This document shows, piece after piece, positions 1-64,000 of a stretch of DNA of 64,000 nucleotides. The stretch lies in contig JADLBC010000045.1 in the NCBI GenBank assembly GCA_020847985.1, positions 29,243 to 93,242 on the forward strand. The letters are read 5' to 3'. Position 1 is the stretch's first letter. The number at the start of each line of letters is the position of its first letter. The notes beneath the pieces were generated by a model. The model was not told the DNA's origin. It worked only from the letters and a program-made list of their open reading frames with translations, and made no database searches. Source of the DNA: Dehalococcoidia bacterium. GTDB taxonomy: Bacteria > Chloroflexota > Dehalococcoidia > Tepidiformales > Tepidiformaceae. A program made the position numbers and the translations under genes.

Positions 1-2
1 CT

Positions 3-1001
3 GAAGCCACGGACGAACCGGCGCTCGAACGCTGGCGGGCCGGCTGGCTCGGCCGCCAGGACGGGCGCGTGACCCTCCTCCTGCGCGCTGTGCGCGAGCA
101 GCCGCCGGAGCAGCGCGCTGCCTTCGGCCAGGCGGCGAATGCGGTCAAGCAGACCCTCGAAGCCGCGCTCGCCGAACGCCAGGAGAGCCTGAAACAGGCG
201 GCCCTGAAAGCCCTTAGCACGACCGCCGCCCTGGACGTGACACTCCCCGGCCGGCCCCAGGCCATCGGCCGCCTCCACCCCGTTACCCAGACCCTCCGGG
301 ATTGCATCAAGGCGTTCCAGGAGATGGGTTTCCGCGTCGCCGAAGGCCCCGAAGTCGAATGGAGCGCCTACAACTTCGACGCCATGCGCAGTCCCGAGGA
401 CCACCCGGCGCGCGACATGTGGGACACGATCTGGGTCGATACGCTGCTCAACGGCGAACGGAAGATGCTCCTGCGGACGCACACTTCGCCGAACCAGGCC
501 CGCGTCATGGAGCGCACGCCCGAGCCGCCGGTGCGCGTCATCGTCCCCGGCAAGTGCTACCGCCAGGAGGCGACCGACGCCACCCACGAGTGGATGCTCA
601 CCCAGATCGAAGGTCTCGCCGTCGATGAAGGCGTGCGCATGAGTGACCTCAAGGGCGTCCTCTACGAATTCGCCCGCAAGATGTTCGGGCAGGACCGCAA
701 GGTCATCTTCCACCACAGCTACTTCCCCTTCGTGGAGCCGGGCGTCGAAATGGCCATGGACTGTTTCATCTGCCGGGGTTCCGGCGCCGAATGCCGCACC
801 TGCCACGGCACCGGCTGGATCGAAATCCTCGGCGCCGGCATGGTCCACCCCGAGATCATCGAAAACGCCGGCTACGATTCCTCGAAAGTCACCGGCTTCG
901 CCTTCGGCCTCGGCGTCGAGCGCGTCGCCCTCCTGCGCTGGGGCATCGAAGACATCCGCCACTTCTACGCGAACGACCTCCGCTTCCTGGGGCAGTTTTA
1001 G
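3..1001 (+). CDS. pheS: Phenylalanine--tRNA ligase alpha subunit, 5' end truncated by window edge
   Basis: Class II aaRS core (HPVTQTLRDCIKAFQEMGF, RTHTSPNQARVM, GLGVERVALLRWGIEDIRHFYANDLRFL). The frame stays open to the window edge (EATDEPALERWRAGWLGRQDGRV), so the true start is upstream. Confidence 0.97.
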   Translation, partial: EATDEPALERWRAGWLGRQDGRVTLLLRAVREQPPEQRAAFGQAANAVKQTLEAALAERQESLKQAALKALSTTAALDVTLPGRPQAIGRLHPVTQTLRDCIKAFQEMGFRVAEGPEVEWSAYNFDAMRSPEDHPARDMWDTIWVDTLLNGERKMLLRTHTSPNQARVMERTPEPPVRVIVPGKCYRQEATDATHEWMLTQIEGLAVDEGVRMSDLKGVLYEFARKMFGQDRKVIFHHSYFPFVEPGVEMAMDCFICRGSGAECRTCHGTGWIEILGAGMVHPEIIENAGYDSSKVTGFAFGLGVERVALLRWGIEDIRHFYANDLRFLGQF

Positions 1002-1003
1002 CC

Positions 1004-1455
1004 AGCTGTTAGCCGTTGGCTACTGGCCACTAGCGGGGCAACCCCGTCGCGCGACGGGACAGGAAAGAGGGTACCGGTGCGACCGTTCCAGGAACTGGTG
1101 GTCTGGCAGAAGGCGCACCAACTTGCGCTCGCCGTGTACCACGCTTCCGGTGGTTTCCCGACCGACGAGCGCTTCGGACTCACGAGCCAGGTACGCCGGT
1201 CCGCGGTCTCGATTCCCGCGAACATCGCCGAGGGGTCCGCACGCCCCGGGGAGACTGAATTCCGGCGATTCCTGGGGATCGCGCTCGGCTCAGCCACCGA
1301 ACTCGAATACCATCTGATCCTGTCGAAGGACCTGGGCTACATCTCGCACGAAACGCACGAGCGCCTCGACACCTCTCTGGCCGAAGTCAAGCGCATGCTC
1401 GTCTCCTTCATCCGCCGACTCCAGGTCGGACCCTAATAGCCAACAGCCAACAGCC
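1004..1455. repeat. Imperfect inverted repeat pair flanking the four-helix-bundle gene
   Basis: Left 1004-1022 agctgttagccgttggcta; its reverse complement tagccaacggctaacagct matches right 1437-1455 tagccaacagccaacagcc at 16/19 positions, the three mismatches all being transitions. Confidence 0.6.
1077..1436 (+). CDS. Four-helix-bundle protein (S23/IVP, Avd-like family)
   Basis: MRPFQELVVWQKAHQLALAVYHASGGFPTDERFGLTSQVRRSAVSIPANIAEGSAR...EFRRFLGIALGSATELEYHL is the typical signature of this family. Confidence 0.93.
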   Translation: MRPFQELVVWQKAHQLALAVYHASGGFPTDERFGLTSQVRRSAVSIPANIAEGSARPGETEFRRFLGIALGSATELEYHLILSKDLGYISHETHERLDTSLAEVKRMLVSFIRRLQVGP

Positions 1456-1466
1456 AGGAGCTTCTT

Positions 1467-3881
1467 GTGAAATTACTCCTCTCATGGTTGCGTGAATTCG
1501 TCGATGTCGACCTGCCTGTGCCCGAGCTTGCGCGGCGGTTGATCGATGCCACGGCGGAGGTCGAGGGCTGGGAGACCATCGGCGCGGGCTGGGACCCGGA
1601 GCGAATCCGCGTCGCACAGGTTGTGGCGGTCGAGCCCCACCCCAACGCCGACCGCCTGCGCCTTGCCACGGTTGAGACTGGCTCCGGCCTCCAGCAGGTC
1701 GTCTGCGGCGCGCCGAATATCGCGGCCGGCCAGAAGGTCGCCTTCGCCACCGAAGGCGCCGTGCTCATCGATGGCCACACTGGCGAAACCGCGAAGCTCA
1801 AGCTCCGCCCCATCCGCGGCGTCGAATCGGCGGGGATGGTCCTGAGCGAAAAGGAGCTCGGCCTCAGCGACAGCCACGAGGGCATCCTCGTGCTCCCGGA
1901 CGACGCCGTCGTAGGCCGCCCACTCGTCGAGCAGCTTGGGGATGTCCTCTTCGATATCTCCACCTGGGCGAACCGCGCCGACTTGCTCGGCGTGCTCGGC
2001 CTCGCGCGCGAAGTGTCCGCGCTCGTCTCGCGACCCCTGCGCGAACCCTCCACGGAGTACTCCGAAGCCGGCCCGCCCACGGAGTCGCTCGCCAGCGTCA
2101 CCGTGCAGGACCCGGACCTCTGCCCGCGCTTCATGGTGTCCGTGATCCAGGACGTCACGCTCGGCCCGTCGCCCGCGTGGATGCAGGAGCGGCTCCTGCG
2201 CCACGGCATGCGCCCCATCAACAACGTCGTCGACATCACCAACTACGTCATGATCGAGACCGGCCAGCCGCTGCACGCCTTCGATTACGACCTCGTGCGC
2301 GGCAAGCAGCTCATCGCGCGCCGCGCCGTCCCTGGCGAAAAGCTCGTCACCCTTGACGGCGTCGAGCGCGAATTCGATGGGCAGATGGTGCTCGTCTGCG
2401 ACGGCGAAGGCCCCGTGAGCGTGGCCGGCGTCATGGGCGGCGGCAACAGCGAGGTCAGCGAATCCACCCGCACCATCCTCCTCGAGGCCGCGAACTGGGT
2501 GCCCGGGAATATCCGCCGGACCTCCATGTACCTCAAGCTCCGCAGCGAGGCGAGCCTCCGGTTCGAAAAGGGGCTTGGCCCCGAAATGGCCGAGTTCGCA
2601 CTCAAGCGCGCCCTCCACCTCTTCGAACAGCTGACCGGCGGCACCGTCTCCCGGGGCGTGATCGATGTTTACCCGGGCAAGCGGCCGCCGCGCACCATCA
2701 TCCTCCCCGCCGCGCGCATCGAGCAGGTCCTCGGGTACGCCATCGGCCCCGACGAGGTTCGCCGCATCCTCAGTGACCTCGGCTTCCTCTGTCACCATCT
2801 CCCGCCCGATCGCTACAGCGTGCAGCCCCCGTACTGGCGGCCGGACGTGCTCATCGCCGACGACCTGATCGAGGACGTCGCCCGCATCCACGGGTACGAC
2901 AAGCTGCCCGCCACGAAGCTGCGCGGCAGCCTCCCAGAGCCCGAGCCGCGCCCCGTCGAGGACCTGCGCGAGCGCGTGCGCGATCTTGCCGTCGGCCTCG
3001 GGTTCCAGGAAATCATCACCTACAGCCTCACCGAGAAGCAGAAGCTGGAACGCGTCGTGGCGCCGGGAGATGTCCGTCGCATGGCGCCGTTGTCTGTCGT
3101 GAACCCGGTCGCGGCGCGGCACACCTACCTGCGCACCTCCCTCCGCGCGGGCCTGCTCGAAACTTACGCCGCGAATCGCCGGCAGCACGATGGCCCCCTG
3201 CGCATGTTCGAAGTGGGCCAGGAGTTCCTGCCCGTCGAGGCCGACCTCCCGCACGAACGGAAGGTGTTCTGCGCCCTCGCCGGCGGCACGCGCGAAGCTC
3301 GTTGGGCGAAAGCCGGGGACGATCGCCTCGACTTCTTCGACGCGAAGGGCGCCGCGGAAGCCGTGCTGGGCGCGCTCGGCGTCCCCGGCACCTTCGCCGC
3401 CGCGAACGAATTCGGCCTGCTCGAAGGGCACACGGCGCGGGTCGCCTCGGGCAAACAGCCCGTGGGCGTCGTCGCGCAGGTACACCCGGACACCGCCGCC
3501 GCCTTCGATATCGATGAGCCCGTCTTCATGGTCGAACTCTGGCTCGAGGACCTCGTGCGCGTGCTCCCCGAACGGCCCGCCTACCTCGCGCCCTCGCGCT
3601 TCCCCGAGATGCGCCACGACCTCGCCCTGCTGATCGACACGGCGACCCCGGCCGTCCGCCTCGTCGATATCGTGCGCTCCCACCGTTCCGGGACGGTCCG
3701 CATCACGGCCGATATTTTCGACGAGTATCGCGGCCGGGGCGTGCCCGAGGGCAAGAAGTCGCTCGCGGTCGCGGTTCGCTACCAGGCCGAGGACCGGACC
3801 CTCACCGACGAAGAGGTCGCCCGCATCGAAACCGGTTTGCTCAAGCGGCTGGAGAAGGAGCTGGGCGCCGTCCGACGCTAG
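1467..3881 (+). CDS. pheT: Phenylalanine--tRNA ligase beta subunit
   Basis: 804 aa; tRNA-binding N-terminus, B3/B4 and B5 domains (RPINNVVDITNYVMIETGQPLHAFDYD), C-terminal FDX-ACB domain. Confidence 0.97.
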   Translation: MKLLLSWLREFVDVDLPVPELARRLIDATAEVEGWETIGAGWDPERIRVAQVVAVEPHPNADRLRLATVETGSGLQQVVCGAPNIAAGQKVAFATEGAVLIDGHTGETAKLKLRPIRGVESAGMVLSEKELGLSDSHEGILVLPDDAVVGRPLVEQLGDVLFDISTWANRADLLGVLGLAREVSALVSRPLREPSTEYSEAGPPTESLASVTVQDPDLCPRFMVSVIQDVTLGPSPAWMQERLLRHGMRPINNVVDITNYVMIETGQPLHAFDYDLVRGKQLIARRAVPGEKLVTLDGVEREFDGQMVLVCDGEGPVSVAGVMGGGNSEVSESTRTILLEAANWVPGNIRRTSMYLKLRSEASLRFEKGLGPEMAEFALKRALHLFEQLTGGTVSRGVIDVYPGKRPPRTIILPAARIEQVLGYAIGPDEVRRILSDLGFLCHHLPPDRYSVQPPYWRPDVLIADDLIEDVARIHGYDKLPATKLRGSLPEPEPRPVEDLRERVRDLAVGLGFQEIITYSLTEKQKLERVVAPGDVRRMAPLSVVNPVAARHTYLRTSLRAGLLETYAANRRQHDGPLRMFEVGQEFLPVEADLPHERKVFCALAGGTREARWAKAGDDRLDFFDAKGAAEAVLGALGVPGTFAAANEFGLLEGHTARVASGKQPVGVVAQVHPDTAAAFDIDEPVFMVELWLEDLVRVLPERPAYLAPSRFPEMRHDLALLIDTATPAVRLVDIVRSHRSGTVRITADIFDEYRGRGVPEGKKSLAVAVRYQAEDRTLTDEEVARIETGLLKRLEKELGAVRR

Positions 3882-4000
3882 CCGGGCCGCGTTCCTGGCC
3901 ACCGCCAAGTGACGGACGGCGCGGCCGTCTGGTATCGTGTTTGGGTTGCGGCCCCCGCGTGGGCAATTCCCTTCGCAAGAAGGTGGGGTGATTCGGCACT

Positions 4001-4222
4001 CTGTCAGAGGTAATCGTCGGCGATAACGAGTCCTTCGAGGGCGCCCTCAAGCGCTTCAACAAGCGCGTCATGATGGATGGCATCCTTTCGGAGGTACGGC
4101 GCCGGGCCCACTACGAAAAGCCCAGCGTGAAAAAGAAGCGGAAGGAAGCCGCACGGCTTCGCAAGCTCCTCAAGAAGAAGCTGCGGAGCGAAGCGCGGGA
4201 CCGGGAACGGCCGCGCCGCTAG
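4001..4222 (+). CDS. rpsU: 30S ribosomal protein bS21, apparent CTG start
   Basis: Translation from CTG 4001: (M)SEVIVGDNESFEGALKRFNKRVMMDGILSEVRRRAHYEKPSVKKKRKEAARLRKLLKKKLRSEARDRERPRR*. Not in the supplied ORF track. In-frame TGA at 3989 limits possible starts. Confidence 0.88.
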   Translation: MSEVIVGDNESFEGALKRFNKRVMMDGILSEVRRRAHYEKPSVKKKRKEAARLRKLLKKKLRSEARDRERPRR

Positions 4223-4243
4223 GGCGACACCGTACGAACGAAG

Positions 4244-4266
4244 GCCGGGAGCAATCCCGGCTTTTT
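4244..4266 (+). terminator. Rho-independent terminator after rpsU
   Basis: gccggga-gcaa-tcccggc stem-loop followed by ttttt. Confidence 0.8.
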
Positions 4267-4325
4267 CGTGTCTCCGGGGTCTCCCGGCCGCGGGTGCCAG
4301 TGCCTATACTCGAACAGAAGTTCGT

Positions 4326-5543
4326 ATGCCCGATTCGCCCGCGCCCACCGTCATCCACGTCGACCTCGACGCCTTCTTCGTGTCGATGGAGCTGCTGCGT
4401 CACCCCGAACTGCGCGGCCTGCCCGTCATCGTCGGCGGTCCCGGCGCCCGCGGCGTGGTGAGCACCTGCAGCTACGAAGCACGCACGTTCGGGGTACGCT
4501 CCGGCATGCCCGGCTCGCGGGCCCGCCAGCTCTGCCCCCAGGCCGTCTTCCTCCCCGGCGACTTCCGCTTCTACGCCCCCGCTTCCCGCGCGTTCCACGC
4601 CATCCTTCGCGACTACACCCCGCTGGTGGAGCCGGCCGGCGCCGATGAGGCCTACCTCGACGTGCGCGGCTGCGAACGCATCCTCGGCGACGGCCCCTGG
4701 ATCGCGAGCGAAATCCGCCGCCGCGTGCGCGAGGAGATCGGCATCACCGCCTCCGCCGGCGTCTCCACCAACAAGCTCGTGTCCAAGGTCGCGAGCGATG
4801 CCGGCAAGCCCGACGGCCTCGTCGTCGTGCCTCCCGGGGGCGAGGCCGAGTTCTTCGCGCCGCGCCCCATCCGCGACCTGCCGATGGTCGGCCCGAAGAC
4901 GGCGGAGGCGCTGGCGGCCATCGGTGTCACCACCATCGGCCAACTCGCGGCCATTCCCGCGTCCGTCCTCGAAGGCCGCTTCGGCCGCCACGGCCGCGAA
5001 CTCGCCGAGCGCGCCCGCGGCGTCTTCGATGCACCCGTGCTCGCCGGCCGCGGCGAGGCGAAGTCCGTCAGCCGCGAGATGACCTTCAGCCACGACGAGC
5101 CCGACCGCGCACGCCTCCGCGCCGTCATCCGCGGCCAGGCCGAACGCATCGCCGCCGAGCTCGCCCAGGCTGGCAAGAGCGCCCGGACCGTCACCCTCAA
5201 GCTGCGCTTCCCACCCTTCGAGACGCTCACCCGGTCGGCCACCGTCGCCCGCCCTGTCGGCCTCGCCGACGAGCTGTTCGAGGCCGGCACCCGGCTCTTC
5301 GAAGAGGCGTGGGCGGCGAACGGGCGGCGCCCCGTGCGGCTCCTGGGCATCGGCGCCACGAACCTCCAGGAGCGCGCCCGCCAGCTCGGCCTGGGCGAAA
5401 CGCTCGAAGCCGACCGGCTCTCCGGCGCCGTCGCGGAGGTCCGTGCGAAGTTCGGCGAGGGTGCACTGCGTCGTGCCGCCGAACTCGGGGCGCGGGTCCC
5501 CCGCTACGGCGCTGGCGGCGCCTCCGACCCTCGTCTAGAGTGA
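4326..5543 (+). CDS. dinB: DNA polymerase IV (Y family)
   Basis: VIHVDLDAFFVSMELLRHPELRGLPVIVGG, ADEAYLDV, SAGVSTNKLVSKVASDAGKPDG motifs. Confidence 0.95.
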   Translation: MPDSPAPTVIHVDLDAFFVSMELLRHPELRGLPVIVGGPGARGVVSTCSYEARTFGVRSGMPGSRARQLCPQAVFLPGDFRFYAPASRAFHAILRDYTPLVEPAGADEAYLDVRGCERILGDGPWIASEIRRRVREEIGITASAGVSTNKLVSKVASDAGKPDGLVVVPPGGEAEFFAPRPIRDLPMVGPKTAEALAAIGVTTIGQLAAIPASVLEGRFGRHGRELAERARGVFDAPVLAGRGEAKSVSREMTFSHDEPDRARLRAVIRGQAERIAAELAQAGKSARTVTLKLRFPPFETLTRSATVARPVGLADELFEAGTRLFEEAWAANGRRPVRLLGIGATNLQERARQLGLGETLEADRLSGAVAEVRAKFGEGALRRAAELGARVPRYGAGGASDPRLE

Positions 5544-5587
5544 GCCCGCTCCCGATCGGGGGCTCATCCCATCCGCGAGGGACCGGC

Positions 5588-6739
5588 GTGACCTACCTCA
5601 CCGAGGAGCGTTTGCTCATCCAGAAGTCCGCGCGCGACTTCTCCATCAAGGAGGTGTTGCCCGTCGCGAACGAGCTCGACCGCGTGAAGGGCGACATCCC
5701 CATGTCCCTGCGCGACCAGATGGGCGAACTTGGCTACTTCGGCATGCGCATCCCGGAGCAGTATGGCGGGCTCGGCCTCGGCGTCTTCGAATACATCCTC
5801 GTCACCGAAGAGCTGGCACGTTCGTGGATGAGCGTCGCCAGCATCATTGCCCGCGGCAACGGCCTCGGCGGCGGCTTCAGCGACGAACAGAAGGAGCGCT
5901 ACCTGCCTCGCATGGCCCGCGGCGAGTTCCTCGGCGCGATGGCGCTCTCCGAGCCCGAGGCCGGCTCCGACCTCGCGAACGTGCAGTGCCGCGCCCGCCG
6001 CGATGGCGACGAGTGGGTGATCACGGGGAACAAGATGTGGTGCACTTTCGCCGACGGCGCCGACTACATCCAGGTCCTCTGCCGCACCGGGGAGGCGGAC
6101 CCCTCCGCGCGCCATCGCGGCACCGCCATGTTCTTCTTCGAAAAGGAGCGCGGCGCCTTTCCGCCAGGGGTGCAGGCCACGCTCATCAACAAGATCGGCT
6201 ATCACGGCTGGCGGACCTGGGAACTGCACTTCGATGATTTCCGCGTGCCCGCCACCGCCCGCCTCGGCGACGAGCGCACCGAAGGGTTCAAGTCGGCCGC
6301 GGGGTTCCTCGAAGCAGCGCGCGCCCACACCGCCGCGCGCGCGACTGGCCTCGCCCGCGGCGCGCTCGAAGACTCCATCGACTACGCCGGCAAGCGCGTC
6401 CAGTTCGGCCAGCCCATCGGCAAGTTCCAGGCCATTCGCTTCAAAATCGCGGAGATGGCCGCCGAGATCGAGGCTGCCCGCCAGCTCACCTACTTCTGCT
6501 GCGACGCCATCGATTCCGGCCGCCGCTGCGACCGCGAGGCCGCCATGGCGAAATGGTTCGCCAGCGAAATGGCCGAACGCGTCACCAGCCAGGCCCTGCA
6601 GATCCACGGGGGCGTCGGGTACACCACCGACCTCCCCATCGAACGCTACTGGCGCGACGCCCGCCTCACCAGGATCTTCGAAGGCACGAGCGAAATCCAG
6701 CTGCGCATCATCTCCGACCGTCTGCTCGGCGACCGGTAG
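5588..6739 (+). CDS. Acyl-CoA dehydrogenase
   Basis: FGMRIPEQYGGLGLGVFEYILVTEEL, MALSEPEAGSDLANVQCRA, QIHGGVGYTTDLPIERYWRDARLTRIFEGTSEIQLRII. GTG start chosen at 5588; the listed ORF over-extends upstream. Confidence 0.93.
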   Translation: MTYLTEERLLIQKSARDFSIKEVLPVANELDRVKGDIPMSLRDQMGELGYFGMRIPEQYGGLGLGVFEYILVTEELARSWMSVASIIARGNGLGGGFSDEQKERYLPRMARGEFLGAMALSEPEAGSDLANVQCRARRDGDEWVITGNKMWCTFADGADYIQVLCRTGEADPSARHRGTAMFFFEKERGAFPPGVQATLINKIGYHGWRTWELHFDDFRVPATARLGDERTEGFKSAAGFLEAARAHTAARATGLARGALEDSIDYAGKRVQFGQPIGKFQAIRFKIAEMAAEIEAARQLTYFCCDAIDSGRRCDREAAMAKWFASEMAERVTSQALQIHGGVGYTTDLPIERYWRDARLTRIFEGTSEIQLRIISDRLLGDR

Positions 6740-6759
6740 GCGTGCCCGCGCGAGGAGTG

Positions 6760-6791
6760 CCACGGACCGGGCCGCGAAGCCCGGCCCGTGG
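6760..6791. terminator. Strong hairpin downstream of acyl-CoA dehydrogenase, no clear T-run
   Basis: ccacggaccgggc-cgcgaa-gcccggcccgtgg, 12/13 paired. Confidence 0.4.
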
Positions 6792-6993
6792 GCGCTCCCT
6801 GGGGTCCGAGGCCGGGCGGAAGCCTCGCAAACGTCCGCCCGAACTCTGGCTGCGAACGGGACGCGAGAACGGCCCGGGATGCACCAGCGGTGACGGACTG
6901 GCGCAACGCCACATCCCTCACGCGGCGGACTATACGTTAGCCTCGCCTATTTGCGAATCCGTTGTGTGGTATTCATGCGAAGCGCGCCCGGGA

Positions 6994-8262
6994 TTACTGC
7001 CCTGCCGGCGCCGCCGAGACCACCGCGCCCACCCGTGAGCGCGTGGAGAGGTACCGGTACGTGAACGCCACGATGATCCCGAGCCCACAGATGCCCGCTT
7101 CGAGCCCCAGCGTGCGAGGCACACCGATGGACTCCGCGAGGTGCCCGGTGACGAACCCGCCGATCGGCGTCGTCCCACCGAGCAGCAACTGATAGATGGA
7201 AATCACGCGGCCGCGCAGTTCGTCCGGGACCTGGAGCTGGATGGAGGTGTTGATCGTGTTCGTGAACGCGATGCTCGTCAGCCCCTGCCCGACGAACAGC
7301 GCCGCCGTCACGTAGAACCAGTGCGAGGCCGCGATGCTCGCGAAGATGACCACGAACGCCACCGTCGCGAGCGTGAACATGCGCGGCGTCGCGCGGCCCG
7401 TCGCCGCCAGCGTCAACGCCGAGATCAGCGACCCGAGCCCCATGCACGAAGTCAGCAACCCGAACCGTTCGGGCCCGACGTTCAGGACGAACCGCGAAAC
7501 CAGCGGGATGACGACGGTGAAGTTGTAGCCAAACGTGCCGATGAACGCCAGCAGGATGAGCAGATACAGGATCGAGGGCGTCTTCAGCGCGAAGCGGAAG
7601 CCTTCGCCCACCTGGCGGAAGATGTTCCCCCGCCGTGGGCGCCGCTCAACCACATGGAACTGGCCCGAGCGCATGAGCGCGAACGCCGCCAGCACCGCCA
7701 CGAAGCTAACCGCGTTGAGGAAGAACGCCGTCGCGATGCCCGTCGCCGCGATCGCGATGCCCGCCACCGCCGGCCCGATGATGCGCCCGGCGTTGAACAC
7801 GCTGCTGTTGAGCGCCACCGCGTTCACCAGGTCGTCCTTACCCACGAGTTCCACCACGAACGCCTGCCGCACCGGATTGCCAAATGCGTTCGTCAGGCCG
7901 AGCACGAGTGCGAGGCAGTAGATGTGCCAGAGTTCGACCGTCCCGGTCGCGACGAGCACGCCCAGCAGCGCCGCCTGCGCGAGGGCCGTGGATTGCGTAA
8001 AAAAGAGCAGCTTCCGCTTCGGCACACGGTCCGCGAGCACGCCGCCGAACAGGATGAACGCTGTCTGCGGCAGGAACTGCAGCATCGTCACCGTGCCCAG
8101 CGCCGCTGCCGACCCCGTCAGTTTCAGCACGAGCCACGCCTGTCCCGTCGTCTGCATCCAGGTGCCGATGATGGAAATCATCTGGCCGAAGAAGTAGACC
8201 CGGTAGTTCCAGTTCCTCAGCGAGGAGAACTGGCGGGCGACGAGCGCGGAAGGGATTGGCAC
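6994..8262 (-). CDS. MFS transporter (EmrB/enterobactin-exporter-like)
   Basis: 422 aa with multiple TM helices; RNWNYRVYFFGQMISIIGTWMQTTGQAWLVLKLTGSAAALGTV is typical of the MFS_3 group. Confidence 0.85.
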   Translation of the reverse strand: MPIPSALVARQFSSLRNWNYRVYFFGQMISIIGTWMQTTGQAWLVLKLTGSAAALGTVTMLQFLPQTAFILFGGVLADRVPKRKLLFFTQSTALAQAALLGVLVATGTVELWHIYCLALVLGLTNAFGNPVRQAFVVELVGKDDLVNAVALNSSVFNAGRIIGPAVAGIAIAATGIATAFFLNAVSFVAVLAAFALMRSGQFHVVERRPRRGNIFRQVGEGFRFALKTPSILYLLILLAFIGTFGYNFTVVIPLVSRFVLNVGPERFGLLTSCMGLGSLISALTLAATGRATPRMFTLATVAFVVIFASIAASHWFYVTAALFVGQGLTSIAFTNTINTSIQLQVPDELRGRVISIYQLLLGGTTPIGGFVTGHLAESIGVPRTLGLEAGICGLGIIVAFTYRYLSTRSRVGAVVSAAPAGQ

Positions 8263-8346
8263 CTGCCCATCATACGCTAACGTTCACGTCAATGTCAGTA
8301 GGCGCCGGCCGGTTCCATTGCCGCGATGTTTACGAACGCCCGCTCG

Positions 8347-9480
8347 CTACCCCCGCGGCATGCCCAGGCCGCGCTGGGCGATGATGTTCCGGTTCACTTC
8401 GCTCGTGCCCGCAGCAATCGTGAGCGAGACCGCGTTCAGGTACGTGAACGGCACGTTCCCGCGCATCGGCGCGTTCTCGCCGAGCAGCTGCGATGGCATC
8501 CCCACGGTGCCCATCGCCACGCGCGCCATCCGCTGGTGCAATTCCGTGCCGAACGTCTTCGCCATCGAAGCCTCGTAGTTCGGGATCATCCCCTGGCTCT
8601 GCATCCAGGCGACGCGATACGACATAAGCCGCCCCACCGCAAAGCTCAGCCCGATGTCCGCCAGCGCGTGCCGGATGACGCCATCGTCGAACAGCGTCCC
8701 CCCGGGGGCGCGGGCGGGCGTCCGCTTCGCATATCCCACGACCTCCTCGTATGTCTTCAGCCCGCCGATAACGCGACCGATGCCCGAGCGTTCGAAATCG
8801 AGCGTCGCCGTCGAGACGTACCACCCGCGGTTCACTTCGCCCACGACGGCCGTGGCAGGCACGCGCACGTCCTCGAAGAACACTTCGTTGAAGTGCTGCT
8901 GGCCGTTCATCTGCTTCAACGGCCGCACCGTGATGCCCGGCAGCTTCATATCGAGGAGGAAGTAGGTGATGCCCCGGTGCTTGGGCGCGTCCGGGTCGGT
9001 GCGCGCGAGCAGGATCATGTAGTCCGCCGATTGCGCGCCCGAGGTCCAGATCTTCTGCCCGTTCACCACATACACGTCGCCCTCGCGGATGGCGCGCGTC
9101 TGCAGCGACGCGAGGTCCGATCCCGACCCCGGCTCCGAAAAGCCCTGGCACCACGCGATTTCGTCGCGCACGATGCGCGGCAGAAGCTCCGACTTCTGGG
9201 CTTCGGTCCCGAAGAGGATGATCGTCGGCCCCACCCGGTCCGTGCCCATCGTCTGCCCCGGGGCGCGGTTGTAGGCCATCTCCTCGTTGTAGACGAGTTG
9301 CCGCATGTGCGATGCGGCCTGCCCGCCGTGCTCCTTCGGCCACGACATCGTCAGCCAGCCCTTCGCCGCGAGCTTCTTCGTGAACGACTCACCGGTGCGC
9401 GCTTTCGGGAACTCCTCGTGAATGAACGAACGCACCTCCGTGCGGAACGACTCTTCCTCGGCCGTGAATCGAAACTCCAT
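8347..9480 (-). CDS. Acyl-CoA dehydrogenase
   Basis: MEFRFTAEEESFRTEVRSFIHEEF...WCQGFSEPGSGSDLASLQTRA...GTSEVNRNIIAQRGLGMPRG. Start placed at ATG 9480. Confidence 0.93.
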   Translation of the reverse strand: MEFRFTAEEESFRTEVRSFIHEEFPKARTGESFTKKLAAKGWLTMSWPKEHGGQAASHMRQLVYNEEMAYNRAPGQTMGTDRVGPTIILFGTEAQKSELLPRIVRDEIAWCQGFSEPGSGSDLASLQTRAIREGDVYVVNGQKIWTSGAQSADYMILLARTDPDAPKHRGITYFLLDMKLPGITVRPLKQMNGQQHFNEVFFEDVRVPATAVVGEVNRGWYVSTATLDFERSGIGRVIGGLKTYEEVVGYAKRTPARAPGGTLFDDGVIRHALADIGLSFAVGRLMSYRVAWMQSQGMIPNYEASMAKTFGTELHQRMARVAMGTVGMPSQLLGENAPMRGNVPFTYLNAVSLTIAAGTSEVNRNIIAQRGLGMPRG

Positions 9481-9710
9481 CGAGCGCCTCCGATGCCCAT
9501 CGCTGCGGATGGCCGGACAATACCGAAGTTCGGGCCCAATGGGCCAGTGCCAGGCGCCGGGAGGGCCGTTGGGCCGCCGCGATGGGCCCCCCATGGACGC
9601 TCGCCGTTGGCCGGACGCTGCCACAATCAGCCTGTGGCCGAAGCCCTCGGATCGACAGCCGTGCCTTCAAGGGGCGCCACGTGACCGCCGGTCGGTGGGT
9701 TCGGCCGCGG

Positions 9711-10082
9711 ATGCAGCGCAGGCTCGCGCTGGTACTTCTATTCGCCTTGCTTCCAACACTCAGCTACTTCGGCCACTGGCCGGAGGTTTCGTTCGCGATC
9801 CCCGGTTCATCGCTGGTGCTCGGCCTGCCCGGTTCGGCCGCGCACACCCACGCCGCGGATCCCGGCAGCGGTGCCGGCGGCCACACGAGCCACTGCCATT
9901 CCGAGGCGGCCTCCTGCTCCGATGCGCCGTTCACCGGCGTGAGCGCGTTCGCGATGCTCAATGAGACCGTCGCGTTTCTCGGCGCCGCCGGCCTCCTCAC
10001 ACTCCTTGCACTGTGCTGGTGGCGGCCAGTTTCTTCGCAACCGCTCAGCCCGGAGCTTCGTCCTCCGCGCGCGCTGGCATAG
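9711..10082 (+). CDS. Small two-TM membrane protein with His/Cys-rich loop
   Basis: MQRRLALVLLFALLPTLSYFGHW...AAHTHAADPGSGAGGHTSHCHSEAASCSD...AAGLLTLLALCWW; hydrophobic segments flank a His/Cys cluster. No family recognised. Confidence 0.55.
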   Translation: MQRRLALVLLFALLPTLSYFGHWPEVSFAIPGSSLVLGLPGSAAHTHAADPGSGAGGHTSHCHSEAASCSDAPFTGVSAFAMLNETVAFLGAAGLLTLLALCWWRPVSSQPLSPELRPPRALA

Positions 10083-10464
10083 CGGGAGTGTCGAACCCGG
10101 TGGCATAGCGCCCGCGGCATCGCCGGCAAGGCGGCGCCAGGGGCGCCAACCAGCCACTGTGTCTTTCACGACTCCAACTCCTCGTGCCCGCCCTCCGTGC
10201 GCGCTCTCCTTCTCCTTCCCTCTTCTCCAGTGCATGAGGGGCCGGCGTGGGAGCCACGCCGTGGAGGTCTGTTCGATGCTCTCGACGATCGCCCGTCGGC
10301 CGGGGCTCCCATGCCCCGGCCGCCTTCTCCACCGGTCCCCCGCCGGTGCACCCGGCCTATTCAGTGGCTCTTCGCGGACGCACTCCCACAGGAGCGGCAT
10401 TGCTTGCGAAACATCGAGATCCCATGCAATTCTGACAGCACACGTACTGGAATTGGGGTTGTAG

Positions 10465-11580
10465 ATGGATTTGGGAGCTTTTGCATCGCGCCGCCGCGCC
10501 CTCACTGCCGGCGTCCTTCTCGCGACACTCGCCGCGTCCGCCCTGGCCGCCTGCGGCGGCGATGAGGACGCCGCCGGCGACACGGCCACTGCCCCGGCCT
10601 CCGGCAGTACCACCACCACCTCCGCGACTCAGCCCGCGGCCGCGAAGACGTCCTACCCGCTGAAAATCAAGGACATGCTTGGCCGCGATGTCGAAATCAA
10701 GGCGAAGCCGGCCACGATCGTCGCGCTCAGCCCCACCACCGTGGAGTACGTCTACGCCGTCGGCGGCACCGTCGTGGGCCGCAGCCAGACCGCCGAGTAT
10801 CCGGAGGCCGCGAAGCAGGCGAAGGACATCGGCACCTCGTACCAGCCGAACGCCGAGTCCATCCTCGCGCTCAAGCCCGACCTCGTCGTCGCCGACTCCG
10901 TCATCCAGGCGCAGCCGCAGCTTCGCCAGCTGATCGAAGGCCTCGGCGTGCCCGTCGTGTTCGCCGGCGCCGAGAGCTACAAGCAGGTCCTCGACGGCCT
11001 GACGCTCATGGGCCAGGTCCTCGATGGGCAGGAGAAGGCGAAAGCCACCATCGCCGACATCGAGAAGGCGAAGGACGAAGCGAAGGCCGCTGTGGCCGGG
11101 ACGAAGACCTCGGCCGTGGTGCTCATCGCCGGGCGCGATAGCACCCTCTATTCGGCGAAGTCCACGAGCTTCGCGGGCGACCTCCTCGCCGTCGTGGGGC
11201 TGAGCAACCCGGCGGCGAACGCGCCGGATTCCGGCCCCGGCTTCCCCGGCTACACCACCCTCGCCCAGGAGAAGCTGCTCGAATACAACCCGGACGTCAT
11301 TTTCACCGTGACGCCCGGCCCAGCGAGCGTCCCGCGCCTCAGCACATTGCTGCCCCAGATCCCGCCGTTCAAGGGCCTGAAAGCGATCACGGGCAAGAAG
11401 GTGTACGAACTCGACGTGCCGCCGGTGCTGGAAGCGCCCGGTCCGCGTGTTGGCCTCGCTCTGAAGCAGATCGCCGCCGCCGTCTCGGGCAAGGCCACCG
11501 CCGCCGCGAGCCCCTCGGCGGCCGCATCGGCCAGCGCCTCCGCGCCCGCGAGTGGCTCCGCCACGGCGACACCTCGCTAA
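10465..11580 (+). CDS. ABC transporter substrate-binding lipoprotein, helical-backbone (cobalamin/Fe-siderophore) type
   Basis: Lipobox-like LAASALAACGG; MLGRDVEIKAKPATIVALSPTTVEYVYAVGGTVVGRSQTAEYP; followed by FecCD permease and ATPase genes. Confidence 0.9.
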   Translation: MDLGAFASRRRALTAGVLLATLAASALAACGGDEDAAGDTATAPASGSTTTTSATQPAAAKTSYPLKIKDMLGRDVEIKAKPATIVALSPTTVEYVYAVGGTVVGRSQTAEYPEAAKQAKDIGTSYQPNAESILALKPDLVVADSVIQAQPQLRQLIEGLGVPVVFAGAESYKQVLDGLTLMGQVLDGQEKAKATIADIEKAKDEAKAAVAGTKTSAVVLIAGRDSTLYSAKSTSFAGDLLAVVGLSNPAANAPDSGPGFPGYTTLAQEKLLEYNPDVIFTVTPGPASVPRLSTLLPQIPPFKGLKAITGKKVYELDVPPVLEAPGPRVGLALKQIAAAVSGKATAAASPSAAASASASAPASGSATATPR

Positions 11581-11599
11581 TACCAGCACGAGCGATACG

Positions 11600-12634
11600 A
11601 TGGCGGGGATGGCGACCACTTTCGATGGCAGTGCCCGGGAACGGGCCGCCCGCGGGCGTGGCAGCCGTCCCCTCTTCGTGCTCGGGGGCGTCGCGGCCCT
11701 CTTCGTGGTGCTCGCCTACCTGAGCATCGCCTACGGCGCCCGCACGCTTTCGCCGTCCGAGGTCTGGTCCGGCCTCACCCGCGAATCCGACCTTCTGAAC
11801 CACACGATCATCTGGCAGATCCGCCTGCCGCGGCTCGTCGATGGCATGCTCGTGGGCGCCGCACTCGCCGTCGCCGGCTGCCTTTTGCAGGGTGTCACCC
11901 GCAACCCGCTCGCCGACCCCACCATCCTCGGCATCACGGCGGCCGCCGGCCTGGCAAGTTCGACGGCCATGGTCATTGAGCCGACGATCCCGACGTGGGG
12001 GATGGCGGCGGCCTGCACGGGTGGCGGCCTGGTGGGCGCGGGACTCCTCTTCTTCATCGCCTGGCGCGGCCAGATCTCGCCCATCCGGCTCGCCCTCGCC
12101 GGTGTCGCGCTCTCCGCGTTTTTCGGCGCCGCCATCGTCGCCCTGCTCTCAAGTTCGCGAACGTTCCTGCAGACGAGCCTCGGCTTCCTCGCCGGTGGGC
12201 TCTACGGCGCCGATTGGCGCGACTTCCGCGCGACGGCCGTCTACATCCTCCCGGGCATGGCGGGCGCCTTCCTCCTCGCGGGCCGGCTCAACGTCCTGGC
12301 CCTGGGTGATGATGTCGCGGCCGGTCTCGGCATCCTCACCGACCGCACGCGTGTCGCGATCCTCATCGTCTGCGGCGTGCTCACCGCGGCCGCCGTCGCG
12401 ATCGCCGGCCTGGTGAGCTTTGTCGGCCTGGTGTGCCCGCATCTCGCGCGCTTCGCCGTGGGCAACGACAATCGCCGGCTCATCCCCGCTTCGGCGCTCA
12501 TCGGCGCGACCCTTGTCGCCGCCGCCGATCTCGCCGCGCGCGTGGTCATCTCGCCCTCCGAAATCCCCATGGGCATCATTACCGCCGGCGTCGGCGCGCC
12601 CTTCCTCCTCTACCTCGTGAAATTCCGCGGATGA
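11600..12634 (+). CDS. FecCD-family ABC transporter permease
   Basis: WQIRLPRLVDGMLVGAALAVAGCLLQGVTRNPLADPTILGITAAAGLAS; LVSFVGLVCPHLARFAVGNDNRRLIPASALIGA. Confidence 0.93.
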   Translation: MAGMATTFDGSARERAARGRGSRPLFVLGGVAALFVVLAYLSIAYGARTLSPSEVWSGLTRESDLLNHTIIWQIRLPRLVDGMLVGAALAVAGCLLQGVTRNPLADPTILGITAAAGLASSTAMVIEPTIPTWGMAAACTGGGLVGAGLLFFIAWRGQISPIRLALAGVALSAFFGAAIVALLSSSRTFLQTSLGFLAGGLYGADWRDFRATAVYILPGMAGAFLLAGRLNVLALGDDVAAGLGILTDRTRVAILIVCGVLTAAAVAIAGLVSFVGLVCPHLARFAVGNDNRRLIPASALIGATLVAAADLAARVVISPSEIPMGIITAGVGAPFLLYLVKFRG

Positions 12635-13440
12635 AGCTCGAGGTCGAATCGCTGACGCTCGAATACGCCGGCCGCCGCGCCGTCGATGCAGTGTCGCTCG
12701 CGGTCGAAAGCGGCGAGATGGTGGCCATCGTCGGCCCGAACGGCAGCGGCAAGAGCACCCTCCTTCGCGGCATGTCGCGCCTCCAGAAGCCCGCCGGCGG
12801 CCGTGTGCTTCTCGATGGCCGCGACATTCGCCGCATGGCCGCCCGCGAAGTCGCCCGCGACCTCGCCATCCTCACCCAATCACCTGAAGCCGGGCTCGAT
12901 CTCACCGTTCGGGAACTCGTCTGGCGCGGCCGCTACCCTCACCAGGGCATCCTCCAGCGGCCATCGGCCTCCGATTACGAGGCCGTCGAATGGGCGATGG
13001 ATGCCGCCGATGTCGCACACCTCGCCGGCCGCGCACTCGGCGCCCTCTCCGGCGGCGAACGCCAGCGCGCCTGGATCGCGCTCGCCCTCGCTCAGCAGCC
13101 GAAGGTGATGCTTCTCGACGAGCCGACCAGCTTTCTCGACATACGCCACCAGGTCGAGGTGATGCACCTGCTCCGGCGGCTGAACCACCAGGGGATGACG
13201 ATCGTCACGGTCCTGCACGACCTGCTGCTCGCCGGGCGCTTCGCCGGCCGCATCATCGCCCTCACGAATGGCCGCATCGCCTTCGATGGTTCGCCCGCGG
13301 CAGTGCTGGACCCGGCGGCCCTCGAAGCCGTGTTCGGGCTCCCCATGATGGTCATCCCCGACCCGGAGAGCGGCCAGCCGATCGCGCTCCCGCGCCCCGA
13401 CCCGGCCCTTTGCGCCGCCGCCCGTCCGGCAGCCGATTAG
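12631..13440 (+). CDS. ABC transporter ATP-binding protein (cobalamin/Fe-siderophore type)
   Basis: Walker A GPNGSGKST, signature LSGGERQR, Walker B VMLLDEPTSFLD. ATGA overlap with the permease gene. Confidence 0.93.
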   Translation: MKLEVESLTLEYAGRRAVDAVSLAVESGEMVAIVGPNGSGKSTLLRGMSRLQKPAGGRVLLDGRDIRRMAAREVARDLAILTQSPEAGLDLTVRELVWRGRYPHQGILQRPSASDYEAVEWAMDAADVAHLAGRALGALSGGERQRAWIALALAQQPKVMLLDEPTSFLDIRHQVEVMHLLRRLNHQGMTIVTVLHDLLLAGRFAGRIIALTNGRIAFDGSPAAVLDPAALEAVFGLPMMVIPDPESGQPIALPRPDPALCAAARPAAD

Positions 13441-14729
13441 CGGCCAGTCGCCGCGCGCAGCCGCCCGATGAGCACCCGGTAGTCATCGATGTCGGCCCGC
13501 CCGAAGCGGAAGACACGCCCGGGGCCGATGCCTTCGGCTCGCAGGAACACTGCCAGCGCGCCGAGGATGGCCGTCCCGTAGGCGATCGAACTCGCGAGCG
13601 CCGCGCCGTTCACGCCCATTCGCGGCACCAGCACGAACGCCAGCGCGATGTCGATCAGCAACCCGCTCCCGGCCACGATCGCCGCGACCCACGGCTGCCC
13701 GCGCTGGTACGTGTAGAAACCCGAATACGACTGCGCGAGCCCGTACAGCAGCACCCCCGGCAACAGGAAGCGCAGCGCCCCCGCCATCCCGTCGTACTTC
13801 GCGAACAGGATGTCGGCCACGATGCCCGCGACCGCGAAGAGCAGCACGCAGATGACCGATAGCAGCACGACTGTGTGGCGCATGACCCTCGTCGTCAGTT
13901 CGGCCGCATCGTGCCGCGGCAGCGCGCCCACCCGCGGGTAGGTCACCAGCGCGAGCGAGCCGCTGACCTGCCACACCGATTCAGCCAGGTACACCGCGAG
14001 CGAATACGTCGCGACCCCGTCCGTGCCCTCGAAATGCCGCACGACGAAGAGGTCCGCGCGGTAGTTCAGGTACGAAATGCCGCTCGAGACGCCCGCCAGC
14101 AGGGCGAACCGCACCGCCGTTCGTACCAGCGACCCGCTGAGGCCGAGCTCGCCCGATATCTCGCCGCGCACGAGCACCGCCAGCACCAGGAACGCCCCCC
14201 ACTGGCCGGCGGCGTATGCGGCGAGCGCGGCTTCCGGCGAACGGTGGTCGAACGCCACGAACGAGAGCGCGATCACCGCCAGCGCCAGCAGCGGCGGCAG
14301 AACCAGCGCGACGTTGTACTTGAGCATGCTGTCGCGCCCGAGGAACACGCCCGCCAGCACGCTATTGATGATGACCGCCGCCGCGCTCGCACCCACGGCG
14401 ATGGAGACTCGCCCGGCCTCGCCGGTCAGCACCGACGCGCCCGCCAGCCCGGCCACCACCGCGACCACGCCGAGCGCCCCGCCGAACGCCCCCGAACTCC
14501 CGAGTGCGTGGCCGGCCGCCCGCCGCTGATTCGTGATCTGGTACGCCGTCGCCGCGGTGATGCCGCCGGTCATCGCGGTCACGACGCCGACCACCGTCAG
14601 GCCGAGCACGAAGGTGCCGTACTCGTTCTGGCTCAGCTGGTGCGACGTCAGCACCACCGTGCTCAGCGCGATCACCAGGTTCAGCCCGCGAAAAAGAAAG
14701 GCGACGATACCGCCGAACGCGATGGACAT
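13437..14729 (-). CDS. Polysaccharide/oligosaccharide flippase-like membrane protein (MATE/Wzx superfamily)
   Basis: 430 aa, about 12 hydrophobic segments; N-terminal FGGIVAFLFRGLNLVIALSTVVLTSHQLSQNEYGTFVL. Confidence 0.75.
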   Translation of the reverse strand: MSIAFGGIVAFLFRGLNLVIALSTVVLTSHQLSQNEYGTFVLGLTVVGVVTAMTGGITAATAYQITNQRRAAGHALGSSGAFGGALGVVAVVAGLAGASVLTGEAGRVSIAVGASAAAVIINSVLAGVFLGRDSMLKYNVALVLPPLLALAVIALSFVAFDHRSPEAALAAYAAGQWGAFLVLAVLVRGEISGELGLSGSLVRTAVRFALLAGVSSGISYLNYRADLFVVRHFEGTDGVATYSLAVYLAESVWQVSGSLALVTYPRVGALPRHDAAELTTRVMRHTVVLLSVICVLLFAVAGIVADILFAKYDGMAGALRFLLPGVLLYGLAQSYSGFYTYQRGQPWVAAIVAGSGLLIDIALAFVLVPRMGVNGAALASSIAYGTAILGALAVFLRAEGIGPGRVFRFGRADIDDYRVLIGRLRAATGR

Positions 14730-14875
14730 CGTCCGCCATCCTATCGGCGGCCCGCGTCAGGCGCTTTCCCGGCGAGAGCTGCAACGCGGCGACCGGCAAG
14801 GAAGCGAAAAGGCCATCCGCCATTCGCCCACTCGCATTGCGCGCCGCGGCGGCCGCGGATGCGGTTGCGTGCCAA

Positions 14876-14950
14876 TGGTACCCCCGGCAGGAATCGAACC
14901 TGCGCACATGGTTTAGGAAACCACTGCTCTATCCGCTGAGCTACGGGGGC
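14876..14950 (-). tRNA. tRNA-Arg (anticodon CCU), CCA encoded
   Basis: Reverse complement GCCCCCGTAGCTCAGCGGATAGAGCAGTGGTTTCCTAAACCATGTGCGCAGGTTCGATTCCTGCCGGGGGTACCA folds as a cloverleaf; anticodon loop TTCCTAA. Confidence 0.95.
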
Positions 14951-15046
14951 GCACGCGGGCACTCATGCCCCCACCGAGTCTACCCGCGCCCGCCATCTCG
15001 TCCCAGCCACGGGGGAGCGAGCGTGTGCGGAGGTGGCGGGGAGGGC

Positions 15047-17014
15047 TCAGGGGGGGGGAACCGGCCGGAAGGCCCAGTCATGCCACCACGGTATGGGGTA
15101 CTTCCACGCGCCGGCGTAGCTCAGCTGGAGTGGCACGAGGCCCCCCGGCCAAGCGAACTGCCACGAGCCGTGGAAGACCGATCCGCACGTGATGTCACGC
15201 GCGGTCTGGAGCGCGAAGCCGGTTCCACCGCTGATGGGCGCGCGGCCGTCCGCAGTGGTCACGAAGATGTCGGGGTGCCCGACGTCCGGATCCCAGCCCG
15301 GGAGGTCCGAGCCACCGCGGCAGACCGATACGGCCCTGAACGGGATCTCGACGCCTTCCGATGTGAACACGATGTCGCCGGCGATGGTAATCTCGAGCCC
15401 GTTCGTCCCCGGCTGTACGGGCGCAGCGACGAACTCGTCTACCCGCACCAGCCGGCGTTCAGATGGGAGGATCGTGGGGTTGGCCCACGGTCGGTAGTCC
15501 GTCCCCCGGTAGATGGTCACATCGACGGTCAGGCTGCCGCGGTTGTCGTTGTAGTACGGGACGCGGTCGTTCATCCGCAATTCCAGCATGCCGTAGCCTG
15601 CGTCCAGTGCGGCCCCACTCCCAATAGCGCGCCAAGGGCCGTCCCCAAATCGGCCAACCAGCGATGCGATGTTCAGGCCCGGCACAAGGAGGTCCGTGTC
15701 CCAGGCGGCCGGTGTGTCGCCGCCCGCGTCGTAACACACACGTTCGTTCGCCGCCTGGTCACCGACGCACCACTCGCCGTGCGGCGTGACCCGCACCAGT
15801 TCGTTTCCCCGGAACCGCTCCGTAAGCTGCACACCGGTGCGAGCATCGACGGTGACGGTGAGCCGGGTGACCTCCGGGATGAGGATGTCGTCTCCCGCCG
15901 CGGGGTGGCAGGCGTTGGACAGGAGGGAGTAGTTGGCGGACATCAGGTCAGCGGCGCTTACCCCGGAGCGCCGGCTGATGGCGTCGCAGGTGTCGCCACG
16001 CTCCACGGTGTACATGCCCGCGGCGATGTGCACCTCGGGTAGCTCCGTTGGAGACGGCACCGTCGGAGAGGCATCCGGGGTCGGGGTCGACGGGACCGGG
16101 GGATCCGGTTCGGTGCGAAGTGCCGCAAACACGACCGCAGCCGAGAACAGCACCGCAAGCGCCGCTCCGATGCCCGTCCATAGCCGCCAGCCCGGCCGTG
16201 CCCGTGCCGCGCGGTGCGGCCCTGGCATCGTCGGTTCGGCCAACAGCGTGCGCAGGGCCGCGCCTCGAGCCTCCGGCCTGCGGTCGAGTAGCGTGCCCAC
16301 GATCGCGCGCGCCGCCGCGGGCAGGCGTCGCAAGTCCGGGGTCTCGCGAAGATGGGCGATCAGCACCTCCTGCGTCGTCCGGCCCGCGAACGGCGGTGCA
16401 CCGGTCAGCGCCTCGTAGAGCACAATCCCGAGCGAATAGAGGTCGCTGGCGGCGGTGGCCGTCGCATCCGGCGCCATGTACGCCGGTGTGCCGACGATGC
16501 CGCCCGTCCCCGTGAGCGCCGTCAGGTCCGACGCCCGCGCGATGCCGAAGTCGGCGAGCTTCGCGCCCTCGGCCGTGAGCAGCACGTTCGACGGCTTGAT
16601 ATCCCGGTGCACGATCCCGGCCTGGTGGATCGCCGTCAGCGCACGAGCGACGTCGCGAGCAACCGGCTCAAGTGCCTCCCACGACGATGGACCGCGCGCG
16701 ATGCGTTCCTTCAGCGACTCCCCTTCGGCGACCTCCATCACCATGAAGGGGATCGACTCCCTGACGCCGTAGCCAAGCACGCGCACCACGTTCGGCGACG
16801 TGACCCGCATGCCCATCGCCACTTCGTGTTCGAAACGCGCGACGTAGTCCGGGTCGCCGGCGAGGTGCGGATGGAGCGTCTTGAGCGCGACGATGCGGCC
16901 GGTCGCGGCATCGCGGGCGCGCCACACCGTCCCCATGCCGCCGTGCCCGATGCGCTCAAGCAATTCGAACTGCTCCGCCACGGTGCCGCGATCGCCCGGC
17001 GTGGCTGCCATCAT
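15047..17014 (-). CDS. Membrane Ser/Thr protein kinase with extracellular LysM and PA-IL (LecA)-like region
   Basis: GHGGMGTVWRARDAATGRIVALKTLHPH, HRDIKPSNVLLTAEGAKLADFGIA, GTPAYMAPD; TM WTGIGAALAVLFSAAVVFAAL; MYTVERGDTCDAISRRSGVSAADLMSAN (LysM); LRMNDRVPYYNDNRGSLTVDV (PA-IL-like). Confidence 0.88.
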   Translation of the reverse strand: MMAATPGDRGTVAEQFELLERIGHGGMGTVWRARDAATGRIVALKTLHPHLAGDPDYVARFEHEVAMGMRVTSPNVVRVLGYGVRESIPFMVMEVAEGESLKERIARGPSSWEALEPVARDVARALTAIHQAGIVHRDIKPSNVLLTAEGAKLADFGIARASDLTALTGTGGIVGTPAYMAPDATATAASDLYSLGIVLYEALTGAPPFAGRTTQEVLIAHLRETPDLRRLPAAARAIVGTLLDRRPEARGAALRTLLAEPTMPGPHRAARARPGWRLWTGIGAALAVLFSAAVVFAALRTEPDPPVPSTPTPDASPTVPSPTELPEVHIAAGMYTVERGDTCDAISRRSGVSAADLMSANYSLLSNACHPAAGDDILIPEVTRLTVTVDARTGVQLTERFRGNELVRVTPHGEWCVGDQAANERVCYDAGGDTPAAWDTDLLVPGLNIASLVGRFGDGPWRAIGSGAALDAGYGMLELRMNDRVPYYNDNRGSLTVDVTIYRGTDYRPWANPTILPSERRLVRVDEFVAAPVQPGTNGLEITIAGDIVFTSEGVEIPFRAVSVCRGGSDLPGWDPDVGHPDIFVTTADGRAPISGGTGFALQTARDITCGSVFHGSWQFAWPGGLVPLQLSYAGAWKYPIPWWHDWAFRPVPPP

Positions 17015-18001
17015 TGGACCGCGACAGTCACGCGCGCGACCTTCGTCTGCCCGTTGATGACGGCCGTGAACTCAACCGTGGCCGAGGGCCGGTCTCGCGA
17101 ATCCAGGGTACCGGAGAGGCAGTCGCCACCCCCGGCGCCGTTGTCGCGAAGTGACACCACGTGCACGCGGTTTGGCGCCGTTTGCCAGACATCGAGGTCG
17201 AAGGGGATCCCCTCCGGCGACATGTGGTAGCAGATCGTCATCACCTCGCCCACGCGGTAGGAGCTACGGTCGGGGTTGGCGGTGAACGCGTAGTTTGCCG
17301 GGGCCGGCGTGGGCGTGGGCGTCGGGGGGAACGGCGTGGGCGTCCAGGTTGGCGGCGGAACCGGCGTGGGAGTGCGCGTCGGCGTCGCCGTCGGCGGCGG
17401 TGGCGTTGCCGTGGGCGTCCAAGTCGGCGCCGGTGTGGGTGTGGAGGTCGCCGTGGATGTCGCTACGCCTGGAGTCGTCGGCGTCGGGGTGGGCGTTCCG
17501 CCCGGCCGGGTGGGTGTCGGTGTGGGGGTTTCGCGGAAGCCGCCGCCTTCGGCGGTCGCGCCGGCCGTCCCGCCGGCGAAGCGCGTGTTCGTGGCCGTCG
17601 TCGGTGTGCGGGTCGGTTCCGAAGCCCCGGGCGTCTTGCCCGCCGGGCCGTCGTCGCCGGTCTGTGCCTTGCCCGGGCCGTCGTCGCCGCCCGCCAGCAG
17701 CGCGAATCGCGATGATCGGGCCCCGGCCACGGTGCGCGCGCGGTTCGCCGTCGCGGCCGCGGCGGTCGCGTTGCTGTTCGGCGCGGGGGCGACCTTCCGT
17801 AGAGCACACAACCCACGGCGTAGAGGTCTGATTGCACCGAGGCCTCGCCCTCGGGCGCCATATAGGCGGGCGTGCCGAGCATGGTCGACCGTCGCCGTTT
17901 CGCGTGCCTTCCAGACGACGCCCATGCCGCCCTTTGCCGATGACTTCCAGGAACTCGAACTCTTCCACTCCGTCTCCGCCGGGCGGGCACTTGCATGGCA
18001 A
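17011..18001 (-). pseudogene. Decayed Ser/Thr kinase gene with internal deletions and frameshifts; C-terminal Pro/Thr linker and domain intact
   Basis: Kinase pieces lie in three frames: FEFLEVIGKG; KGGMGVVWKARETATV; TMLGTPAYMAPEGEASVQSDLYAVGCVLYG. The catalytic loop and most of both lobes are missing. The C-terminal part stays open to TGA 17011-17013. Confidence 0.75.
17290..17530 (-). repeat. Low-complexity PTPT/PTAT coding repeat
   Basis: Encodes TPTPTPTRPGGTPTPTPTTPG...PTWTPTATPPPPTATPTRTPTPVPPPTWTPTPFPPTPTPTPAPA. Confidence 0.8.
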
Positions 18002-18082
18002 TCCGCTATGGGCGGGACTCTAGCAGGTTCGTAAACGGAGTGTAAACGCGGGGATTCGTACCGATGTATGCCAGCGCGCCGC

Positions 18083-18724
18083 TCAGGCCATGATGATGGG
18101 TTCGGAGACGCGATAGCCGGCGCCCCGGATGTTCTGCAACAGGCCGGCCGAATGGCCCAGGCGGTCGCGGACGCGGCCCATGAGGCGCTGCAACTGGAAT
18201 TGGTCGAAGCCGATACCGCCCCAGACGGCCGCGCCCAGCTGGCCAAAGGTTGCCACTTCCGGGTAGCGCCGCGCGATCTCCTCGAAGGCGAGGCATTCCG
18301 ACGGCGAGAACCGCGCGACCAGCGTGCCCTGGTGATCGACAAGCTCCCGCGAGAGGCATCGGAGCACCAGCCGCGCACCACGGGTCGCCCCTGGCGCCTC
18401 GGAGAGCGGCTCCGTCGGCGCATCATCGACGCCCTGCGCGCTCCACACGCGGAATGGTGTCACGCCCACCACGAAGGAATCGCCCGACGCCAGCACCGCG
18501 ACATCGACCGCGCGGCCGCCAACCGAGACCTGGTTTAGGGAACCGCGTGAGTCCACATAAGGGCGCCCGTCCTCGACCGCGACGACGCAGTGACGCCGCG
18601 AAACGAACGGATCGGTGAGGATGACATCGGCTTCGCGGCCCCTCCCGATGACGAGGGGGCGGTCGATCTCACGGGACTGGTGGTCGCTGCCCCACTCCAG
18701 GATCCAGCCGGCCGCCATCATCAC
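18083..18724 (-). CDS. FHA domain protein with C-terminal winged-helix (OmpR-type) DNA-binding domain
   Basis: FHA: RPLVIGRGREADVILTDPFVSRRHCVVAVEDGRPYVDSRGSLNQVSVGG; C-terminal SPSECLAFEEIARRYPEVATFGQLGAAVWGG...LQRLMGRVRDRLGHSAGLLQNIRGAGYRVSEP. Confidence 0.85.
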   Translation of the reverse strand: MMMAAGWILEWGSDHQSREIDRPLVIGRGREADVILTDPFVSRRHCVVAVEDGRPYVDSRGSLNQVSVGGRAVDVAVLASGDSFVVGVTPFRVWSAQGVDDAPTEPLSEAPGATRGARLVLRCLSRELVDHQGTLVARFSPSECLAFEEIARRYPEVATFGQLGAAVWGGIGFDQFQLQRLMGRVRDRLGHSAGLLQNIRGAGYRVSEPIIMA

Positions 18725-18804
18725 GCCTCCGCATCATGGCGCCGGGGAGCGCCGCCCATGTCAACGCGGAATGTAGCGCCTGCCACCGGCCGGCGTAAAC
18801 AGGG

Positions 18805-20220
18805 CTATCCGCGCGAGCGCACTGCCCCTCGGCGCGTCACCGCGATCGCCGTCGCGCCGGTCGCGACCAGCGCCACCCCACCGAACAGGAACAGGATGCC
18901 GAGATTGAACGTCGTGCCACCGCGAACGAACGTGAGGCTCGCGGTATCGGTATATTCGCGCTGCCCATCGCTCGCGGTGAGGCGGGCGACGAGGCGATGG
19001 TCGCCCTGGTCGAGCGGACCCGCCACCAGCTTCCACTGCACCGAGCGGTCTTTCGCCGTCGCCACCGGCTGGCAGCGCCCGGGTTCGCAATCAAGGAAGA
19101 GATCCACGCCGGTACTCGTCCACGGGCGCGTCCCACCGACCGCGACCTCGATGTCCCGGTCGCTGCCAATCTTCTCGCCAGCGGCGATGTTCCGGAATAC
19201 CACCGGACTCACTTGCATCAGGGCGCCCGCCTCATAGGATTGGCTGCCTTCGCCCGTCCTCCCGTTGGATTCAACGGCCACGGTGAAACGGTGAGACTTC
19301 CCGTCCGGCAGGCCATCGGCGATGAAGCGCACGGTCCACGTCTTCCGCATGATGCCGAAGAGCCGCTGCATCTGTTCGGCGGGCGAAGGCGGGCCGTTGA
19401 TCGCCCAGTACCCGCCGCCGGTGTATTTGGCGAGGTCATCGAAGAACTCCGTCAGGCGGACATCGCCGGGGCCGGCCGTGCCCACGCCGACGGTGAAGTA
19501 CGTGCTCGTCAGCTGGGCCTTAATCGTCCCGAGTGTGAGGTCCGGCTCGTTGCCTTTCCCCTCGATGGCGGTAACGACGACCACAGCGCGCGATCGCACG
19601 CCCGGCGGCGGATTGTTCGCGATGGCCGCGGCCTCGACGAGCGCCGGGCTCAGCAACGACGGTTCGGCCGAGACCGTTAGTGACCGGATCGCCGCGACCA
19701 GGTTCGGATCCTCGCGTCCGACCCAGTTCGTGCGCGATTCGACGCCGTTGTTGAAGGCGACCACGCGGGCCATGTCCTCGCGCCCCATGCCCGCGCGGAA
19801 CTGTTCGAGCGCTTCCGCGGCCCGCTCGATGTACGGTTTGCCGTCGGCCTGCGTGCGCGCCATCAGCGCGCTCGTATCCACCAGGAGCACATACCCCGTC
19901 GCGACGGGCGTCGCCGTCGAGGGTGTGATCGACACCATCCGTGCGCGGCCCGCATCGTCGCTGATGCGTACGCCCTCGGCCGTAAGGTCCTGAAGCGGCC
20001 GCCCCGTGACCGCGTCGATGACCGACAGGGTTGCCTCGATTTCAGGGTAGTCGGCCGCCCGCACGCCGCCGGCGACGGCCACATCGAGTTCGCCCGCGCC
20101 CAGCGCCGAGCGGGGTCCGCCCTGGAACGCGACGGCCGCGGCGAAGCACGTGAGCGCGAAGACGGCGCGCGCAACCGCGATCCGGCAGCCGTTCGCATGC
20201 CCGCTCCCGTGGGGGATCAC
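18805..20220 (-). CDS. Secreted/membrane VWA-domain protein
   Basis: YVLLVDTSALMA (MIDAS-like), VVVVTAIEGKGNEPDLTLG; N-terminal signal and C-terminal TM (LGILFLFGGVALVATGATAIAV). Confidence 0.8.
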   Translation of the reverse strand: MIPHGSGHANGCRIAVARAVFALTCFAAAVAFQGGPRSALGAGELDVAVAGGVRAADYPEIEATLSVIDAVTGRPLQDLTAEGVRISDDAGRARMVSITPSTATPVATGYVLLVDTSALMARTQADGKPYIERAAEALEQFRAGMGREDMARVVAFNNGVESRTNWVGREDPNLVAAIRSLTVSAEPSLLSPALVEAAAIANNPPPGVRSRAVVVVTAIEGKGNEPDLTLGTIKAQLTSTYFTVGVGTAGPGDVRLTEFFDDLAKYTGGGYWAINGPPSPAEQMQRLFGIMRKTWTVRFIADGLPDGKSHRFTVAVESNGRTGEGSQSYEAGALMQVSPVVFRNIAAGEKIGSDRDIEVAVGGTRPWTSTGVDLFLDCEPGRCQPVATAKDRSVQWKLVAGPLDQGDHRLVARLTASDGQREYTDTASLTFVRGGTTFNLGILFLFGGVALVATGATAIAVTRRGAVRSRG

Positions 20221-20981
20221 TCGTCGTCCCTTCGCGCGCCAGGGAGGTCGACTTCGATATACGTCATCCGAGCCTCGCCGAGGTCGATCGTGTCGCCGTC
20301 GCGCAGGGCATATGGCTCGCGAATGCGCTTCTTCGTGCCATCCTTGCCCACGACGAACGAGTGGTTCGCGCTCGCCAGGTCCCAGTAGTGGAACCGGCCC
20401 TCCTCCATCATGACTTTGGCGTGCCGCTTCGAGACGGTTTCGTCGCTGATGACGATGTCGTTGTCCGGGTTGCGTCCGATGCTCGTTTCGTCCTCAAGGA
20501 GGAAAACCTTCCCCGCACGGATCCCGTTCCGCAGCACCATGTAGACGAGCGGCCCGCTGTACACGCGCTTGCCGTCGCGCATGAAGATGGTGTGGTCGCT
20601 CGTGTCGCCGCCGGCATCGTCGTCGTCGTCATCGCGGCCGCCGCGGCGATCGATGATGGTGTGGTCGCTATCGCCGCCCCGGGCTGCGCCGAGGGGGTCG
20701 AATCGCACGCGACCGCCGCCGCCCGATGCAGCCTCGGTCGCATCGCCGCCGACGGGCCGGTAGAAGTCGCCATGGCCGGCCGCGAAGCGCGCGCGCTCGC
20801 GATAATCCGGCACGGCGTCCCGATCGATGATGGTCTTCTCCCAGCGGTTGATGTCGGAGCGCGGCAGTTCCGGGGCGCCACGGCCACCCGCGCTGTCCGC
20901 GCCGCCGGTGGCGCCACAACGAGGGCACACCGCGACTTCCATGCCGGGGTCGTTGCCGCACCGGGGACACGGGCCTCTCAT
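20217..20981 (-). CDS. Zinc-ribbon + FHA domain protein
   Basis: MRGPCPRCGNDPGMEVAVCPRCGA; FLLEDETSIGRNPDNDIVISDETVSKRHAKVMMEEGRFHYWDLASANHSFV. Confidence 0.88.
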   Translation of the reverse strand: MRGPCPRCGNDPGMEVAVCPRCGATGGADSAGGRGAPELPRSDINRWEKTIIDRDAVPDYRERARFAAGHGDFYRPVGGDATEAASGGGGRVRFDPLGAARGGDSDHTIIDRRGGRDDDDDDAGGDTSDHTIFMRDGKRVYSGPLVYMVLRNGIRAGKVFLLEDETSIGRNPDNDIVISDETVSKRHAKVMMEEGRFHYWDLASANHSFVVGKDGTKKRIREPYALRDGDTIDLGEARMTYIEVDLPGARRDDE

Positions 20982-21523
20982 CGTCTGCCTCCGCCTTCGA
21001 TGGCGAAGAACCGCAGCACGGTCTCGCCGATTTCGATTTCGTCGTCGTCCTTGAGCGCGTGCGGGCCGCTCAGCCGCCGCCGCCGCCCACCCGTCAGGAG
21101 AAACGAGCCGTTCGTTGCCTGCAGGTCCTGGTAGACGAATTGGCTGCCCGTCCATTTCACCTGCGCATGCCGCTCCGAGATGCGTGGGTCTTGCAGCGAA
21201 ACCGTCGCCTGCGGGCTGCGTCCGATGGAGGTCGAATCTTCCAGCATGAACTGGCGGCCACTGTCGGGCCCCGAAAGCGCGATGAAGCAGCCCCGTCCCG
21301 ATGTCCGCTTGTCGATCATCGTCGCGTCGGACGCCAGGATCGTGCGGCCCGGGCCGGAGGCGGACCTTCGAGCCGGTGCGGCCACCGTTGGCGCCGAAGG
21401 ATTGGGCGCGGCCGCGTCTGCCTGCGGCGGAAGGACCCCGGCCCGGATTTGGGCGCCGCAGCGCGGACAGACGATCGCTTCAAACCCCGGGTCGAATCGG
21501 CAGGCCGGGCACGCGCGTGCCAT
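20978..21523 (-). CDS. Zinc-ribbon + FHA domain protein
   Basis: MARACPACRFDPGFEAIVCPRCGA; FMLEDSTSIGRSPQATVSLQDPRISERHAQVKWTGSQFVYQDLQATNGSFL. Confidence 0.88.
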   Translation of the reverse strand: MARACPACRFDPGFEAIVCPRCGAQIRAGVLPPQADAAAPNPSAPTVAAPARRSASGPGRTILASDATMIDKRTSGRGCFIALSGPDSGRQFMLEDSTSIGRSPQATVSLQDPRISERHAQVKWTGSQFVYQDLQATNGSFLLTGGRRRRLSGPHALKDDDEIEIGETVLRFFAIEGGGRR

Positions 21524-22257
21524 CAGCGGCCCGCCTTGGTGGCATCGACGAACTGCAGCACCGTGTGCCCGATGCGCAACTCGTCGCCATCGATGAGCAC
21601 CTGGGCAGTGCGGATCTGCTCTTCTCGGCCCTCGACCAGCAGGAACGAACCGTTTGTGCTGCGAAGATCGGTGAAGATGAACGCGCCATCGGCGTGCTTG
21701 ACCTGTGCGTGCTCCGTCGAGACGCGCCTGTCCTCAAGCTGGATGTCACACTGGCCGGAACGCCCGATCACGACCGTGCCGTCGAGCGGAAACTGCCGCC
21801 CTTTTTCCGGCCCCGCCTTCGCCACCAGGTAGGCATCGGCACGGACCGGCCGTTTGGGCGCCGCCGCGGGCTGCGTTGGCGGCGGCGTTGGCGTCCGTTC
21901 GGGAATGACCGTCCGGTCGTTGTTGCCGGGCGCGGGCACGTACGGCGGTTCGGCGGTGGCCCGGCCCCACGTCGCGTAGGCTGCCACGGTAAGGAATGTC
22001 GCGACGCCGGCCCCGATGTTGAGCCAGGCGAAGACGGTGAGGAGCGTCTCCCGGCCCGCGTCCAGGTTCGCCGCGCCGAGTACGATCGCGGGAACGGTGA
22101 GGACGACCAGGAGCGTCGCCGCGATGCGCCACGTCCAGCTGTTGCCTTCGCCGCCGGCGCTGTCGTACCAGACCCACAGCACGGCGAAGAGCGCGAGCAG
22201 GAAGATGCCGCCGAACAGACCGGCGCGCGCCATGGGCTCCCAATCGATGAAGCTCAT
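21523..22257 (-). CDS. Three-TM protein with C-terminal FHA domain
   Basis: Hydrophobic N-terminus; FPLDGTVVIGRSGQCDIQLEDRRVSTEHAQVKHADGAFIFTDLRSTNGSFLL. Confidence 0.87.
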   Translation of the reverse strand: MSFIDWEPMARAGLFGGIFLLALFAVLWVWYDSAGGEGNSWTWRIAATLLVVLTVPAIVLGAANLDAGRETLLTVFAWLNIGAGVATFLTVAAYATWGRATAEPPYVPAPGNNDRTVIPERTPTPPPTQPAAAPKRPVRADAYLVAKAGPEKGRQFPLDGTVVIGRSGQCDIQLEDRRVSTEHAQVKHADGAFIFTDLRSTNGSFLLVEGREEQIRTAQVLIDGDELRIGHTVLQFVDATKAGR

Positions 22258-22266
22258 TCCTTGCTC

Positions 22267-22599
22267 CTACGCGAGGTCCCGGAAGACCATCTCCGTTGTC
22301 CCGAAGGTGATGCGGTCTCCATCGGCCAGCACTTTGACGTAGACGGGCGCCCCCGAGGCCTCCGTGCGGTTCGTCGAGGCGAGGTCGTACAGCACCCAGC
22401 CATCGTCCTCACGGCGGATTCGTGCCTGCTCCAACGACACCGTCTCGTCATCGAGCACGACTTCGCAGCCGGCGTCCCGGCCGACCGTGGTGCCCGCCGG
22501 CCGGACGACGGCGTGCTCGCCGCGGCGCACGCCCGTGAGCCAGAAGAGGTAGGCGAACGACGCCGGGCCCTTGCGGATGATGACGGTCTCGTCGCGCAT
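22267..22599 (-). CDS. Stand-alone FHA domain protein
   Basis: VRPAGTTVGRDAGCEVVLDDETVSLEQARIRREDDGWVLYDLASTNRT. Confidence 0.82.
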   Translation of the reverse strand: MRDETVIIRKGPASFAYLFWLTGVRRGEHAVVRPAGTTVGRDAGCEVVLDDETVSLEQARIRREDDGWVLYDLASTNRTEASGAPVYVKVLADGDRITFGTTEMVFRDLA

Positions 22600-22724
22600 G
22601 CGAACTCCTCTTCCCCTTTCCCGCCAGCCCGGGAGGGCTCCCGAACCTTAGTCAATCCGATCGCCCGATACCACGACGGAAGACGGACAGTTCGCGGACA
22701 ACCGCTCAGCGCCGGCCGCGTGCC

Positions 22725-24233
22725 TCAGATGCGGAAGCCGCGCGGGGGTGGCGGCCCAAACCGGTTGGTCTCGGACTCGCCACCGCCCAGGAAGCAGATG
22801 AACCAGAACGCAATCCCGAGCACCGGGAGGAGCATCAGAAGCGCGTACCAGCCGCTCACACCCAGGTCGTGCATGCGCCGCGCGCCTGCCGCCATCCATA
22901 TCCAGCACATGAAGAAGCTCAGCCACAGCGCCGCGCTGTAGGAGAGCATCGCGCTCACCAGCGCGCCGGCCGCCACGGGTGCGACCACCATCAGCCAGAA
23001 CGCCGTGGTCCGGTTGATACGGCCTTCCGTTCGAATAGACCTGACCCACCACCCATGGTCCGAGACCCGATGGGGCGCTGGCGCTGCAGGGTTGGGTGCG
23101 AGATTGCGGGCGGAGTCGATCGCGGGGGGTGGGACGATGCGGTGCTGGTCCATCCATGCGGCGTTCCCTGGACCGCCCACGGGCAGCACTGCCGCGAACG
23201 GCGCGGGCGCGGGCCGGTGCCCGCTCACCGGATCGCCGGCCCGCGCTCCCGGGAGAGATGCCGGCGCCGGTGGCAGCGCGGGTGGCCCGGGCCGCTCCCC
23301 GATCACGGGACCACGCCCGCGAGGCGTGTCCACCGCGCGCACCGGGCCGCCCTGCCATGCCAATCCGTTCCAGTATCGGGCCGTGCTGTCGGGGTCCCCC
23401 TCGGCGTGGTGCCACGCGGGTGCGGCGGCGCCGATGACGGGCTCGCCCCGCTGCCGGGGAGGCGCGCTCGCCGTGATGCCCAAGAGCGCCAACAACGCCG
23501 CGGCATCGCGCGGCCGCGCCGCCGGGTCCTTCCCGAGGAGCGATTCCAGCACCGGGCGCGCGGTCGCGGGCACGCGGGCAAGGTCCGGCGCGTCGCGGAG
23601 ATGCTTCATGAGCACCGTCTTCTGGCTGTCGCCCGTGAACGGCGGCGCGCCCGCCAGCATTTCGTACAGCACGATGCCGAGCGCGTAGAAGTCCGACTGC
23701 GCGCTGACCGCGTCCTCCGGGGCCATGTACGCCACCGTGCCGATGACGGCCGACGCTCCGGTCAGCGCCGAGAGGTCGCCCGCGCGCGCCACGCCGAAGT
23801 CGGCCACTTTCACCGCGCCGCCGGGGCTCATGAGGATGTTCGAGGGCTTGATGTCGCGATGGACGACGTTGTGGGCGTGCGCGGCCCCGAGCCCGCGCGC
23901 GGCCTGGGCGGCGATGCCCCGCGCTTCCTCCCAGGGGAGGGTGTGCCGATCGCGCAGGAGGTCGCGCAGCGATGGGCCCTCCACGAGCTCCATCGCCATG
24001 AACGGCTGGCCCTCGCGAATGCCGTACCCCAGCACGCGCACGACATGCGGCGAATCGATGCGCTGCGAGACCTCGACTTCGCGTTCGAAGCGCCGCAGGT
24101 AGTCGGGCTCATCGCTGAGGTGCGGATGCAGCATCTTCAGCGCGACGAACGCCCCGGAAGCCGTGTCGCGCGCCCGCCACACGGTCCCCATCCCGCCCGA
24201 CCCCAGCTTCTCGAGGAGTTCGAAGTCCGTCAT
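22725..24233 (-). CDS. Ser/Thr protein kinase with DUF2510-like motif and C-terminal DUF805-like membrane domain
   Basis: LGSGGMGTVWRARDTASG, HRDIKPSNILMSPGGAVKVADFGVA; WHHAEGDPDSTARYWNGLAWQGG; C-terminal RTTAFWLMVVAPVAAGALVS...GARRMHDLGVSGWYALLMLLPVLGIAFWFICFLGG. Confidence 0.88.
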   Translation of the reverse strand: MTDFELLEKLGSGGMGTVWRARDTASGAFVALKMLHPHLSDEPDYLRRFEREVEVSQRIDSPHVVRVLGYGIREGQPFMAMELVEGPSLRDLLRDRHTLPWEEARGIAAQAARGLGAAHAHNVVHRDIKPSNILMSPGGAVKVADFGVARAGDLSALTGASAVIGTVAYMAPEDAVSAQSDFYALGIVLYEMLAGAPPFTGDSQKTVLMKHLRDAPDLARVPATARPVLESLLGKDPAARPRDAAALLALLGITASAPPRQRGEPVIGAAAPAWHHAEGDPDSTARYWNGLAWQGGPVRAVDTPRGRGPVIGERPGPPALPPAPASLPGARAGDPVSGHRPAPAPFAAVLPVGGPGNAAWMDQHRIVPPPAIDSARNLAPNPAAPAPHRVSDHGWWVRSIRTEGRINRTTAFWLMVVAPVAAGALVSAMLSYSAALWLSFFMCWIWMAAGARRMHDLGVSGWYALLMLLPVLGIAFWFICFLGGGESETNRFGPPPPRGFRI

Positions 24234-25822
24234 CAGCTTGGGGTCTTCGACGGTTGCGTGGTACCGCTATTCGACGGCGATGGGGTGAACGTGGCCGTCG
24301 GCGGGACCGGTGTGGCCGTCGGCGGGACCGGTGTGGTCGTGGGCGGCACGGGCGTGGCCGTGGCCGTGACCGGCGTGGCCGTGGGCGGCGTTGGCGTGGC
24401 CGTGGCCGTGGGCGGCACGCGCCTGGCCGTCGGCGGGACCGGTGTGGCCGTGGGCGGCACGGGCGTTGACGTAGCCGTGGGCATTGGCTTTGCGTCTGCG
24501 CGCTGGGCCGCGTACCACGCGTCATCGGGCATGTGGATGCTACCCACCGCCAGCGTCTCGCATTGGCCGCCGAGTGAGGCCGCGTTCAGCCGGTTCAGCT
24601 CCGCGCAGAACGCCGTCACGAAGGCCTGTCTCGCATCGTCGCCGAGCGGCACGTTCGCATCCGTCACGGCGGGGAGGCAGCGCCCAACAATACTGCCGTT
24701 GAACGTGTCTCCATTGAGGATGCTCAGCTGTCCCGTGCAACCCCCGGGGATGACGACCTTCGACGCGGTCGGCTCGGGGCTCGGACTCGGGCGCGGGCTC
24801 GCGGTGGCTGGTTGCGTCGGGGCGGGTCCTGCGGTGTCAGAACCGGCTTCCTCTTCGCCGTCGCCGCCGGCGAGGACCCGGGAGACCACGAACACCCCCA
24901 CGGCCATGACTCCCACCGCCGCGACCGCGGCCCCCGCCGCCAGCAGCGCCGGCGGGAGTGCACCCAGCCGCCTGCCTCTCCGCCGGACCGGGACATGGCC
25001 GTCGAGGATGGTCGGTGCGTCGTCGATCTCGAACGGCGCCACCGGCGCATCCAGCCGCTCGCCGGGCGCGACCAGGCCCCCCAGCACGACCGTGATGTTG
25101 TCGTTTCCGCCGGCATCGTAGGCCGCCCGCGCCAGCCGTACAGCCGCGTCCTGCATCCCCCGCCCTGCCGCGATCGCCTCGATCGCGACGTCGTCGATCA
25201 TCCCGTGCAGGCCGTCGCTGCAGAGCAGCAGGCGCTCACCCGGCGCAAGCTGGCTCGGGCCGTACGTATCCGGGCGGACCTCCGCGTCGGTCCCGATGGC
25301 GCGCGTGATTACGTTCCGGCCCGCGGCAACGCGTGCCTCCTCGCGGGTCAGGTCGCCCACCGCCACGCGCTCGGCCACCAGCGAGTGGTCCTCCGTGACC
25401 TGGCGCAGCCCCGCGGGCCCGAGCACGTACGCGCGCGAATCGCCGACGTTGAGCACGGTCGCCTCGCGCGTCAGTGTGTTCACGAGCGCGGCGACGAGCG
25501 TCGTCCCCATCATGCTGCGCGTCGCCGCGCCATCGCCGCTGCCGCGCCGGTAGACGGCATCGTTCGCGAGGTGCGCACCCGTCATGAGCGCGACCGCCGG
25601 GTCGTCCCACGCGCCGCTGGTGACGTATTCGGTGACCGCGTTCACGGCGATGCGGCTGGCGACCTCGCCCTTCGCCCCCCCGCCCATGCCGTCCGCGACG
25701 ATCATCAGGTACCACGGCACGCCACCGTGGGGGACGGGCTGGACGCCCGCGCTGTCCTCGTTATGGTCGCGAACGCGCCCGCGGTGGGTGAACGGGTAGG
25801 CCGCGAAGGTGGGCTCAGCCAT
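24233..25822 (-). CDS. PP2C-family Ser/Thr phosphatase with TM and Pro/Thr-rich extracellular tail
   Basis: RDHNEDSAGVQP, MIVADGMGGGAKGEVAS, LLLCSDGLHGMIDD, AGGNDNITVVLGG; TM near ALLAAGAAVAAVGVMAVGVFVVSRV; C-terminal PTATPVPPTATP repeats. Confidence 0.93.
   Translation of the reverse strand: MAEPTFAAYPFTHRGRVRDHNEDSAGVQPVPHGGVPWYLMIVADGMGGGAKGEVASRIAVNAVTEYVTSGAWDDPAVALMTGAHLANDAVYRRGSGDGAATRSMMGTTLVAALVNTLTREATVLNVGDSRAYVLGPAGLRQVTEDHSLVAERVAVGDLTREEARVAAGRNVITRAIGTDAEVRPDTYGPSQLAPGERLLLCSDGLHGMIDDVAIEAIAAGRGMQDAAVRLARAAYDAGGNDNITVVLGGLVAPGERLDAPVAPFEIDDAPTILDGHVPVRRRGRRLGALPPALLAAGAAVAAVGVMAVGVFVVSRVLAGGDGEEEAGSDTAGPAPTQPATASPRPSPSPEPTASKVVIPGGCTGQLSILNGDTFNGSIVGRCLPAVTDANVPLGDDARQAFVTAFCAELNRLNAASLGGQCETLAVGSIHMPDDAWYAAQRADAKPMPTATSTPVPPTATPVPPTARRVPPTATATPTPPTATPVTATATPVPPTTTPVPPTATPVPPTATFTPSPSNSGTTQPSKTPS
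24285..24485 (-). repeat. Coding minisatellite (PPTATPV-type) at the PP2C C-terminus
   Basis: Repeated units such as gtggccgtcggcgggaccggt and gtggccgtgggcggcacgggc across about 200 bp. Confidence 0.8.
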
Positions 25823-26861
25823 GCCCGGCCCCCGCTGCGATCGCCACTGCCAGGGCCACCATGAGGGCGCCCAGGATCCCGACGAGGACGGTCCCTGCCC
25901 CGGTGGCCGAGCGGTCGCCGCGCGTTGCCCTGCCGGACCGTGACGGGCGCGAGGCGGCTTGCCGTGGCGCGGGCATTGGCGCCGGCGCCGGCGGTGGGGC
26001 CGGTGCGAACGACGGACCGGGCGGCGACACCGCTGGCGCCCGGCCCAGGAGCGTTAGTACCGACGCGCACGCCATCTCGACCTGCGTCGCGTTCGGCCGG
26101 CGCTCCGCCTTCTTGTCGAGCATCGCGAACACGAGGTAGTCCATGGTTTCGCTCACCATCGGCATCCGGGTCGAGACGCGCGGCGCGGGTATCTCCGCAT
26201 GCATGCGAAGCACGTCGGCGTAGCTGTTCGCCTTGAACGGCACCTCGCCGGTCAGAAGTTCGAACAGCACGACGCCCAGCGCGTAGATGTCGGCGGGCGT
26301 GCCCACTGGCCGTCCCAGGTACGGCTCTGGCCCGGCGTACTCGGCGCTGCCCATGAAGCCGCCATCGGCGCGGGTCTGGTCGCCTTCGACGCGCGCGATG
26401 CCGAAGTCGATGACCACGGCGTGGAGGTCGCGGTCCAGCACGACGTTCGACGCCTTGAGGTCGCGGTGCACGACGCCCCCGGCGTGGAGCGCGGCCAGGG
26501 CGGAGGCTACCTGCTGGCCGATGGTCGCCGCCTCCCATTCGCGAAATGGCCCGCCGAGGTCGATGAGCCGGCGCACCGACTTCCCGGAGGCGATATCCAT
26601 CACCAGGTAAGGAACGCCGCTGTGTTGGCCCTGCGACCGCATGCGGATGAGGTTCAGGTGCCGAACCTTCGCGCCGACGGCGTACTCCCGCTGGAAGCGC
26701 CGTACGAGTTCCGGGTCGTCGGCGAGATGGGGGTGCATGGTCTTCAGCGCCACCTCGCCGCCGGGTTCGCTCGCGCGCCAGACGGTGCCCATGCCTCCAG
26801 CGCCGATCACCTCGAGCAGGCGATAGCCACCGACGACGGCGCCCGGCACGAGCGCGGCCAA
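25815..26861 (-). CDS. Ser/Thr protein kinase, C-terminally membrane-anchored
   Basis: GYRLLEVIGAGGMGTVWRASEPGGEVALKTMHPHL, HRDLKASNVVLDRDLHAVVIDFGIARVE; C-terminal TM GTVLVGILGALMVALAVAIAAG. TTG start at 26861 preferred over the longer listed ORF. Confidence 0.87.
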   Translation of the reverse strand: MAALVPGAVVGGYRLLEVIGAGGMGTVWRASEPGGEVALKTMHPHLADDPELVRRFQREYAVGAKVRHLNLIRMRSQGQHSGVPYLVMDIASGKSVRRLIDLGGPFREWEAATIGQQVASALAALHAGGVVHRDLKASNVVLDRDLHAVVIDFGIARVEGDQTRADGGFMGSAEYAGPEPYLGRPVGTPADIYALGVVLFELLTGEVPFKANSYADVLRMHAEIPAPRVSTRMPMVSETMDYLVFAMLDKKAERRPNATQVEMACASVLTLLGRAPAVSPPGPSFAPAPPPAPAPMPAPRQAASRPSRSGRATRGDRSATGAGTVLVGILGALMVALAVAIAAGAGHG

Positions 26862-26865
26862 TTGG

Positions 26866-27846
26866 CTAGCCCCCCTGTGCCGGGTAGAGGGTGATGACGG
26901 AACTGCCGATGGTGACCTGCCCGGCCGGCACGCGCATCGGCCGCCCCGGGAGCAGTGGCGATTCACCGCCGCCCGCGAAGACCTGGGCCGGGTTCATCGC
27001 ACCGAGGTCCTCCAACACCCAGGTCGCCCCTTCGAGCCGGATCGCGAAGTGACGGCGGCTCGATGTCGGCTCGCTGATCTGAACGTCTGCGTCGGCGCCG
27101 CGCCCGACGATGAGCGAACGGCCCGGGTCGACGCCCACCTCAGGGAGCGGGCGGCCTCCATCAAGTATCCCCAGCCGGCCGAAGCCCGTGAACTGGACGT
27201 TCGTCGTGTGTGGCGCGTAGACGCGGTTATCGCCGGCCTGGACGTGGTTGTTCACCACCACCTGGGGCTGACCACCGGGCGCTGCTGGAACGCGTGGTCC
27301 GGTCCCGCGGGGACCGTGGTTCTCATTGGCGGTGAGCGGCTTGAACCCGTACGGCGAATAGGCGACGTACGTGCTCGCCAGCTTGTCCCAGAGACACTGG
27401 TTGTTCTTGTCCCAGATGCACCAGAGCGGCGCCACCGTGCCGAAGATGCCACCGGTGAGGAGGCTGAGAATGGTCGTCAGCCAGTTCTTGACGACGAGCT
27501 CCCGCAGCACCACATACCAGCCGCCCGCGCGGGTGCCATCAGCCTTCATGATGTACATCCCGAGGAGCTGCTTGCCGGGGCTCTGCCCGTTCTGCGCCGC
27601 GAAGATCAACCAGGCGAGCCCGATGAAGCCCACGATGATGGACGTCCACGCGAGCACGGCGCCCGCGGATTGGCTGGCGAAGGCAGCAAAGAGCGCCAGC
27701 ATGAACAGGAAGAATGGCACCGTCAGCAACAGGCTATCGAGGATGGCCCCGGCCAGCCGCCGCCCCGGCCCGGCCATGACAAGCTCCTCCGGGCCATAAC
27801 GTGCGGCGATGAAGTCAACTTCGCTGTAGGCGTAGGCAAGGGCCAT
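26866..27846 (-). CDS. RDD-family membrane protein fused to an FHA domain
   Basis: GPGRRLAGAILDSLLLTVPFFLFM...NGQSPGKQLLGMYIMKADGTRAGG (RDD); SLIVGRGADADVQISEPTSSRRHFAIRLEGATWVLEDLGAMNPAQV (FHA). Confidence 0.88.
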   Translation of the reverse strand: MALAYAYSEVDFIAARYGPEELVMAGPGRRLAGAILDSLLLTVPFFLFMLALFAAFASQSAGAVLAWTSIIVGFIGLAWLIFAAQNGQSPGKQLLGMYIMKADGTRAGGWYVVLRELVVKNWLTTILSLLTGGIFGTVAPLWCIWDKNNQCLWDKLASTYVAYSPYGFKPLTANENHGPRGTGPRVPAAPGGQPQVVVNNHVQAGDNRVYAPHTTNVQFTGFGRLGILDGGRPLPEVGVDPGRSLIVGRGADADVQISEPTSSRRHFAIRLEGATWVLEDLGAMNPAQVFAGGGESPLLPGRPMRVPAGQVTIGSSVITLYPAQGG

Positions 27847-28057
27847 GGCGTCGCGCTCCCGGGGGTCCGTCGCGGGCGGATGAAACCGCCGGAAGCATAT
27901 CGGCCATGGGTGCGCCGGAGCGCCCCGTTGGTGGACAAGTTGCGGACAATCCGCGTGCCTTGTCGGCGAAGGCTATTCCGGTGAGCGATTCGGCCATGGG
28001 AACGTCAGTGGTCCCTGGTGGCCATGCCGGGTGCGTGCGCGGCATGGCCACAAGCTG

Positions 28058-31000
28058 TCATGGGAACGTCAGCGCCAATGTGATGGAACTCGATGGGGCG
28101 GCACCGTTCCACCCCCACGACCAAACCCAATAGAAGTAGAACGTGTTTGGGTTTCGGCCCACATCGTCGTACGAGGTAGTCCCCGCCGGCAGCCACTCGA
28201 CGATATCCCACGACCCTCCGGTGGAGCGGAAGATGATGAACCCGAGCTCGTTGTTCGACGTGTCGTTCCACTGGATGTGCACGCTCGACTGGTTCACGCC
28301 CGCGGCCGTGAGTCCCGTCGGGGCGGATGGCGGCCCTCCGAGCGTCACCGCATGCGCCGCCGCACTCCAGGTGCCTCCGTAGGTGTTGGCGGCCACGACC
28401 CAGTAGTAGTACAGCGTCGATGGGTTCAGGCCCGGGTCGACCAGCGACAGCTGGCTTGCGGGGACCACGCCCGCCAGTTCCACCGGGTTCCCAAGACCCC
28501 ACTTCCAGCGGTACACCGCGAACGCGATCGTCGACCCCGGCGAGGCGTCCGTCCACGTGACCTGCATGCCCGGCCCCGCGACGGCCGTCGCGACGACGTT
28601 CTGCGGGGCCGCCGGCGCCGGGTTGAATAGCACCCGGTCGACCGCAAGCGTGCCCTCGTCCGTGGCGAACGAGATGAGCGCCGAGTCCGGCACCTGCGCT
28701 CCCTTCTGGACGCGCACCCACGCCTGGCACTCGTCGGTTTGGCCCGGCGCGGCGAGGGCGCTGAGCGGGAACTCGGCGATGCCCGTGGTGCCGGGTTCGT
28801 TCGATTGCACCGAATAGAACTGGACACCCGTCGCCGAGAACGATCCGGCCCCGATCGTGCCGCCTCCACTCTGGCCGGCGATGGTCGCGCGCTGTTGTTC
28901 CATGAAGAACGACGCCGCGGACACCACGTCGTAGCTGCCAACCAGCGTCACCGCATCCAGCCAGCTGAGCGCCGGGTGCAGTGAGTACGCGCCGAGCGCC
29001 GTCTGTGGTGCGCATGCACCGTCGCGGTCCAGCGTGTGGACAACCAGGTACACGACATCGGCGGAATCGCCGGGGTGCACCACGATGTCGGTATACCCAC
29101 CCCACGTCCAGTTGGCCGCGATGGTGTTCGAAGCAACCGTGAAATGCTTGCCCCGGAAGTCGGGGTACTCGGCCACGGCACTCACCGTCCCCGTTCCCAC
29201 GATGTCGTTGCGGTCGCACCACTTCCCGCCTCCCACGGGGTCGGTGTCGCAGCCAGCGAGCGTCAGCTTGAAGTCGCCGTTGGCGGTGACCATGAACTCG
29301 CCGTGGTTGTCGCTGTACACCACCAGGTCGCGGGCGGCCGTCGCGTCGCTCGATGCGCTCCTGATGGCCGCGATCTCGGCCACCTCGGCCGGCGAAAGCG
29401 TCCCATCCGCCACGCCGGCGGCGTTCGTTCCCTGCGTGGCCGCGCTGAGGAACGCTGGCAGCGGGTTCCAGGTGGAGTACGGCCCCATGCCGTTCGCCCC
29501 GTTGCCGGCCGAAGCCCATGCGCCGCCATTGCCTCGCGGCCCGTCGTTGCCCCAGCTATCCCAGGAATACCCGCCGCCCGGGACCACGGCCGGGAGGAAC
29601 GGGCTGCCCGGGATGTTCGTGACGTAGTATGGGTTCGGGTAGTTCGGCATGAGGGTGCCGCCGTAATAGACGTGGTGCTTCCACACGAGCTTCAGGTAGC
29701 CCGAGCCACGAATCTTCACCGACACCAGCGCCGGTGGCATGGGCGCATCCCACCAGTTGATGTCGCCATCGCCGACGGCCGTCTCCCGGTTCGGGCCAAA
29801 GCCGGCGAGATTCGACGGCGCCGCCCCGGCTACGACTGGCCCGGAGGTCGCCAGCGAACCCGCCGCCGGCGTGTTTCCGCCGCCGACCACGATATCCAAC
29901 GTGCTGTACGGCCCCTCGAACGGTGACAACCCCCCAGTGGGGAGGGCGATCTCCGCGCCGCCCGCGGGCACACCGCTGAGCGGCCCGGTCAGCGTCACCC
30001 GCGGTGGACTGCTCGCGATGGAGAGCACAGGCGCGAGTACGAACGGCGGCCCGATAAAGATGGCGCTGCCGGGTACGATGTTCGATGTGCTCGTCACGCG
30101 GAAGGTGGTGGCCGTGTTCGCCACATCCGCGACCACGCGCGCGACGGTAATGCCGGTGAGACCGTAAATGTCGCCCAGCGCCATGCCCGGCTCATTGTTC
30201 GGTCCAAACATAATGTCGTAGTAGGGCCGGAACGTCTCGGCCGTGCCCGTGACGGGTGTCCCGCCCGGGTCGTCCGCCGGCCCACCCGCGATGAGCGCCC
30301 AGTCATCCGGCATGACCCAGCGGTTCGCCGGCAGCACGTTCAGCGCGTCGGTCGCATCCTGTGGGCGGCCGGAGGGGTTCTCGTTCACGAACCAGCCCTT
30401 CACGCGGCCGCGCACCAGCAGGTCTCGCGATACGTTCCACGAAATGGGGTTCGAGGCACTGTCGTTGAGCAGGCTCCACGGGTTGCCGGGGCTGTATTGC
30501 GGGTTGAGCGACGAACTGTTGTGGTACTGCTTCGAAACCCCCGTCACGAACGACAGGCTCACCCGGTCGTACTTCATGTAGAAGATGACCCAGGCGGCCT
30601 TCGACGCCAGGATACCGTCCGGGAACGCCTCCACATCGACCTGCCCCGGGTCCTCGGATTCGAAAATGGCACGGCTGATGCATGCGTCCTGGGGCGAGGC
30701 GGGGATGTCCCCGGCCTGGCTGCTGCCCGTGACTTCGACCGTCACCTCCGAGGGTGAGACCACGGTCGCGCCCAGGCCACCGGCGAAGCTGCCCGGGCCC
30801 GCCCCGAGCACGTAGCGAATAACGTTGTCCGGCGCGGTGAACGGACAGGCCCCCACCGGCGCCCCCGATTGGGCTGTGTCGCCGGCCGGCGTCCGCCAAT
30901 CGTGCTCGAGCACCACGCGCTGCCCCGCCCACGCGAGCAAGACGTACTTGTGCGTCACCGGGGCCGTAAAGGTGATGGTGAGCGTGTCGCTCGCGAAGAT

Positions 31001-34000
31001 CTGCGACGAACCCAGGATGGGTTCGTTGGCCGTGAAGACGATGGTTGCCGTCGACGAAGGCGTGCAGTTGTTCCCCAGCGCCGAGCCCGCCGTGAATACC
31101 GCGTGCAGCGGGTTGCCCGCGATGCCCTGCGGCGTCAGCGATGTCACGCCCGACGTCGTCCCCGTGAGCTCGCCGCAGCTCCCGGGCCCGAGCGCTACCG
31201 TCCACGCCGCACCCGCGAGCCAGCTATCGAACCGCGCCGATGCCGCGTTGAGGTGGCTCCCCAGCGCGACGGCGTCGAAGGCACGCTGCGCCCCGGGCAG
31301 GTTGAGTTCGTACAGCCCCGTCCCCGGGTTCAGCGCCAGCGCCAGCGCGATCGACGGCGACGGTCCATTCACCGGGTCCGCCGGCGAACTCGTGGTAGGC
31401 ATGCGCACCTTCTCAAGCACGCTCCACTCCGTCACGAGCGGCTGATAGGGGAGGCCGAGGCCGTTGCCATCGCCATCGGAGTCCCAGAGGACCGAATTCG
31501 TTGCACTGTCGTAGCCGGTGTAGGTGATGGACATCGTTTGCTGCCCGGCGCCCGTCGATGTCCACGAAATGCACGTCGCCCCCGGGAGCCCGCCGTTGGA
31601 GAAGTCGCCCGTGAACAGGTAGACGTCCGTGAACGTGGGCGACTGTGGACCCACCGGCTGGGGGCCGTCATACCCGCCGCCCGTCGTGAGGACGACCTGC
31701 CCGGCGTTCGTGAGGGGAATCACGGCCGGGACGAAGCCCAGGACGCCCGGGATCCCGGTTCCGGGCACGACCGTGCACGCTGTGTTCCGTGAGCCGCGGA
31801 CGCGGGTCACCACCGCCGAGCCGTTGTCGGCGATGCCCGCCTGGCCGGCCGCGCCGCCACCAGTGACGGGCTGCCCCGCCGGTGCCGTGGAGACGTGCCG
31901 AAGCTCGGGTGCGATGGCGGCCCAGTTGAACCACTGCCCGAACTGGGTCGTGTTGATCCCCGGCACCTGCAGCGGACCACGGAGGCCGAGGCTGCCCGAG
32001 CCACTTGTGTTGGACGCAAACGTCACGGTCACGAGCGTGCCACCGACGGTGAGCGGAGCCGGCGTGACCGCGAAGTCCATGACGACCCCGGGGCTGAGGC
32101 TCAGATCGGCAACGGTGCAATCGACATCGGTGTCCGTGCCCGGGTCGTCGGGGTCGTTGTAGCACGTCGTTCCCGCTCCGAGCGTGAACACGATGGTAGT
32201 CGGCACCCCGATGCTGACGTGCTGGAAGCCGTGGTTGACCGATGCGATGCCGGCGAACAGGTATTCGCCCGTCTGGTCGGAGAAGCCGCCCGCCCCCGTG
32301 ACGGCGATGACGCTCACGCCAGTCTGATGGTACGGCGTGACCGCCTGGATCTCGTTGTCGGCCACGACGTTGAACGAGGCTGCGGGCACACCATCGAATG
32401 CGACCGCGGTGGTGCCCGTGAACCCGCCTCCTGACAACATAACGGCCGTGCCCCCCACCCAGGGGCCGGTGCCCGGCGTGACGTACCCAACCCAGGGCGT
32501 GCCATAACTGAACCGGGACGTGCTGGACGGTGCGCTGTTCCCGGCGGCCGATGTCACCACCACATCGACGGTGCCAACAGCGTGGGCCGGGCTCACCGCC
32601 GCAATGTAACCGTCGTTCACGATCTCACTTGTGGCCGGGACACCCCCGAAGGTCACGCCCGTTGCCCCGGAGAACCCAGTGCCATAGATACCAACGCTGG
32701 TGCCGCCACCTACCGGGCCCCCTCGTGTCCAAATCTGGGACACCACGGGCCCATCCTGCGTGTAGGTGAACTGCGCCGCCGGCCCTGTGGCCGATGGCCC
32801 GGCGGTGGTCGTGACGATGACATCGACCGCCCCGGCCGCGTGCGCCGGCGTCGTCGCCGTGATCTCGGTGTCTGAATGGACCCCGAGCGCACTGCCCGAG
32901 GCTCCCCCGAACGTGACATCCACGAGGGCGGAGAGGTTCGTGCCCGTGATCGTCACCGTCGTCCCGCCCGCCGTCGAACCCGTCGCGGGGGAGACGTTGG
33001 TCACCGTTGGCGAGGGCAGGTATGTGTAGGGATGCGCGCCCGCGGTGCCCGCCGGCGATGTCACCATCACCGGCACGGTGCCGAGCGCATGGGCAGGCGT
33101 CACCACGACCAGCTGAGAGTCGTCGCCGACGATCAGGCCCGTCCCGGGCACGCCGCCGAAGGTGACCGAACTCGCGCCGGTGAAGCCAGAGCCGAAGATG
33201 GAGACCGTCGTCCCGCCGGCGGCGGGCCCTGCCACCGGCGAAGCGCCAATCGTCCCGATGGGGACGTAGGGGACGACATACGGGATCGTGTTCGCCCCGA
33301 AGCTGCCGCTCACGACCACGCCCACCAGGCCGGTCGAATGGGCCGGCGCGTCGACGGAGAGGGTGTGGTCGTCCTGGACCGTGAGTGATGTCCCGGACAC
33401 ACCGTCGAACGTGACATTCGACGTACCGGTGAAGCCCTCACCGTAGAGCCAGATGCGCTGGCCGGCCGTGGCGATCACCGCCGGACCTCCGAAGATTCGC
33501 GGACGGCCATAGCCGTACGTCGAGGCTGCCCCTGTCGCCGAACTGCCATTCGCCGAGGTGACGACGACATTGACCGGCCCGGCGGCGTGCGGCGGCGCGA
33601 CCGCGTAAACCCAGGTGTTCCCCGTCGATTGGATCGTGGCGGGGACGCCGCCGAAGGTGACCGACGTCACGGATGCCAGCCCGCGGCCGTGGATGACCAC
33701 GGTATTTCCCCCCCAGGAGGGCCCGGCGTCCGGTTCGAGGCCCACAACAGCCGGCGGTGGGCTGCTCGAAACGGAGAACATCGGCACCCCGCCCGATGTC
33801 CCGGACGGCGACGTCACGACAATCGGCACAAGCCCCGCGGAAGTCGCGGGCGTTTTCACGGTCAGGAGGCCGTCGTTCACGACGCTCAGCGCGGTGCCGG
33901 CGTTTCCTCCGAAGGTCACCGATGTCGCGCTGGTGAACCCCTTGCCCGTCAGCGTGACCGTCGTTCCTCCGAACGAAGGGCCGCCCCACGACGGTGACAC

Positions 34001-35224
34001 CGATTCCACGCGCACGGCGTCGGCGTACTCGAACTGGTTGTATCCCGTGTCCACGGCCGGGCTCGTCCCGTATGGCGTGGTAACCGTCACTGCCGCCAGG
34101 CCGGTCGCGTGTGCCGGTGCCGTCGCTGTGATCGACATGTCGGAGTTCACCGTGACGCCCGTCGCGGGGATGCCGTCGAACGAAACCGTGGAGGCGCCCG
34201 TGAAGCCGATGCCCGCGATGAGAACCGGCGTGCCGCCCACCGTCGGACCGCTGGACGGGACGAGACCGGTGACGGCCGGCAAGTCGTAGGTATAGACCGT
34301 GCGCGGACCGGCGAGCGACGTCCCGGTGATACCCGAAACCATGACCGGCACCGAGCCCGCGGCATGACCCGGCGCGGAAGCCACGATCGTCGCGTCGTCG
34401 GAGACAGAGAAGGCCACCGCGACGCCGTCAAACATCACCCATCGCGCGTCCGAGAAGCCGCTCCCGGTGATCGTTACGCTCGTGCCGCCTGAGGCCGGCC
34501 CGCCCGCAGGCAGCACCGAATCCACGGCCGGTGGCCCGCCGCCGACGTACAGCATCGGAAGCCACTGGAGGCCCGCGCCCGCGGGAGTCACGACCTTCGG
34601 CGAAACATACCCCGGCGCGTGGGCCGGGACGGTCACCTCAAGCGTTGTGTCGTTGATCACGTTGAGTCCGGTGCCCGGCACGCCGTCGAAGAGCACGCCC
34701 GTCGCAGCCAGGAAGCCGAACCCGCCGAAGGTCCGGACCACGCCTCCCGCTGATGGCACGACACCGTCGGACACCGAGAGCAGCGCCGCGGGGGCGTAGT
34801 AGAAGACGAATCCCGCGTCCGGGCTCGAACCGCCATCGTTCGCCACCTGGACGACGACATCGCGGGGATAGCTCGCCGGCGAGGTCACGGTCAGCAGGCC
34901 GTCGTTCACGATCGAAACGCTCGTCCCGGGCACGCCGCCGAAGGTGACGAGCGTCGCGCCCGTGAAGCCGCTGCCCGACACAGACACCACGGTGCCGCCG
35001 GATGTTGGGCCGTGCGCCGGGTTGATCCCTGAGACTACGGGTGCGGTCCCGCTCGCCCGCATGGGCGAACCGCATGGCCCGTCCACGTCTCCGCATGGGC
35101 TCGCGTGTGCTGTTGTAGGCTGCACGGCCGTCCCCGGCAGGCTCACCGCCGCGATCGCCACCACCACGCCCACCGCCCGTACTACGGCGGTACGCCAGGA
35201 CGACACCCGACCGAATCGCTCCAT
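28058..35224 (-). CDS. Very large secreted IPT/TIG-repeat protein with C-terminal fibronectin-III-like domains
   Basis: About 2390 aa from ATG 35224; signal-like N-terminus; about 11 repeats of the form V(S/T)P..GP..GGT.V.I.G.GF.GA..V.FGG.......; C-terminal AAPQNVVATAVAGPGMQVTWTDASPGSTIAFAVYRW and PSAPTGLTAAGVNQSSVHIQWNDTSNNELGFIIFRS. Confidence 0.88.
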   Translation of the reverse strand: MERFGRVSSWRTAVVRAVGVVVAIAAVSLPGTAVQPTTAHASPCGDVDGPCGSPMRASGTAPVVSGINPAHGPTSGGTVVSVSGSGFTGATLVTFGGVPGTSVSIVNDGLLTVTSPASYPRDVVVQVANDGGSSPDAGFVFYYAPAALLSVSDGVVPSAGGVVRTFGGFGFLAATGVLFDGVPGTGLNVINDTTLEVTVPAHAPGYVSPKVVTPAGAGLQWLPMLYVGGGPPAVDSVLPAGGPASGGTSVTITGSGFSDARWVMFDGVAVAFSVSDDATIVASAPGHAAGSVPVMVSGITGTSLAGPRTVYTYDLPAVTGLVPSSGPTVGGTPVLIAGIGFTGASTVSFDGIPATGVTVNSDMSITATAPAHATGLAAVTVTTPYGTSPAVDTGYNQFEYADAVRVESVSPSWGGPSFGGTTVTLTGKGFTSATSVTFGGNAGTALSVVNDGLLTVKTPATSAGLVPIVVTSPSGTSGGVPMFSVSSSPPPAVVGLEPDAGPSWGGNTVVIHGRGLASVTSVTFGGVPATIQSTGNTWVYAVAPPHAAGPVNVVVTSANGSSATGAASTYGYGRPRIFGGPAVIATAGQRIWLYGEGFTGTSNVTFDGVSGTSLTVQDDHTLSVDAPAHSTGLVGVVVSGSFGANTIPYVVPYVPIGTIGASPVAGPAAGGTTVSIFGSGFTGASSVTFGGVPGTGLIVGDDSQLVVVTPAHALGTVPVMVTSPAGTAGAHPYTYLPSPTVTNVSPATGSTAGGTTVTITGTNLSALVDVTFGGASGSALGVHSDTEITATTPAHAAGAVDVIVTTTAGPSATGPAAQFTYTQDGPVVSQIWTRGGPVGGGTSVGIYGTGFSGATGVTFGGVPATSEIVNDGYIAAVSPAHAVGTVDVVVTSAAGNSAPSSTSRFSYGTPWVGYVTPGTGPWVGGTAVMLSGGGFTGTTAVAFDGVPAASFNVVADNEIQAVTPYHQTGVSVIAVTGAGGFSDQTGEYLFAGIASVNHGFQHVSIGVPTTIVFTLGAGTTCYNDPDDPGTDTDVDCTVADLSLSPGVVMDFAVTPAPLTVGGTLVTVTFASNTSGSGSLGLRGPLQVPGINTTQFGQWFNWAAIAPELRHVSTAPAGQPVTGGGAAGQAGIADNGSAVVTRVRGSRNTACTVVPGTGIPGVLGFVPAVIPLTNAGQVVLTTGGGYDGPQPVGPQSPTFTDVYLFTGDFSNGGLPGATCISWTSTGAGQQTMSITYTGYDSATNSVLWDSDGDGNGLGLPYQPLVTEWSVLEKVRMPTTSSPADPVNGPSPSIALALALNPGTGLYELNLPGAQRAFDAVALGSHLNAASARFDSWLAGAAWTVALGPGSCGELTGTTSGVTSLTPQGIAGNPLHAVFTAGSALGNNCTPSSTATIVFTANEPILGSSQIFASDTLTITFTAPVTHKYVLLAWAGQRVVLEHDWRTPAGDTAQSGAPVGACPFTAPDNVIRYVLGAGPGSFAGGLGATVVSPSEVTVEVTGSSQAGDIPASPQDACISRAIFESEDPGQVDVEAFPDGILASKAAWVIFYMKYDRVSLSFVTGVSKQYHNSSSLNPQYSPGNPWSLLNDSASNPISWNVSRDLLVRGRVKGWFVNENPSGRPQDATDALNVLPANRWVMPDDWALIAGGPADDPGGTPVTGTAETFRPYYDIMFGPNNEPGMALGDIYGLTGITVARVVADVANTATTFRVTSTSNIVPGSAIFIGPPFVLAPVLSIASSPPRVTLTGPLSGVPAGGAEIALPTGGLSPFEGPYSTLDIVVGGGNTPAAGSLATSGPVVAGAAPSNLAGFGPNRETAVGDGDINWWDAPMPPALVSVKIRGSGYLKLVWKHHVYYGGTLMPNYPNPYYVTNIPGSPFLPAVVPGGGYSWDSWGNDGPRGNGGAWASAGNGANGMGPYSTWNPLPAFLSAATQGTNAAGVADGTLSPAEVAEIAAIRSASSDATAARDLVVYSDNHGEFMVTANGDFKLTLAGCDTDPVGGGKWCDRNDIVGTGTVSAVAEYPDFRGKHFTVASNTIAANWTWGGYTDIVVHPGDSADVVYLVVHTLDRDGACAPQTALGAYSLHPALSWLDAVTLVGSYDVVSAASFFMEQQRATIAGQSGGGTIGAGSFSATGVQFYSVQSNEPGTTGIAEFPLSALAAPGQTDECQAWVRVQKGAQVPDSALISFATDEGTLAVDRVLFNPAPAAPQNVVATAVAGPGMQVTWTDASPGSTIAFAVYRWKWGLGNPVELAGVVPASQLSLVDPGLNPSTLYYYWVVAANTYGGTWSAAAHAVTLGGPPSAPTGLTAAGVNQSSVHIQWNDTSNNELGFIIFRSTGGSWDIVEWLPAGTTSYDDVGRNPNTFYFYWVWSWGWNGAAPSSSITLALTFP

Positions 35225-35318
35225 CGCTCCATCACCCCGCGGTGCGGAACCATAAAGGAGTCGGATATCAGGCTGCAATGGCCGCGCGGCCCCCCGCCCC
35301 GGAAGCCGTACATGAGTA

Positions 35319-35346
35319 CGAAAAAGGGGCCTTTTCGGCCCCTTCG
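35319..35346 (-). terminator. Rho-independent terminator downstream of clpX
   Basis: On the minus strand: aaggggcc-gaaaa-ggccccttttt. Confidence 0.85.
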
Positions 35347-35368
35347 CGTGGTCTTTTGATGCTGCCCG

Positions 35369-36691
35369 CTATGCGCTTTCGCGGCCGTCCGTGGCAGGTG
35401 GAGGCGGGGTGGCTTCGAGCGTGCCGCCACCGCGCGTGATGAGCAGGGGCCGCTGGCCGTTCAACACCGTCTCCGCGCTGACCACGCACTTGCGCACGTC
35501 GCCGCGGCCCGGGATGTCGTACATGACCTCCATCAGCGCCTGTTCGAGCACCGTCCGCAGGCCGCGCGCGCCCGTCTTGTGCTTGATCGCGGTCTGCGCG
35601 ATGGCACGCAACGCTTCGTCCGTGAACACGAGTTCCACGCCGTCCATGCCGAAGTACCGCTGGTACTGCTTCACGAGCGCGTTCTTGGGCTCGGTGAGGA
35701 TGCTGATGAGCGCGTCCTCATCCAGCGACGACAGACCCACCACCATTGGGAGGCGGCCGACGAATTCGGGGATGAGGCCGAACTCGAGCAGGTCGTCGTG
35801 CGTCACGTGCGTCAGGAGCTGGTCCGCGCGCTTGGTGCCGCGGAAGCCGCGGTCGGCCCGGAAGCCGATGCGCACATGGTCGCGCGTGAGCCGCTTCTCG
35901 ATGTGATTCTCGAGACCCTCGAAGGCGCCGCCACAGATGAAGAGGATGTTCTGGGTGTTGATCTGCAGGAAATCCTGGTGCGGGTGCTTGCGTCCACCCT
36001 GCGGCGGCACGTTCGCCACGCACCCTTCGATGATCTTCAGGAGCGCCTGCTGCACGCCCTCGCCCGAGACGTCGCGCGTGATGCTCGGGTTGTCCGACTT
36101 GCGCGCGATCTTGTCGATTTCGTCGATATAGATGATGCCCCGCTCGGCCTTCTGGATGTCGAAGTCCGCCGCCTGGATGAGGTGCAGGAGGATGTTCTCG
36201 ACGTCCTCGCCGACGTACCCGGCCTCCGTCAGTGCGGTCGCATCGGCCACCGAGAAGGGAACATCGAGCATGCGTGCGAGCGTCTTCGCGAGCAGCGTCT
36301 TCCCCGTGCCCGTCGGGCCGACGAGCAGGATGTTCGACTTCTCAAGTTCGATGTCATTCTCCGCCGCCGCGGAGATGCGCTTGTAGTGGTTATAGACGGC
36401 GACGGAGAGAACCTTCTTGGCCTGCTCCTGGCCCACCACATACTCATCGAGATGTTCGTAAATGAACTTCGGCGGCGGCACATTGCGGGTGCTGGCTTTC
36501 GCGCCAGTCGTCGTGGGAGTTGCCGAATGCGTGCCGGTCTCTTCGTCGATGATCTCGCGGCAGAGATCGACGCATTCGTCGCAGATATAGACAGCGCCGG
36601 GGCCGGCGATGAGGCGCCGCACCTGGTCCTGGTTCTTCCCGCAGAACGAGCAGTGATACTGGACCCTGTTGGATGAACGGTTACCGGCCAC
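35369..36691 (-). CDS. clpX: ATP-dependent Clp protease ATP-binding subunit ClpX
   Basis: [31 protein letters not shown] zinc domain; [47 protein letters not shown] start at 36691; the listed ORF over-extends. Confidence 0.97.
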
Positions 36692-36704
36692 GCTGCCCCT
36701 CCCC

Positions 36705-37340
36705 TTAGGACTGGTTATTGGCGTCAGCAGGCCGCGCGAGCAGCTCGTCGACGAATCCGTATTCCTTCGCCCCCTGCGCATCGAGGTAGAAGTCGCGGTC
36801 GAAGTCGCGCGTAATGCGCTCGACCGGCTGCCCCGTGTGGTTGGCGATGATGTTCCGGATGATTTCGTTGTTGCGAAGGATCTCCTTCGCCGCAATTTCG
36901 ATGTCGGTGGCCTGACCACGCGCCCCGCCGAGCGCCTGGTGCATGTGGACGGTCGCGTTCGGCAGCGCGAACCGCTTGCCCTTCGCACCCGCGCACAGCA
37001 GCACCGTCGCCATCGAGGCCGTCTGCCCGACCGCGATCGTCGATACGTCCGGCTCGATGAGCTGCATCGTGTCGTAGATCGCGAGCCCGGCGGTGATGAC
37101 GCCACCCGGCGAATGGATGTACATCGAGATGTCCCGCTCCGGGTCCTCGCGCTGGAGGAAGAGGAGCTGCGCCACGATCAGGTTCGCGATCTGGTCGTCA
37201 ATCGGAGTGCCAAGGAAGACGATTCGCTCCTTCAGCAACAAGGAGAAGATGTCAAAGGCGCGCTCGGAGCGCGGGCCGCTCTCGATCACCGTCGGGATGA
37301 CTGCCCGCACCAGCGGGTGGACCGGTTGCGCCTGCGTCAC
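36705..37340 (-). CDS. clpP: ATP-dependent Clp protease proteolytic subunit
   Basis: [57 protein letters not shown]. Confidence 0.97.
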
Positions 37341-38740
37341 GCGCGCTCCTCCTCCGTCGTGGGGACGTTCTCCCCGAGATCGTCGTTCGTCGCGGCCGCT
37401 TCCGTAGCCCCTGCAACGGTATTGTCATCGCCGTTGCCTGCCACGATGGCCGACAGGCGTTCAAGCGTCTGCTGGCTCAGCAGGTTCCGGCGAATGGTGG
37501 CGATGCCGTCCGGCGTCATGAAGAGTTCGCGGAAGCGGCTCGCTTCCTCACCCATCGGCGCGGCGATGCGGTCCAGTTCGGCCTCGACATCGGCTTCCGT
37601 CGGGTCGATGCCCTCCTTTTCGCCGAGTTCGCCGAGGATGAGCGCGCGCCGCACACGAAGCTCGGCGGCCTCGCGCCACGTCTCGCGAAACTCCTCCTCG
37701 CTCCGGCCGATGCGCGAAAGGTACGCCGCGTACTGCTGCCGGTCGTTCCCCATCGCATCCGAGACCATGTGGTCGATTTCGCGCTCCACCATCACGCGCG
37801 GGAAGTCCAACGTGGCGATTTCGAGCAACTTATCGATGGCCTCGTTCCGGACGCGCGTGTCTTCCTGCTCCACCAGCGCCTTTTCGATGTCCTCGCGGAT
37901 GCGCGCACGCACGTCCGCGAACGACTTGAAGTCATCGGCGTTCACCTTCGCCGCGAGTTCGTCGTCTTCTTCGGGGAGCTTCTCCTCTTCGACCAGCTTC
38001 ACGGTGAGCGTGAACGACGCCGGCTTGCCCTGGAAGCGCTCCACCCGGAAATCGTCCGGGATGGTGATGTCGACAGTCTTCACGTCGCCGGCGGACATGC
38101 CCACGAACGCTTCCGCCAGCCCGGGGACGAGCAGGTCCTGCCCTTCCTTCAGCTGGAATTCCGCATCCGTGTCCTGGACGAACGGCTCGTCGAACGTTTC
38201 CTCGGTGTCGCCCTCGGCCGGCTGGCCCTTGATGACACCCTCGACGTCGACGGTCAGGACATCGCCATGGGCGGCGGGGCGTTCCACCGTTTCGCGCTCG
38301 GCGAAGCGGCGCCGGAGCGTCATCACCGTTTCCTCGACCTGCTCGTCCGTCACCTCGACCGGCTGGCGCTCAACCCGGATGGAGCGGTAATCACCGAGGT
38401 CGATCGTCGGCCGCACGGCCACCGTCGCCTTGAAGCGAACGGGTTCGAGTTCGAGGATTTCGAGTTCGGGCTGCGCGATCGCCGGCACGTCTTCCTGCTC
38501 GATCGTCTCGTTGTAGACGTCGGGCACGAGCCGGTCGAGCGCCTCGCGAATGAGCCCCTCACGCCCGTAGGCGCGTTCGATCATGTGGCGCGGGGCCTTG
38601 CCCGGCCGGAAGCCGGGAATGCGTGCCTTCTGGGCGAGGCGCTTGTAAGCCGAATCCAGCGACTTCTCCAGCCGCTCGTCATCGACTTCAATATCGAGCT
38701 GTACGCGGCTCTCGGGGAGCCGTTCGAGGGTTACCTTCAC
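37337..38740 (-). CDS. tig: Trigger factor
   Basis: [62 protein letters not shown] start at 38740. Gene order tig-clpP-clpX. Confidence 0.95.
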
Positions 38741-38766
38741 GGGTGGGCTACTGTCCTCCAGAATCG

Positions 38767-38821
38767 AGTATAGCAAAGTGCCCGTTCCGCGACGGGAGCG
38801 GGAACTTCCCACCGGTGGGAA
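38767..38821 (-). promoter_or_regulatory. Putative tig-clpP-clpX promoter region with a perfect 16-bp upstream palindrome
   Basis: tatact (-10-like) on minus strand at 38772-38767; palindrome TTCCCACCGGTGGGAA at 38806-38821. Confidence 0.35.
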
Positions 38822-38863
38822 CCTTCGCATGCCGCGGGACGCTCTCGCGCGGCATTCGAGACG

Positions 38864-39841
38864 CTAACGCAGGTTCAGCCGCGGCTCCAGCACATCCACC
38901 AGCGCGTCTCCGAGCAGGTTCCAGGCGTAGAAGAACAACACCACCGGCGTCGCCGCGCCGAGCAGCAGGTGCGGGTACTGCTGGAACGTGCGAATGAACC
39001 CCGCCTCGGAGATCAGGCTGCCGAAACTCGCCGCGGGCGGGTCGATGCCGAGGCCGAGGTAGCTCAACGAAACCTCCGCGCCCGCCATCCCCGCCATGCT
39101 GCTGCTGAGCCCGACGATGAAGAGCGGCATCACGCCCGGGAGGATGTGCCGGACGATGACGCGCCACGTCGATGCCCCCATCGCCTCCGCCGCCGTCACG
39201 TACGCCAGTTCGCGAATCGCCAGCGCCTGCGACCGCACGATGCGCGCGCTGCCCACCCACGCGAACGGCACCGTCGCCCCCGCGATGATGGTGAACTTGA
39301 GGAACGTCTTCGCCTCCGCGAACGACACCCACGTGTGGTCTTCGAACCAGTAGGCGAGGTCCGTGATGCGTGTCCGGAACGCGGCCGTGATGGCGAGGAT
39401 GAGGATGAGCGTCGGCAACCCGCCAAGCACTTCGCCCACGCGCATGATCGCCGTATCGACCCAGCCGCCGCGGTAGCCGGCCAGCAGACCGAGCCCTAGC
39501 CCGAGGAAGAACCCCCCCGTGACCACCACCACCACCGTGAAGAGCACCGTCGTCCGCGCGCTGTAGATGACGCGCGACAGAAGGTCCCGGCCGAGCGCGT
39601 CGGTCCCCAGCCAGTGGTCGGCGGAGGGCCCCTGCCGCGTCTCGCCCACGCGCAGGTTCTGGTCATTGGGGTCATAGGGGGCGACGAGCGGCGCCGCGAG
39701 CCCGACGGCGTAGAAGAGCAACAGGTACGCCACGGCGATGAGCGCGAGCTTCTTGCCGGCGAGCACGCGGAGTGCCGCCCAGCGTGGCCGGGTGTTCGCC
39801 TCGGGCGCGGCGAGGATGGCGCTGCTCTCGGCGACGGCCAT
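38864..39841 (-). CDS. Dipeptide/oligopeptide ABC transporter permease (DppC/OppC family)
   Basis: PYDPNDQNLRVGETRQGPSADHWLGTDALGRDLLSRVIYSARTTVLF; MGASTWRVIVRHILPGVMPLFIV. Confidence 0.93.
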   Translation of the reverse strand: MAVAESSAILAAPEANTRPRWAALRVLAGKKLALIAVAYLLLFYAVGLAAPLVAPYDPNDQNLRVGETRQGPSADHWLGTDALGRDLLSRVIYSARTTVLFTVVVVVTGGFFLGLGLGLLAGYRGGWVDTAIMRVGEVLGGLPTLILILAITAAFRTRITDLAYWFEDHTWVSFAEAKTFLKFTIIAGATVPFAWVGSARIVRSQALAIRELAYVTAAEAMGASTWRVIVRHILPGVMPLFIVGLSSSMAGMAGAEVSLSYLGLGIDPPAASFGSLISEAGFIRTFQQYPHLLLGAATPVVLFFYAWNLLGDALVDVLEPRLNLR

Positions 39842-39843
39842 CG

Positions 39844-40794
39844 TTACCCCCTCGCTCCGCCCACGCGGATGCGCGGGTCGATGAACGCGTACATGACATC
39901 GATGAGCACGTTCGCCAGCACGAACGACGCCGACCCGAACAGGATCAGCGCGAGCACCACGTCGAAGTCTGGAAGCTGCACCGCCTCCAGCGAAAGTTGC
40001 CCGATGCCGGGAATGCCAAAGAGCGTCTCCACGAAGAGCGCGCCGGCCGCCACCCCCGGCAGCGAGAGGCCGATGACGGTCACCATCGGCAGCAGCGCGT
40101 TGCGGGTGATGTGGCTGACGATGATGGTCTGCTCCTTCAGGCCCTTCGCCCGCGCCGTACGGATGTAGTCCTCGCTCAGCACGCCGATGACGCTCGCCCG
40201 CATCAGCCGTGCCACGCCGGCCACGCCAGGCAGGCCCATGACCAGCACGGGCAGGATCATGTTCGGCGAAAGGAATCCCTCCCAGCCGAGCCCGAACAGC
40301 TTGAGCTTCAGCACCAGCGCCCACTGCACGAGAGGGATCAGCACGTACGGCGGGATGGCGTCCAGCAGCAGCCAGCTCGAAATTGTGAGCGGGTCGAGGA
40401 ACGTCCCCCGTGCGAGCGCTGCGTAGACCCCCACCGGGATTCCGAGGCCGAACGAGATTACGAGGGCGAGCACGCCCAGGCGGCTCGATACCCACAGCTT
40501 CGGGAGGATGACCTCCGTCACGCTGAAGTCCCGGTACTTCACCGAGACGCCAAGATCCAGGTGCGCCAGGTTCCAGATGTACTTGCCGTACTGCACGGCG
40601 ACCGGCTGGTCGTACCCGTATTTGCGGCGCAGGACGTTCGCCTGCTCCTCATCGAAGCGGTTGCCCAGGATGGTCTCCGCCGGGTCGCCGGGCGCCAGCC
40701 GCAGCATCCAGAACACGAGGATCGAGATCACGAACAGGACAGGGATAGCCCAGAGCAGGCGGCGAATGGTGTAGCCGGCCAGCCCCGGGCCCAT
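39844..40794 (-). CDS. Dipeptide/oligopeptide ABC transporter permease (DppB/OppB family)
   Basis: YTIRRLLWAIPVLFVISILVFWMLRLAPGDPAE; DYIRTARAKGLKEQTIIVSHITRNALLPMVTVIGL. Confidence 0.94.
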   Translation of the reverse strand: MGPGLAGYTIRRLLWAIPVLFVISILVFWMLRLAPGDPAETILGNRFDEEQANVLRRKYGYDQPVAVQYGKYIWNLAHLDLGVSVKYRDFSVTEVILPKLWVSSRLGVLALVISFGLGIPVGVYAALARGTFLDPLTISSWLLLDAIPPYVLIPLVQWALVLKLKLFGLGWEGFLSPNMILPVLVMGLPGVAGVARLMRASVIGVLSEDYIRTARAKGLKEQTIIVSHITRNALLPMVTVIGLSLPGVAAGALFVETLFGIPGIGQLSLEAVQLPDFDVVLALILFGSASFVLANVLIDVMYAFIDPRIRVGGARG

Positions 40795-40800
40795 CGTCGA

Positions 40801-42486
40801 TTACGGCTTCACGATGTCGACGTAGCGGTACTTCGGCACCGTCATCGACACGTTCGGCAGGCCCTGCACGCACGGCTTCACGAGCGTGTGCGCCACCGGC
40901 CAGAAGATCGGGATGATCGGCGCATCCTCCAGGATCTTCTGCTCAGCCTGCGCGTAGAGCCCGTACCGCTTGTTCCGGTCGGTCTCACGCCGCGCCTGCT
41001 GCAGAAGGGCATCGACTTCGCTGTTCTTGTACTGCGTGTAGTTCAGCGAACTGTCGCTGCGGAAGAGCTTGCCCGTGAAGTCCTCCAGGTCCGGGTAGTC
41101 CGCCGACCAGCCGTCCGAGAGCATCTGGAAGGTGCCCTTGCGCTGGTCGCGCAGGTACGCCACCGGGTCCACGGCCTCCAGCTGCACCGTGACCCCGAGG
41201 TTGTCCTCCCACCCCTTCTGAATGGCCACGAGAATGTCCGGCGAGTTGCCGCCCGAGCCGCCGTAGCTGAGCGTGATGCGCGGCATCTTGCTCCCGGCGT
41301 AGTTCGATTCGCTCAGCAGTTGCTTCGCCTTCGCGGGGTCGTACGAAAGCGACTTCACCGACTCGGTATAGCCGGGCATCTCCGGCGGCGTGAAGCCGTC
41401 CGCCACCCGGTACGCGCCGTACACGAGCAGCTTGTTGATGCTCTCCCGGTCGATCGCCATGGCGAAGGCCCTGCGCACCTTCGGGTCATCGAACGGCGCC
41501 TTCGTGGGGTTCATCGTGATGTACGAAACCGCCATCTCGTTCGTCGCCCGGTAATCCTTCGCGAGCGGGCTCTTGCCGGCCTTCACCGCATCGAGTTCGG
41601 TGCCGGGCACGAAGCCGATGTGCAGTTCATCGTTCTGGTAGCGCGTGCTGATCGAGCCGCCGCCGAGTTCGAAGCGCACTTCCTCCAGCTTCGGCACGCC
41701 CAGGTGGTAGCGCTCGTTCCGTACCAGCCGGATCTGTTCCGAAGGCGTGAACTCCACGAGCTTGAACGGCCCTGTCCCGTTCGGGCGGCGCGTCCAGTTG
41801 CGCGGGTCTTTCTCGATCTGCTCCTTGTCGACCACGAAGGCGACCGGGTAGGTCAGTTCGGCCAGGAAGAAGTCCGCGGGCTCGATGAGGGTGATCTCGA
41901 TCGTCTTCTCATCGACGACCTTCACGCCGCTCACATCCTTGGCCTTGCCCGAGAGCTTGTCCGTGATCCCCGCGATGTCGCCGAGGTACGCCTTCGCCGT
42001 CGGCGAGGCTTCCTTCGGGTCGGCCGCACGCTCGATGCTGTACTTGAAATCCGAAGCCGTCACCCGGCGGCTGTTCTGGCTGAAGACGATGTTGTCCCGC
42101 AGCTTGAACGTGTACACCTTGCCGTCGCTTGAGACGGTGGGCATCTCCTTCGCCAGGTCGGGGATGACCTTGAGCTCCGGGTCGAGCGTCATCAGTCCGC
42201 CGAAGATCTCGACGATGTACTCGCTCGTCTCCACATCGCCGACCTGGATCGGGTCAAGCTGCGTGTTCGGTTCGCCGCCGGGGACGATGAGCGTCTTGCC
42301 TTCGCAGATCTTGGCGACCGAGCCGGATTTCGGCGTCGCGGCACTGCCGCCGCTGCTGGGGGCATCGTCGTCGTCGCCGCCTCCGCCCGCGATGGCGACG
42401 ACGCCCACGACGCCAACCATCAGGATGAGGAAGGCGACAAAGCCCATGAGGAGCATCAGGGTTCGGTTCGACAAATCATCACCCAC
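40801..42486 (-). CDS. Peptide ABC transporter substrate-binding protein (SBP_bac_5)
   Basis: VYTFKLRDNIVFSQNSRRVTASDFKYSIERAADP; VRRAFAMAIDRESINKLLVYGAYRVADGFTPPEMPGY. Confidence 0.93.
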   Translation of the reverse strand: MGDDLSNRTLMLLMGFVAFLILMVGVVGVVAIAGGGGDDDDAPSSGGSAATPKSGSVAKICEGKTLIVPGGEPNTQLDPIQVGDVETSEYIVEIFGGLMTLDPELKVIPDLAKEMPTVSSDGKVYTFKLRDNIVFSQNSRRVTASDFKYSIERAADPKEASPTAKAYLGDIAGITDKLSGKAKDVSGVKVVDEKTIEITLIEPADFFLAELTYPVAFVVDKEQIEKDPRNWTRRPNGTGPFKLVEFTPSEQIRLVRNERYHLGVPKLEEVRFELGGGSISTRYQNDELHIGFVPGTELDAVKAGKSPLAKDYRATNEMAVSYITMNPTKAPFDDPKVRRAFAMAIDRESINKLLVYGAYRVADGFTPPEMPGYTESVKSLSYDPAKAKQLLSESNYAGSKMPRITLSYGGSGGNSPDILVAIQKGWEDNLGVTVQLEAVDPVAYLRDQRKGTFQMLSDGWSADYPDLEDFTGKLFRSDSSLNYTQYKNSEVDALLQQARRETDRNKRYGLYAQAEQKILEDAPIIPIFWPVAHTLVKPCVQGLPNVSMTVPKYRYVDIVKP

Positions 42487-42650
42487 AGGCCGGGATTCGA
42501 TGACCTTCCGTCCAGGCCCAAAGCGCCGATTTCAGCCAGCGGAAACCGAGGAAGGTGCCGAAAAGAGTACACGGGCGCGGGCAGGGCCGGAACGGGGGCC
42601 GTTTCGCTCCGAAATGTGCTCTTTACCGCGCAACCAGTCTCCGAGGGAGC

Positions 42651-44084
42651 CTAGGCGGGCACCCACGACGCGCCGCGCGGCAGCGTCTCACGCTCCTCGC
42701 TCCAGAACGCGCCATTGCTGGCTTCGTTGCGGCCCGGCCTCCGGGGCCCTTTCTCGAGGATGCGCACCACCTCGCTCCATTGGCTCGCGAAGGTGAGCGG
42801 CGCTCCCAGCCGCGCCTCGCACTCCTCGATGGTCATGCTGTCCAAGAACTTCTTGCCGAAGTAGTCCAGGCTGGTTCGCGGCAGGATGAAGCAGTCCGGC
42901 TGCCGCCCGCCGAGCGCGTCCACGTAATCCTGCCCGCAAAGCAGCCCGCTCACGTTCACCCGCTCGCCGAACACCGAGTTCGTGACCATGACCACCTCGA
43001 TTCGCGCCCCCGTCAGCGGCTCCAGTTCCGCCGCGATTCGTTGCAGCACGGGTGCGATCAGCCGCCCGCAGCCCAACACCACGTGCCGTCCCGTCGCGGC
43101 GGCCTCCCCGCGCCTCGCCAGGCGGCGCTTCGTCCGCGCGAGGTCGTCCAGCATCGTCCGCACCATCCCGATGCCGTTTTCGTATTGGGCGAAGCCGTCG
43201 TACATGCGCGCGGGCGGCACATCCTCCTCGGCGGTGACGTAATACTCGTCGCTGCATTGGAGCACCGTGGCCCCGTGCCGCGCCCGGATCTCCGCCTGCA
43301 GCGCTCGCACCTGTGCCACCACGCCGCGTGCATAGCCGCGCTCCGGCCGCACAAGTTCGATCCCGTCGCGCTCCAGCGACCAGTCCTCCAGCTTCGGGCT
43401 CGCGCCCACGGGCACTACCGAGATCGTGCGCACCGTGGGATACAGCGCCGCCAGGTCGCGTACCGAACGGTCGAGGTTCGCGCCGTCGTTCACGCCGGGG
43501 CAGAGCACGATCTGCGTGTGCGCGGAGAGCCCGAGGTCGCCCAACCGGCGCAACTGCGCGATGACGTCCGGCGCCGTCGCGTTCCCGAGCATCCGGCGGC
43601 GCAGCGCGGGCTCGGTCGCGTGCACGGAGACGTTGAGCGGGCTCAGCCGCTGCTCCTCCAGCCGCGCCCAGTCCTCCTCAGTCAGGTTCGTCAGGGTCAC
43701 AAAGTTGCCGTGCAGGAAGCTCAGGCGGTAGTCGTCGTCCTTCATGTACAGCGACTTCCGCATGCCCCGCGGCAGACCCTTGAGGAAGCAGAAGAAGCAG
43801 TTGTTGTTGCAGAGGATGACGTCGTCCCAGGTCGCGCGCTCGAATTCGAAACCGAGGTCTTCGTCGATCTCCTTCTCGAAGAGGATCGCTTCGTCGAGCC
43901 CGTTCGCCTTGCGAATGTGCACCTCGACCTCGGGCTCGGACTGGTAGAACTGGAGGTCCACCACGTCGCGCAGCACGCGCCCGCCAAGCGAGACGATCGC
44001 GTCCCCGGGCTCAATCCCCGCCTCCTCGGCGAGCGAACCACGGCGAACACCGGAGATGACGGCGGGTTGGGGCGTCCTGTTCAT
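42651..44084 (-). CDS. PDZ-like / radical-SAM-like DUF512 family protein
   Basis: VRRGSLAEEAGIEPGDAIVSLGGRVLRDVVDLQFY (PDZ-like); CNNNCFFCFLKGLPRGMRKSLYMKDDDYRLSFLHGNFVTLTNL; C-terminal DUF512-type region. Confidence 0.88.
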   Translation of the reverse strand: MNRTPQPAVISGVRRGSLAEEAGIEPGDAIVSLGGRVLRDVVDLQFYQSEPEVEVHIRKANGLDEAILFEKEIDEDLGFEFERATWDDVILCNNNCFFCFLKGLPRGMRKSLYMKDDDYRLSFLHGNFVTLTNLTEEDWARLEEQRLSPLNVSVHATEPALRRRMLGNATAPDVIAQLRRLGDLGLSAHTQIVLCPGVNDGANLDRSVRDLAALYPTVRTISVVPVGASPKLEDWSLERDGIELVRPERGYARGVVAQVRALQAEIRARHGATVLQCSDEYYVTAEEDVPPARMYDGFAQYENGIGMVRTMLDDLARTKRRLARRGEAAATGRHVVLGCGRLIAPVLQRIAAELEPLTGARIEVVMVTNSVFGERVNVSGLLCGQDYVDALGGRQPDCFILPRTSLDYFGKKFLDSMTIEECEARLGAPLTFASQWSEVVRILEKGPRRPGRNEASNGAFWSEERETLPRGASWVPA

Positions 44085-44130
44085 GAAGGGATTCCATCGT
44101 ACCCGGGTTGCGGCGGCGCCGCCCCGGGGT

Positions 44131-45060
44131 TCAGGCCGGCGCGATCTCCCGGATGCGCGCTTCCACCTGGTCGATGCTGTAGTCGGGGGTCGACGCCCCG
44201 GCCGTGAGGCCCACGCGCTGCACGCCCTCGAACCACTCCGCCCGCAGTTCGTCCGGCCCTTCGATGTGGTACGACCGCGTGCCCTGCTCTTCGCACGCCT
44301 CGCGAAGGTTGCGGGTGTTCGCGCTCTTCCTGCCGCCGACCACGACCATCACCTCGACCTCGCGCGCGAGCGCGGCCGCCGCCTCCTGCTGTCCCGTGGT
44401 CGCGTGGCAAAGCGTGTTCACGATGTGGAATTCGAAGTTCCGGTCGCGCTGCAGGAGCATCAGGTTCGAAACGAACCGCCCGAAGTCCTCCATGCGGTGC
44501 GTGGTCTGGACCATCACACCGATCTTGCTCGGGAAGCCGCCCGGGAAATCGTCGATCTGGTCCTTGAGGTAGTCGTAGTCCGCGCGCTCGAAGATCGTCG
44601 CGTGGGAGGCGCCGCCGGCGTCGTGGGTCCAGCCCATGATGCCGCGAACTTCTTTGTGGCCGCGGTCCCCGAAGACGATGACGTGCCAGCCGTCGCGCAC
44701 GAACTTCGCTCCGTAGCGCTGCGCACGCGTGACGATCGGGCAGGTGGTATCGATGATGTCGAGCCCCGCCTGGTTCAGTTCGCGCACGACCCGTTCGCCC
44801 ACGCCGTGCGCCGTGATCGCGACGCGGCCCGTGGGCACCGCCTCCGCCGTCGCGCGGCCGACATCGCCGTCGATCTCGTCGGGACCTGGAAGCTGATGTA
44901 CGCCGGCGGCTTCGAGCGAACGAACCACGTGCGGGTTGTGAACGATCTCGCCGACGCTGAAAACGGGCACGTCGAGGGAGGCTTCGCTTTGCATAATCTG
45001 CACGGCGCGCCGGACGCCCATGCAGAATCCCATCTCAGCTGCTCGCCGGATCTCCACCAT
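44131..45060 (-). CDS. ispH: 4-hydroxy-3-methylbut-2-enyl diphosphate reductase
   Basis: EMGFCMGVRRAVQIMQ, ITAHGVGERV, DTTCPIVTRAQRYG, VNTLCHATTGQQEAA. Confidence 0.96.
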   Translation of the reverse strand: MVEIRRAAEMGFCMGVRRAVQIMQSEASLDVPVFSVGEIVHNPHVVRSLEAAGVHQLPGPDEIDGDVGRATAEAVPTGRVAITAHGVGERVVRELNQAGLDIIDTTCPIVTRAQRYGAKFVRDGWHVIVFGDRGHKEVRGIMGWTHDAGGASHATIFERADYDYLKDQIDDFPGGFPSKIGVMVQTTHRMEDFGRFVSNLMLLQRDRNFEFHIVNTLCHATTGQQEAAAALAREVEVMVVVGGRKSANTRNLREACEEQGTRSYHIEGPDELRAEWFEGVQRVGLTAGASTPDYSIDQVEARIREIAPA

Positions 45061-46501
45061 CAGCCGCGTTCCCGTCCTTCCCTGGATCAGTATAGGCGGG
45101 CAGATATTTGGCGGGTAAGAGCGCGGTTATTTCCGAGAAGATGCGTTCGGTGAGTTCGCTCACCTGCTGCTGCGACGGCCGCCGCACCTTCTCGACTGTG
45201 AACGGCGGGCCGATCGCCACCCGGATGCGCGGCTTGCGCAGGAGGTTCAGCGGGTTGCCAAGCTGCTCGGTGCCGATGATCGCGCAGGGCAGCACCGTCG
45301 CGCCCGACCGGTAGGCGATGAGCGCCGTACCCGGGTGTGGCTTGCCGACAAACCCCGTGCGGCTGCGGTGCCCTTCGGGGAACATGCCCAGCACTTCGCC
45401 GTTCTTGAGGATGCGCTCGGCCTGCAGCATCGCCCGGATGTCCGCGTCGAATCGGCGCACGGGGAATGCCCCCCACAGCCGCGGCGCCACCCCGAATGGG
45501 TACTTGTACAACTCGATCTTCGCCATCCAGCGGATGCGCCGCTTCGCGATCCCCGCGCCCACGATGGCCGGGTCGGAGTTGTTCAGGTGGTTGGAGACGA
45601 CGATGAGTGCCCCGCTGGCGGGCACGTGCTCCCGCCCCGTCGCCTTCCAGCGCCCCACGACCATGAGGACGAACCGCAGGAGGTAGGTACACCCCCAGTA
45701 GAACGGCGGCACGAAGCGGGCGTAGCTGAACCATCCCTTCGCGGCGCGGACGACGCCCACGGCCCGCGCCACGGGCGCCGGCGCTCCGGCGGCGGCCTTT
45801 GCCGCGGGAGACGCAGCGGCGCGCACGGCCGGCATCAGCGCGATTACCCGCGCCCGCGCGAACGCTAGCACTTCGTCCAGCGGCATCGCTGTAGTGTCCA
45901 CCTCGATCGCGTCGTCCGCACGGGCGAGCGGCGCCGTTTTGCGGTTCGAGTCCGAGGTGTCGCGGCCATGAATATCGCGCAGCGCCCGGGCCGCGTCCTC
46001 GTGCTGCTGCTCGGCGCGCCGGACCGCGCGCGCCTCCTCCGAGGCCGTGAGGAACAGCTTGAGAGGCGCATCCGGCAGCACCACTGTCCCGATATCGCGC
46101 CCGGCCAGCACGGCGGGCGCCGAGGCGGCGATTTCGCGCTGGCGCGCCACCATCGCCGCGCGCACACCGGGGATGGCGGCGTAGCGGCTCACGTTCCCTT
46201 CGACCGCAGCCTCCCGCAGTTCGGCCGTGACGTCTTCGCCGCCGAGAAAGATGCGCGTCTCGCTCCCCGCGCGCGCCGAAAGCGGCAGGCTCGCCGCGAG
46301 CGCCTCGCAGGCGGCGGCATCCGTGGCATCGATCCCGGCGCGCATCGCCGCCAGCGCGAACGCCCGGTACATCAACCCCGTATCGAGGAACAGGTAGCCG
46401 AATTCAGCGGCCAGCGCCTGCCCCACCGTCGTCTTCCCCGAGGCGGCGGGGCCATCGATGGCAATCGGCGCTGGCAGGCCCGGAGGCGGCTGGTTCGGCA
46501 T
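45035..46501 (-). CDS. Fused cytidylate kinase / 1-acyl-sn-glycerol-3-phosphate acyltransferase
   Basis: N-terminal IAIDGPAASGKTTVGQALAAEFGYLFLDTGLMYRAFAL (Cmk); C-terminal ALIVVSNHLNNSDPAIV and GMFPEGHRSRTG (PlsC) in the same ORF. ATG at 46501 preferred over 46528. Confidence 0.9.
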   Translation of the reverse strand: MPNQPPPGLPAPIAIDGPAASGKTTVGQALAAEFGYLFLDTGLMYRAFALAAMRAGIDATDAAACEALAASLPLSARAGSETRIFLGGEDVTAELREAAVEGNVSRYAAIPGVRAAMVARQREIAASAPAVLAGRDIGTVVLPDAPLKLFLTASEEARAVRRAEQQHEDAARALRDIHGRDTSDSNRKTAPLARADDAIEVDTTAMPLDEVLAFARARVIALMPAVRAAASPAAKAAAGAPAPVARAVGVVRAAKGWFSYARFVPPFYWGCTYLLRFVLMVVGRWKATGREHVPASGALIVVSNHLNNSDPAIVGAGIAKRRIRWMAKIELYKYPFGVAPRLWGAFPVRRFDADIRAMLQAERILKNGEVLGMFPEGHRSRTGFVGKPHPGTALIAYRSGATVLPCAIIGTEQLGNPLNLLRKPRIRVAIGPPFTVEKVRRPSQQQVSELTERIFSEITALLPAKYLPAYTDPGKDGNAADGGDPASS

Positions 46502-46528
46502 CGACGAGGAATGGTAGGCGATCGCCAT

Positions 46529-47308
46529 CTAGCGCGCCGGGCCGCCGCTGCGCTCCTCGGCGGCTTTGCCCGCGGCGTAGAGTGCGTCCACTTCGGCCGG
46601 CGTGAGTTCGCGGAAAGCGCCCGACCCGAGCGTGCCCAGGTGCAGCGGCCCCAGCCGGATGCGCCGCAGCACGAACACTCTGCGCCCCACGGCTTCCATC
46701 ATCCGCCGGATTTCGCGGTTCTTGCCCTCGCGCAGCACCACCAGTGCCCACGCGGGCGCGGCGGGCCTCTCCTCCGGGTCGTCCGAACGCGGCGGCACCG
46801 CCGGCGCGATCGAGGCCGCGCGCAGCCGGTCGCCATCCGCCTCCACGCCGCGCACCAGCCGCTGCATGTCCGTCCGCGAAATCGGCGCGTCCAGCCCGAC
46901 GAGGTACTCCTTCTCGACCTCGTAGCGCGGGTGGGTCAGGAGGCCCGTGAGATGGCCGTCGTTGGTGATGACGAGGAGCCCTTCGCTGTCCATGTCCAGC
47001 CGGCCCACGGGGTGCAGTTGGATGTCTCCGATCGGCACCAGGTCGAGCACGGTCTCGCGGCCCTGGTCGTCGCGCGCCGTCGTCACGAACCCCGCGGGCT
47101 TGTTCAGCATGAAGTAGCGGTAGTTCCCCTTGAGCACGGGCACGCCATCGAGCGTGATCTCGTCGGTCTCCGGGTCGGCGCGTGCGCCCAGGGCGGCCTG
47201 GACCTTGCCGTTCACCGCCACCCGCCCGGCGAGAATCGCCTCTTCGGCCACGCGCCGCGATGCCACGCCCGCGTTCGAAAGGATCTTCTGGAGACGTTCA
47301 ACGGCCAC
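46529..47308 (-). CDS. 23S rRNA pseudouridine synthase, RluB/RsuA family
   Basis: VAVERLQKILSNAGVASRRVAEEAILAGRVAVNGKV; VGRLDMDSEGLLVITNDG; EGKNREIRRMMEAVG. GTG start at 47308. Confidence 0.93.
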   Translation of the reverse strand: MAVERLQKILSNAGVASRRVAEEAILAGRVAVNGKVQAALGARADPETDEITLDGVPVLKGNYRYFMLNKPAGFVTTARDDQGRETVLDLVPIGDIQLHPVGRLDMDSEGLLVITNDGHLTGLLTHPRYEVEKEYLVGLDAPISRTDMQRLVRGVEADGDRLRAASIAPAVPPRSDDPEERPAAPAWALVVLREGKNREIRRMMEAVGRRVFVLRRIRLGPLHLGTLGSGAFRELTPAEVDALYAAGKAAEERSGGPAR

Positions 47309-47393
47309 GGGGCGCCTTCTTCCTGGGTGGGCTGGACACGAGTGTGCCGCGCGCGAATGCTCTCGCCCGCGCACCATGCATGCCGCGAATGGC

Positions 47394-48329
47394 TCAGGCG
47401 CCGGAGGTTTGCACCAGGCGGTGGCCGTCGAACGGGTTCGGCAGCCCGTATTCGGTGGTCACCAGCTTGAGGAAGTCCCGCAGCGGCGGCGCGATCGCGC
47501 GATTGCGAAGGACGTGCACCCCAACTTCGCGCTGCGCCGGCTGCTCCATATCGCGGATGTCCACTCGCTTCAGCGTGCCGGCCTCGCACTCCGGGTCCAC
47601 CGAAACCACCGGGAGGATGGCGATGCCGAGACCGGCCTCCACCATGTGCTTCGTCGCTTCCATCGAATCCAGTTCCATCACCGACTCGGGGACCACGCCC
47701 ACGCGCAGGAACATCGAATAGATCAGCGTGTGGTAGCTCGAGCTGCGTTCGAAGAACAGGAATGGCTCGCGGCCCGCCTCCGCTACGGTCACCCGCCCCT
47801 TCGCCGCGAACGGGTGCGATGGTGAGACCACGAGCGCCAGGTCGTCGTTGTACAGATGCAGCGACTCGATCTCCGGGTGCTGCGTGAGCCGCGTGATCGC
47901 GACATGCAGTTCGCCCGCGATGAGCTTCTCCAGCATGTCCTCGGTCGTGCCCGTCGTCAGGTGGATATGGACGCGCGGCCGCTCCTGCCGGAAGTGCTTG
48001 AAGATGGCCGGGAGCACATACGTCGCGATGGAGGAGCTCGCCCCGATGCGGATGCTGCCCACGTCGCCGTGGCGAACCGCCTCGATCGCGTCCGTACCCT
48101 CCTGGACGGCGGTGAGGGCGCGCTGCGCGTGCGGGATGAACGCATGCCCGGCATCCGTGAGCGTCACGCTCCGGCCCGTGCGCTCGAAGAGCCGCTCGCC
48201 GATTTCGCGCTCAAGCGATTGGATGCGCGCCGTCACGGACGGCTGCGTCAGGAACAGCGCCTCCGCCGCCCGGCTGAACGAACGATGGTGGGCGACTTGC
48301 AGGAACGCCTCGAGCTGTGCGAGTTCCAC
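47394..48329 (-). CDS. LysR-family transcriptional regulator
   Basis: VELAQLEAFLQVAHHRSFSRAAEALFLTQPSVTARIQSLEREIGERLFERTGRSVTLTDAG. Confidence 0.93.
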   Translation of the reverse strand: MELAQLEAFLQVAHHRSFSRAAEALFLTQPSVTARIQSLEREIGERLFERTGRSVTLTDAGHAFIPHAQRALTAVQEGTDAIEAVRHGDVGSIRIGASSSIATYVLPAIFKHFRQERPRVHIHLTTGTTEDMLEKLIAGELHVAITRLTQHPEIESLHLYNDDLALVVSPSHPFAAKGRVTVAEAGREPFLFFERSSSYHTLIYSMFLRVGVVPESVMELDSMEATKHMVEAGLGIAILPVVSVDPECEAGTLKRVDIRDMEQPAQREVGVHVLRNRAIAPPLRDFLKLVTTEYGLPNPFDGHRLVQTSGA

Positions 48330-48370
48330 TGGTGTTGTTTCCTCCCGGGGCGGAGCAGCCGAAGGCTGGC

Positions 48371-48616
48371 CTAGGCTTCCTTGAAGAAGTCGGCGTTCAC
48401 CTGGATGAAGCTCTTCCATTCTTCCGGCACCGCGTCCTCGTGGAAGATCGCCTGCACGGGGCAGGCCATTTCGCACGCGGCGCAGTCGATGCACTGGTCC
48501 GGATTGATGTAGTACTGCGGCGAGTCATCCTTCGTGTCGATGCAATCGACCGGGCAGACATCGACGCAGCTGGCGTCCTTCACCGTGATGCATGGCTGGG
48601 TGATGACGTAAGGCAC
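48371..48616 (-). CDS. 4Fe-4S/7Fe ferredoxin
   Basis: CVDVCPVDCIDTKDDSPQYYINPDQCIDCAACEMACPVQAIF. Confidence 0.93.
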   Translation of the reverse strand: MPYVITQPCITVKDASCVDVCPVDCIDTKDDSPQYYINPDQCIDCAACEMACPVQAIFHEDAVPEEWKSFIQVNADFFKEA

Positions 48617-48628
48617 TGGGTGCTCCTC

Positions 48629-48940
48629 TCACTCCGGCTCGACGCCGCGCTTGTAGACGACGATGTCGCCCTCGGCGCGGGTCTGGCAGGCCAGCCGCAA
48701 CCTCGGGTTTTCGACCGCGCGCGGGCCACGCTGGCGGATCAGGTTCTGCCGTTCGAAGCGCCCCATGGCGGAGACGCGTCCGAGGCCCGAAATGACTTCC
48801 ATGGCACAATTCGTGCACTCGCCATTCCTGGCACAGCCCACCGGCCAGAAGTACCCCTGGGCACGAACGGCATCCATTACGGTCTCGCCGGCGGGGGCAT
48901 CGACCTCGATCCCGAGCGGTTCCACACGGACTCGCGGCAC
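48629..48940 (-). CDS. 2Fe-2S ferredoxin
   Basis: GIEVDAPAGETVMDAVRAQGYFWPVGCARNGECTNCAMEVISG...LRLACQTRAEGDIVV. Confidence 0.88.
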   Translation of the reverse strand: MPRVRVEPLGIEVDAPAGETVMDAVRAQGYFWPVGCARNGECTNCAMEVISGLGRVSAMGRFERQNLIRQRGPRAVENPRLRLACQTRAEGDIVVYKRGVEPE

Positions 48941-49035
48941 GTAGTGCAGTCTACAGGCCCGCCCCGCTACGCGTCCCTTCCCTGCAATGACGCGTGAAAT
49001 CGCACGGATTCGGGATGGCCAAAGCCCGGGCGCGC

Positions 49036-50796
49036 CTACCCGATGACCCGCAGCCCGAGCTCCTTCAGCTGCGCGTCATCCACCGGCGAAGGCGCGCTCA
49101 TCAGCGGGTCCGTGCCCGATGACGCCTTCGGGAACGCGATCACGTCGCGGATGTTCTCCGTGCCCACCAGCGACATCATCAGCCGGTCGATCCCGAGCCC
49201 GGCGCCACCCATCGGCGGCGCCCCGAATTCCAGCGCGTCGAGGAGGACGCCGAAGCGCTCGCGCTGCTGCTCGGGCGAGTGGCGCATCATGCCCAGGATC
49301 CGCTCCTGGTCGGCGCGGTTGCTGATGCGGATGGAGCCGCCGCCGACCTCCGCGCCGTTCAAGGTCAGGTCGTACTGCCGCGCGATCACCCTGCCCGGGT
49401 CGGTGTCGAGCAGCGGGCGGTCCACTTCCCGGAAGCCGCTGAACGGGTTGTGCGTCGCGTCCCAGCGCTCTTCGTCCGGCCGCCACTCCAGCAGCGGGAA
49501 GCCCGTGACCCACGCAAACGAGAGCTGGTTCGGGTCCTTCAACCCGAGGCTGTTGCCCAGGGCATCGCGCACTTCGTACAGCGACTTCGCCACCACCTCC
49601 GGACGGTCCGCCACGATCACGACCATGTCGCCGTCGGCCGCGCCCGCGATGCCGCGAATCGCGTTCACCTCGGACTCCGAGAGGAACTTCGCGATGGGCG
49701 AACGCAGCTCGGAACCGGCGAAGCCGATGTAGGCGAGGCCCTTCGCGCCGCCCGCGCGCGCCGTCTCGGTGAGCGCGTCGATCTCCCGGCGCGTCATGCC
49801 GGCCTGCCCGGGGATGCGAATCGCCTTGATCTCGCCGTCGTTCGCCAGCGCGTCCTGAAACACCTTGAACTCGCTCCGCCGCACCGCATCGGCGATGTCG
49901 ACGAACTCCAACCCATAGCGGAGGTCCGGCCGGTCGATGCCGTAGCGGCGCATGCAGTCGAAGTAATCCAGGCGGGGGAACGGCGTGCCGGCGAGTGGCC
50001 GCCCGCCGCCGAAGCGCTGCCCGATTCCCGTATACAGCTCCTCGACGAGGCCCATCACGTCCTCTTCGTCGACGAAGCTCATCTCGAGGTCCAGTTGCGT
50101 GTGCTCGGCCACCCGGTTCGCGCGGAAGTCCTCGTCCCGGTAGCAGCGCGCGAGCTGGAAGTACTTTTCCACCCCCGCCACCATCAACAGCTCTTTCAGG
50201 ATCTGCGGCGACTGTGGCAGCGCGAAGAACTGCCCGGGCCGCATCCGCGAAGGCACCAGGAAGTCGCGCGCCCCTTCCGGGGTCGACTTGATCAGCGTCG
50301 GCGTCTCGACCTCGATGAAGCCGCGGTCGCTCAGGAAGTCGCGGATGTAGCGAACGACTTCGTGCCGCAGGCGGATGATGCTGCCGGCCTCGGGGCGCCG
50401 CAGGTCCAGGTAGCGGTAGCGCAGGCGAAGCTGCTCATCCACCTCGACGGGCTCATTGATGTAGAAGGGCGGCGTCTGCGCCTCGGCCAGCACTTCGATC
50501 TTCGCCGGCACGACTTCGACCTCGCCGGTGGGGATATTCGGGTTGATCGTCGCGTCCGAACGAAGGCGCACCTCGCCCTCGATGGCGAGCACCCATTCCG
50601 TGCGCGCGCGGTGGGCGGCTTCATGGGCCTCGGCCTGGTCGGGGCTGAGCACGATCTGCACGATCCCGTGCGAATCCCGCAGGTCGATGAAGATGAGGCC
50701 GCCATGGTCGCGCCGGCGGTGGACCCAGCCGGCGAGGCGCACCGTGCGGCCGGCATCGGCGGCGCGCAGATCCCCGCAGTACGTATCCTTCAACAT
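49036..50796 (-). CDS. aspS: Aspartate--tRNA ligase
   Basis: MLKDTYCGDLRAADAGRTVRLAGWVHRRRDHGGLIFIDLRDSHGIVQIV; QSPQILKELLMVAGVEKYFQLARCYRDEDFRANR; C-terminal GAPPMGGAGLGIDRLMMSLVG. Start corrected to ATG 50796. Confidence 0.96.
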   Translation of the reverse strand: MLKDTYCGDLRAADAGRTVRLAGWVHRRRDHGGLIFIDLRDSHGIVQIVLSPDQAEAHEAAHRARTEWVLAIEGEVRLRSDATINPNIPTGEVEVVPAKIEVLAEAQTPPFYINEPVEVDEQLRLRYRYLDLRRPEAGSIIRLRHEVVRYIRDFLSDRGFIEVETPTLIKSTPEGARDFLVPSRMRPGQFFALPQSPQILKELLMVAGVEKYFQLARCYRDEDFRANRVAEHTQLDLEMSFVDEEDVMGLVEELYTGIGQRFGGGRPLAGTPFPRLDYFDCMRRYGIDRPDLRYGLEFVDIADAVRRSEFKVFQDALANDGEIKAIRIPGQAGMTRREIDALTETARAGGAKGLAYIGFAGSELRSPIAKFLSESEVNAIRGIAGAADGDMVVIVADRPEVVAKSLYEVRDALGNSLGLKDPNQLSFAWVTGFPLLEWRPDEERWDATHNPFSGFREVDRPLLDTDPGRVIARQYDLTLNGAEVGGGSIRISNRADQERILGMMRHSPEQQRERFGVLLDALEFGAPPMGGAGLGIDRLMMSLVGTENIRDVIAFPKASSGTDPLMSAPSPVDDAQLKELGLRVIG

Positions 50797-50884
50797 CCTG
50801 CCAATGTAGCAATCGCCCGGGGTACGCGCCGATGCCTTCAGCGCCCGCGACGCGTACACTCCCGCGCCGAAAGGGGTGCTCTCG

Positions 50885-52027
50885 ATGGCTTTCGTGCTTC
50901 GTGGCGGCAGGACCTGGGACGGGACGGGCGAGGAGGCGCGCGAGGGCGACCTCGCCGTCGACGGGCGCATCGCCGCGCTTGATGGCGGCTCCGGCGAGAA
51001 CATCGATATCTCCGGGTGCACCGTCGTCCCCGGGCTCATCGAAGCCCACGCCCACCTCTGTTTCAACGGTGCAACGGACTGGCGCCAGGTCTACGACGCC
51101 GATTCGCCCACCACCATGGCCCTACGCATGGCGGGCAACGGCCGCGCGATGCTTGAGGCGGGCATCACCACGGTGCGCGATCTCGGCGCCCCCACGGCGG
51201 TCTCCATCGACGTGCGCGACGCCTTCGCGAACGGGCTCGCCGCCGGCCCCGATTTGCTCGTGGCGGGTGCGCCCGTCACCACCACCGGCGGACACTGCCA
51301 CTTCATGGGCGGTGAAGCCGATGGCGAGCTCGAAGTGCGCCGCGCCGTCCGCGACCGCGTCAAGGCCGGCTGCGACTGGATCAAGATCATGGCCACGGGC
51401 GGCAACATGACCCGCGGCACGAACACCCTGGCCGCCCAGTTCACCGTCCCGGAGTTGCGCGCCTGCATCGAGGAAGCCCACCGCCTGCGCAAGCGTGTCG
51501 CCGCGCACTGCCACGGCACGGCCGGCATCCGCGTCGCCGTCGAGGCCGGTGTCGACATGCTTGAACACTGCTCCTTCACGGGCGAAGGCCGCATCGACTT
51601 CGACCCCGCCATCGTCGACCAGATCGCCGCGAAGGGGATCGCGGTCTCGCCCACCGTCTCCATCGGTTGGCGCCGCTGGGCCGACGATGGCCTGCGAAAG
51701 GCCCGCGCCGATGCCCTCAAGGCGATGTTTGCGAAGGACTGCAAGGTCATCATGAGCACGGACTGCGGCATCCCCGGTGTCCCCCACACGGCACTCGGGG
51801 CCGCGCTCGACGTCCTCGCCGAATACACGGGCATCTCGCGCGCCCACGCCCTCCGGCTCGCGACCAGCCGCGCCGCCGAGCTGCTCGACCTGCCGGACCG
51901 CGGCGTCATCGCCGTGGGCAAGCGCGCCGACCTGCTCGTGGTCGAAGGTGACCCGCTCGCGGACCTCCTCTCGCTGGAGCGCGTGCGGCTCGTCGTGAAG
52001 GACGGGGAGGTCGTCTTCCGGCGCTGA
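50885..52027 (+). CDS. Metal-dependent amidohydrolase
   Basis: GCTVVPGLIEAHAHLCFNG, AHCHGTAGIRVAVEAGVDMLEHCSF, LATSRAAELLDLPDRGVIAVGKRADLLVVEGDPL. Confidence 0.92.
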   Translation: MAFVLRGGRTWDGTGEEAREGDLAVDGRIAALDGGSGENIDISGCTVVPGLIEAHAHLCFNGATDWRQVYDADSPTTMALRMAGNGRAMLEAGITTVRDLGAPTAVSIDVRDAFANGLAAGPDLLVAGAPVTTTGGHCHFMGGEADGELEVRRAVRDRVKAGCDWIKIMATGGNMTRGTNTLAAQFTVPELRACIEEAHRLRKRVAAHCHGTAGIRVAVEAGVDMLEHCSFTGEGRIDFDPAIVDQIAAKGIAVSPTVSIGWRRWADDGLRKARADALKAMFAKDCKVIMSTDCGIPGVPHTALGAALDVLAEYTGISRAHALRLATSRAAELLDLPDRGVIAVGKRADLLVVEGDPLADLLSLERVRLVVKDGEVVFRR

Positions 52028-52126
52028 GCGGCGACACTCCGGCTCGCTCGCCTGCGACCAAACCGGCCTGCTGATAGACTCGCCCTCCGTGGGCGCACGC
52101 GCCCCAACTTTCCCGGGGGATCACGC

Positions 52127-52777
52127 ATGAAACTCGCTTTCGTCGGGGGCACCGGCCCCGAAGGGCTGGGCCTCGCGATGCGCATGGCGCACGCCGGCCA
52201 CGAAGTCGCTATCGGTTCGCGTTCGACCGAGCGCGGCGAAGAGGGCGCGGCGAAGGTCCGCGAAGTCGTCCCCGCCGCCGTCGCAACGGGTGGCGCGAAC
52301 GCCGATGTCGTCGGCGATGCCGAGGTCGTGTTCCTCACCTTCCCCTACAGCGGCCAGCACGACACCCTCGCCGCCCTTGGTGCGAAGCTCGATGGCAAGA
52401 TCGTGTGCAACGTGGTCGCCCCGCTCGAGTTCGAAAAAGGCATCGGCGCCGTCGCACTCAATGTCCCCGGCGCGAGCGCGGCCCAGGAAGCCGCCGCCCA
52501 GCTCCCGAACGCCCGCGTCGTCTCCGCCTTCCAGAACATGAGCGCCGAGAAGCTCATGGAGATCGACCACGAAATCGATTGCGACGTCCTCGTCTGCGGG
52601 CGCGATGCCGAGGCGAAGCAGGTCGTCATCGGCCTCGCGAACCAGGTCGCGGGCGTGCGCGGCGTCGATGCCGGCGGCCTCTCCCAGAGCCGCTACGTCG
52701 AAATGCTCACCTCGCTCCTCATCAACCTCAATCGCAAATACAAGACGCAGACGAGCATCCGCGTCGTCGGGCTCTAG
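52127..52777 (+). CDS. npdG: NADPH-dependent F420 reductase
   Basis: MKLAFVGGTGPEGLGLAMRMAHAGHEVAIGSRSTERGEE...VVSAFQNMSAEKLMEIDHEIDCDVLVCG; next to cofE. Confidence 0.9.
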   Translation: MKLAFVGGTGPEGLGLAMRMAHAGHEVAIGSRSTERGEEGAAKVREVVPAAVATGGANADVVGDAEVVFLTFPYSGQHDTLAALGAKLDGKIVCNVVAPLEFEKGIGAVALNVPGASAAQEAAAQLPNARVVSAFQNMSAEKLMEIDHEIDCDVLVCGRDAEAKQVVIGLANQVAGVRGVDAGGLSQSRYVEMLTSLLINLNRKYKTQTSIRVVGL

Positions 52778-52786
52778 GAGGCTGCC

Positions 52787-53539
52787 ATGCCCGGACTTCA
52801 GATCTTCGGCGTCCCGGGGCTCCCCGAGATCACGAAGGGCGCCGACCTGGGCGCCATGATTCTCGAAGCTGCCGCCGCTGCCGGCACCCCGCTCGAAAGC
52901 GGCGATGTCGTCGTCGTCACATCCAAGGTCGTCTCCAAGGCCGAGGGCCAGACGGTCGAACTCGCCGATGTCGAAGTGTCGCCCTTCGCCCGCCAGTACG
53001 CGGAACGCTGGGAGAAGGAGCCCGCCATCGTCGAGATCGTCCTTCGCGAATCGAAGCGTGTTGTGCGGCAGGTCGGGCCCGTGCTCATCACCGAAACCCA
53101 CCACGGCTTCATCTGCGCCAACGCTGGCGTCGACCAGTCCAGCTCCGGCGCTCACGGCCGTGCCGTGCTTCTCCCCGCCGACCCGGATGCCAGCTGCCGC
53201 GGCATGCGCGCGGCGTTCGCGGCAAAGGGCGTCGATGCCGCCGTGATCATCTCCGATACCTTCGGGCGCCCCTGGCGCGAAGCCCAGACCGATATCGCCA
53301 TCGGCATCGCCGGCCTCGATCCCGTGCTCAGCTACATCGGCCAGGTCGACCCGCACGGACACGAATTCCGTGTGCAGGCGCTCTGCGTCGCCGACGAGCT
53401 CGCCGGCGCGGCGGAACTGGTGAAGGGCAACCTCAGCCGCGTGCCGGTGGCCGTCATCCGCGGCTACACGTGGGAACCGAACGACGACGCCTCCATGCGC
53501 TCCATCATCCGCGACAGCGAGCGGGACCTCTTCCGCTAA
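52787..53539 (+). CDS. cofE: Coenzyme F420-0:L-glutamate ligase
   Basis: VVVTSKVVSKAEGQTVEL; THHGFICANAGVDQSS; ISDTFGRPWREAQTDIAIGIAGLDPVLSYIGQVDPHG. Confidence 0.93.
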   Translation: MPGLQIFGVPGLPEITKGADLGAMILEAAAAAGTPLESGDVVVVTSKVVSKAEGQTVELADVEVSPFARQYAERWEKEPAIVEIVLRESKRVVRQVGPVLITETHHGFICANAGVDQSSSGAHGRAVLLPADPDASCRGMRAAFAAKGVDAAVIISDTFGRPWREAQTDIAIGIAGLDPVLSYIGQVDPHGHEFRVQALCVADELAGAAELVKGNLSRVPVAVIRGYTWEPNDDASMRSIIRDSERDLFR

Positions 53540-53601
53540 GAAGGTGCCTCCATACGCCGGAGTGCTAGAGTGGTGGCCCGAATGACTGGAACGAGGGCGG
53601 T

Positions 53602-54096
53602 ATGACGCAGGCGCTCGCCGAGGACGCCATCGAAAAGGCGGCCTACCATCTCGCGTTCGCGACCACCATGTTCGATCCCCTGCGCTTCCGCGCCTGGGCC
53701 GAGCTTGGGCTCACCACCGCACAGCTGCGCGTGATGTTCCTCCTCCGCGATATGCCCGGTGTCACCGCCGGCGAACTCGCCACCCGGCTCAAGGTCACCC
53801 CGCCGACCATCTCCGGTATCGTCGACCGGCTCGTGAAGCTGGAGCTCGTCCGGCGCGAATTTGACCCCGCCGACCGCCGGCTCGTGCGCAATCACCTCAC
53901 GGCCGATGGCACCGCCGCCTGCAGCCGTCTCGAGCGCGGCGCCGAGCTTTTCACTCACCGCATCATGTCCGAGATGAGCCCGGACGACCTCGAAGCGCTC
54001 ACCCGCGGGCTCGAAGCGTTCATCGGCGCCAGCCGCCTCGTCGAGCGCATCGACCCCGACCTCGCACAGCGCGCCTGGGCAGGAGAGAAGCCGTGA
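53602..54096 (+). CDS. MarR-family transcriptional regulator
   Basis: LTTAQLRVMFLLRDMPGVTAGELATRLKVTPPTISGIVDRLVKLELVRREFDPADRRLVRNHLT. Confidence 0.92.
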   Translation: MTQALAEDAIEKAAYHLAFATTMFDPLRFRAWAELGLTTAQLRVMFLLRDMPGVTAGELATRLKVTPPTISGIVDRLVKLELVRREFDPADRRLVRNHLTADGTAACSRLERGAELFTHRIMSEMSPDDLEALTRGLEAFIGASRLVERIDPDLAQRAWAGEKP

Positions 54097-54806
54097 CCAC
54101 ACGCCGTGTCCGCACCATGGACCTGGAAGACCCCTTCGTCGCCTCCTTCGATGGCATGTGCGAACTCCTGCTCGTACGCCACGGCGAGCAGCAGTTTCGC
54201 GAGAACATCCCTCTCGGCGAAGCCCTCGATGCCCCGCTCTCCGACCTGGGCTGGAAGCAGGCCCGCGCCGTGGGCGAACGGCTGAAGGATGCGCGCATCG
54301 GCGCCGTCTACTGCAGCCCCCTCCAGCGCGCGCACAACACCGCCATCGAAATCGCTCGCCATCACGGCCTCGAGCCGCGGATTGATGCCCGGCTCAGTGA
54401 AATCGACCTCTGGAAGAACGCGCCCCAGGACAAGGGCCTCCTCGACCTCTACACACGGGACGAGCTGGTCGCCGTCTACCGCGAGGTCGCGGCCACGCGG
54501 CGCCACTCGGCCTACCCCTACTGCGAGGATGCCGATGCCTTCCGCGACCGCGTCGTGAGCGCGATCGACGCGATCGTCGAAGCTAACGTCGGCCATCGCG
54601 TGGTCGTCGCCTGCCACGGCGGCGTCATCAACGCCTACCTTGCCCACCTGCTGCGCTCCGCCTACGACCACCTCGTCTCGGTGCATCACACCTCGATTAC
54701 GGTCGTCCGCGCCGCCGACACCCGCCGCGAACTGCTGACCATCAACGACTACGCCCACGTGATGCCGATCCAGAGTTCGCGCGGCTCGCTCAACTCCGCT
54801 CGCTAG
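54093..54806 (+). CDS. Histidine phosphatase superfamily protein
   Basis: CELLLVRHGEQQF; LSDLGWKQARAVGERLKDARIGAVYCSPLQRAHNTA; VVVACHGGVINAYLAHLL. Confidence 0.92.
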   Translation: MTTRRVRTMDLEDPFVASFDGMCELLLVRHGEQQFRENIPLGEALDAPLSDLGWKQARAVGERLKDARIGAVYCSPLQRAHNTAIEIARHHGLEPRIDARLSEIDLWKNAPQDKGLLDLYTRDELVAVYREVAATRRHSAYPYCEDADAFRDRVVSAIDAIVEANVGHRVVVACHGGVINAYLAHLLRSAYDHLVSVHHTSITVVRAADTRRELLTINDYAHVMPIQSSRGSLNSAR

Positions 54807-54934
54807 CCCCCAACGCGTGTTATCGCGCACGTAAACGCCAATTCGGCGCGATCTGTGCTGCGCGCCGCAGATACGTCTGTCGATTACAAAGCGATCGTAT
54901 ATTCTTCTGTCCGATCTCCGGGGAGGGTCAGATC

Positions 54935-55981
<1,047 letters not shown>

Positions 55982-56104
55982 CCTCGACGCAGCGGTTTCG
56001 CTCCGAACGGCCGCCCGTGGAGGGCGGCCGTCGTGCGTCCCCGGGGCGCTTTCCCGCCGCCGCCCGAACGGCTAGGGTGGATCATCCGCTCCCCCGGAGG
56101 ATGG

Positions 56105-57751
56105 ATGGCCCCGCAACCAGCCTCGCGGCCTCTCGGCGAACTCCTCACGCACCGCCAGAAGATGGTCCTGCTCACCACGCTCATGCTCTCGATGTTCGTG
56201 GGCGCCCTCGACCAGACGATCATGTCCACCGCCACCCCGAGCATCATCGCCGACCTCGGCGGCTTCTCCCTGCTCTCGTGGCTCTTCACCAGCTACATGC
56301 TCGCCTCCACGGTCGTCGTGCCGCTCGTCGGCAAGCTTTCGGACATGTTCGGTCGGCGGGTGTTCCTGCTCGGCGGCCTCGTCATCTTCATGGCTTCCTC
56401 CGCGGCCTGCGGCGCCGCCCCCTCGATGATCACCCTCATCCTCTTCCGTGCCGTCCAGGGCATCGGCGGCGGCCTCATCTTCGCCTCCGTGTTCTCCACC
56501 GTCGGCGACCTCTTCCCGCCCGCCGAGCGCGGCAAGTACATGGGCTTCTTCACCGGCACGTTCAGCCTCGCCAGCATTCTCGGCCCCACCATCGGCGGCC
56601 TCCTCACCGATCACGCGGGCTGGCGCTGGGTGTTCTTCATAAACGTGCCGTTCGGGCTGGTCGCCATTCCGCTCATCTGGCGAAACCTGCCGCATACGGC
56701 CGCATCGATGTCCCGGAAGATCGACTTCGCCGGCTCCGTGCTGCTTTCGATCGCGACCGTTTCGCTCCTGCTCGGCCTCGTCTGGGCGGAGGAGGCCTAC
56801 GGGTGGGGTTCGGCGCAGACGGTCGGGCTGATCGCCGGCGCCATCGTGTTCGCCATCCTCTTCGTCATCCAGGAGAACCGCCACCCGGAGCCGATCATCC
56901 CGCTCGTACTGTTCAAGAACCGCACGTTCCTGCTGGCAAACCTCGTGGTGTTCGCCCTCGGCGGCGGCATCTTCGGCACGATGGCCTACCTGCCCGTGTT
57001 CGTGCAGACATCGCTTGGCGGCTCGGCCACGACGTCGGGCCTGATCACGACGCCGCAATCGCTCGGCATCCTCGCCACGAGCATCATCGGCGGCCAGGTG
57101 ATCTCCCGGACGGGCCGCTACCGCTGGCTGACGATCGCCGGCGCCTGCTTCATCCTCGCGGCGACGCTGCTGCAGACGACCCTCGGCGCGGGCAGCCCGG
57201 AGTGGCACATCAGCGTGTTCATGGTGGTCATGGGTCTCGGCTTCGGCATGGTCATGCCCACGATGTCCGTCGTCATCCAGAACGCCGTCTCCCACCAGTA
57301 CCTGGGCGTGGCCACCAGTTCGCGGCAGTTCTTCATGCAAATCGGCCAGGTGCTCGGCACCGCCATCTTCGGCGTCATCCTCGCCACCACGTACCACTCA
57401 TCGTTCAGCGCCGAACTCTCGCCCGAGGCGCACGCGAACATCCCGCCGGCCACGCTCCAGGCGTTCGATGACCCCACGATGTCGCTCGACCGGCGCACCT
57501 TCGAACGGGTGAAGCACGAAGTTCGCGCGGTACCGGGCGGGGAGGCGCTGCTGGACAACGCCCTCGCTGCCCAGCGCGTGGCCGTCGCCGAAGGGATCCA
57601 TCGCCTCTTCCTGATCTCGGTCGCGATAGCCGTCTTCGGGCTCGCGATGACGGTACTCTCGCGCGAACTGCCGCTGCGGCGCGGGTTCGGTCCGGCGGCT
57701 GAAGGCGGCCAGCCCGGCCAACCCACGCCGGTCCCCATCGACGCGCACTGA
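56105..57751 (+). CDS. DHA2/EmrB-type MFS drug transporter
   Basis: LSMFVGALDQTIMSTATPSIIADLGGFSLLSWLFTSYMLASTVVVPLVGKLSDMFGRRVF; many TM segments. Start uncertain (56033 or 56105). Confidence 0.9.
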   Translation: MAPQPASRPLGELLTHRQKMVLLTTLMLSMFVGALDQTIMSTATPSIIADLGGFSLLSWLFTSYMLASTVVVPLVGKLSDMFGRRVFLLGGLVIFMASSAACGAAPSMITLILFRAVQGIGGGLIFASVFSTVGDLFPPAERGKYMGFFTGTFSLASILGPTIGGLLTDHAGWRWVFFINVPFGLVAIPLIWRNLPHTAASMSRKIDFAGSVLLSIATVSLLLGLVWAEEAYGWGSAQTVGLIAGAIVFAILFVIQENRHPEPIIPLVLFKNRTFLLANLVVFALGGGIFGTMAYLPVFVQTSLGGSATTSGLITTPQSLGILATSIIGGQVISRTGRYRWLTIAGACFILAATLLQTTLGAGSPEWHISVFMVVMGLGFGMVMPTMSVVIQNAVSHQYLGVATSSRQFFMQIGQVLGTAIFGVILATTYHSSFSAELSPEAHANIPPATLQAFDDPTMSLDRRTFERVKHEVRAVPGGEALLDNALAAQRVAVAEGIHRLFLISVAIAVFGLAMTVLSRELPLRRGFGPAAEGGQPGQPTPVPIDAH

Positions 57752-57757
57752 CCGCCG

Positions 57758-59386
57758 CTACCGCTCCAGCGAGGCGATGAGCGGGTAGAGCGGCTGTCCG
57801 CCGGGCATGCACTCGACCTCCGCCAGCGGGAATACGCCGGCCACCCGCGCGCGGAGCGTGTCCGGATCGCCGGCGAACTCGCGGCCCGGGTAGAGCGTCA
57901 CCAGTCCGCCTTCGCTCGCGCCCGCCATCCGCAGCCCGGCCAGCACCGCCGCTTCGATCGACTCCGAAGCGGCCACCAGTTCGCCGTCGAAGAGCGCGAT
58001 CGCCTGCCCGGCGGTGACGGCGACGCCTCCCGCGGTACGGCTCGCCCCTGCGATGGTCACTTCCACCGTCGCGACGGCGGCCATCGCCTCGGCCATGGCG
58101 TCCACATTGGCGGCGGCCGGCCGGGTGGCATCGAAGGCGAGCGCCGCGGCCAGCCCCTCCACGAGCGACGCGCTGGGCACCACCGTCAACCTGCACGAGG
58201 CGAGGCTGGCGGCCTGCCCGGCGGCGAGCCGGACGTTCTTGTGGTTGGGTAGCACGAGCACTTCGGGGGCGCCCGTGGCATCGGCCGCCGCCGCGATGTC
58301 GCCCGCCGGCGGCTTCACCACTTCGCCCAGGTCCGCCACGTGGGCGCCCATGCTTTCGAAGATGGCATCGAAGCCAGCGCCCCGGCTGAGTGCCAGGAGC
58401 GCCAGCGGCGCCGTCGCCCCCGCCCCTTTGGCCCGGAAGCGCACGTGCTGCGCCGACATGTCATCGACTTTGCGCCGCACGATCGTGCCCAGCGCCGCGA
58501 GCGCCGCAAGCGCGCCCGGGGCATCGTCCGTGTGCAGGTGCACGTGCGCGGCAGCGTCGTCGCCCACCACCACGACCGACCGGTTCGTCCCCGCGCCGGC
58601 GGCCGCGCGCACCGCATCGAGGTCGAGCGGGCGGCCATCCGCTTCGATGACCGCCTCCACGCAGAATCCGAAATTGCCGCCGTGGGCATCGCCGATGGCC
58701 GCGAGCGGCCGGCCGGGAGCCGCCAGCACGGGCGCCGGGGCTGCTTCGCCACGCAGCGATGCCAGCACACCCGCGAGGATGATGCAGATCCCCTCTCCAC
58801 CGGAGTCCGGGACGCCGGCCTCGCGGAGCGCAGGGAGCTGGTCCATGGTGGCGGCCTCCGCGCGGTCGGCGCCGGCCGCCGCTGCCGCGAGGATGTCCTC
58901 GGGCGTGAGCCCCTCATCCGCGGCGAGCGCCGCGGCCGCAGCTTCCGCGGCGGCGCGCAACACGGTGAGCATCGTGCCCTCGACCGGTTGGGAGACCGCG
59001 CGATAGGCCGCGGCCGCCGCCGTCGCGAGTGCCGTCGCAAGTGCGCGAGAGCCGGTCTCGGCGGCGCCTTCGAGCCCGTCCGCGAGCCCCCGCAGCGCCT
59101 GTGAGAGGATGACCCCGGAGTTGCCGCGCGCGCCGTAGAGGGCCCCCCGCGCGACCGCTCGGGCGACTTCGCTCGCGGTTGCCCCGGCCGGCAGGGAGCC
59201 CGCCGCCGCGACCGCTTCGCGCAGCGTCGCCGCCATGTTCGAGCCCGTGTCGCCGTCGGGGACGGGGTAGACGTTGATCGCATCGATCGCGGCGGCGGCG
59301 GCACTCAACGCCATGGATGCCGCTCGAAACGCCTCAAGGAGAGGCGCGCCGCCGGGTGCCGGGGGAGTAGGCAAGACGCTGCTCAC
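57758..59386 (-). CDS. fakA: DAK2-domain fatty acid kinase subunit FakA (YloV family)
   Basis: AINVYPVPDGDTGSNMAATLREAV; GARGNSGVILSQALRGLADGL; PALREAGVPDSGGEGICIILAGV. Confidence 0.9.
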   Translation of the reverse strand: MSSVLPTPPAPGGAPLLEAFRAASMALSAAAAAIDAINVYPVPDGDTGSNMAATLREAVAAAGSLPAGATASEVARAVARGALYGARGNSGVILSQALRGLADGLEGAAETGSRALATALATAAAAAYRAVSQPVEGTMLTVLRAAAEAAAAALAADEGLTPEDILAAAAAGADRAEAATMDQLPALREAGVPDSGGEGICIILAGVLASLRGEAAPAPVLAAPGRPLAAIGDAHGGNFGFCVEAVIEADGRPLDLDAVRAAAGAGTNRSVVVVGDDAAAHVHLHTDDAPGALAALAALGTIVRRKVDDMSAQHVRFRAKGAGATAPLALLALSRGAGFDAIFESMGAHVADLGEVVKPPAGDIAAAADATGAPEVLVLPNHKNVRLAAGQAASLASCRLTVVPSASLVEGLAAALAFDATRPAAANVDAMAEAMAAVATVEVTIAGASRTAGGVAVTAGQAIALFDGELVAASESIEAAVLAGLRMAGASEGGLVTLYPGREFAGDPDTLRARVAGVFPLAEVECMPGGQPLYPLIASLER

Positions 59387-59473
59387 GGGCTCCGTTCGGG
59401 GGACGGGTTTGGCCGCAAGGCCGGCCGCGTGCTAGCATTCACCTTCACGACCTTTTCATACAAGGGACTCCAC

Positions 59474-59704
59474 ATGGCCCGTGACGATACCATTCGCGAG
59501 GCGCTCGGCCTCGAACCGATTAAGCCCGGCTGGGGACGCCACATTCGCCACAAGCATGGCGGACGTTGGGAGCGCAAGGCCGTCCACAAGAGCCGCATGT
59601 TCAAGCAGAACGTGCACAAGAAGCGCGTCTTCATCGATGGCCAGTGGGTTCGCATCCCGCTGACCACGCGCGAGATGCGCTCCCTGCTCAAGCAGCAGGC
59701 CTGA
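59474..59704 (+). CDS. rpmB: Divergent 50S ribosomal protein bL28
   Basis: HIRHKHGGRWERKAVHKSRMFKQNVHKKRVFIDGQWVRIPLTTREMRSLLKQ aligns by eye with the L28 core; position next to fakA/yloV matches Firmicutes gene order. Confidence 0.72.
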   Translation: MARDDTIREALGLEPIKPGWGRHIRHKHGGRWERKAVHKSRMFKQNVHKKRVFIDGQWVRIPLTTREMRSLLKQQA

Positions 59705-59728
59705 CACCCCGCTTCGCCATCGCACGAA

Positions 59729-59752
59729 CGCCCGGCCTGCGCCGGGCGTTTT
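59729..59752 (+). terminator. Rho-independent terminator after rpmB
   Basis: cgcccggc-ctgc-gccgggcg followed by tttt. Confidence 0.75.
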
Positions 59753-59775
59753 CGCGTCCCCCCGCGATGCGGCGA

Positions 59776-60441
59776 TCACGTGCCGCGCAGCGCCGCCCTG
59801 AGCGCGGCCACGCTCTCCGCCACGCTCTTCTCCGCGTTATAGACCGAGCTGCCGCAGACCAGCGTGTTCGCCCCCGATGCCGCGCAGGCCGCCGCATTCG
59901 TCGCCTTCACGCCGCCGTCGATCATGATCTCGGCGGCGAAGCCACCGGCGTCGATCAGCCCGCGGATGCGCGCCACCTTGTCGAGCTGCCGCGGGAGCAT
60001 CTGCTGGCCGCCCCAGCCCGGGTTGATCGTCATGACCATCACCTGGTCGACATCCGGTAGCGACTCCTCGATCGCGGCGACGGGCGTCCCCGGGTTGATG
60101 CACACGCCGCACTTCGCCCCCAGCTTCCGGATCGTCTCCAGCGTGCGATGGATGTGCGGCGATACCTCGACATGCACGTTGATCGTGTCCGCCAGCCCCT
60201 CGAACAGCGGCACCTGGCGCTCGGGCTCGATGACCATGAGGTGGAGGTCGAACGGAAGCGCCGTAACCTTGCGCAGCGCCTCCACCAGTTGATGCCCGAA
60301 CGTGATGTTCGGCACGAATCGCCCGTCCATCACGTCCAGGTGGAGGAGATCGACACCGGCGGCCTCGGCGGCGCGGACCTCATCCGCGAGCCGGCCGAAG
60401 TCGGCGGTGAGAATGGACGGTGCGAGTTTGGTGGTTGCCAT
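59776..60441 (-). CDS. rpe: Ribulose-phosphate 3-epimerase
   Basis: KLAPSILTADFGRLADEVRAAEAAGVDLLHLDVMDGRFVPNITFGHQLVEAL; VMVMTINPGWGGQQMLP. Start corrected to ATG 60441. Confidence 0.96.
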   Translation of the reverse strand: MATTKLAPSILTADFGRLADEVRAAEAAGVDLLHLDVMDGRFVPNITFGHQLVEALRKVTALPFDLHLMVIEPERQVPLFEGLADTINVHVEVSPHIHRTLETIRKLGAKCGVCINPGTPVAAIEESLPDVDQVMVMTINPGWGGQQMLPRQLDKVARIRGLIDAGGFAAEIMIDGGVKATNAAACAASGANTLVCGSSVYNAEKSVAESVAALRAALRGT

Positions 60442-60507
60442 CGCCGCCAATTCTAACGGCTTCCCGCCGAAGAGCTTATACTCTTCCGCGTAGGCATCTG
60501 AGCAATT

Positions 60508-61347
60508 ATGGCTGTACGCGTTGTCACCGACTCCACCTGCGACCTCCCCGCCGCGCTCGTCGCCGCGCATGGCATCACCGTCGTGCCGCTCGCTGTCGTT
60601 TTCGGCGACGAGGCGTTCCTCGATGGCGTCGAGATCGATACGAACGGCTTCTACGAACGCCTCCGCGACTTCCCCGGCGTCCCTCGCACGAGCCAGCCTT
60701 CGGTCGAACGGTTCGCCACCGCCTACCGCGCGATCGCGGCCGAAGGCGCCGAGATCGTGTCCATCCATCTCTCCTCGCGCCTCTCCGGGACGCTCAACTC
60801 GGCCAGCATCGCGCGCGACCAGCTCGCCCACGAGGCCCACATCGAGCTCATCGATTCGTACCAGGTCTCGATGGGACTGGGCAGCATCGTCATGGACGCC
60901 GCCATCGCGGCCGCGGCCGGGGGCAGCCTCGCCGAAGTCGCCGACGCTGCCCGCCACGCGATGGATCGCACCCGCGTGGTCGCCTGCCTGGACACGCTGG
61001 AGTACCTCCGCCGTGGTGGCCGCATCGGGCGCGCGACCTCGATGCTCGGCTCGCTGCTCAGCATCAAACCGCTGATCCAGGTCGAAAGTGGCGAAATCGC
61101 TCCGTTCGATCGCGTGCGCACGCGTGCGAAAGCCCTCGATCGCCTCTTTGCTGTCGCCACCGAGGACCGCAACGTGCGGCGTATGTTTGTCGGCTGCGGC
61201 GGTAACGACGACGAGGCGCGCGCTTTCATGGAGCGTCTTCGCCCGATGCTTCCGCACACCGAGTTCCACATCGGCCAGGTCGGGCCGGCGGTGGGCGTCC
61301 ACGGTGGCCCGAACATCCTCGGCGTGGCCTTCACGGGGCGCCGCTGA
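60508..61347 (+). CDS. DegV family (fatty-acid-binding FakB-like) protein
   Basis: VRVVTDSTCDLPAALVAAHGITVVPLAVVFGDEAFLDGVEI; SRLSGTLNSASIA; GPAVGVHGGPNILGVAF. Confidence 0.93.
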   Translation: MAVRVVTDSTCDLPAALVAAHGITVVPLAVVFGDEAFLDGVEIDTNGFYERLRDFPGVPRTSQPSVERFATAYRAIAAEGAEIVSIHLSSRLSGTLNSASIARDQLAHEAHIELIDSYQVSMGLGSIVMDAAIAAAAGGSLAEVADAARHAMDRTRVVACLDTLEYLRRGGRIGRATSMLGSLLSIKPLIQVESGEIAPFDRVRTRAKALDRLFAVATEDRNVRRMFVGCGGNDDEARAFMERLRPMLPHTEFHIGQVGPAVGVHGGPNILGVAFTGRR

Positions 61348-61348
61348 G

Positions 61349-63862
61349 ATGCCCGGCCTGCTCTCCGACACCGAACGCCTCCGGCGCGTGTTCGAACTCG
61401 AACTGAAGCAGGAGTGCGCCAACCGCGTGGTCGAGGGCGGGCTCGACCGCATGTTCATCCAGATGCAGGAGGATGGCCTGCTCGAAATCGGCGGGCCGTT
61501 GCGCCAGCGCGTTCGGATGCTCCCCCCCGGCGGGTATCGCGCGCTTCAACCGGAGCAGCGGCGGTCATGGCTCGAAGGCACGCTCCGTGCGCTCGCCGTC
61601 CCCACGTCCGCGCCCGCGCGCGAGCCCGTTCCGCTGCGGAAGCCCGCCGCATCCCGTGGCACCCCGGCGCGTACCGCGAAGCCTCGTCCCCGCGCGGTCC
61701 CCTCCCGCGACGCCGGCGTCGCGAGTGATCCCGAACCAGCGCACCACGGCCCGAACCTTTCGCTCGATGCACCAGTATCCCGCCTCCCAGGGGTCGGCAA
61801 AGCCGCGGAGGCGAAGTTCGAAAAGCTCGGCGTGCGCACCGCGGGAGACGCCGTCTTCCTCTTCCCCCGGCGCTTCAACGACTTCACCGACATGCGCCGC
61901 ATCGCCGAGCTGGCCCCGTCGTCCATGCCGCAGACGGTCGTGGGCAACATCTTCAGCGTTCGCGAGATGCGCTTTGGCCGCCGCGTGAAGGGCGCCGAGG
62001 CGCTGGTCACCGATGGCTCCGGCACGCTGCGGGTGGCCTGGTTCAACATGCCCTACGTCGTCCGCCAGCTTGAGGAAGGCACCCGTGTCGTCTTCTCCGG
62101 CAAGGTGCGTTCCTTCCGCGGCCGCCTCCAGATGGAGAACCCCGAGTTCGAGCCGGTCGATGACGAAGCGGCGAACGCCGGCCGGCTCGTGCCCGTATAC
62201 CCGGCGACCCAGGGCCTCAGCCAGCGCACCCTGCGCCGCGCCGTGAAGACGGCCGTCGATGCGCTCGCCGACAGCGTCGTGGATGCCGTCCCGGAGTGGC
62301 TTCGGGACCGTGAACGGCTCCCTCGACTCGCACCCGCCGTTCGTGCTTTGCACTTCCCCAACTCCTTCGGTGAGGCCGAGGAAGCACGCCGGCGGCTCGC
62401 CCTGGGCGAATTCCTTGCCATCCAGGCGGCCGTCCTCACCCGTCGTGCCGAGTGGCAACAGGGCGAGGATGCCCCCTCCCTGGCGCTCGGGCCGCGACTC
62501 GGTCCCTTCCTCGATTCGCTCCCGTTTCGCCTGACCACCACCCAGCGCGAGTGCCTGGATGACATCCTCGAGGACATCCAGGGCCCCGCACCCATGCTCC
62601 GGCTGCTCCAGGGCGATGTCGGCTCCGGCAAGACGGTCGTCGCTTTCGGGGCGATGCTCGCGGCCGTGCACTCGGGCATGCAGGCCGTCCTCATGGCACC
62701 CACCGAAATCCTCGCCGACCAGCACTACCGCTCTTTCGCGAAGCTGCTCGGCGGCGGCGAGGTCCACGCGCTCGATGGCGTCTTCATGCCCTCGTGGCTG
62801 GGGCGGCCCCTGCGCGTGCTCCTGCTCACCGGCTCGCTGACGCCCGCCCAGAAGGCCCAGATCCGCGCCGATGTGGCCCATGGTGGCGCCGACATCATCA
62901 TCGGCACGCACGCGCTCCTCGAGGACGATGTCGCCATCCCGCGGCTGGCGATGGCGGTGGTCGATGAGCAGCACCGCTTCGGCGTCATGCAGCGCGTGAA
63001 GCTGCGCCAGAAAGGCCTCAATCCCCACCTCCTCGTGATGACCGCGACACCCATCCCCCGCACCCTCGCGCTCACCGTCTACGGCGACCTCGAGGTGTCC
63101 ACGATTTCCGAGATGCCGCCCGGCCGGAAGCCCGTGAAGACCGTCTGGGTCCAGCCGCACGAACGCGAGGAGGCCTACGACGTCATCCGTGAGCGGCTCG
63201 ACGCCGGCGAGCAGGCCTTCGTCATCTGCCCGCTGGTCGAGGAGTCGGAGTCGCTCGATGTGCGCTCCGCCGAGGAAGAGTTCGAACGGCTCCGCGCCGG
63301 CCCCCTCAAGCGCTACAGGCTGGAGCTGCTCCACGGCCGGATGCCCGGCCGCGTGAAGGACGACGTGATGGAGCGCTTCGGCCGCCACGAAGCAGACGTG
63401 CTGGTTTCGACCAGCGTGATCGAAGTCGGCATCGATGTGCCGAACGCCACCGTCATCGTCATCGAAGGCGCCGAGCGCTTCGGCCTCAGCCAGCTTCACC
63501 AGTTCCGCGGCCGCGTCGGCCGTTCGGCGAAGCAGAGCTACTGCCTGCTCTTCAGCACCGAAGACGACCCGGGTCCGGACGCGCGCGAACGCCTTGAGGC
63601 GATGGTCGATACCACCGATGGATTCAAGCTCGCCGAAGTCGACCTCGCGATGCGCGGCGAAGGCGAGGCCTGGGGGCGCGTGCAGAGCGGCGCCAACTCC
63701 ATGCTCCGCGTGGCGAAGCTCACCGACCGCGACATCCTCATGCAGGCTCGCCACCTCGCCGCCGAAGTCCTCGCCATCGACCCGAAGCTGCAGAAGTCCG
63801 AGCACCGGGCGCTCGCCGTCGCGGTGAAGCCGTTCCTTGAGAAGGCGACCGAGGCGAACTAG
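61349..63862 (+). CDS. recG: ATP-dependent DNA helicase RecG
   Basis: RLLQGDVGSGKTVVAFGAMLAAV; MAVVDEQHRFGVMQR; MTATPIPRTLALTVYGDLEVSTISEMPPGRKP; QLHQFRGRVGRSAKQSYCLL. Start set at ATG 61349; the listed ORF over-extends. Confidence 0.95.
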   Translation: MPGLLSDTERLRRVFELELKQECANRVVEGGLDRMFIQMQEDGLLEIGGPLRQRVRMLPPGGYRALQPEQRRSWLEGTLRALAVPTSAPAREPVPLRKPAASRGTPARTAKPRPRAVPSRDAGVASDPEPAHHGPNLSLDAPVSRLPGVGKAAEAKFEKLGVRTAGDAVFLFPRRFNDFTDMRRIAELAPSSMPQTVVGNIFSVREMRFGRRVKGAEALVTDGSGTLRVAWFNMPYVVRQLEEGTRVVFSGKVRSFRGRLQMENPEFEPVDDEAANAGRLVPVYPATQGLSQRTLRRAVKTAVDALADSVVDAVPEWLRDRERLPRLAPAVRALHFPNSFGEAEEARRRLALGEFLAIQAAVLTRRAEWQQGEDAPSLALGPRLGPFLDSLPFRLTTTQRECLDDILEDIQGPAPMLRLLQGDVGSGKTVVAFGAMLAAVHSGMQAVLMAPTEILADQHYRSFAKLLGGGEVHALDGVFMPSWLGRPLRVLLLTGSLTPAQKAQIRADVAHGGADIIIGTHALLEDDVAIPRLAMAVVDEQHRFGVMQRVKLRQKGLNPHLLVMTATPIPRTLALTVYGDLEVSTISEMPPGRKPVKTVWVQPHEREEAYDVIRERLDAGEQAFVICPLVEESESLDVRSAEEEFERLRAGPLKRYRLELLHGRMPGRVKDDVMERFGRHEADVLVSTSVIEVGIDVPNATVIVIEGAERFGLSQLHQFRGRVGRSAKQSYCLLFSTEDDPGPDARERLEAMVDTTDGFKLAEVDLAMRGEGEAWGRVQSGANSMLRVAKLTDRDILMQARHLAAEVLAIDPKLQKSEHRALAVAVKPFLEKATEAN

Positions 63863-64000
63863 CTGTAGTTCCTACGAGGGTTGCACACAGGAAGTAGTCA
63901 TCAGCTTAAGCAGTTAGGTTGACGAAGAGAGGGGCACTGCCGTTGGTTTGGGTTGTCACACACCTGACCACGGAGGCCCCTCGATGTCCCATCCTAACGC
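63863..64000 (+). mobile_element. Probable left end of an insertion sequence (possibly IS481-like), truncated by window edge
   Basis: Lower-GC sequence right after recG stop; hairpin arms gaggggc 63929-63935 and gcccctc 63976-63982; ggagg then atgtcccatcctaacgc (MSHPN...), resembling IS481-type transposase starts from memory. Confidence 0.4.

Follow-up and report, generated by a model that had tools for sequence, protein, structure and literature searches.

A small gene of the S23 family lies between pheS and pheT in the window (the whole 64,000-nucleotide stretch of Dehalococcoidia DNA analysed here), and the question it raises is what such a gene is doing inside a pair of phenylalanyl-tRNA synthetase genes, and whether the inverted repeats at its sides mark it as a mobile unit. 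PF05635 genes, present in a great many bacteria, bear annotations such as "S23 ribosomal protein" or "four helix bundle protein" and have no known function. The locus is laid out as follows.

69 to 1001, + strand: pheS, 3' part, the upstream host gene, starting 5' of the window (Pfam tRNA-synt_2d, 1.2e-93; stop codon TAG at 999-1001)
1004 to 1034, + strand: left arm, heptamer RGCYRYT repeated about 4.4 times (AGCTGTT AGCCGTT GGCTACT GGCCACT AGC), read from the sequence; inverted match to the right arm 16/19, 0/1000 shuffles
1077 to 1436, + strand: S23/four-helix-bundle gene, 119 aa, GTG start (PF05635 1.3e-39; TIGR02436 1.6e-39; homology to solved structure 2gsc, 9.3e-21)
1438 to 1461, - strand: right arm, inverted array AGCCAAC AGCCAAC AGCCAGG AGC, read from the sequence; inverted match to the left arm
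1467 to 3881, + strand: pheT, the downstream host gene, GTG start at 1467 (Pfam B3_4, B5, tRNA_synthFbeta, FDX-ACB)

Much of what the preliminary description had claimed for this locus is confirmed: an S23/Avd-like gene does split the pheS-pheT pair, and the imperfect inverted repeat around it begins beside the pheS stop codon and, with a right arm that starts at the S23 stop, overlaps the pheT ribosome-binding site. The protein scores 135.1 bits against PF05635 (cut-off 33.8) and 134.5 against TIGR02436 (cut-off 24), and two of its relatives have solved structures, 2gsc (XCC0516) and 2rld. The left repeat, AGCTGTTAGCCGTTGGCTA (1004-1022), and the right repeat, TAGCCAACAGCCAACAGCC (1437-1455), agree at 16 of 19 positions as reverse complements, the mismatches (A/G, A/G and C/T) all being transitions as had been stated, and none of 1000 dinucleotide shuffles of both intergenic flanks reached this score (shuffle maximum 14). 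The 19-bp repeat of short words is therefore real, and its description can be refined: read with a period of seven, it consists of two inverted arrays of one degenerate 7-bp word. The genome-wide search that had been proposed found the 19-mer, with at most three mismatches, at 51 places, against 16 for the reversed control, while PF05635 genes in this genome number only three; the repeat occurs elsewhere as inverted arrays, and with other words. An Rfam search of positions 900-1700 gave no match. A second S23 gene of the genome (L110, G000:C8:28536-28850) carries an in-frame TAG despite perfect GAGTGCT arms (25/25) and is a decaying gene inside intact arms.

The arms are part of the S23 unit, specific to each element, and change together. 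Among 71 distinct S23 genes from 38 genomes of the window's family, inverted short arrays flank nearly every gene, the word differing by element (GAGTGCT, GGGAGGA, TTTGGAT, GGGAACA, GATTCAC and others), and the best upstream/downstream inverted match averages 20.7, compared with 8.3 for swapped flanks and 10.2 for direct matches. The pattern extends to other S23 loci of the phylum (n = 29; own arms 14.4, swapped 8.1), to 25 gammaproteobacterial loci (17.9 and 8.2) and to 80 S23 elements from GTDB species of many phyla (16.4 and 7.6), 75 of which lie above the 95th percentile of the swaps; at some S23 loci the arm score is not above that of swapped flanks. Matched arms also occur on named cyanobacterial, Azospirillum and Riemerella plasmids, reaching 25/25 around the S23 gene between cas6 and cas4 in Anabaena sp. 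90. Arrays of period 7 are present in 52 of 160 S23 flanks, against 6 of 300 control stretches from the same loci, and just two further periods in the range 4 to 14, namely 8 and 14 (twice 7), turned up more than once in the flanks; words of 8 instead of 7 bp occupy both arms at three loci (L117, L120 and L121; for example, AGGCGTAA). The elements are placed between host genes, often directly 3' of a stop codon. One fixed 19-bp transposon end was rejected as a description, because the word varies between elements.

The S23 gene and its word move jointly between phyla. When pairs of S23 loci without any common neighbouring gene were compared, word agreement rose from about 3.7 of 7 positions at low protein identity to 5.0 in the 60-70% band and 6.2 among the 27 pairs with at least 70% identity, whereas agreement with the complementary word stayed at 3.3-4.2. 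Identical words accompany proteins of about 72% identity in different phyla, as in Victivallales (L215) and Nostoc (L302) or Opitutaceae (L211) and Gammaproteobacteria (L350), and likewise in an unclassified MAG (L212) and Aulosira (L301). For S23 proteins less than 60% identical, word agreement is near background, so that we only infer that S23 recognises its word.

Units of this kind also insert. On plasmids of Nostocales, the empty site of Nostoc linckia and Aulosira (L310, L311) reads AAAAA-GTAAT-TAACAAAT, whereas the filled site of Trichormus ATCC 29413 and Scytonema (L304, L312), on plasmids about 98% identical to the empty ones, reads AAAAA-GTAAT-(AAATCAG...S23...TTCTTCTTT)-GTAAT-TAACAAAT. 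In these two filled/empty pairs GTAAT, single at the empty site, stands on each side of the insert as a clean target duplication of 5 bp that the arms delimit, and the host stop codon is kept. The words in the two arms of the Trichormus plasmid element are TCAGAAT and GTCAGGA. It is the one clean duplication among four sites, two others being compatible: a second site has TTCTA on both sides (L303 compared with L316), of which TTCT is possibly array sequence, and a third, occupied by a different S23 with a GGGAAAA-type word, has TAATG/TTATG (4/5). At the fourth (L301) a few host bases were lost and no duplication is seen, and L313 is a decayed copy. An S23 unit related to that of the window thus inserts, and units are also lost. 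Further cyanobacterial plasmid elements (L307, L386, L385) sit inside CRISPR operons, between cas6 and cas4 in Anabaena sp. 90 and Pseudanabaena galeata and between cas10 and cmr3 in Picosynechococcus PCC 7003; the cas6/cas4 site, compared between Anabaena and Dolichospermum, holds unrelated inserts in both alleles. PF05635 has been seen in cas loci before (PMC3936711), and insertion may be the reason why 23S_rRNA_IVP was earlier reported as associated with cas genes.

Element-specific words and the evidence for mobility together support a mobile cassette, in which the 19-mer of the window is only one word of a large vocabulary. We consider it probable that positions 1004-1461 are one of a widespread set of S23 mobile elements, with S23 as a putative word-recognising, trans-acting factor and another enzyme doing the chemistry. 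Such an element would comprise one four-helix-bundle (S23/PF05635) gene between inverted arrays of a 7-bp, rarely 8-bp, word. S23 would recognise, in DNA or in RNA, the arrays that carry the heptamer of its lineage, and would act in trans on its own element and on S23-less hairpins, as RAYT does for its REPINs, with cutting and joining perhaps carried out by some host or trans-acting nuclease, integrase or reverse transcriptase. The element between pheS and pheT would have taken up its position early in the history of the family, leaving both genes intact, and would since have been mostly inherited and sometimes lost or replaced. That the S23 element encodes no enzyme counts against this explanation. 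More tentatively, and with somewhat less than even confidence, we suggest that S23 elements could be a new mobile kind without a known transposase, in which a ring-forming protein that co-evolves with its word mobilises its own gene and the gene-less hairpins, a scheme that would explain the heptamers of Xanthomonas, Nostoc and others as well as the intervening sequences (IVSs) of rRNA.

A serious rival, which is compatible with the mobile-element reading, is an RNA-regulatory role. Here the arms would be an RNA device, S23 binding the word in its own leader or transcript stem and thereby regulating itself and the array-bearing genes, with mobility occasional and passive; TRAP, a ring-shaped protein that binds GAG/UAG repeats, would provide the model. 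Upstream arms do favour one strand (of 121 words, 85 contain AG and 41 contain CT), and one might speculate that such a bias would suit a ring of subunits that recognises a single strand, whether of RNA or of DNA. The arms also change together at a fixed site. Across relatives, the words between pheS and pheT run from AGCTGTT via GGCTGTT, GGCCGTT, GGCTGTC and AGCTGCC to AGTCGTT, and orthologous elements score 17.9 with their own arms compared with 10.0 with the arms of their orthologs (0 of 10,000 permutations), which points to selection on pairing or to the copying of one arm from the other. The two arms of the pheS-pheT element pair with each other in the predicted RNA fold, and arrays lie between co-directional genes and beside ribosome-binding sites. 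Against an RNA device stand the folding of the whole transcript, which is not above that of shuffles (z -0.9), the arm-delimited target duplication that accompanies insertion of a related unit, and the entry of gene and arms into unrelated neighbourhoods across phyla. On balance we regard it as an unlikely account of the arms.

The mobile-element reading, in which S23 would serve gene-less hairpins in trans, bears on the scattered arrays that carry the same words. A genome with a given S23 word holds tens of S23-less arrays of that word, variable in copy number and far more numerous than S23 genes. We searched the 38 family genomes for three tandem copies, with at most two mismatches, of GAGTGCT, GATTCAC and GGCTGTT; hits overlap inside an array, so that the counts represent units and not arrays. 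GAGTGCT gave 121 hits in the window's own genome (G000), 110 in G001, 36 in G002, 32 in G012, 13 in G017, 11 in G016 and 3 in G004, and zero in the other 31. GATTCAC gave 78 in G004, 37 in G017 and 26 in G008, with fewer in six others and zero in the rest, and GGCTGTT gave 118 in G017, 25 in G012 and 21 in G035, with lower counts beyond these; reversed-word controls for all three gave zero or nearly zero. It is the genomes whose S23 has the word that are rich in it, in five of six cases for GAGTGCT (Fisher 7e-5) and three of three for GATTCAC (1e-4), under thresholds set post hoc with the counts already seen; some word-rich genomes have no S23 with the matching word (G016 for GAGTGCT, G028 for GGCTGTT). 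In ten genomes without PF05635 the three words are absent or nearly so, the exception being G028 with 8 GGCTGTT hits. Several S23-less arrays form inverted pairs about 40-150 bp apart, and on the Nostoc N6 plasmid pNPM1 (L319:930-1150) an S23 gene is interrupted by an S23-less heptamer hairpin of its own element's word, with a spacer of about 100 bp of unrelated sequence and an ambiguous target duplication.

The many-fold excess of S23-less arrays over S23 genes, and their variable copy number, would also be expected if heptamer arrays were independent mobile or slippage-prone host repeats and S23 genes were trapped between two of them without a role. This we find improbable: both arms share a word, inverted, in practically all lineages sampled, the word tracks the protein clade across phyla in the absence of common neighbours, and genomes without PF05635 are nearly devoid of the three tested words. 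Two further features of the window's own genome may be recorded here, namely a perfect 12-unit GAGTGCT array without S23 (L266, G000:C3:183241-183324) and compound repeats in which GGGAACC/T arrays and a GGCAACCCCG motif directly adjoin several GAGTGCT arrays (L261, L262, L265, L268, L277).

The element between pheS and pheT is old; it has been mostly inherited vertically, lost several times and, in one genus, replaced at least once. Empty sites were looked for among relatives, and found: the pheS-pheT gap is 3-16 nt in most empty genomes and 447-511 nt in filled ones, and neither the gene nor its repeat behaves as a fixture of this site, the gene being missing from many relatives and the repeat present elsewhere. 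On the PheT tree the filled state requires 8-9 changes. S23 is absent from this junction in all class outgroup genomes, some of which carry different DNA at that point, and this indicates that the element arrived within the family. S23 copies at the site form nearly one clade (support 99/95), so that the copy in the window is mostly inherited and not a recent insertion. The proposal of a small mobile unit that spares host ORFs accordingly holds for the kind of element, given the related plasmid element with its 5-bp duplication and intact host ORF, and does not hold for a recent arrival at this locus. In a filled and an empty genome whose pheS DNA is 97.8% identical (G031 and G025), no target duplication is readable at the pheS-pheT junction, the window's own site being old. 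In another genome (G033, L040) the left array alone remains, as a scar, and one copy of the pheS-pheT clade lies elsewhere (L062) in a genome whose pheS-pheT site is empty (G024). Two members of genus g8 (G008 and G030) have PheS proteins that are 97.7% identical and S23 proteins at the same site that are only 53.6% identical, with different words, a mismatch that shows either a second occupation of the site or a replacement of the element. Values of dN/dS between 0.03 and 0.23 in nine of ten S23 pairs indicate purifying selection, the tenth pair (L304/L312) being near-identical and uninformative. A conserved operon gene for PheRS expression, with chance repeats and no mobility, would fit the near-single clade and the purifying selection but is refuted by the many empty sites and the replacement, to which the scar, the outgroup sites without S23 and the non-chance arms add, and we give it almost no credence. 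A second pheT of G001, 49% identical and on a small contig (L061, G001:C97:13500-16200), is possibly MAG contamination.

Several known systems resemble the S23 elements in part. The IVS of Coxiella burnetii contains an S23p ORF preceded by three GACAGAT heptamers, which vary between strains, and has inverted repeats at its termini (PMC4990558); PF05635 is also found in rRNA insertions of CPR bacteria (PMC11270868). The window element is similarly short, encodes the same protein family and has terminal inverted repeats (16/19) that would form a stem around the S23 ORF. It differs in lying between two protein genes and not in rRNA, and in arms that are arrays of a lineage-specific word; a scan of 60 related S23 loci found no rRNA. 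To our knowledge, neither target duplications nor S23-less populations have been described for IVSs. RAYT genes with their REP/REPIN sequences share the flanking inverted short sequences and the many gene-less hairpins with the same ends, whereas S23 lacks a Y1/HUH domain: Y1 models did not match the window's S23. A RAYT as mobiliser was rejected, as the window's own genome has none (no match to PF01797) and heptamer arms are absent from four Y1_Tnp loci in relatives. Two Y1_Tnp (RAYT-like) genes, in G017 and G006 (L392, L393), are flanked by long ordinary inverted repeats (scores 41 and 26), not heptamers, and are apparently genuine RAYT/REP loci of this family. Avd of diversity-generating retroelements has a homologous fold and a weak sequence match, yet the window's S23 (NF033474 1.8e-5, 25 bits against a cut-off of 80; phrog_3206 3e-9) falls below the Avd cut-off and its immediate neighbours are pheS and pheT. 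PADLOC defence profiles gave no match, nor did phage records searched with one S23 query.

Intergenic period-7 arrays are known from elsewhere. In Xanthomonas campestris 186 arrays of GGGAATC are on record, inverted pairs accounting for 70 cases, their positions vary by species, and Nostoc is similar (PMC4692102); heptanucleotide hairpins occur in P6b of the Nostoc trnL intron (PMC3488679) and TAACTGA heptamer repeats in Beggiatoaceae (PMC4679880). The arrays described here resemble these repeats and STRRs, but the papers on Xanthomonas, Nostoc and Beggiatoaceae draw no connection to S23 genes, and a search of the openly searchable literature found none linking S23 to heptamer repeats in general. 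One locus bears on the Xanthomonas word: an S23 gene 60% identical to XCC0516 (L344) has CGGGAATC arms. MITEs, too, are short, with inverted ends, no transposase inside and a target duplication, such as was read at the related Nostocales plasmid element, whereas S23 elements encode a conserved protein under purifying selection and end in tandem arrays with a word for each lineage. Since the tests for membership of the IVS, RAYT and Avd groups failed, we file S23 elements as a variant next to IVS elements; they are possibly a kind of their own.

Period-7 repeats have long been a puzzle in the genomes of cyanobacteria, xanthomonads and others. The matched, lineage-specific word ties them and the S23 genes into one system, in which binding of S23 to its word, and a part for it in moving or regulating the dispersed hairpins, become testable. 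The S23 elements are probably a widespread and formerly unconnected class of bacterial mobile DNA with mirror-image heptamer ends, which would explain why S23 genes are found inside operons such as pheST, cas genes and conjugation genes without belonging to them.
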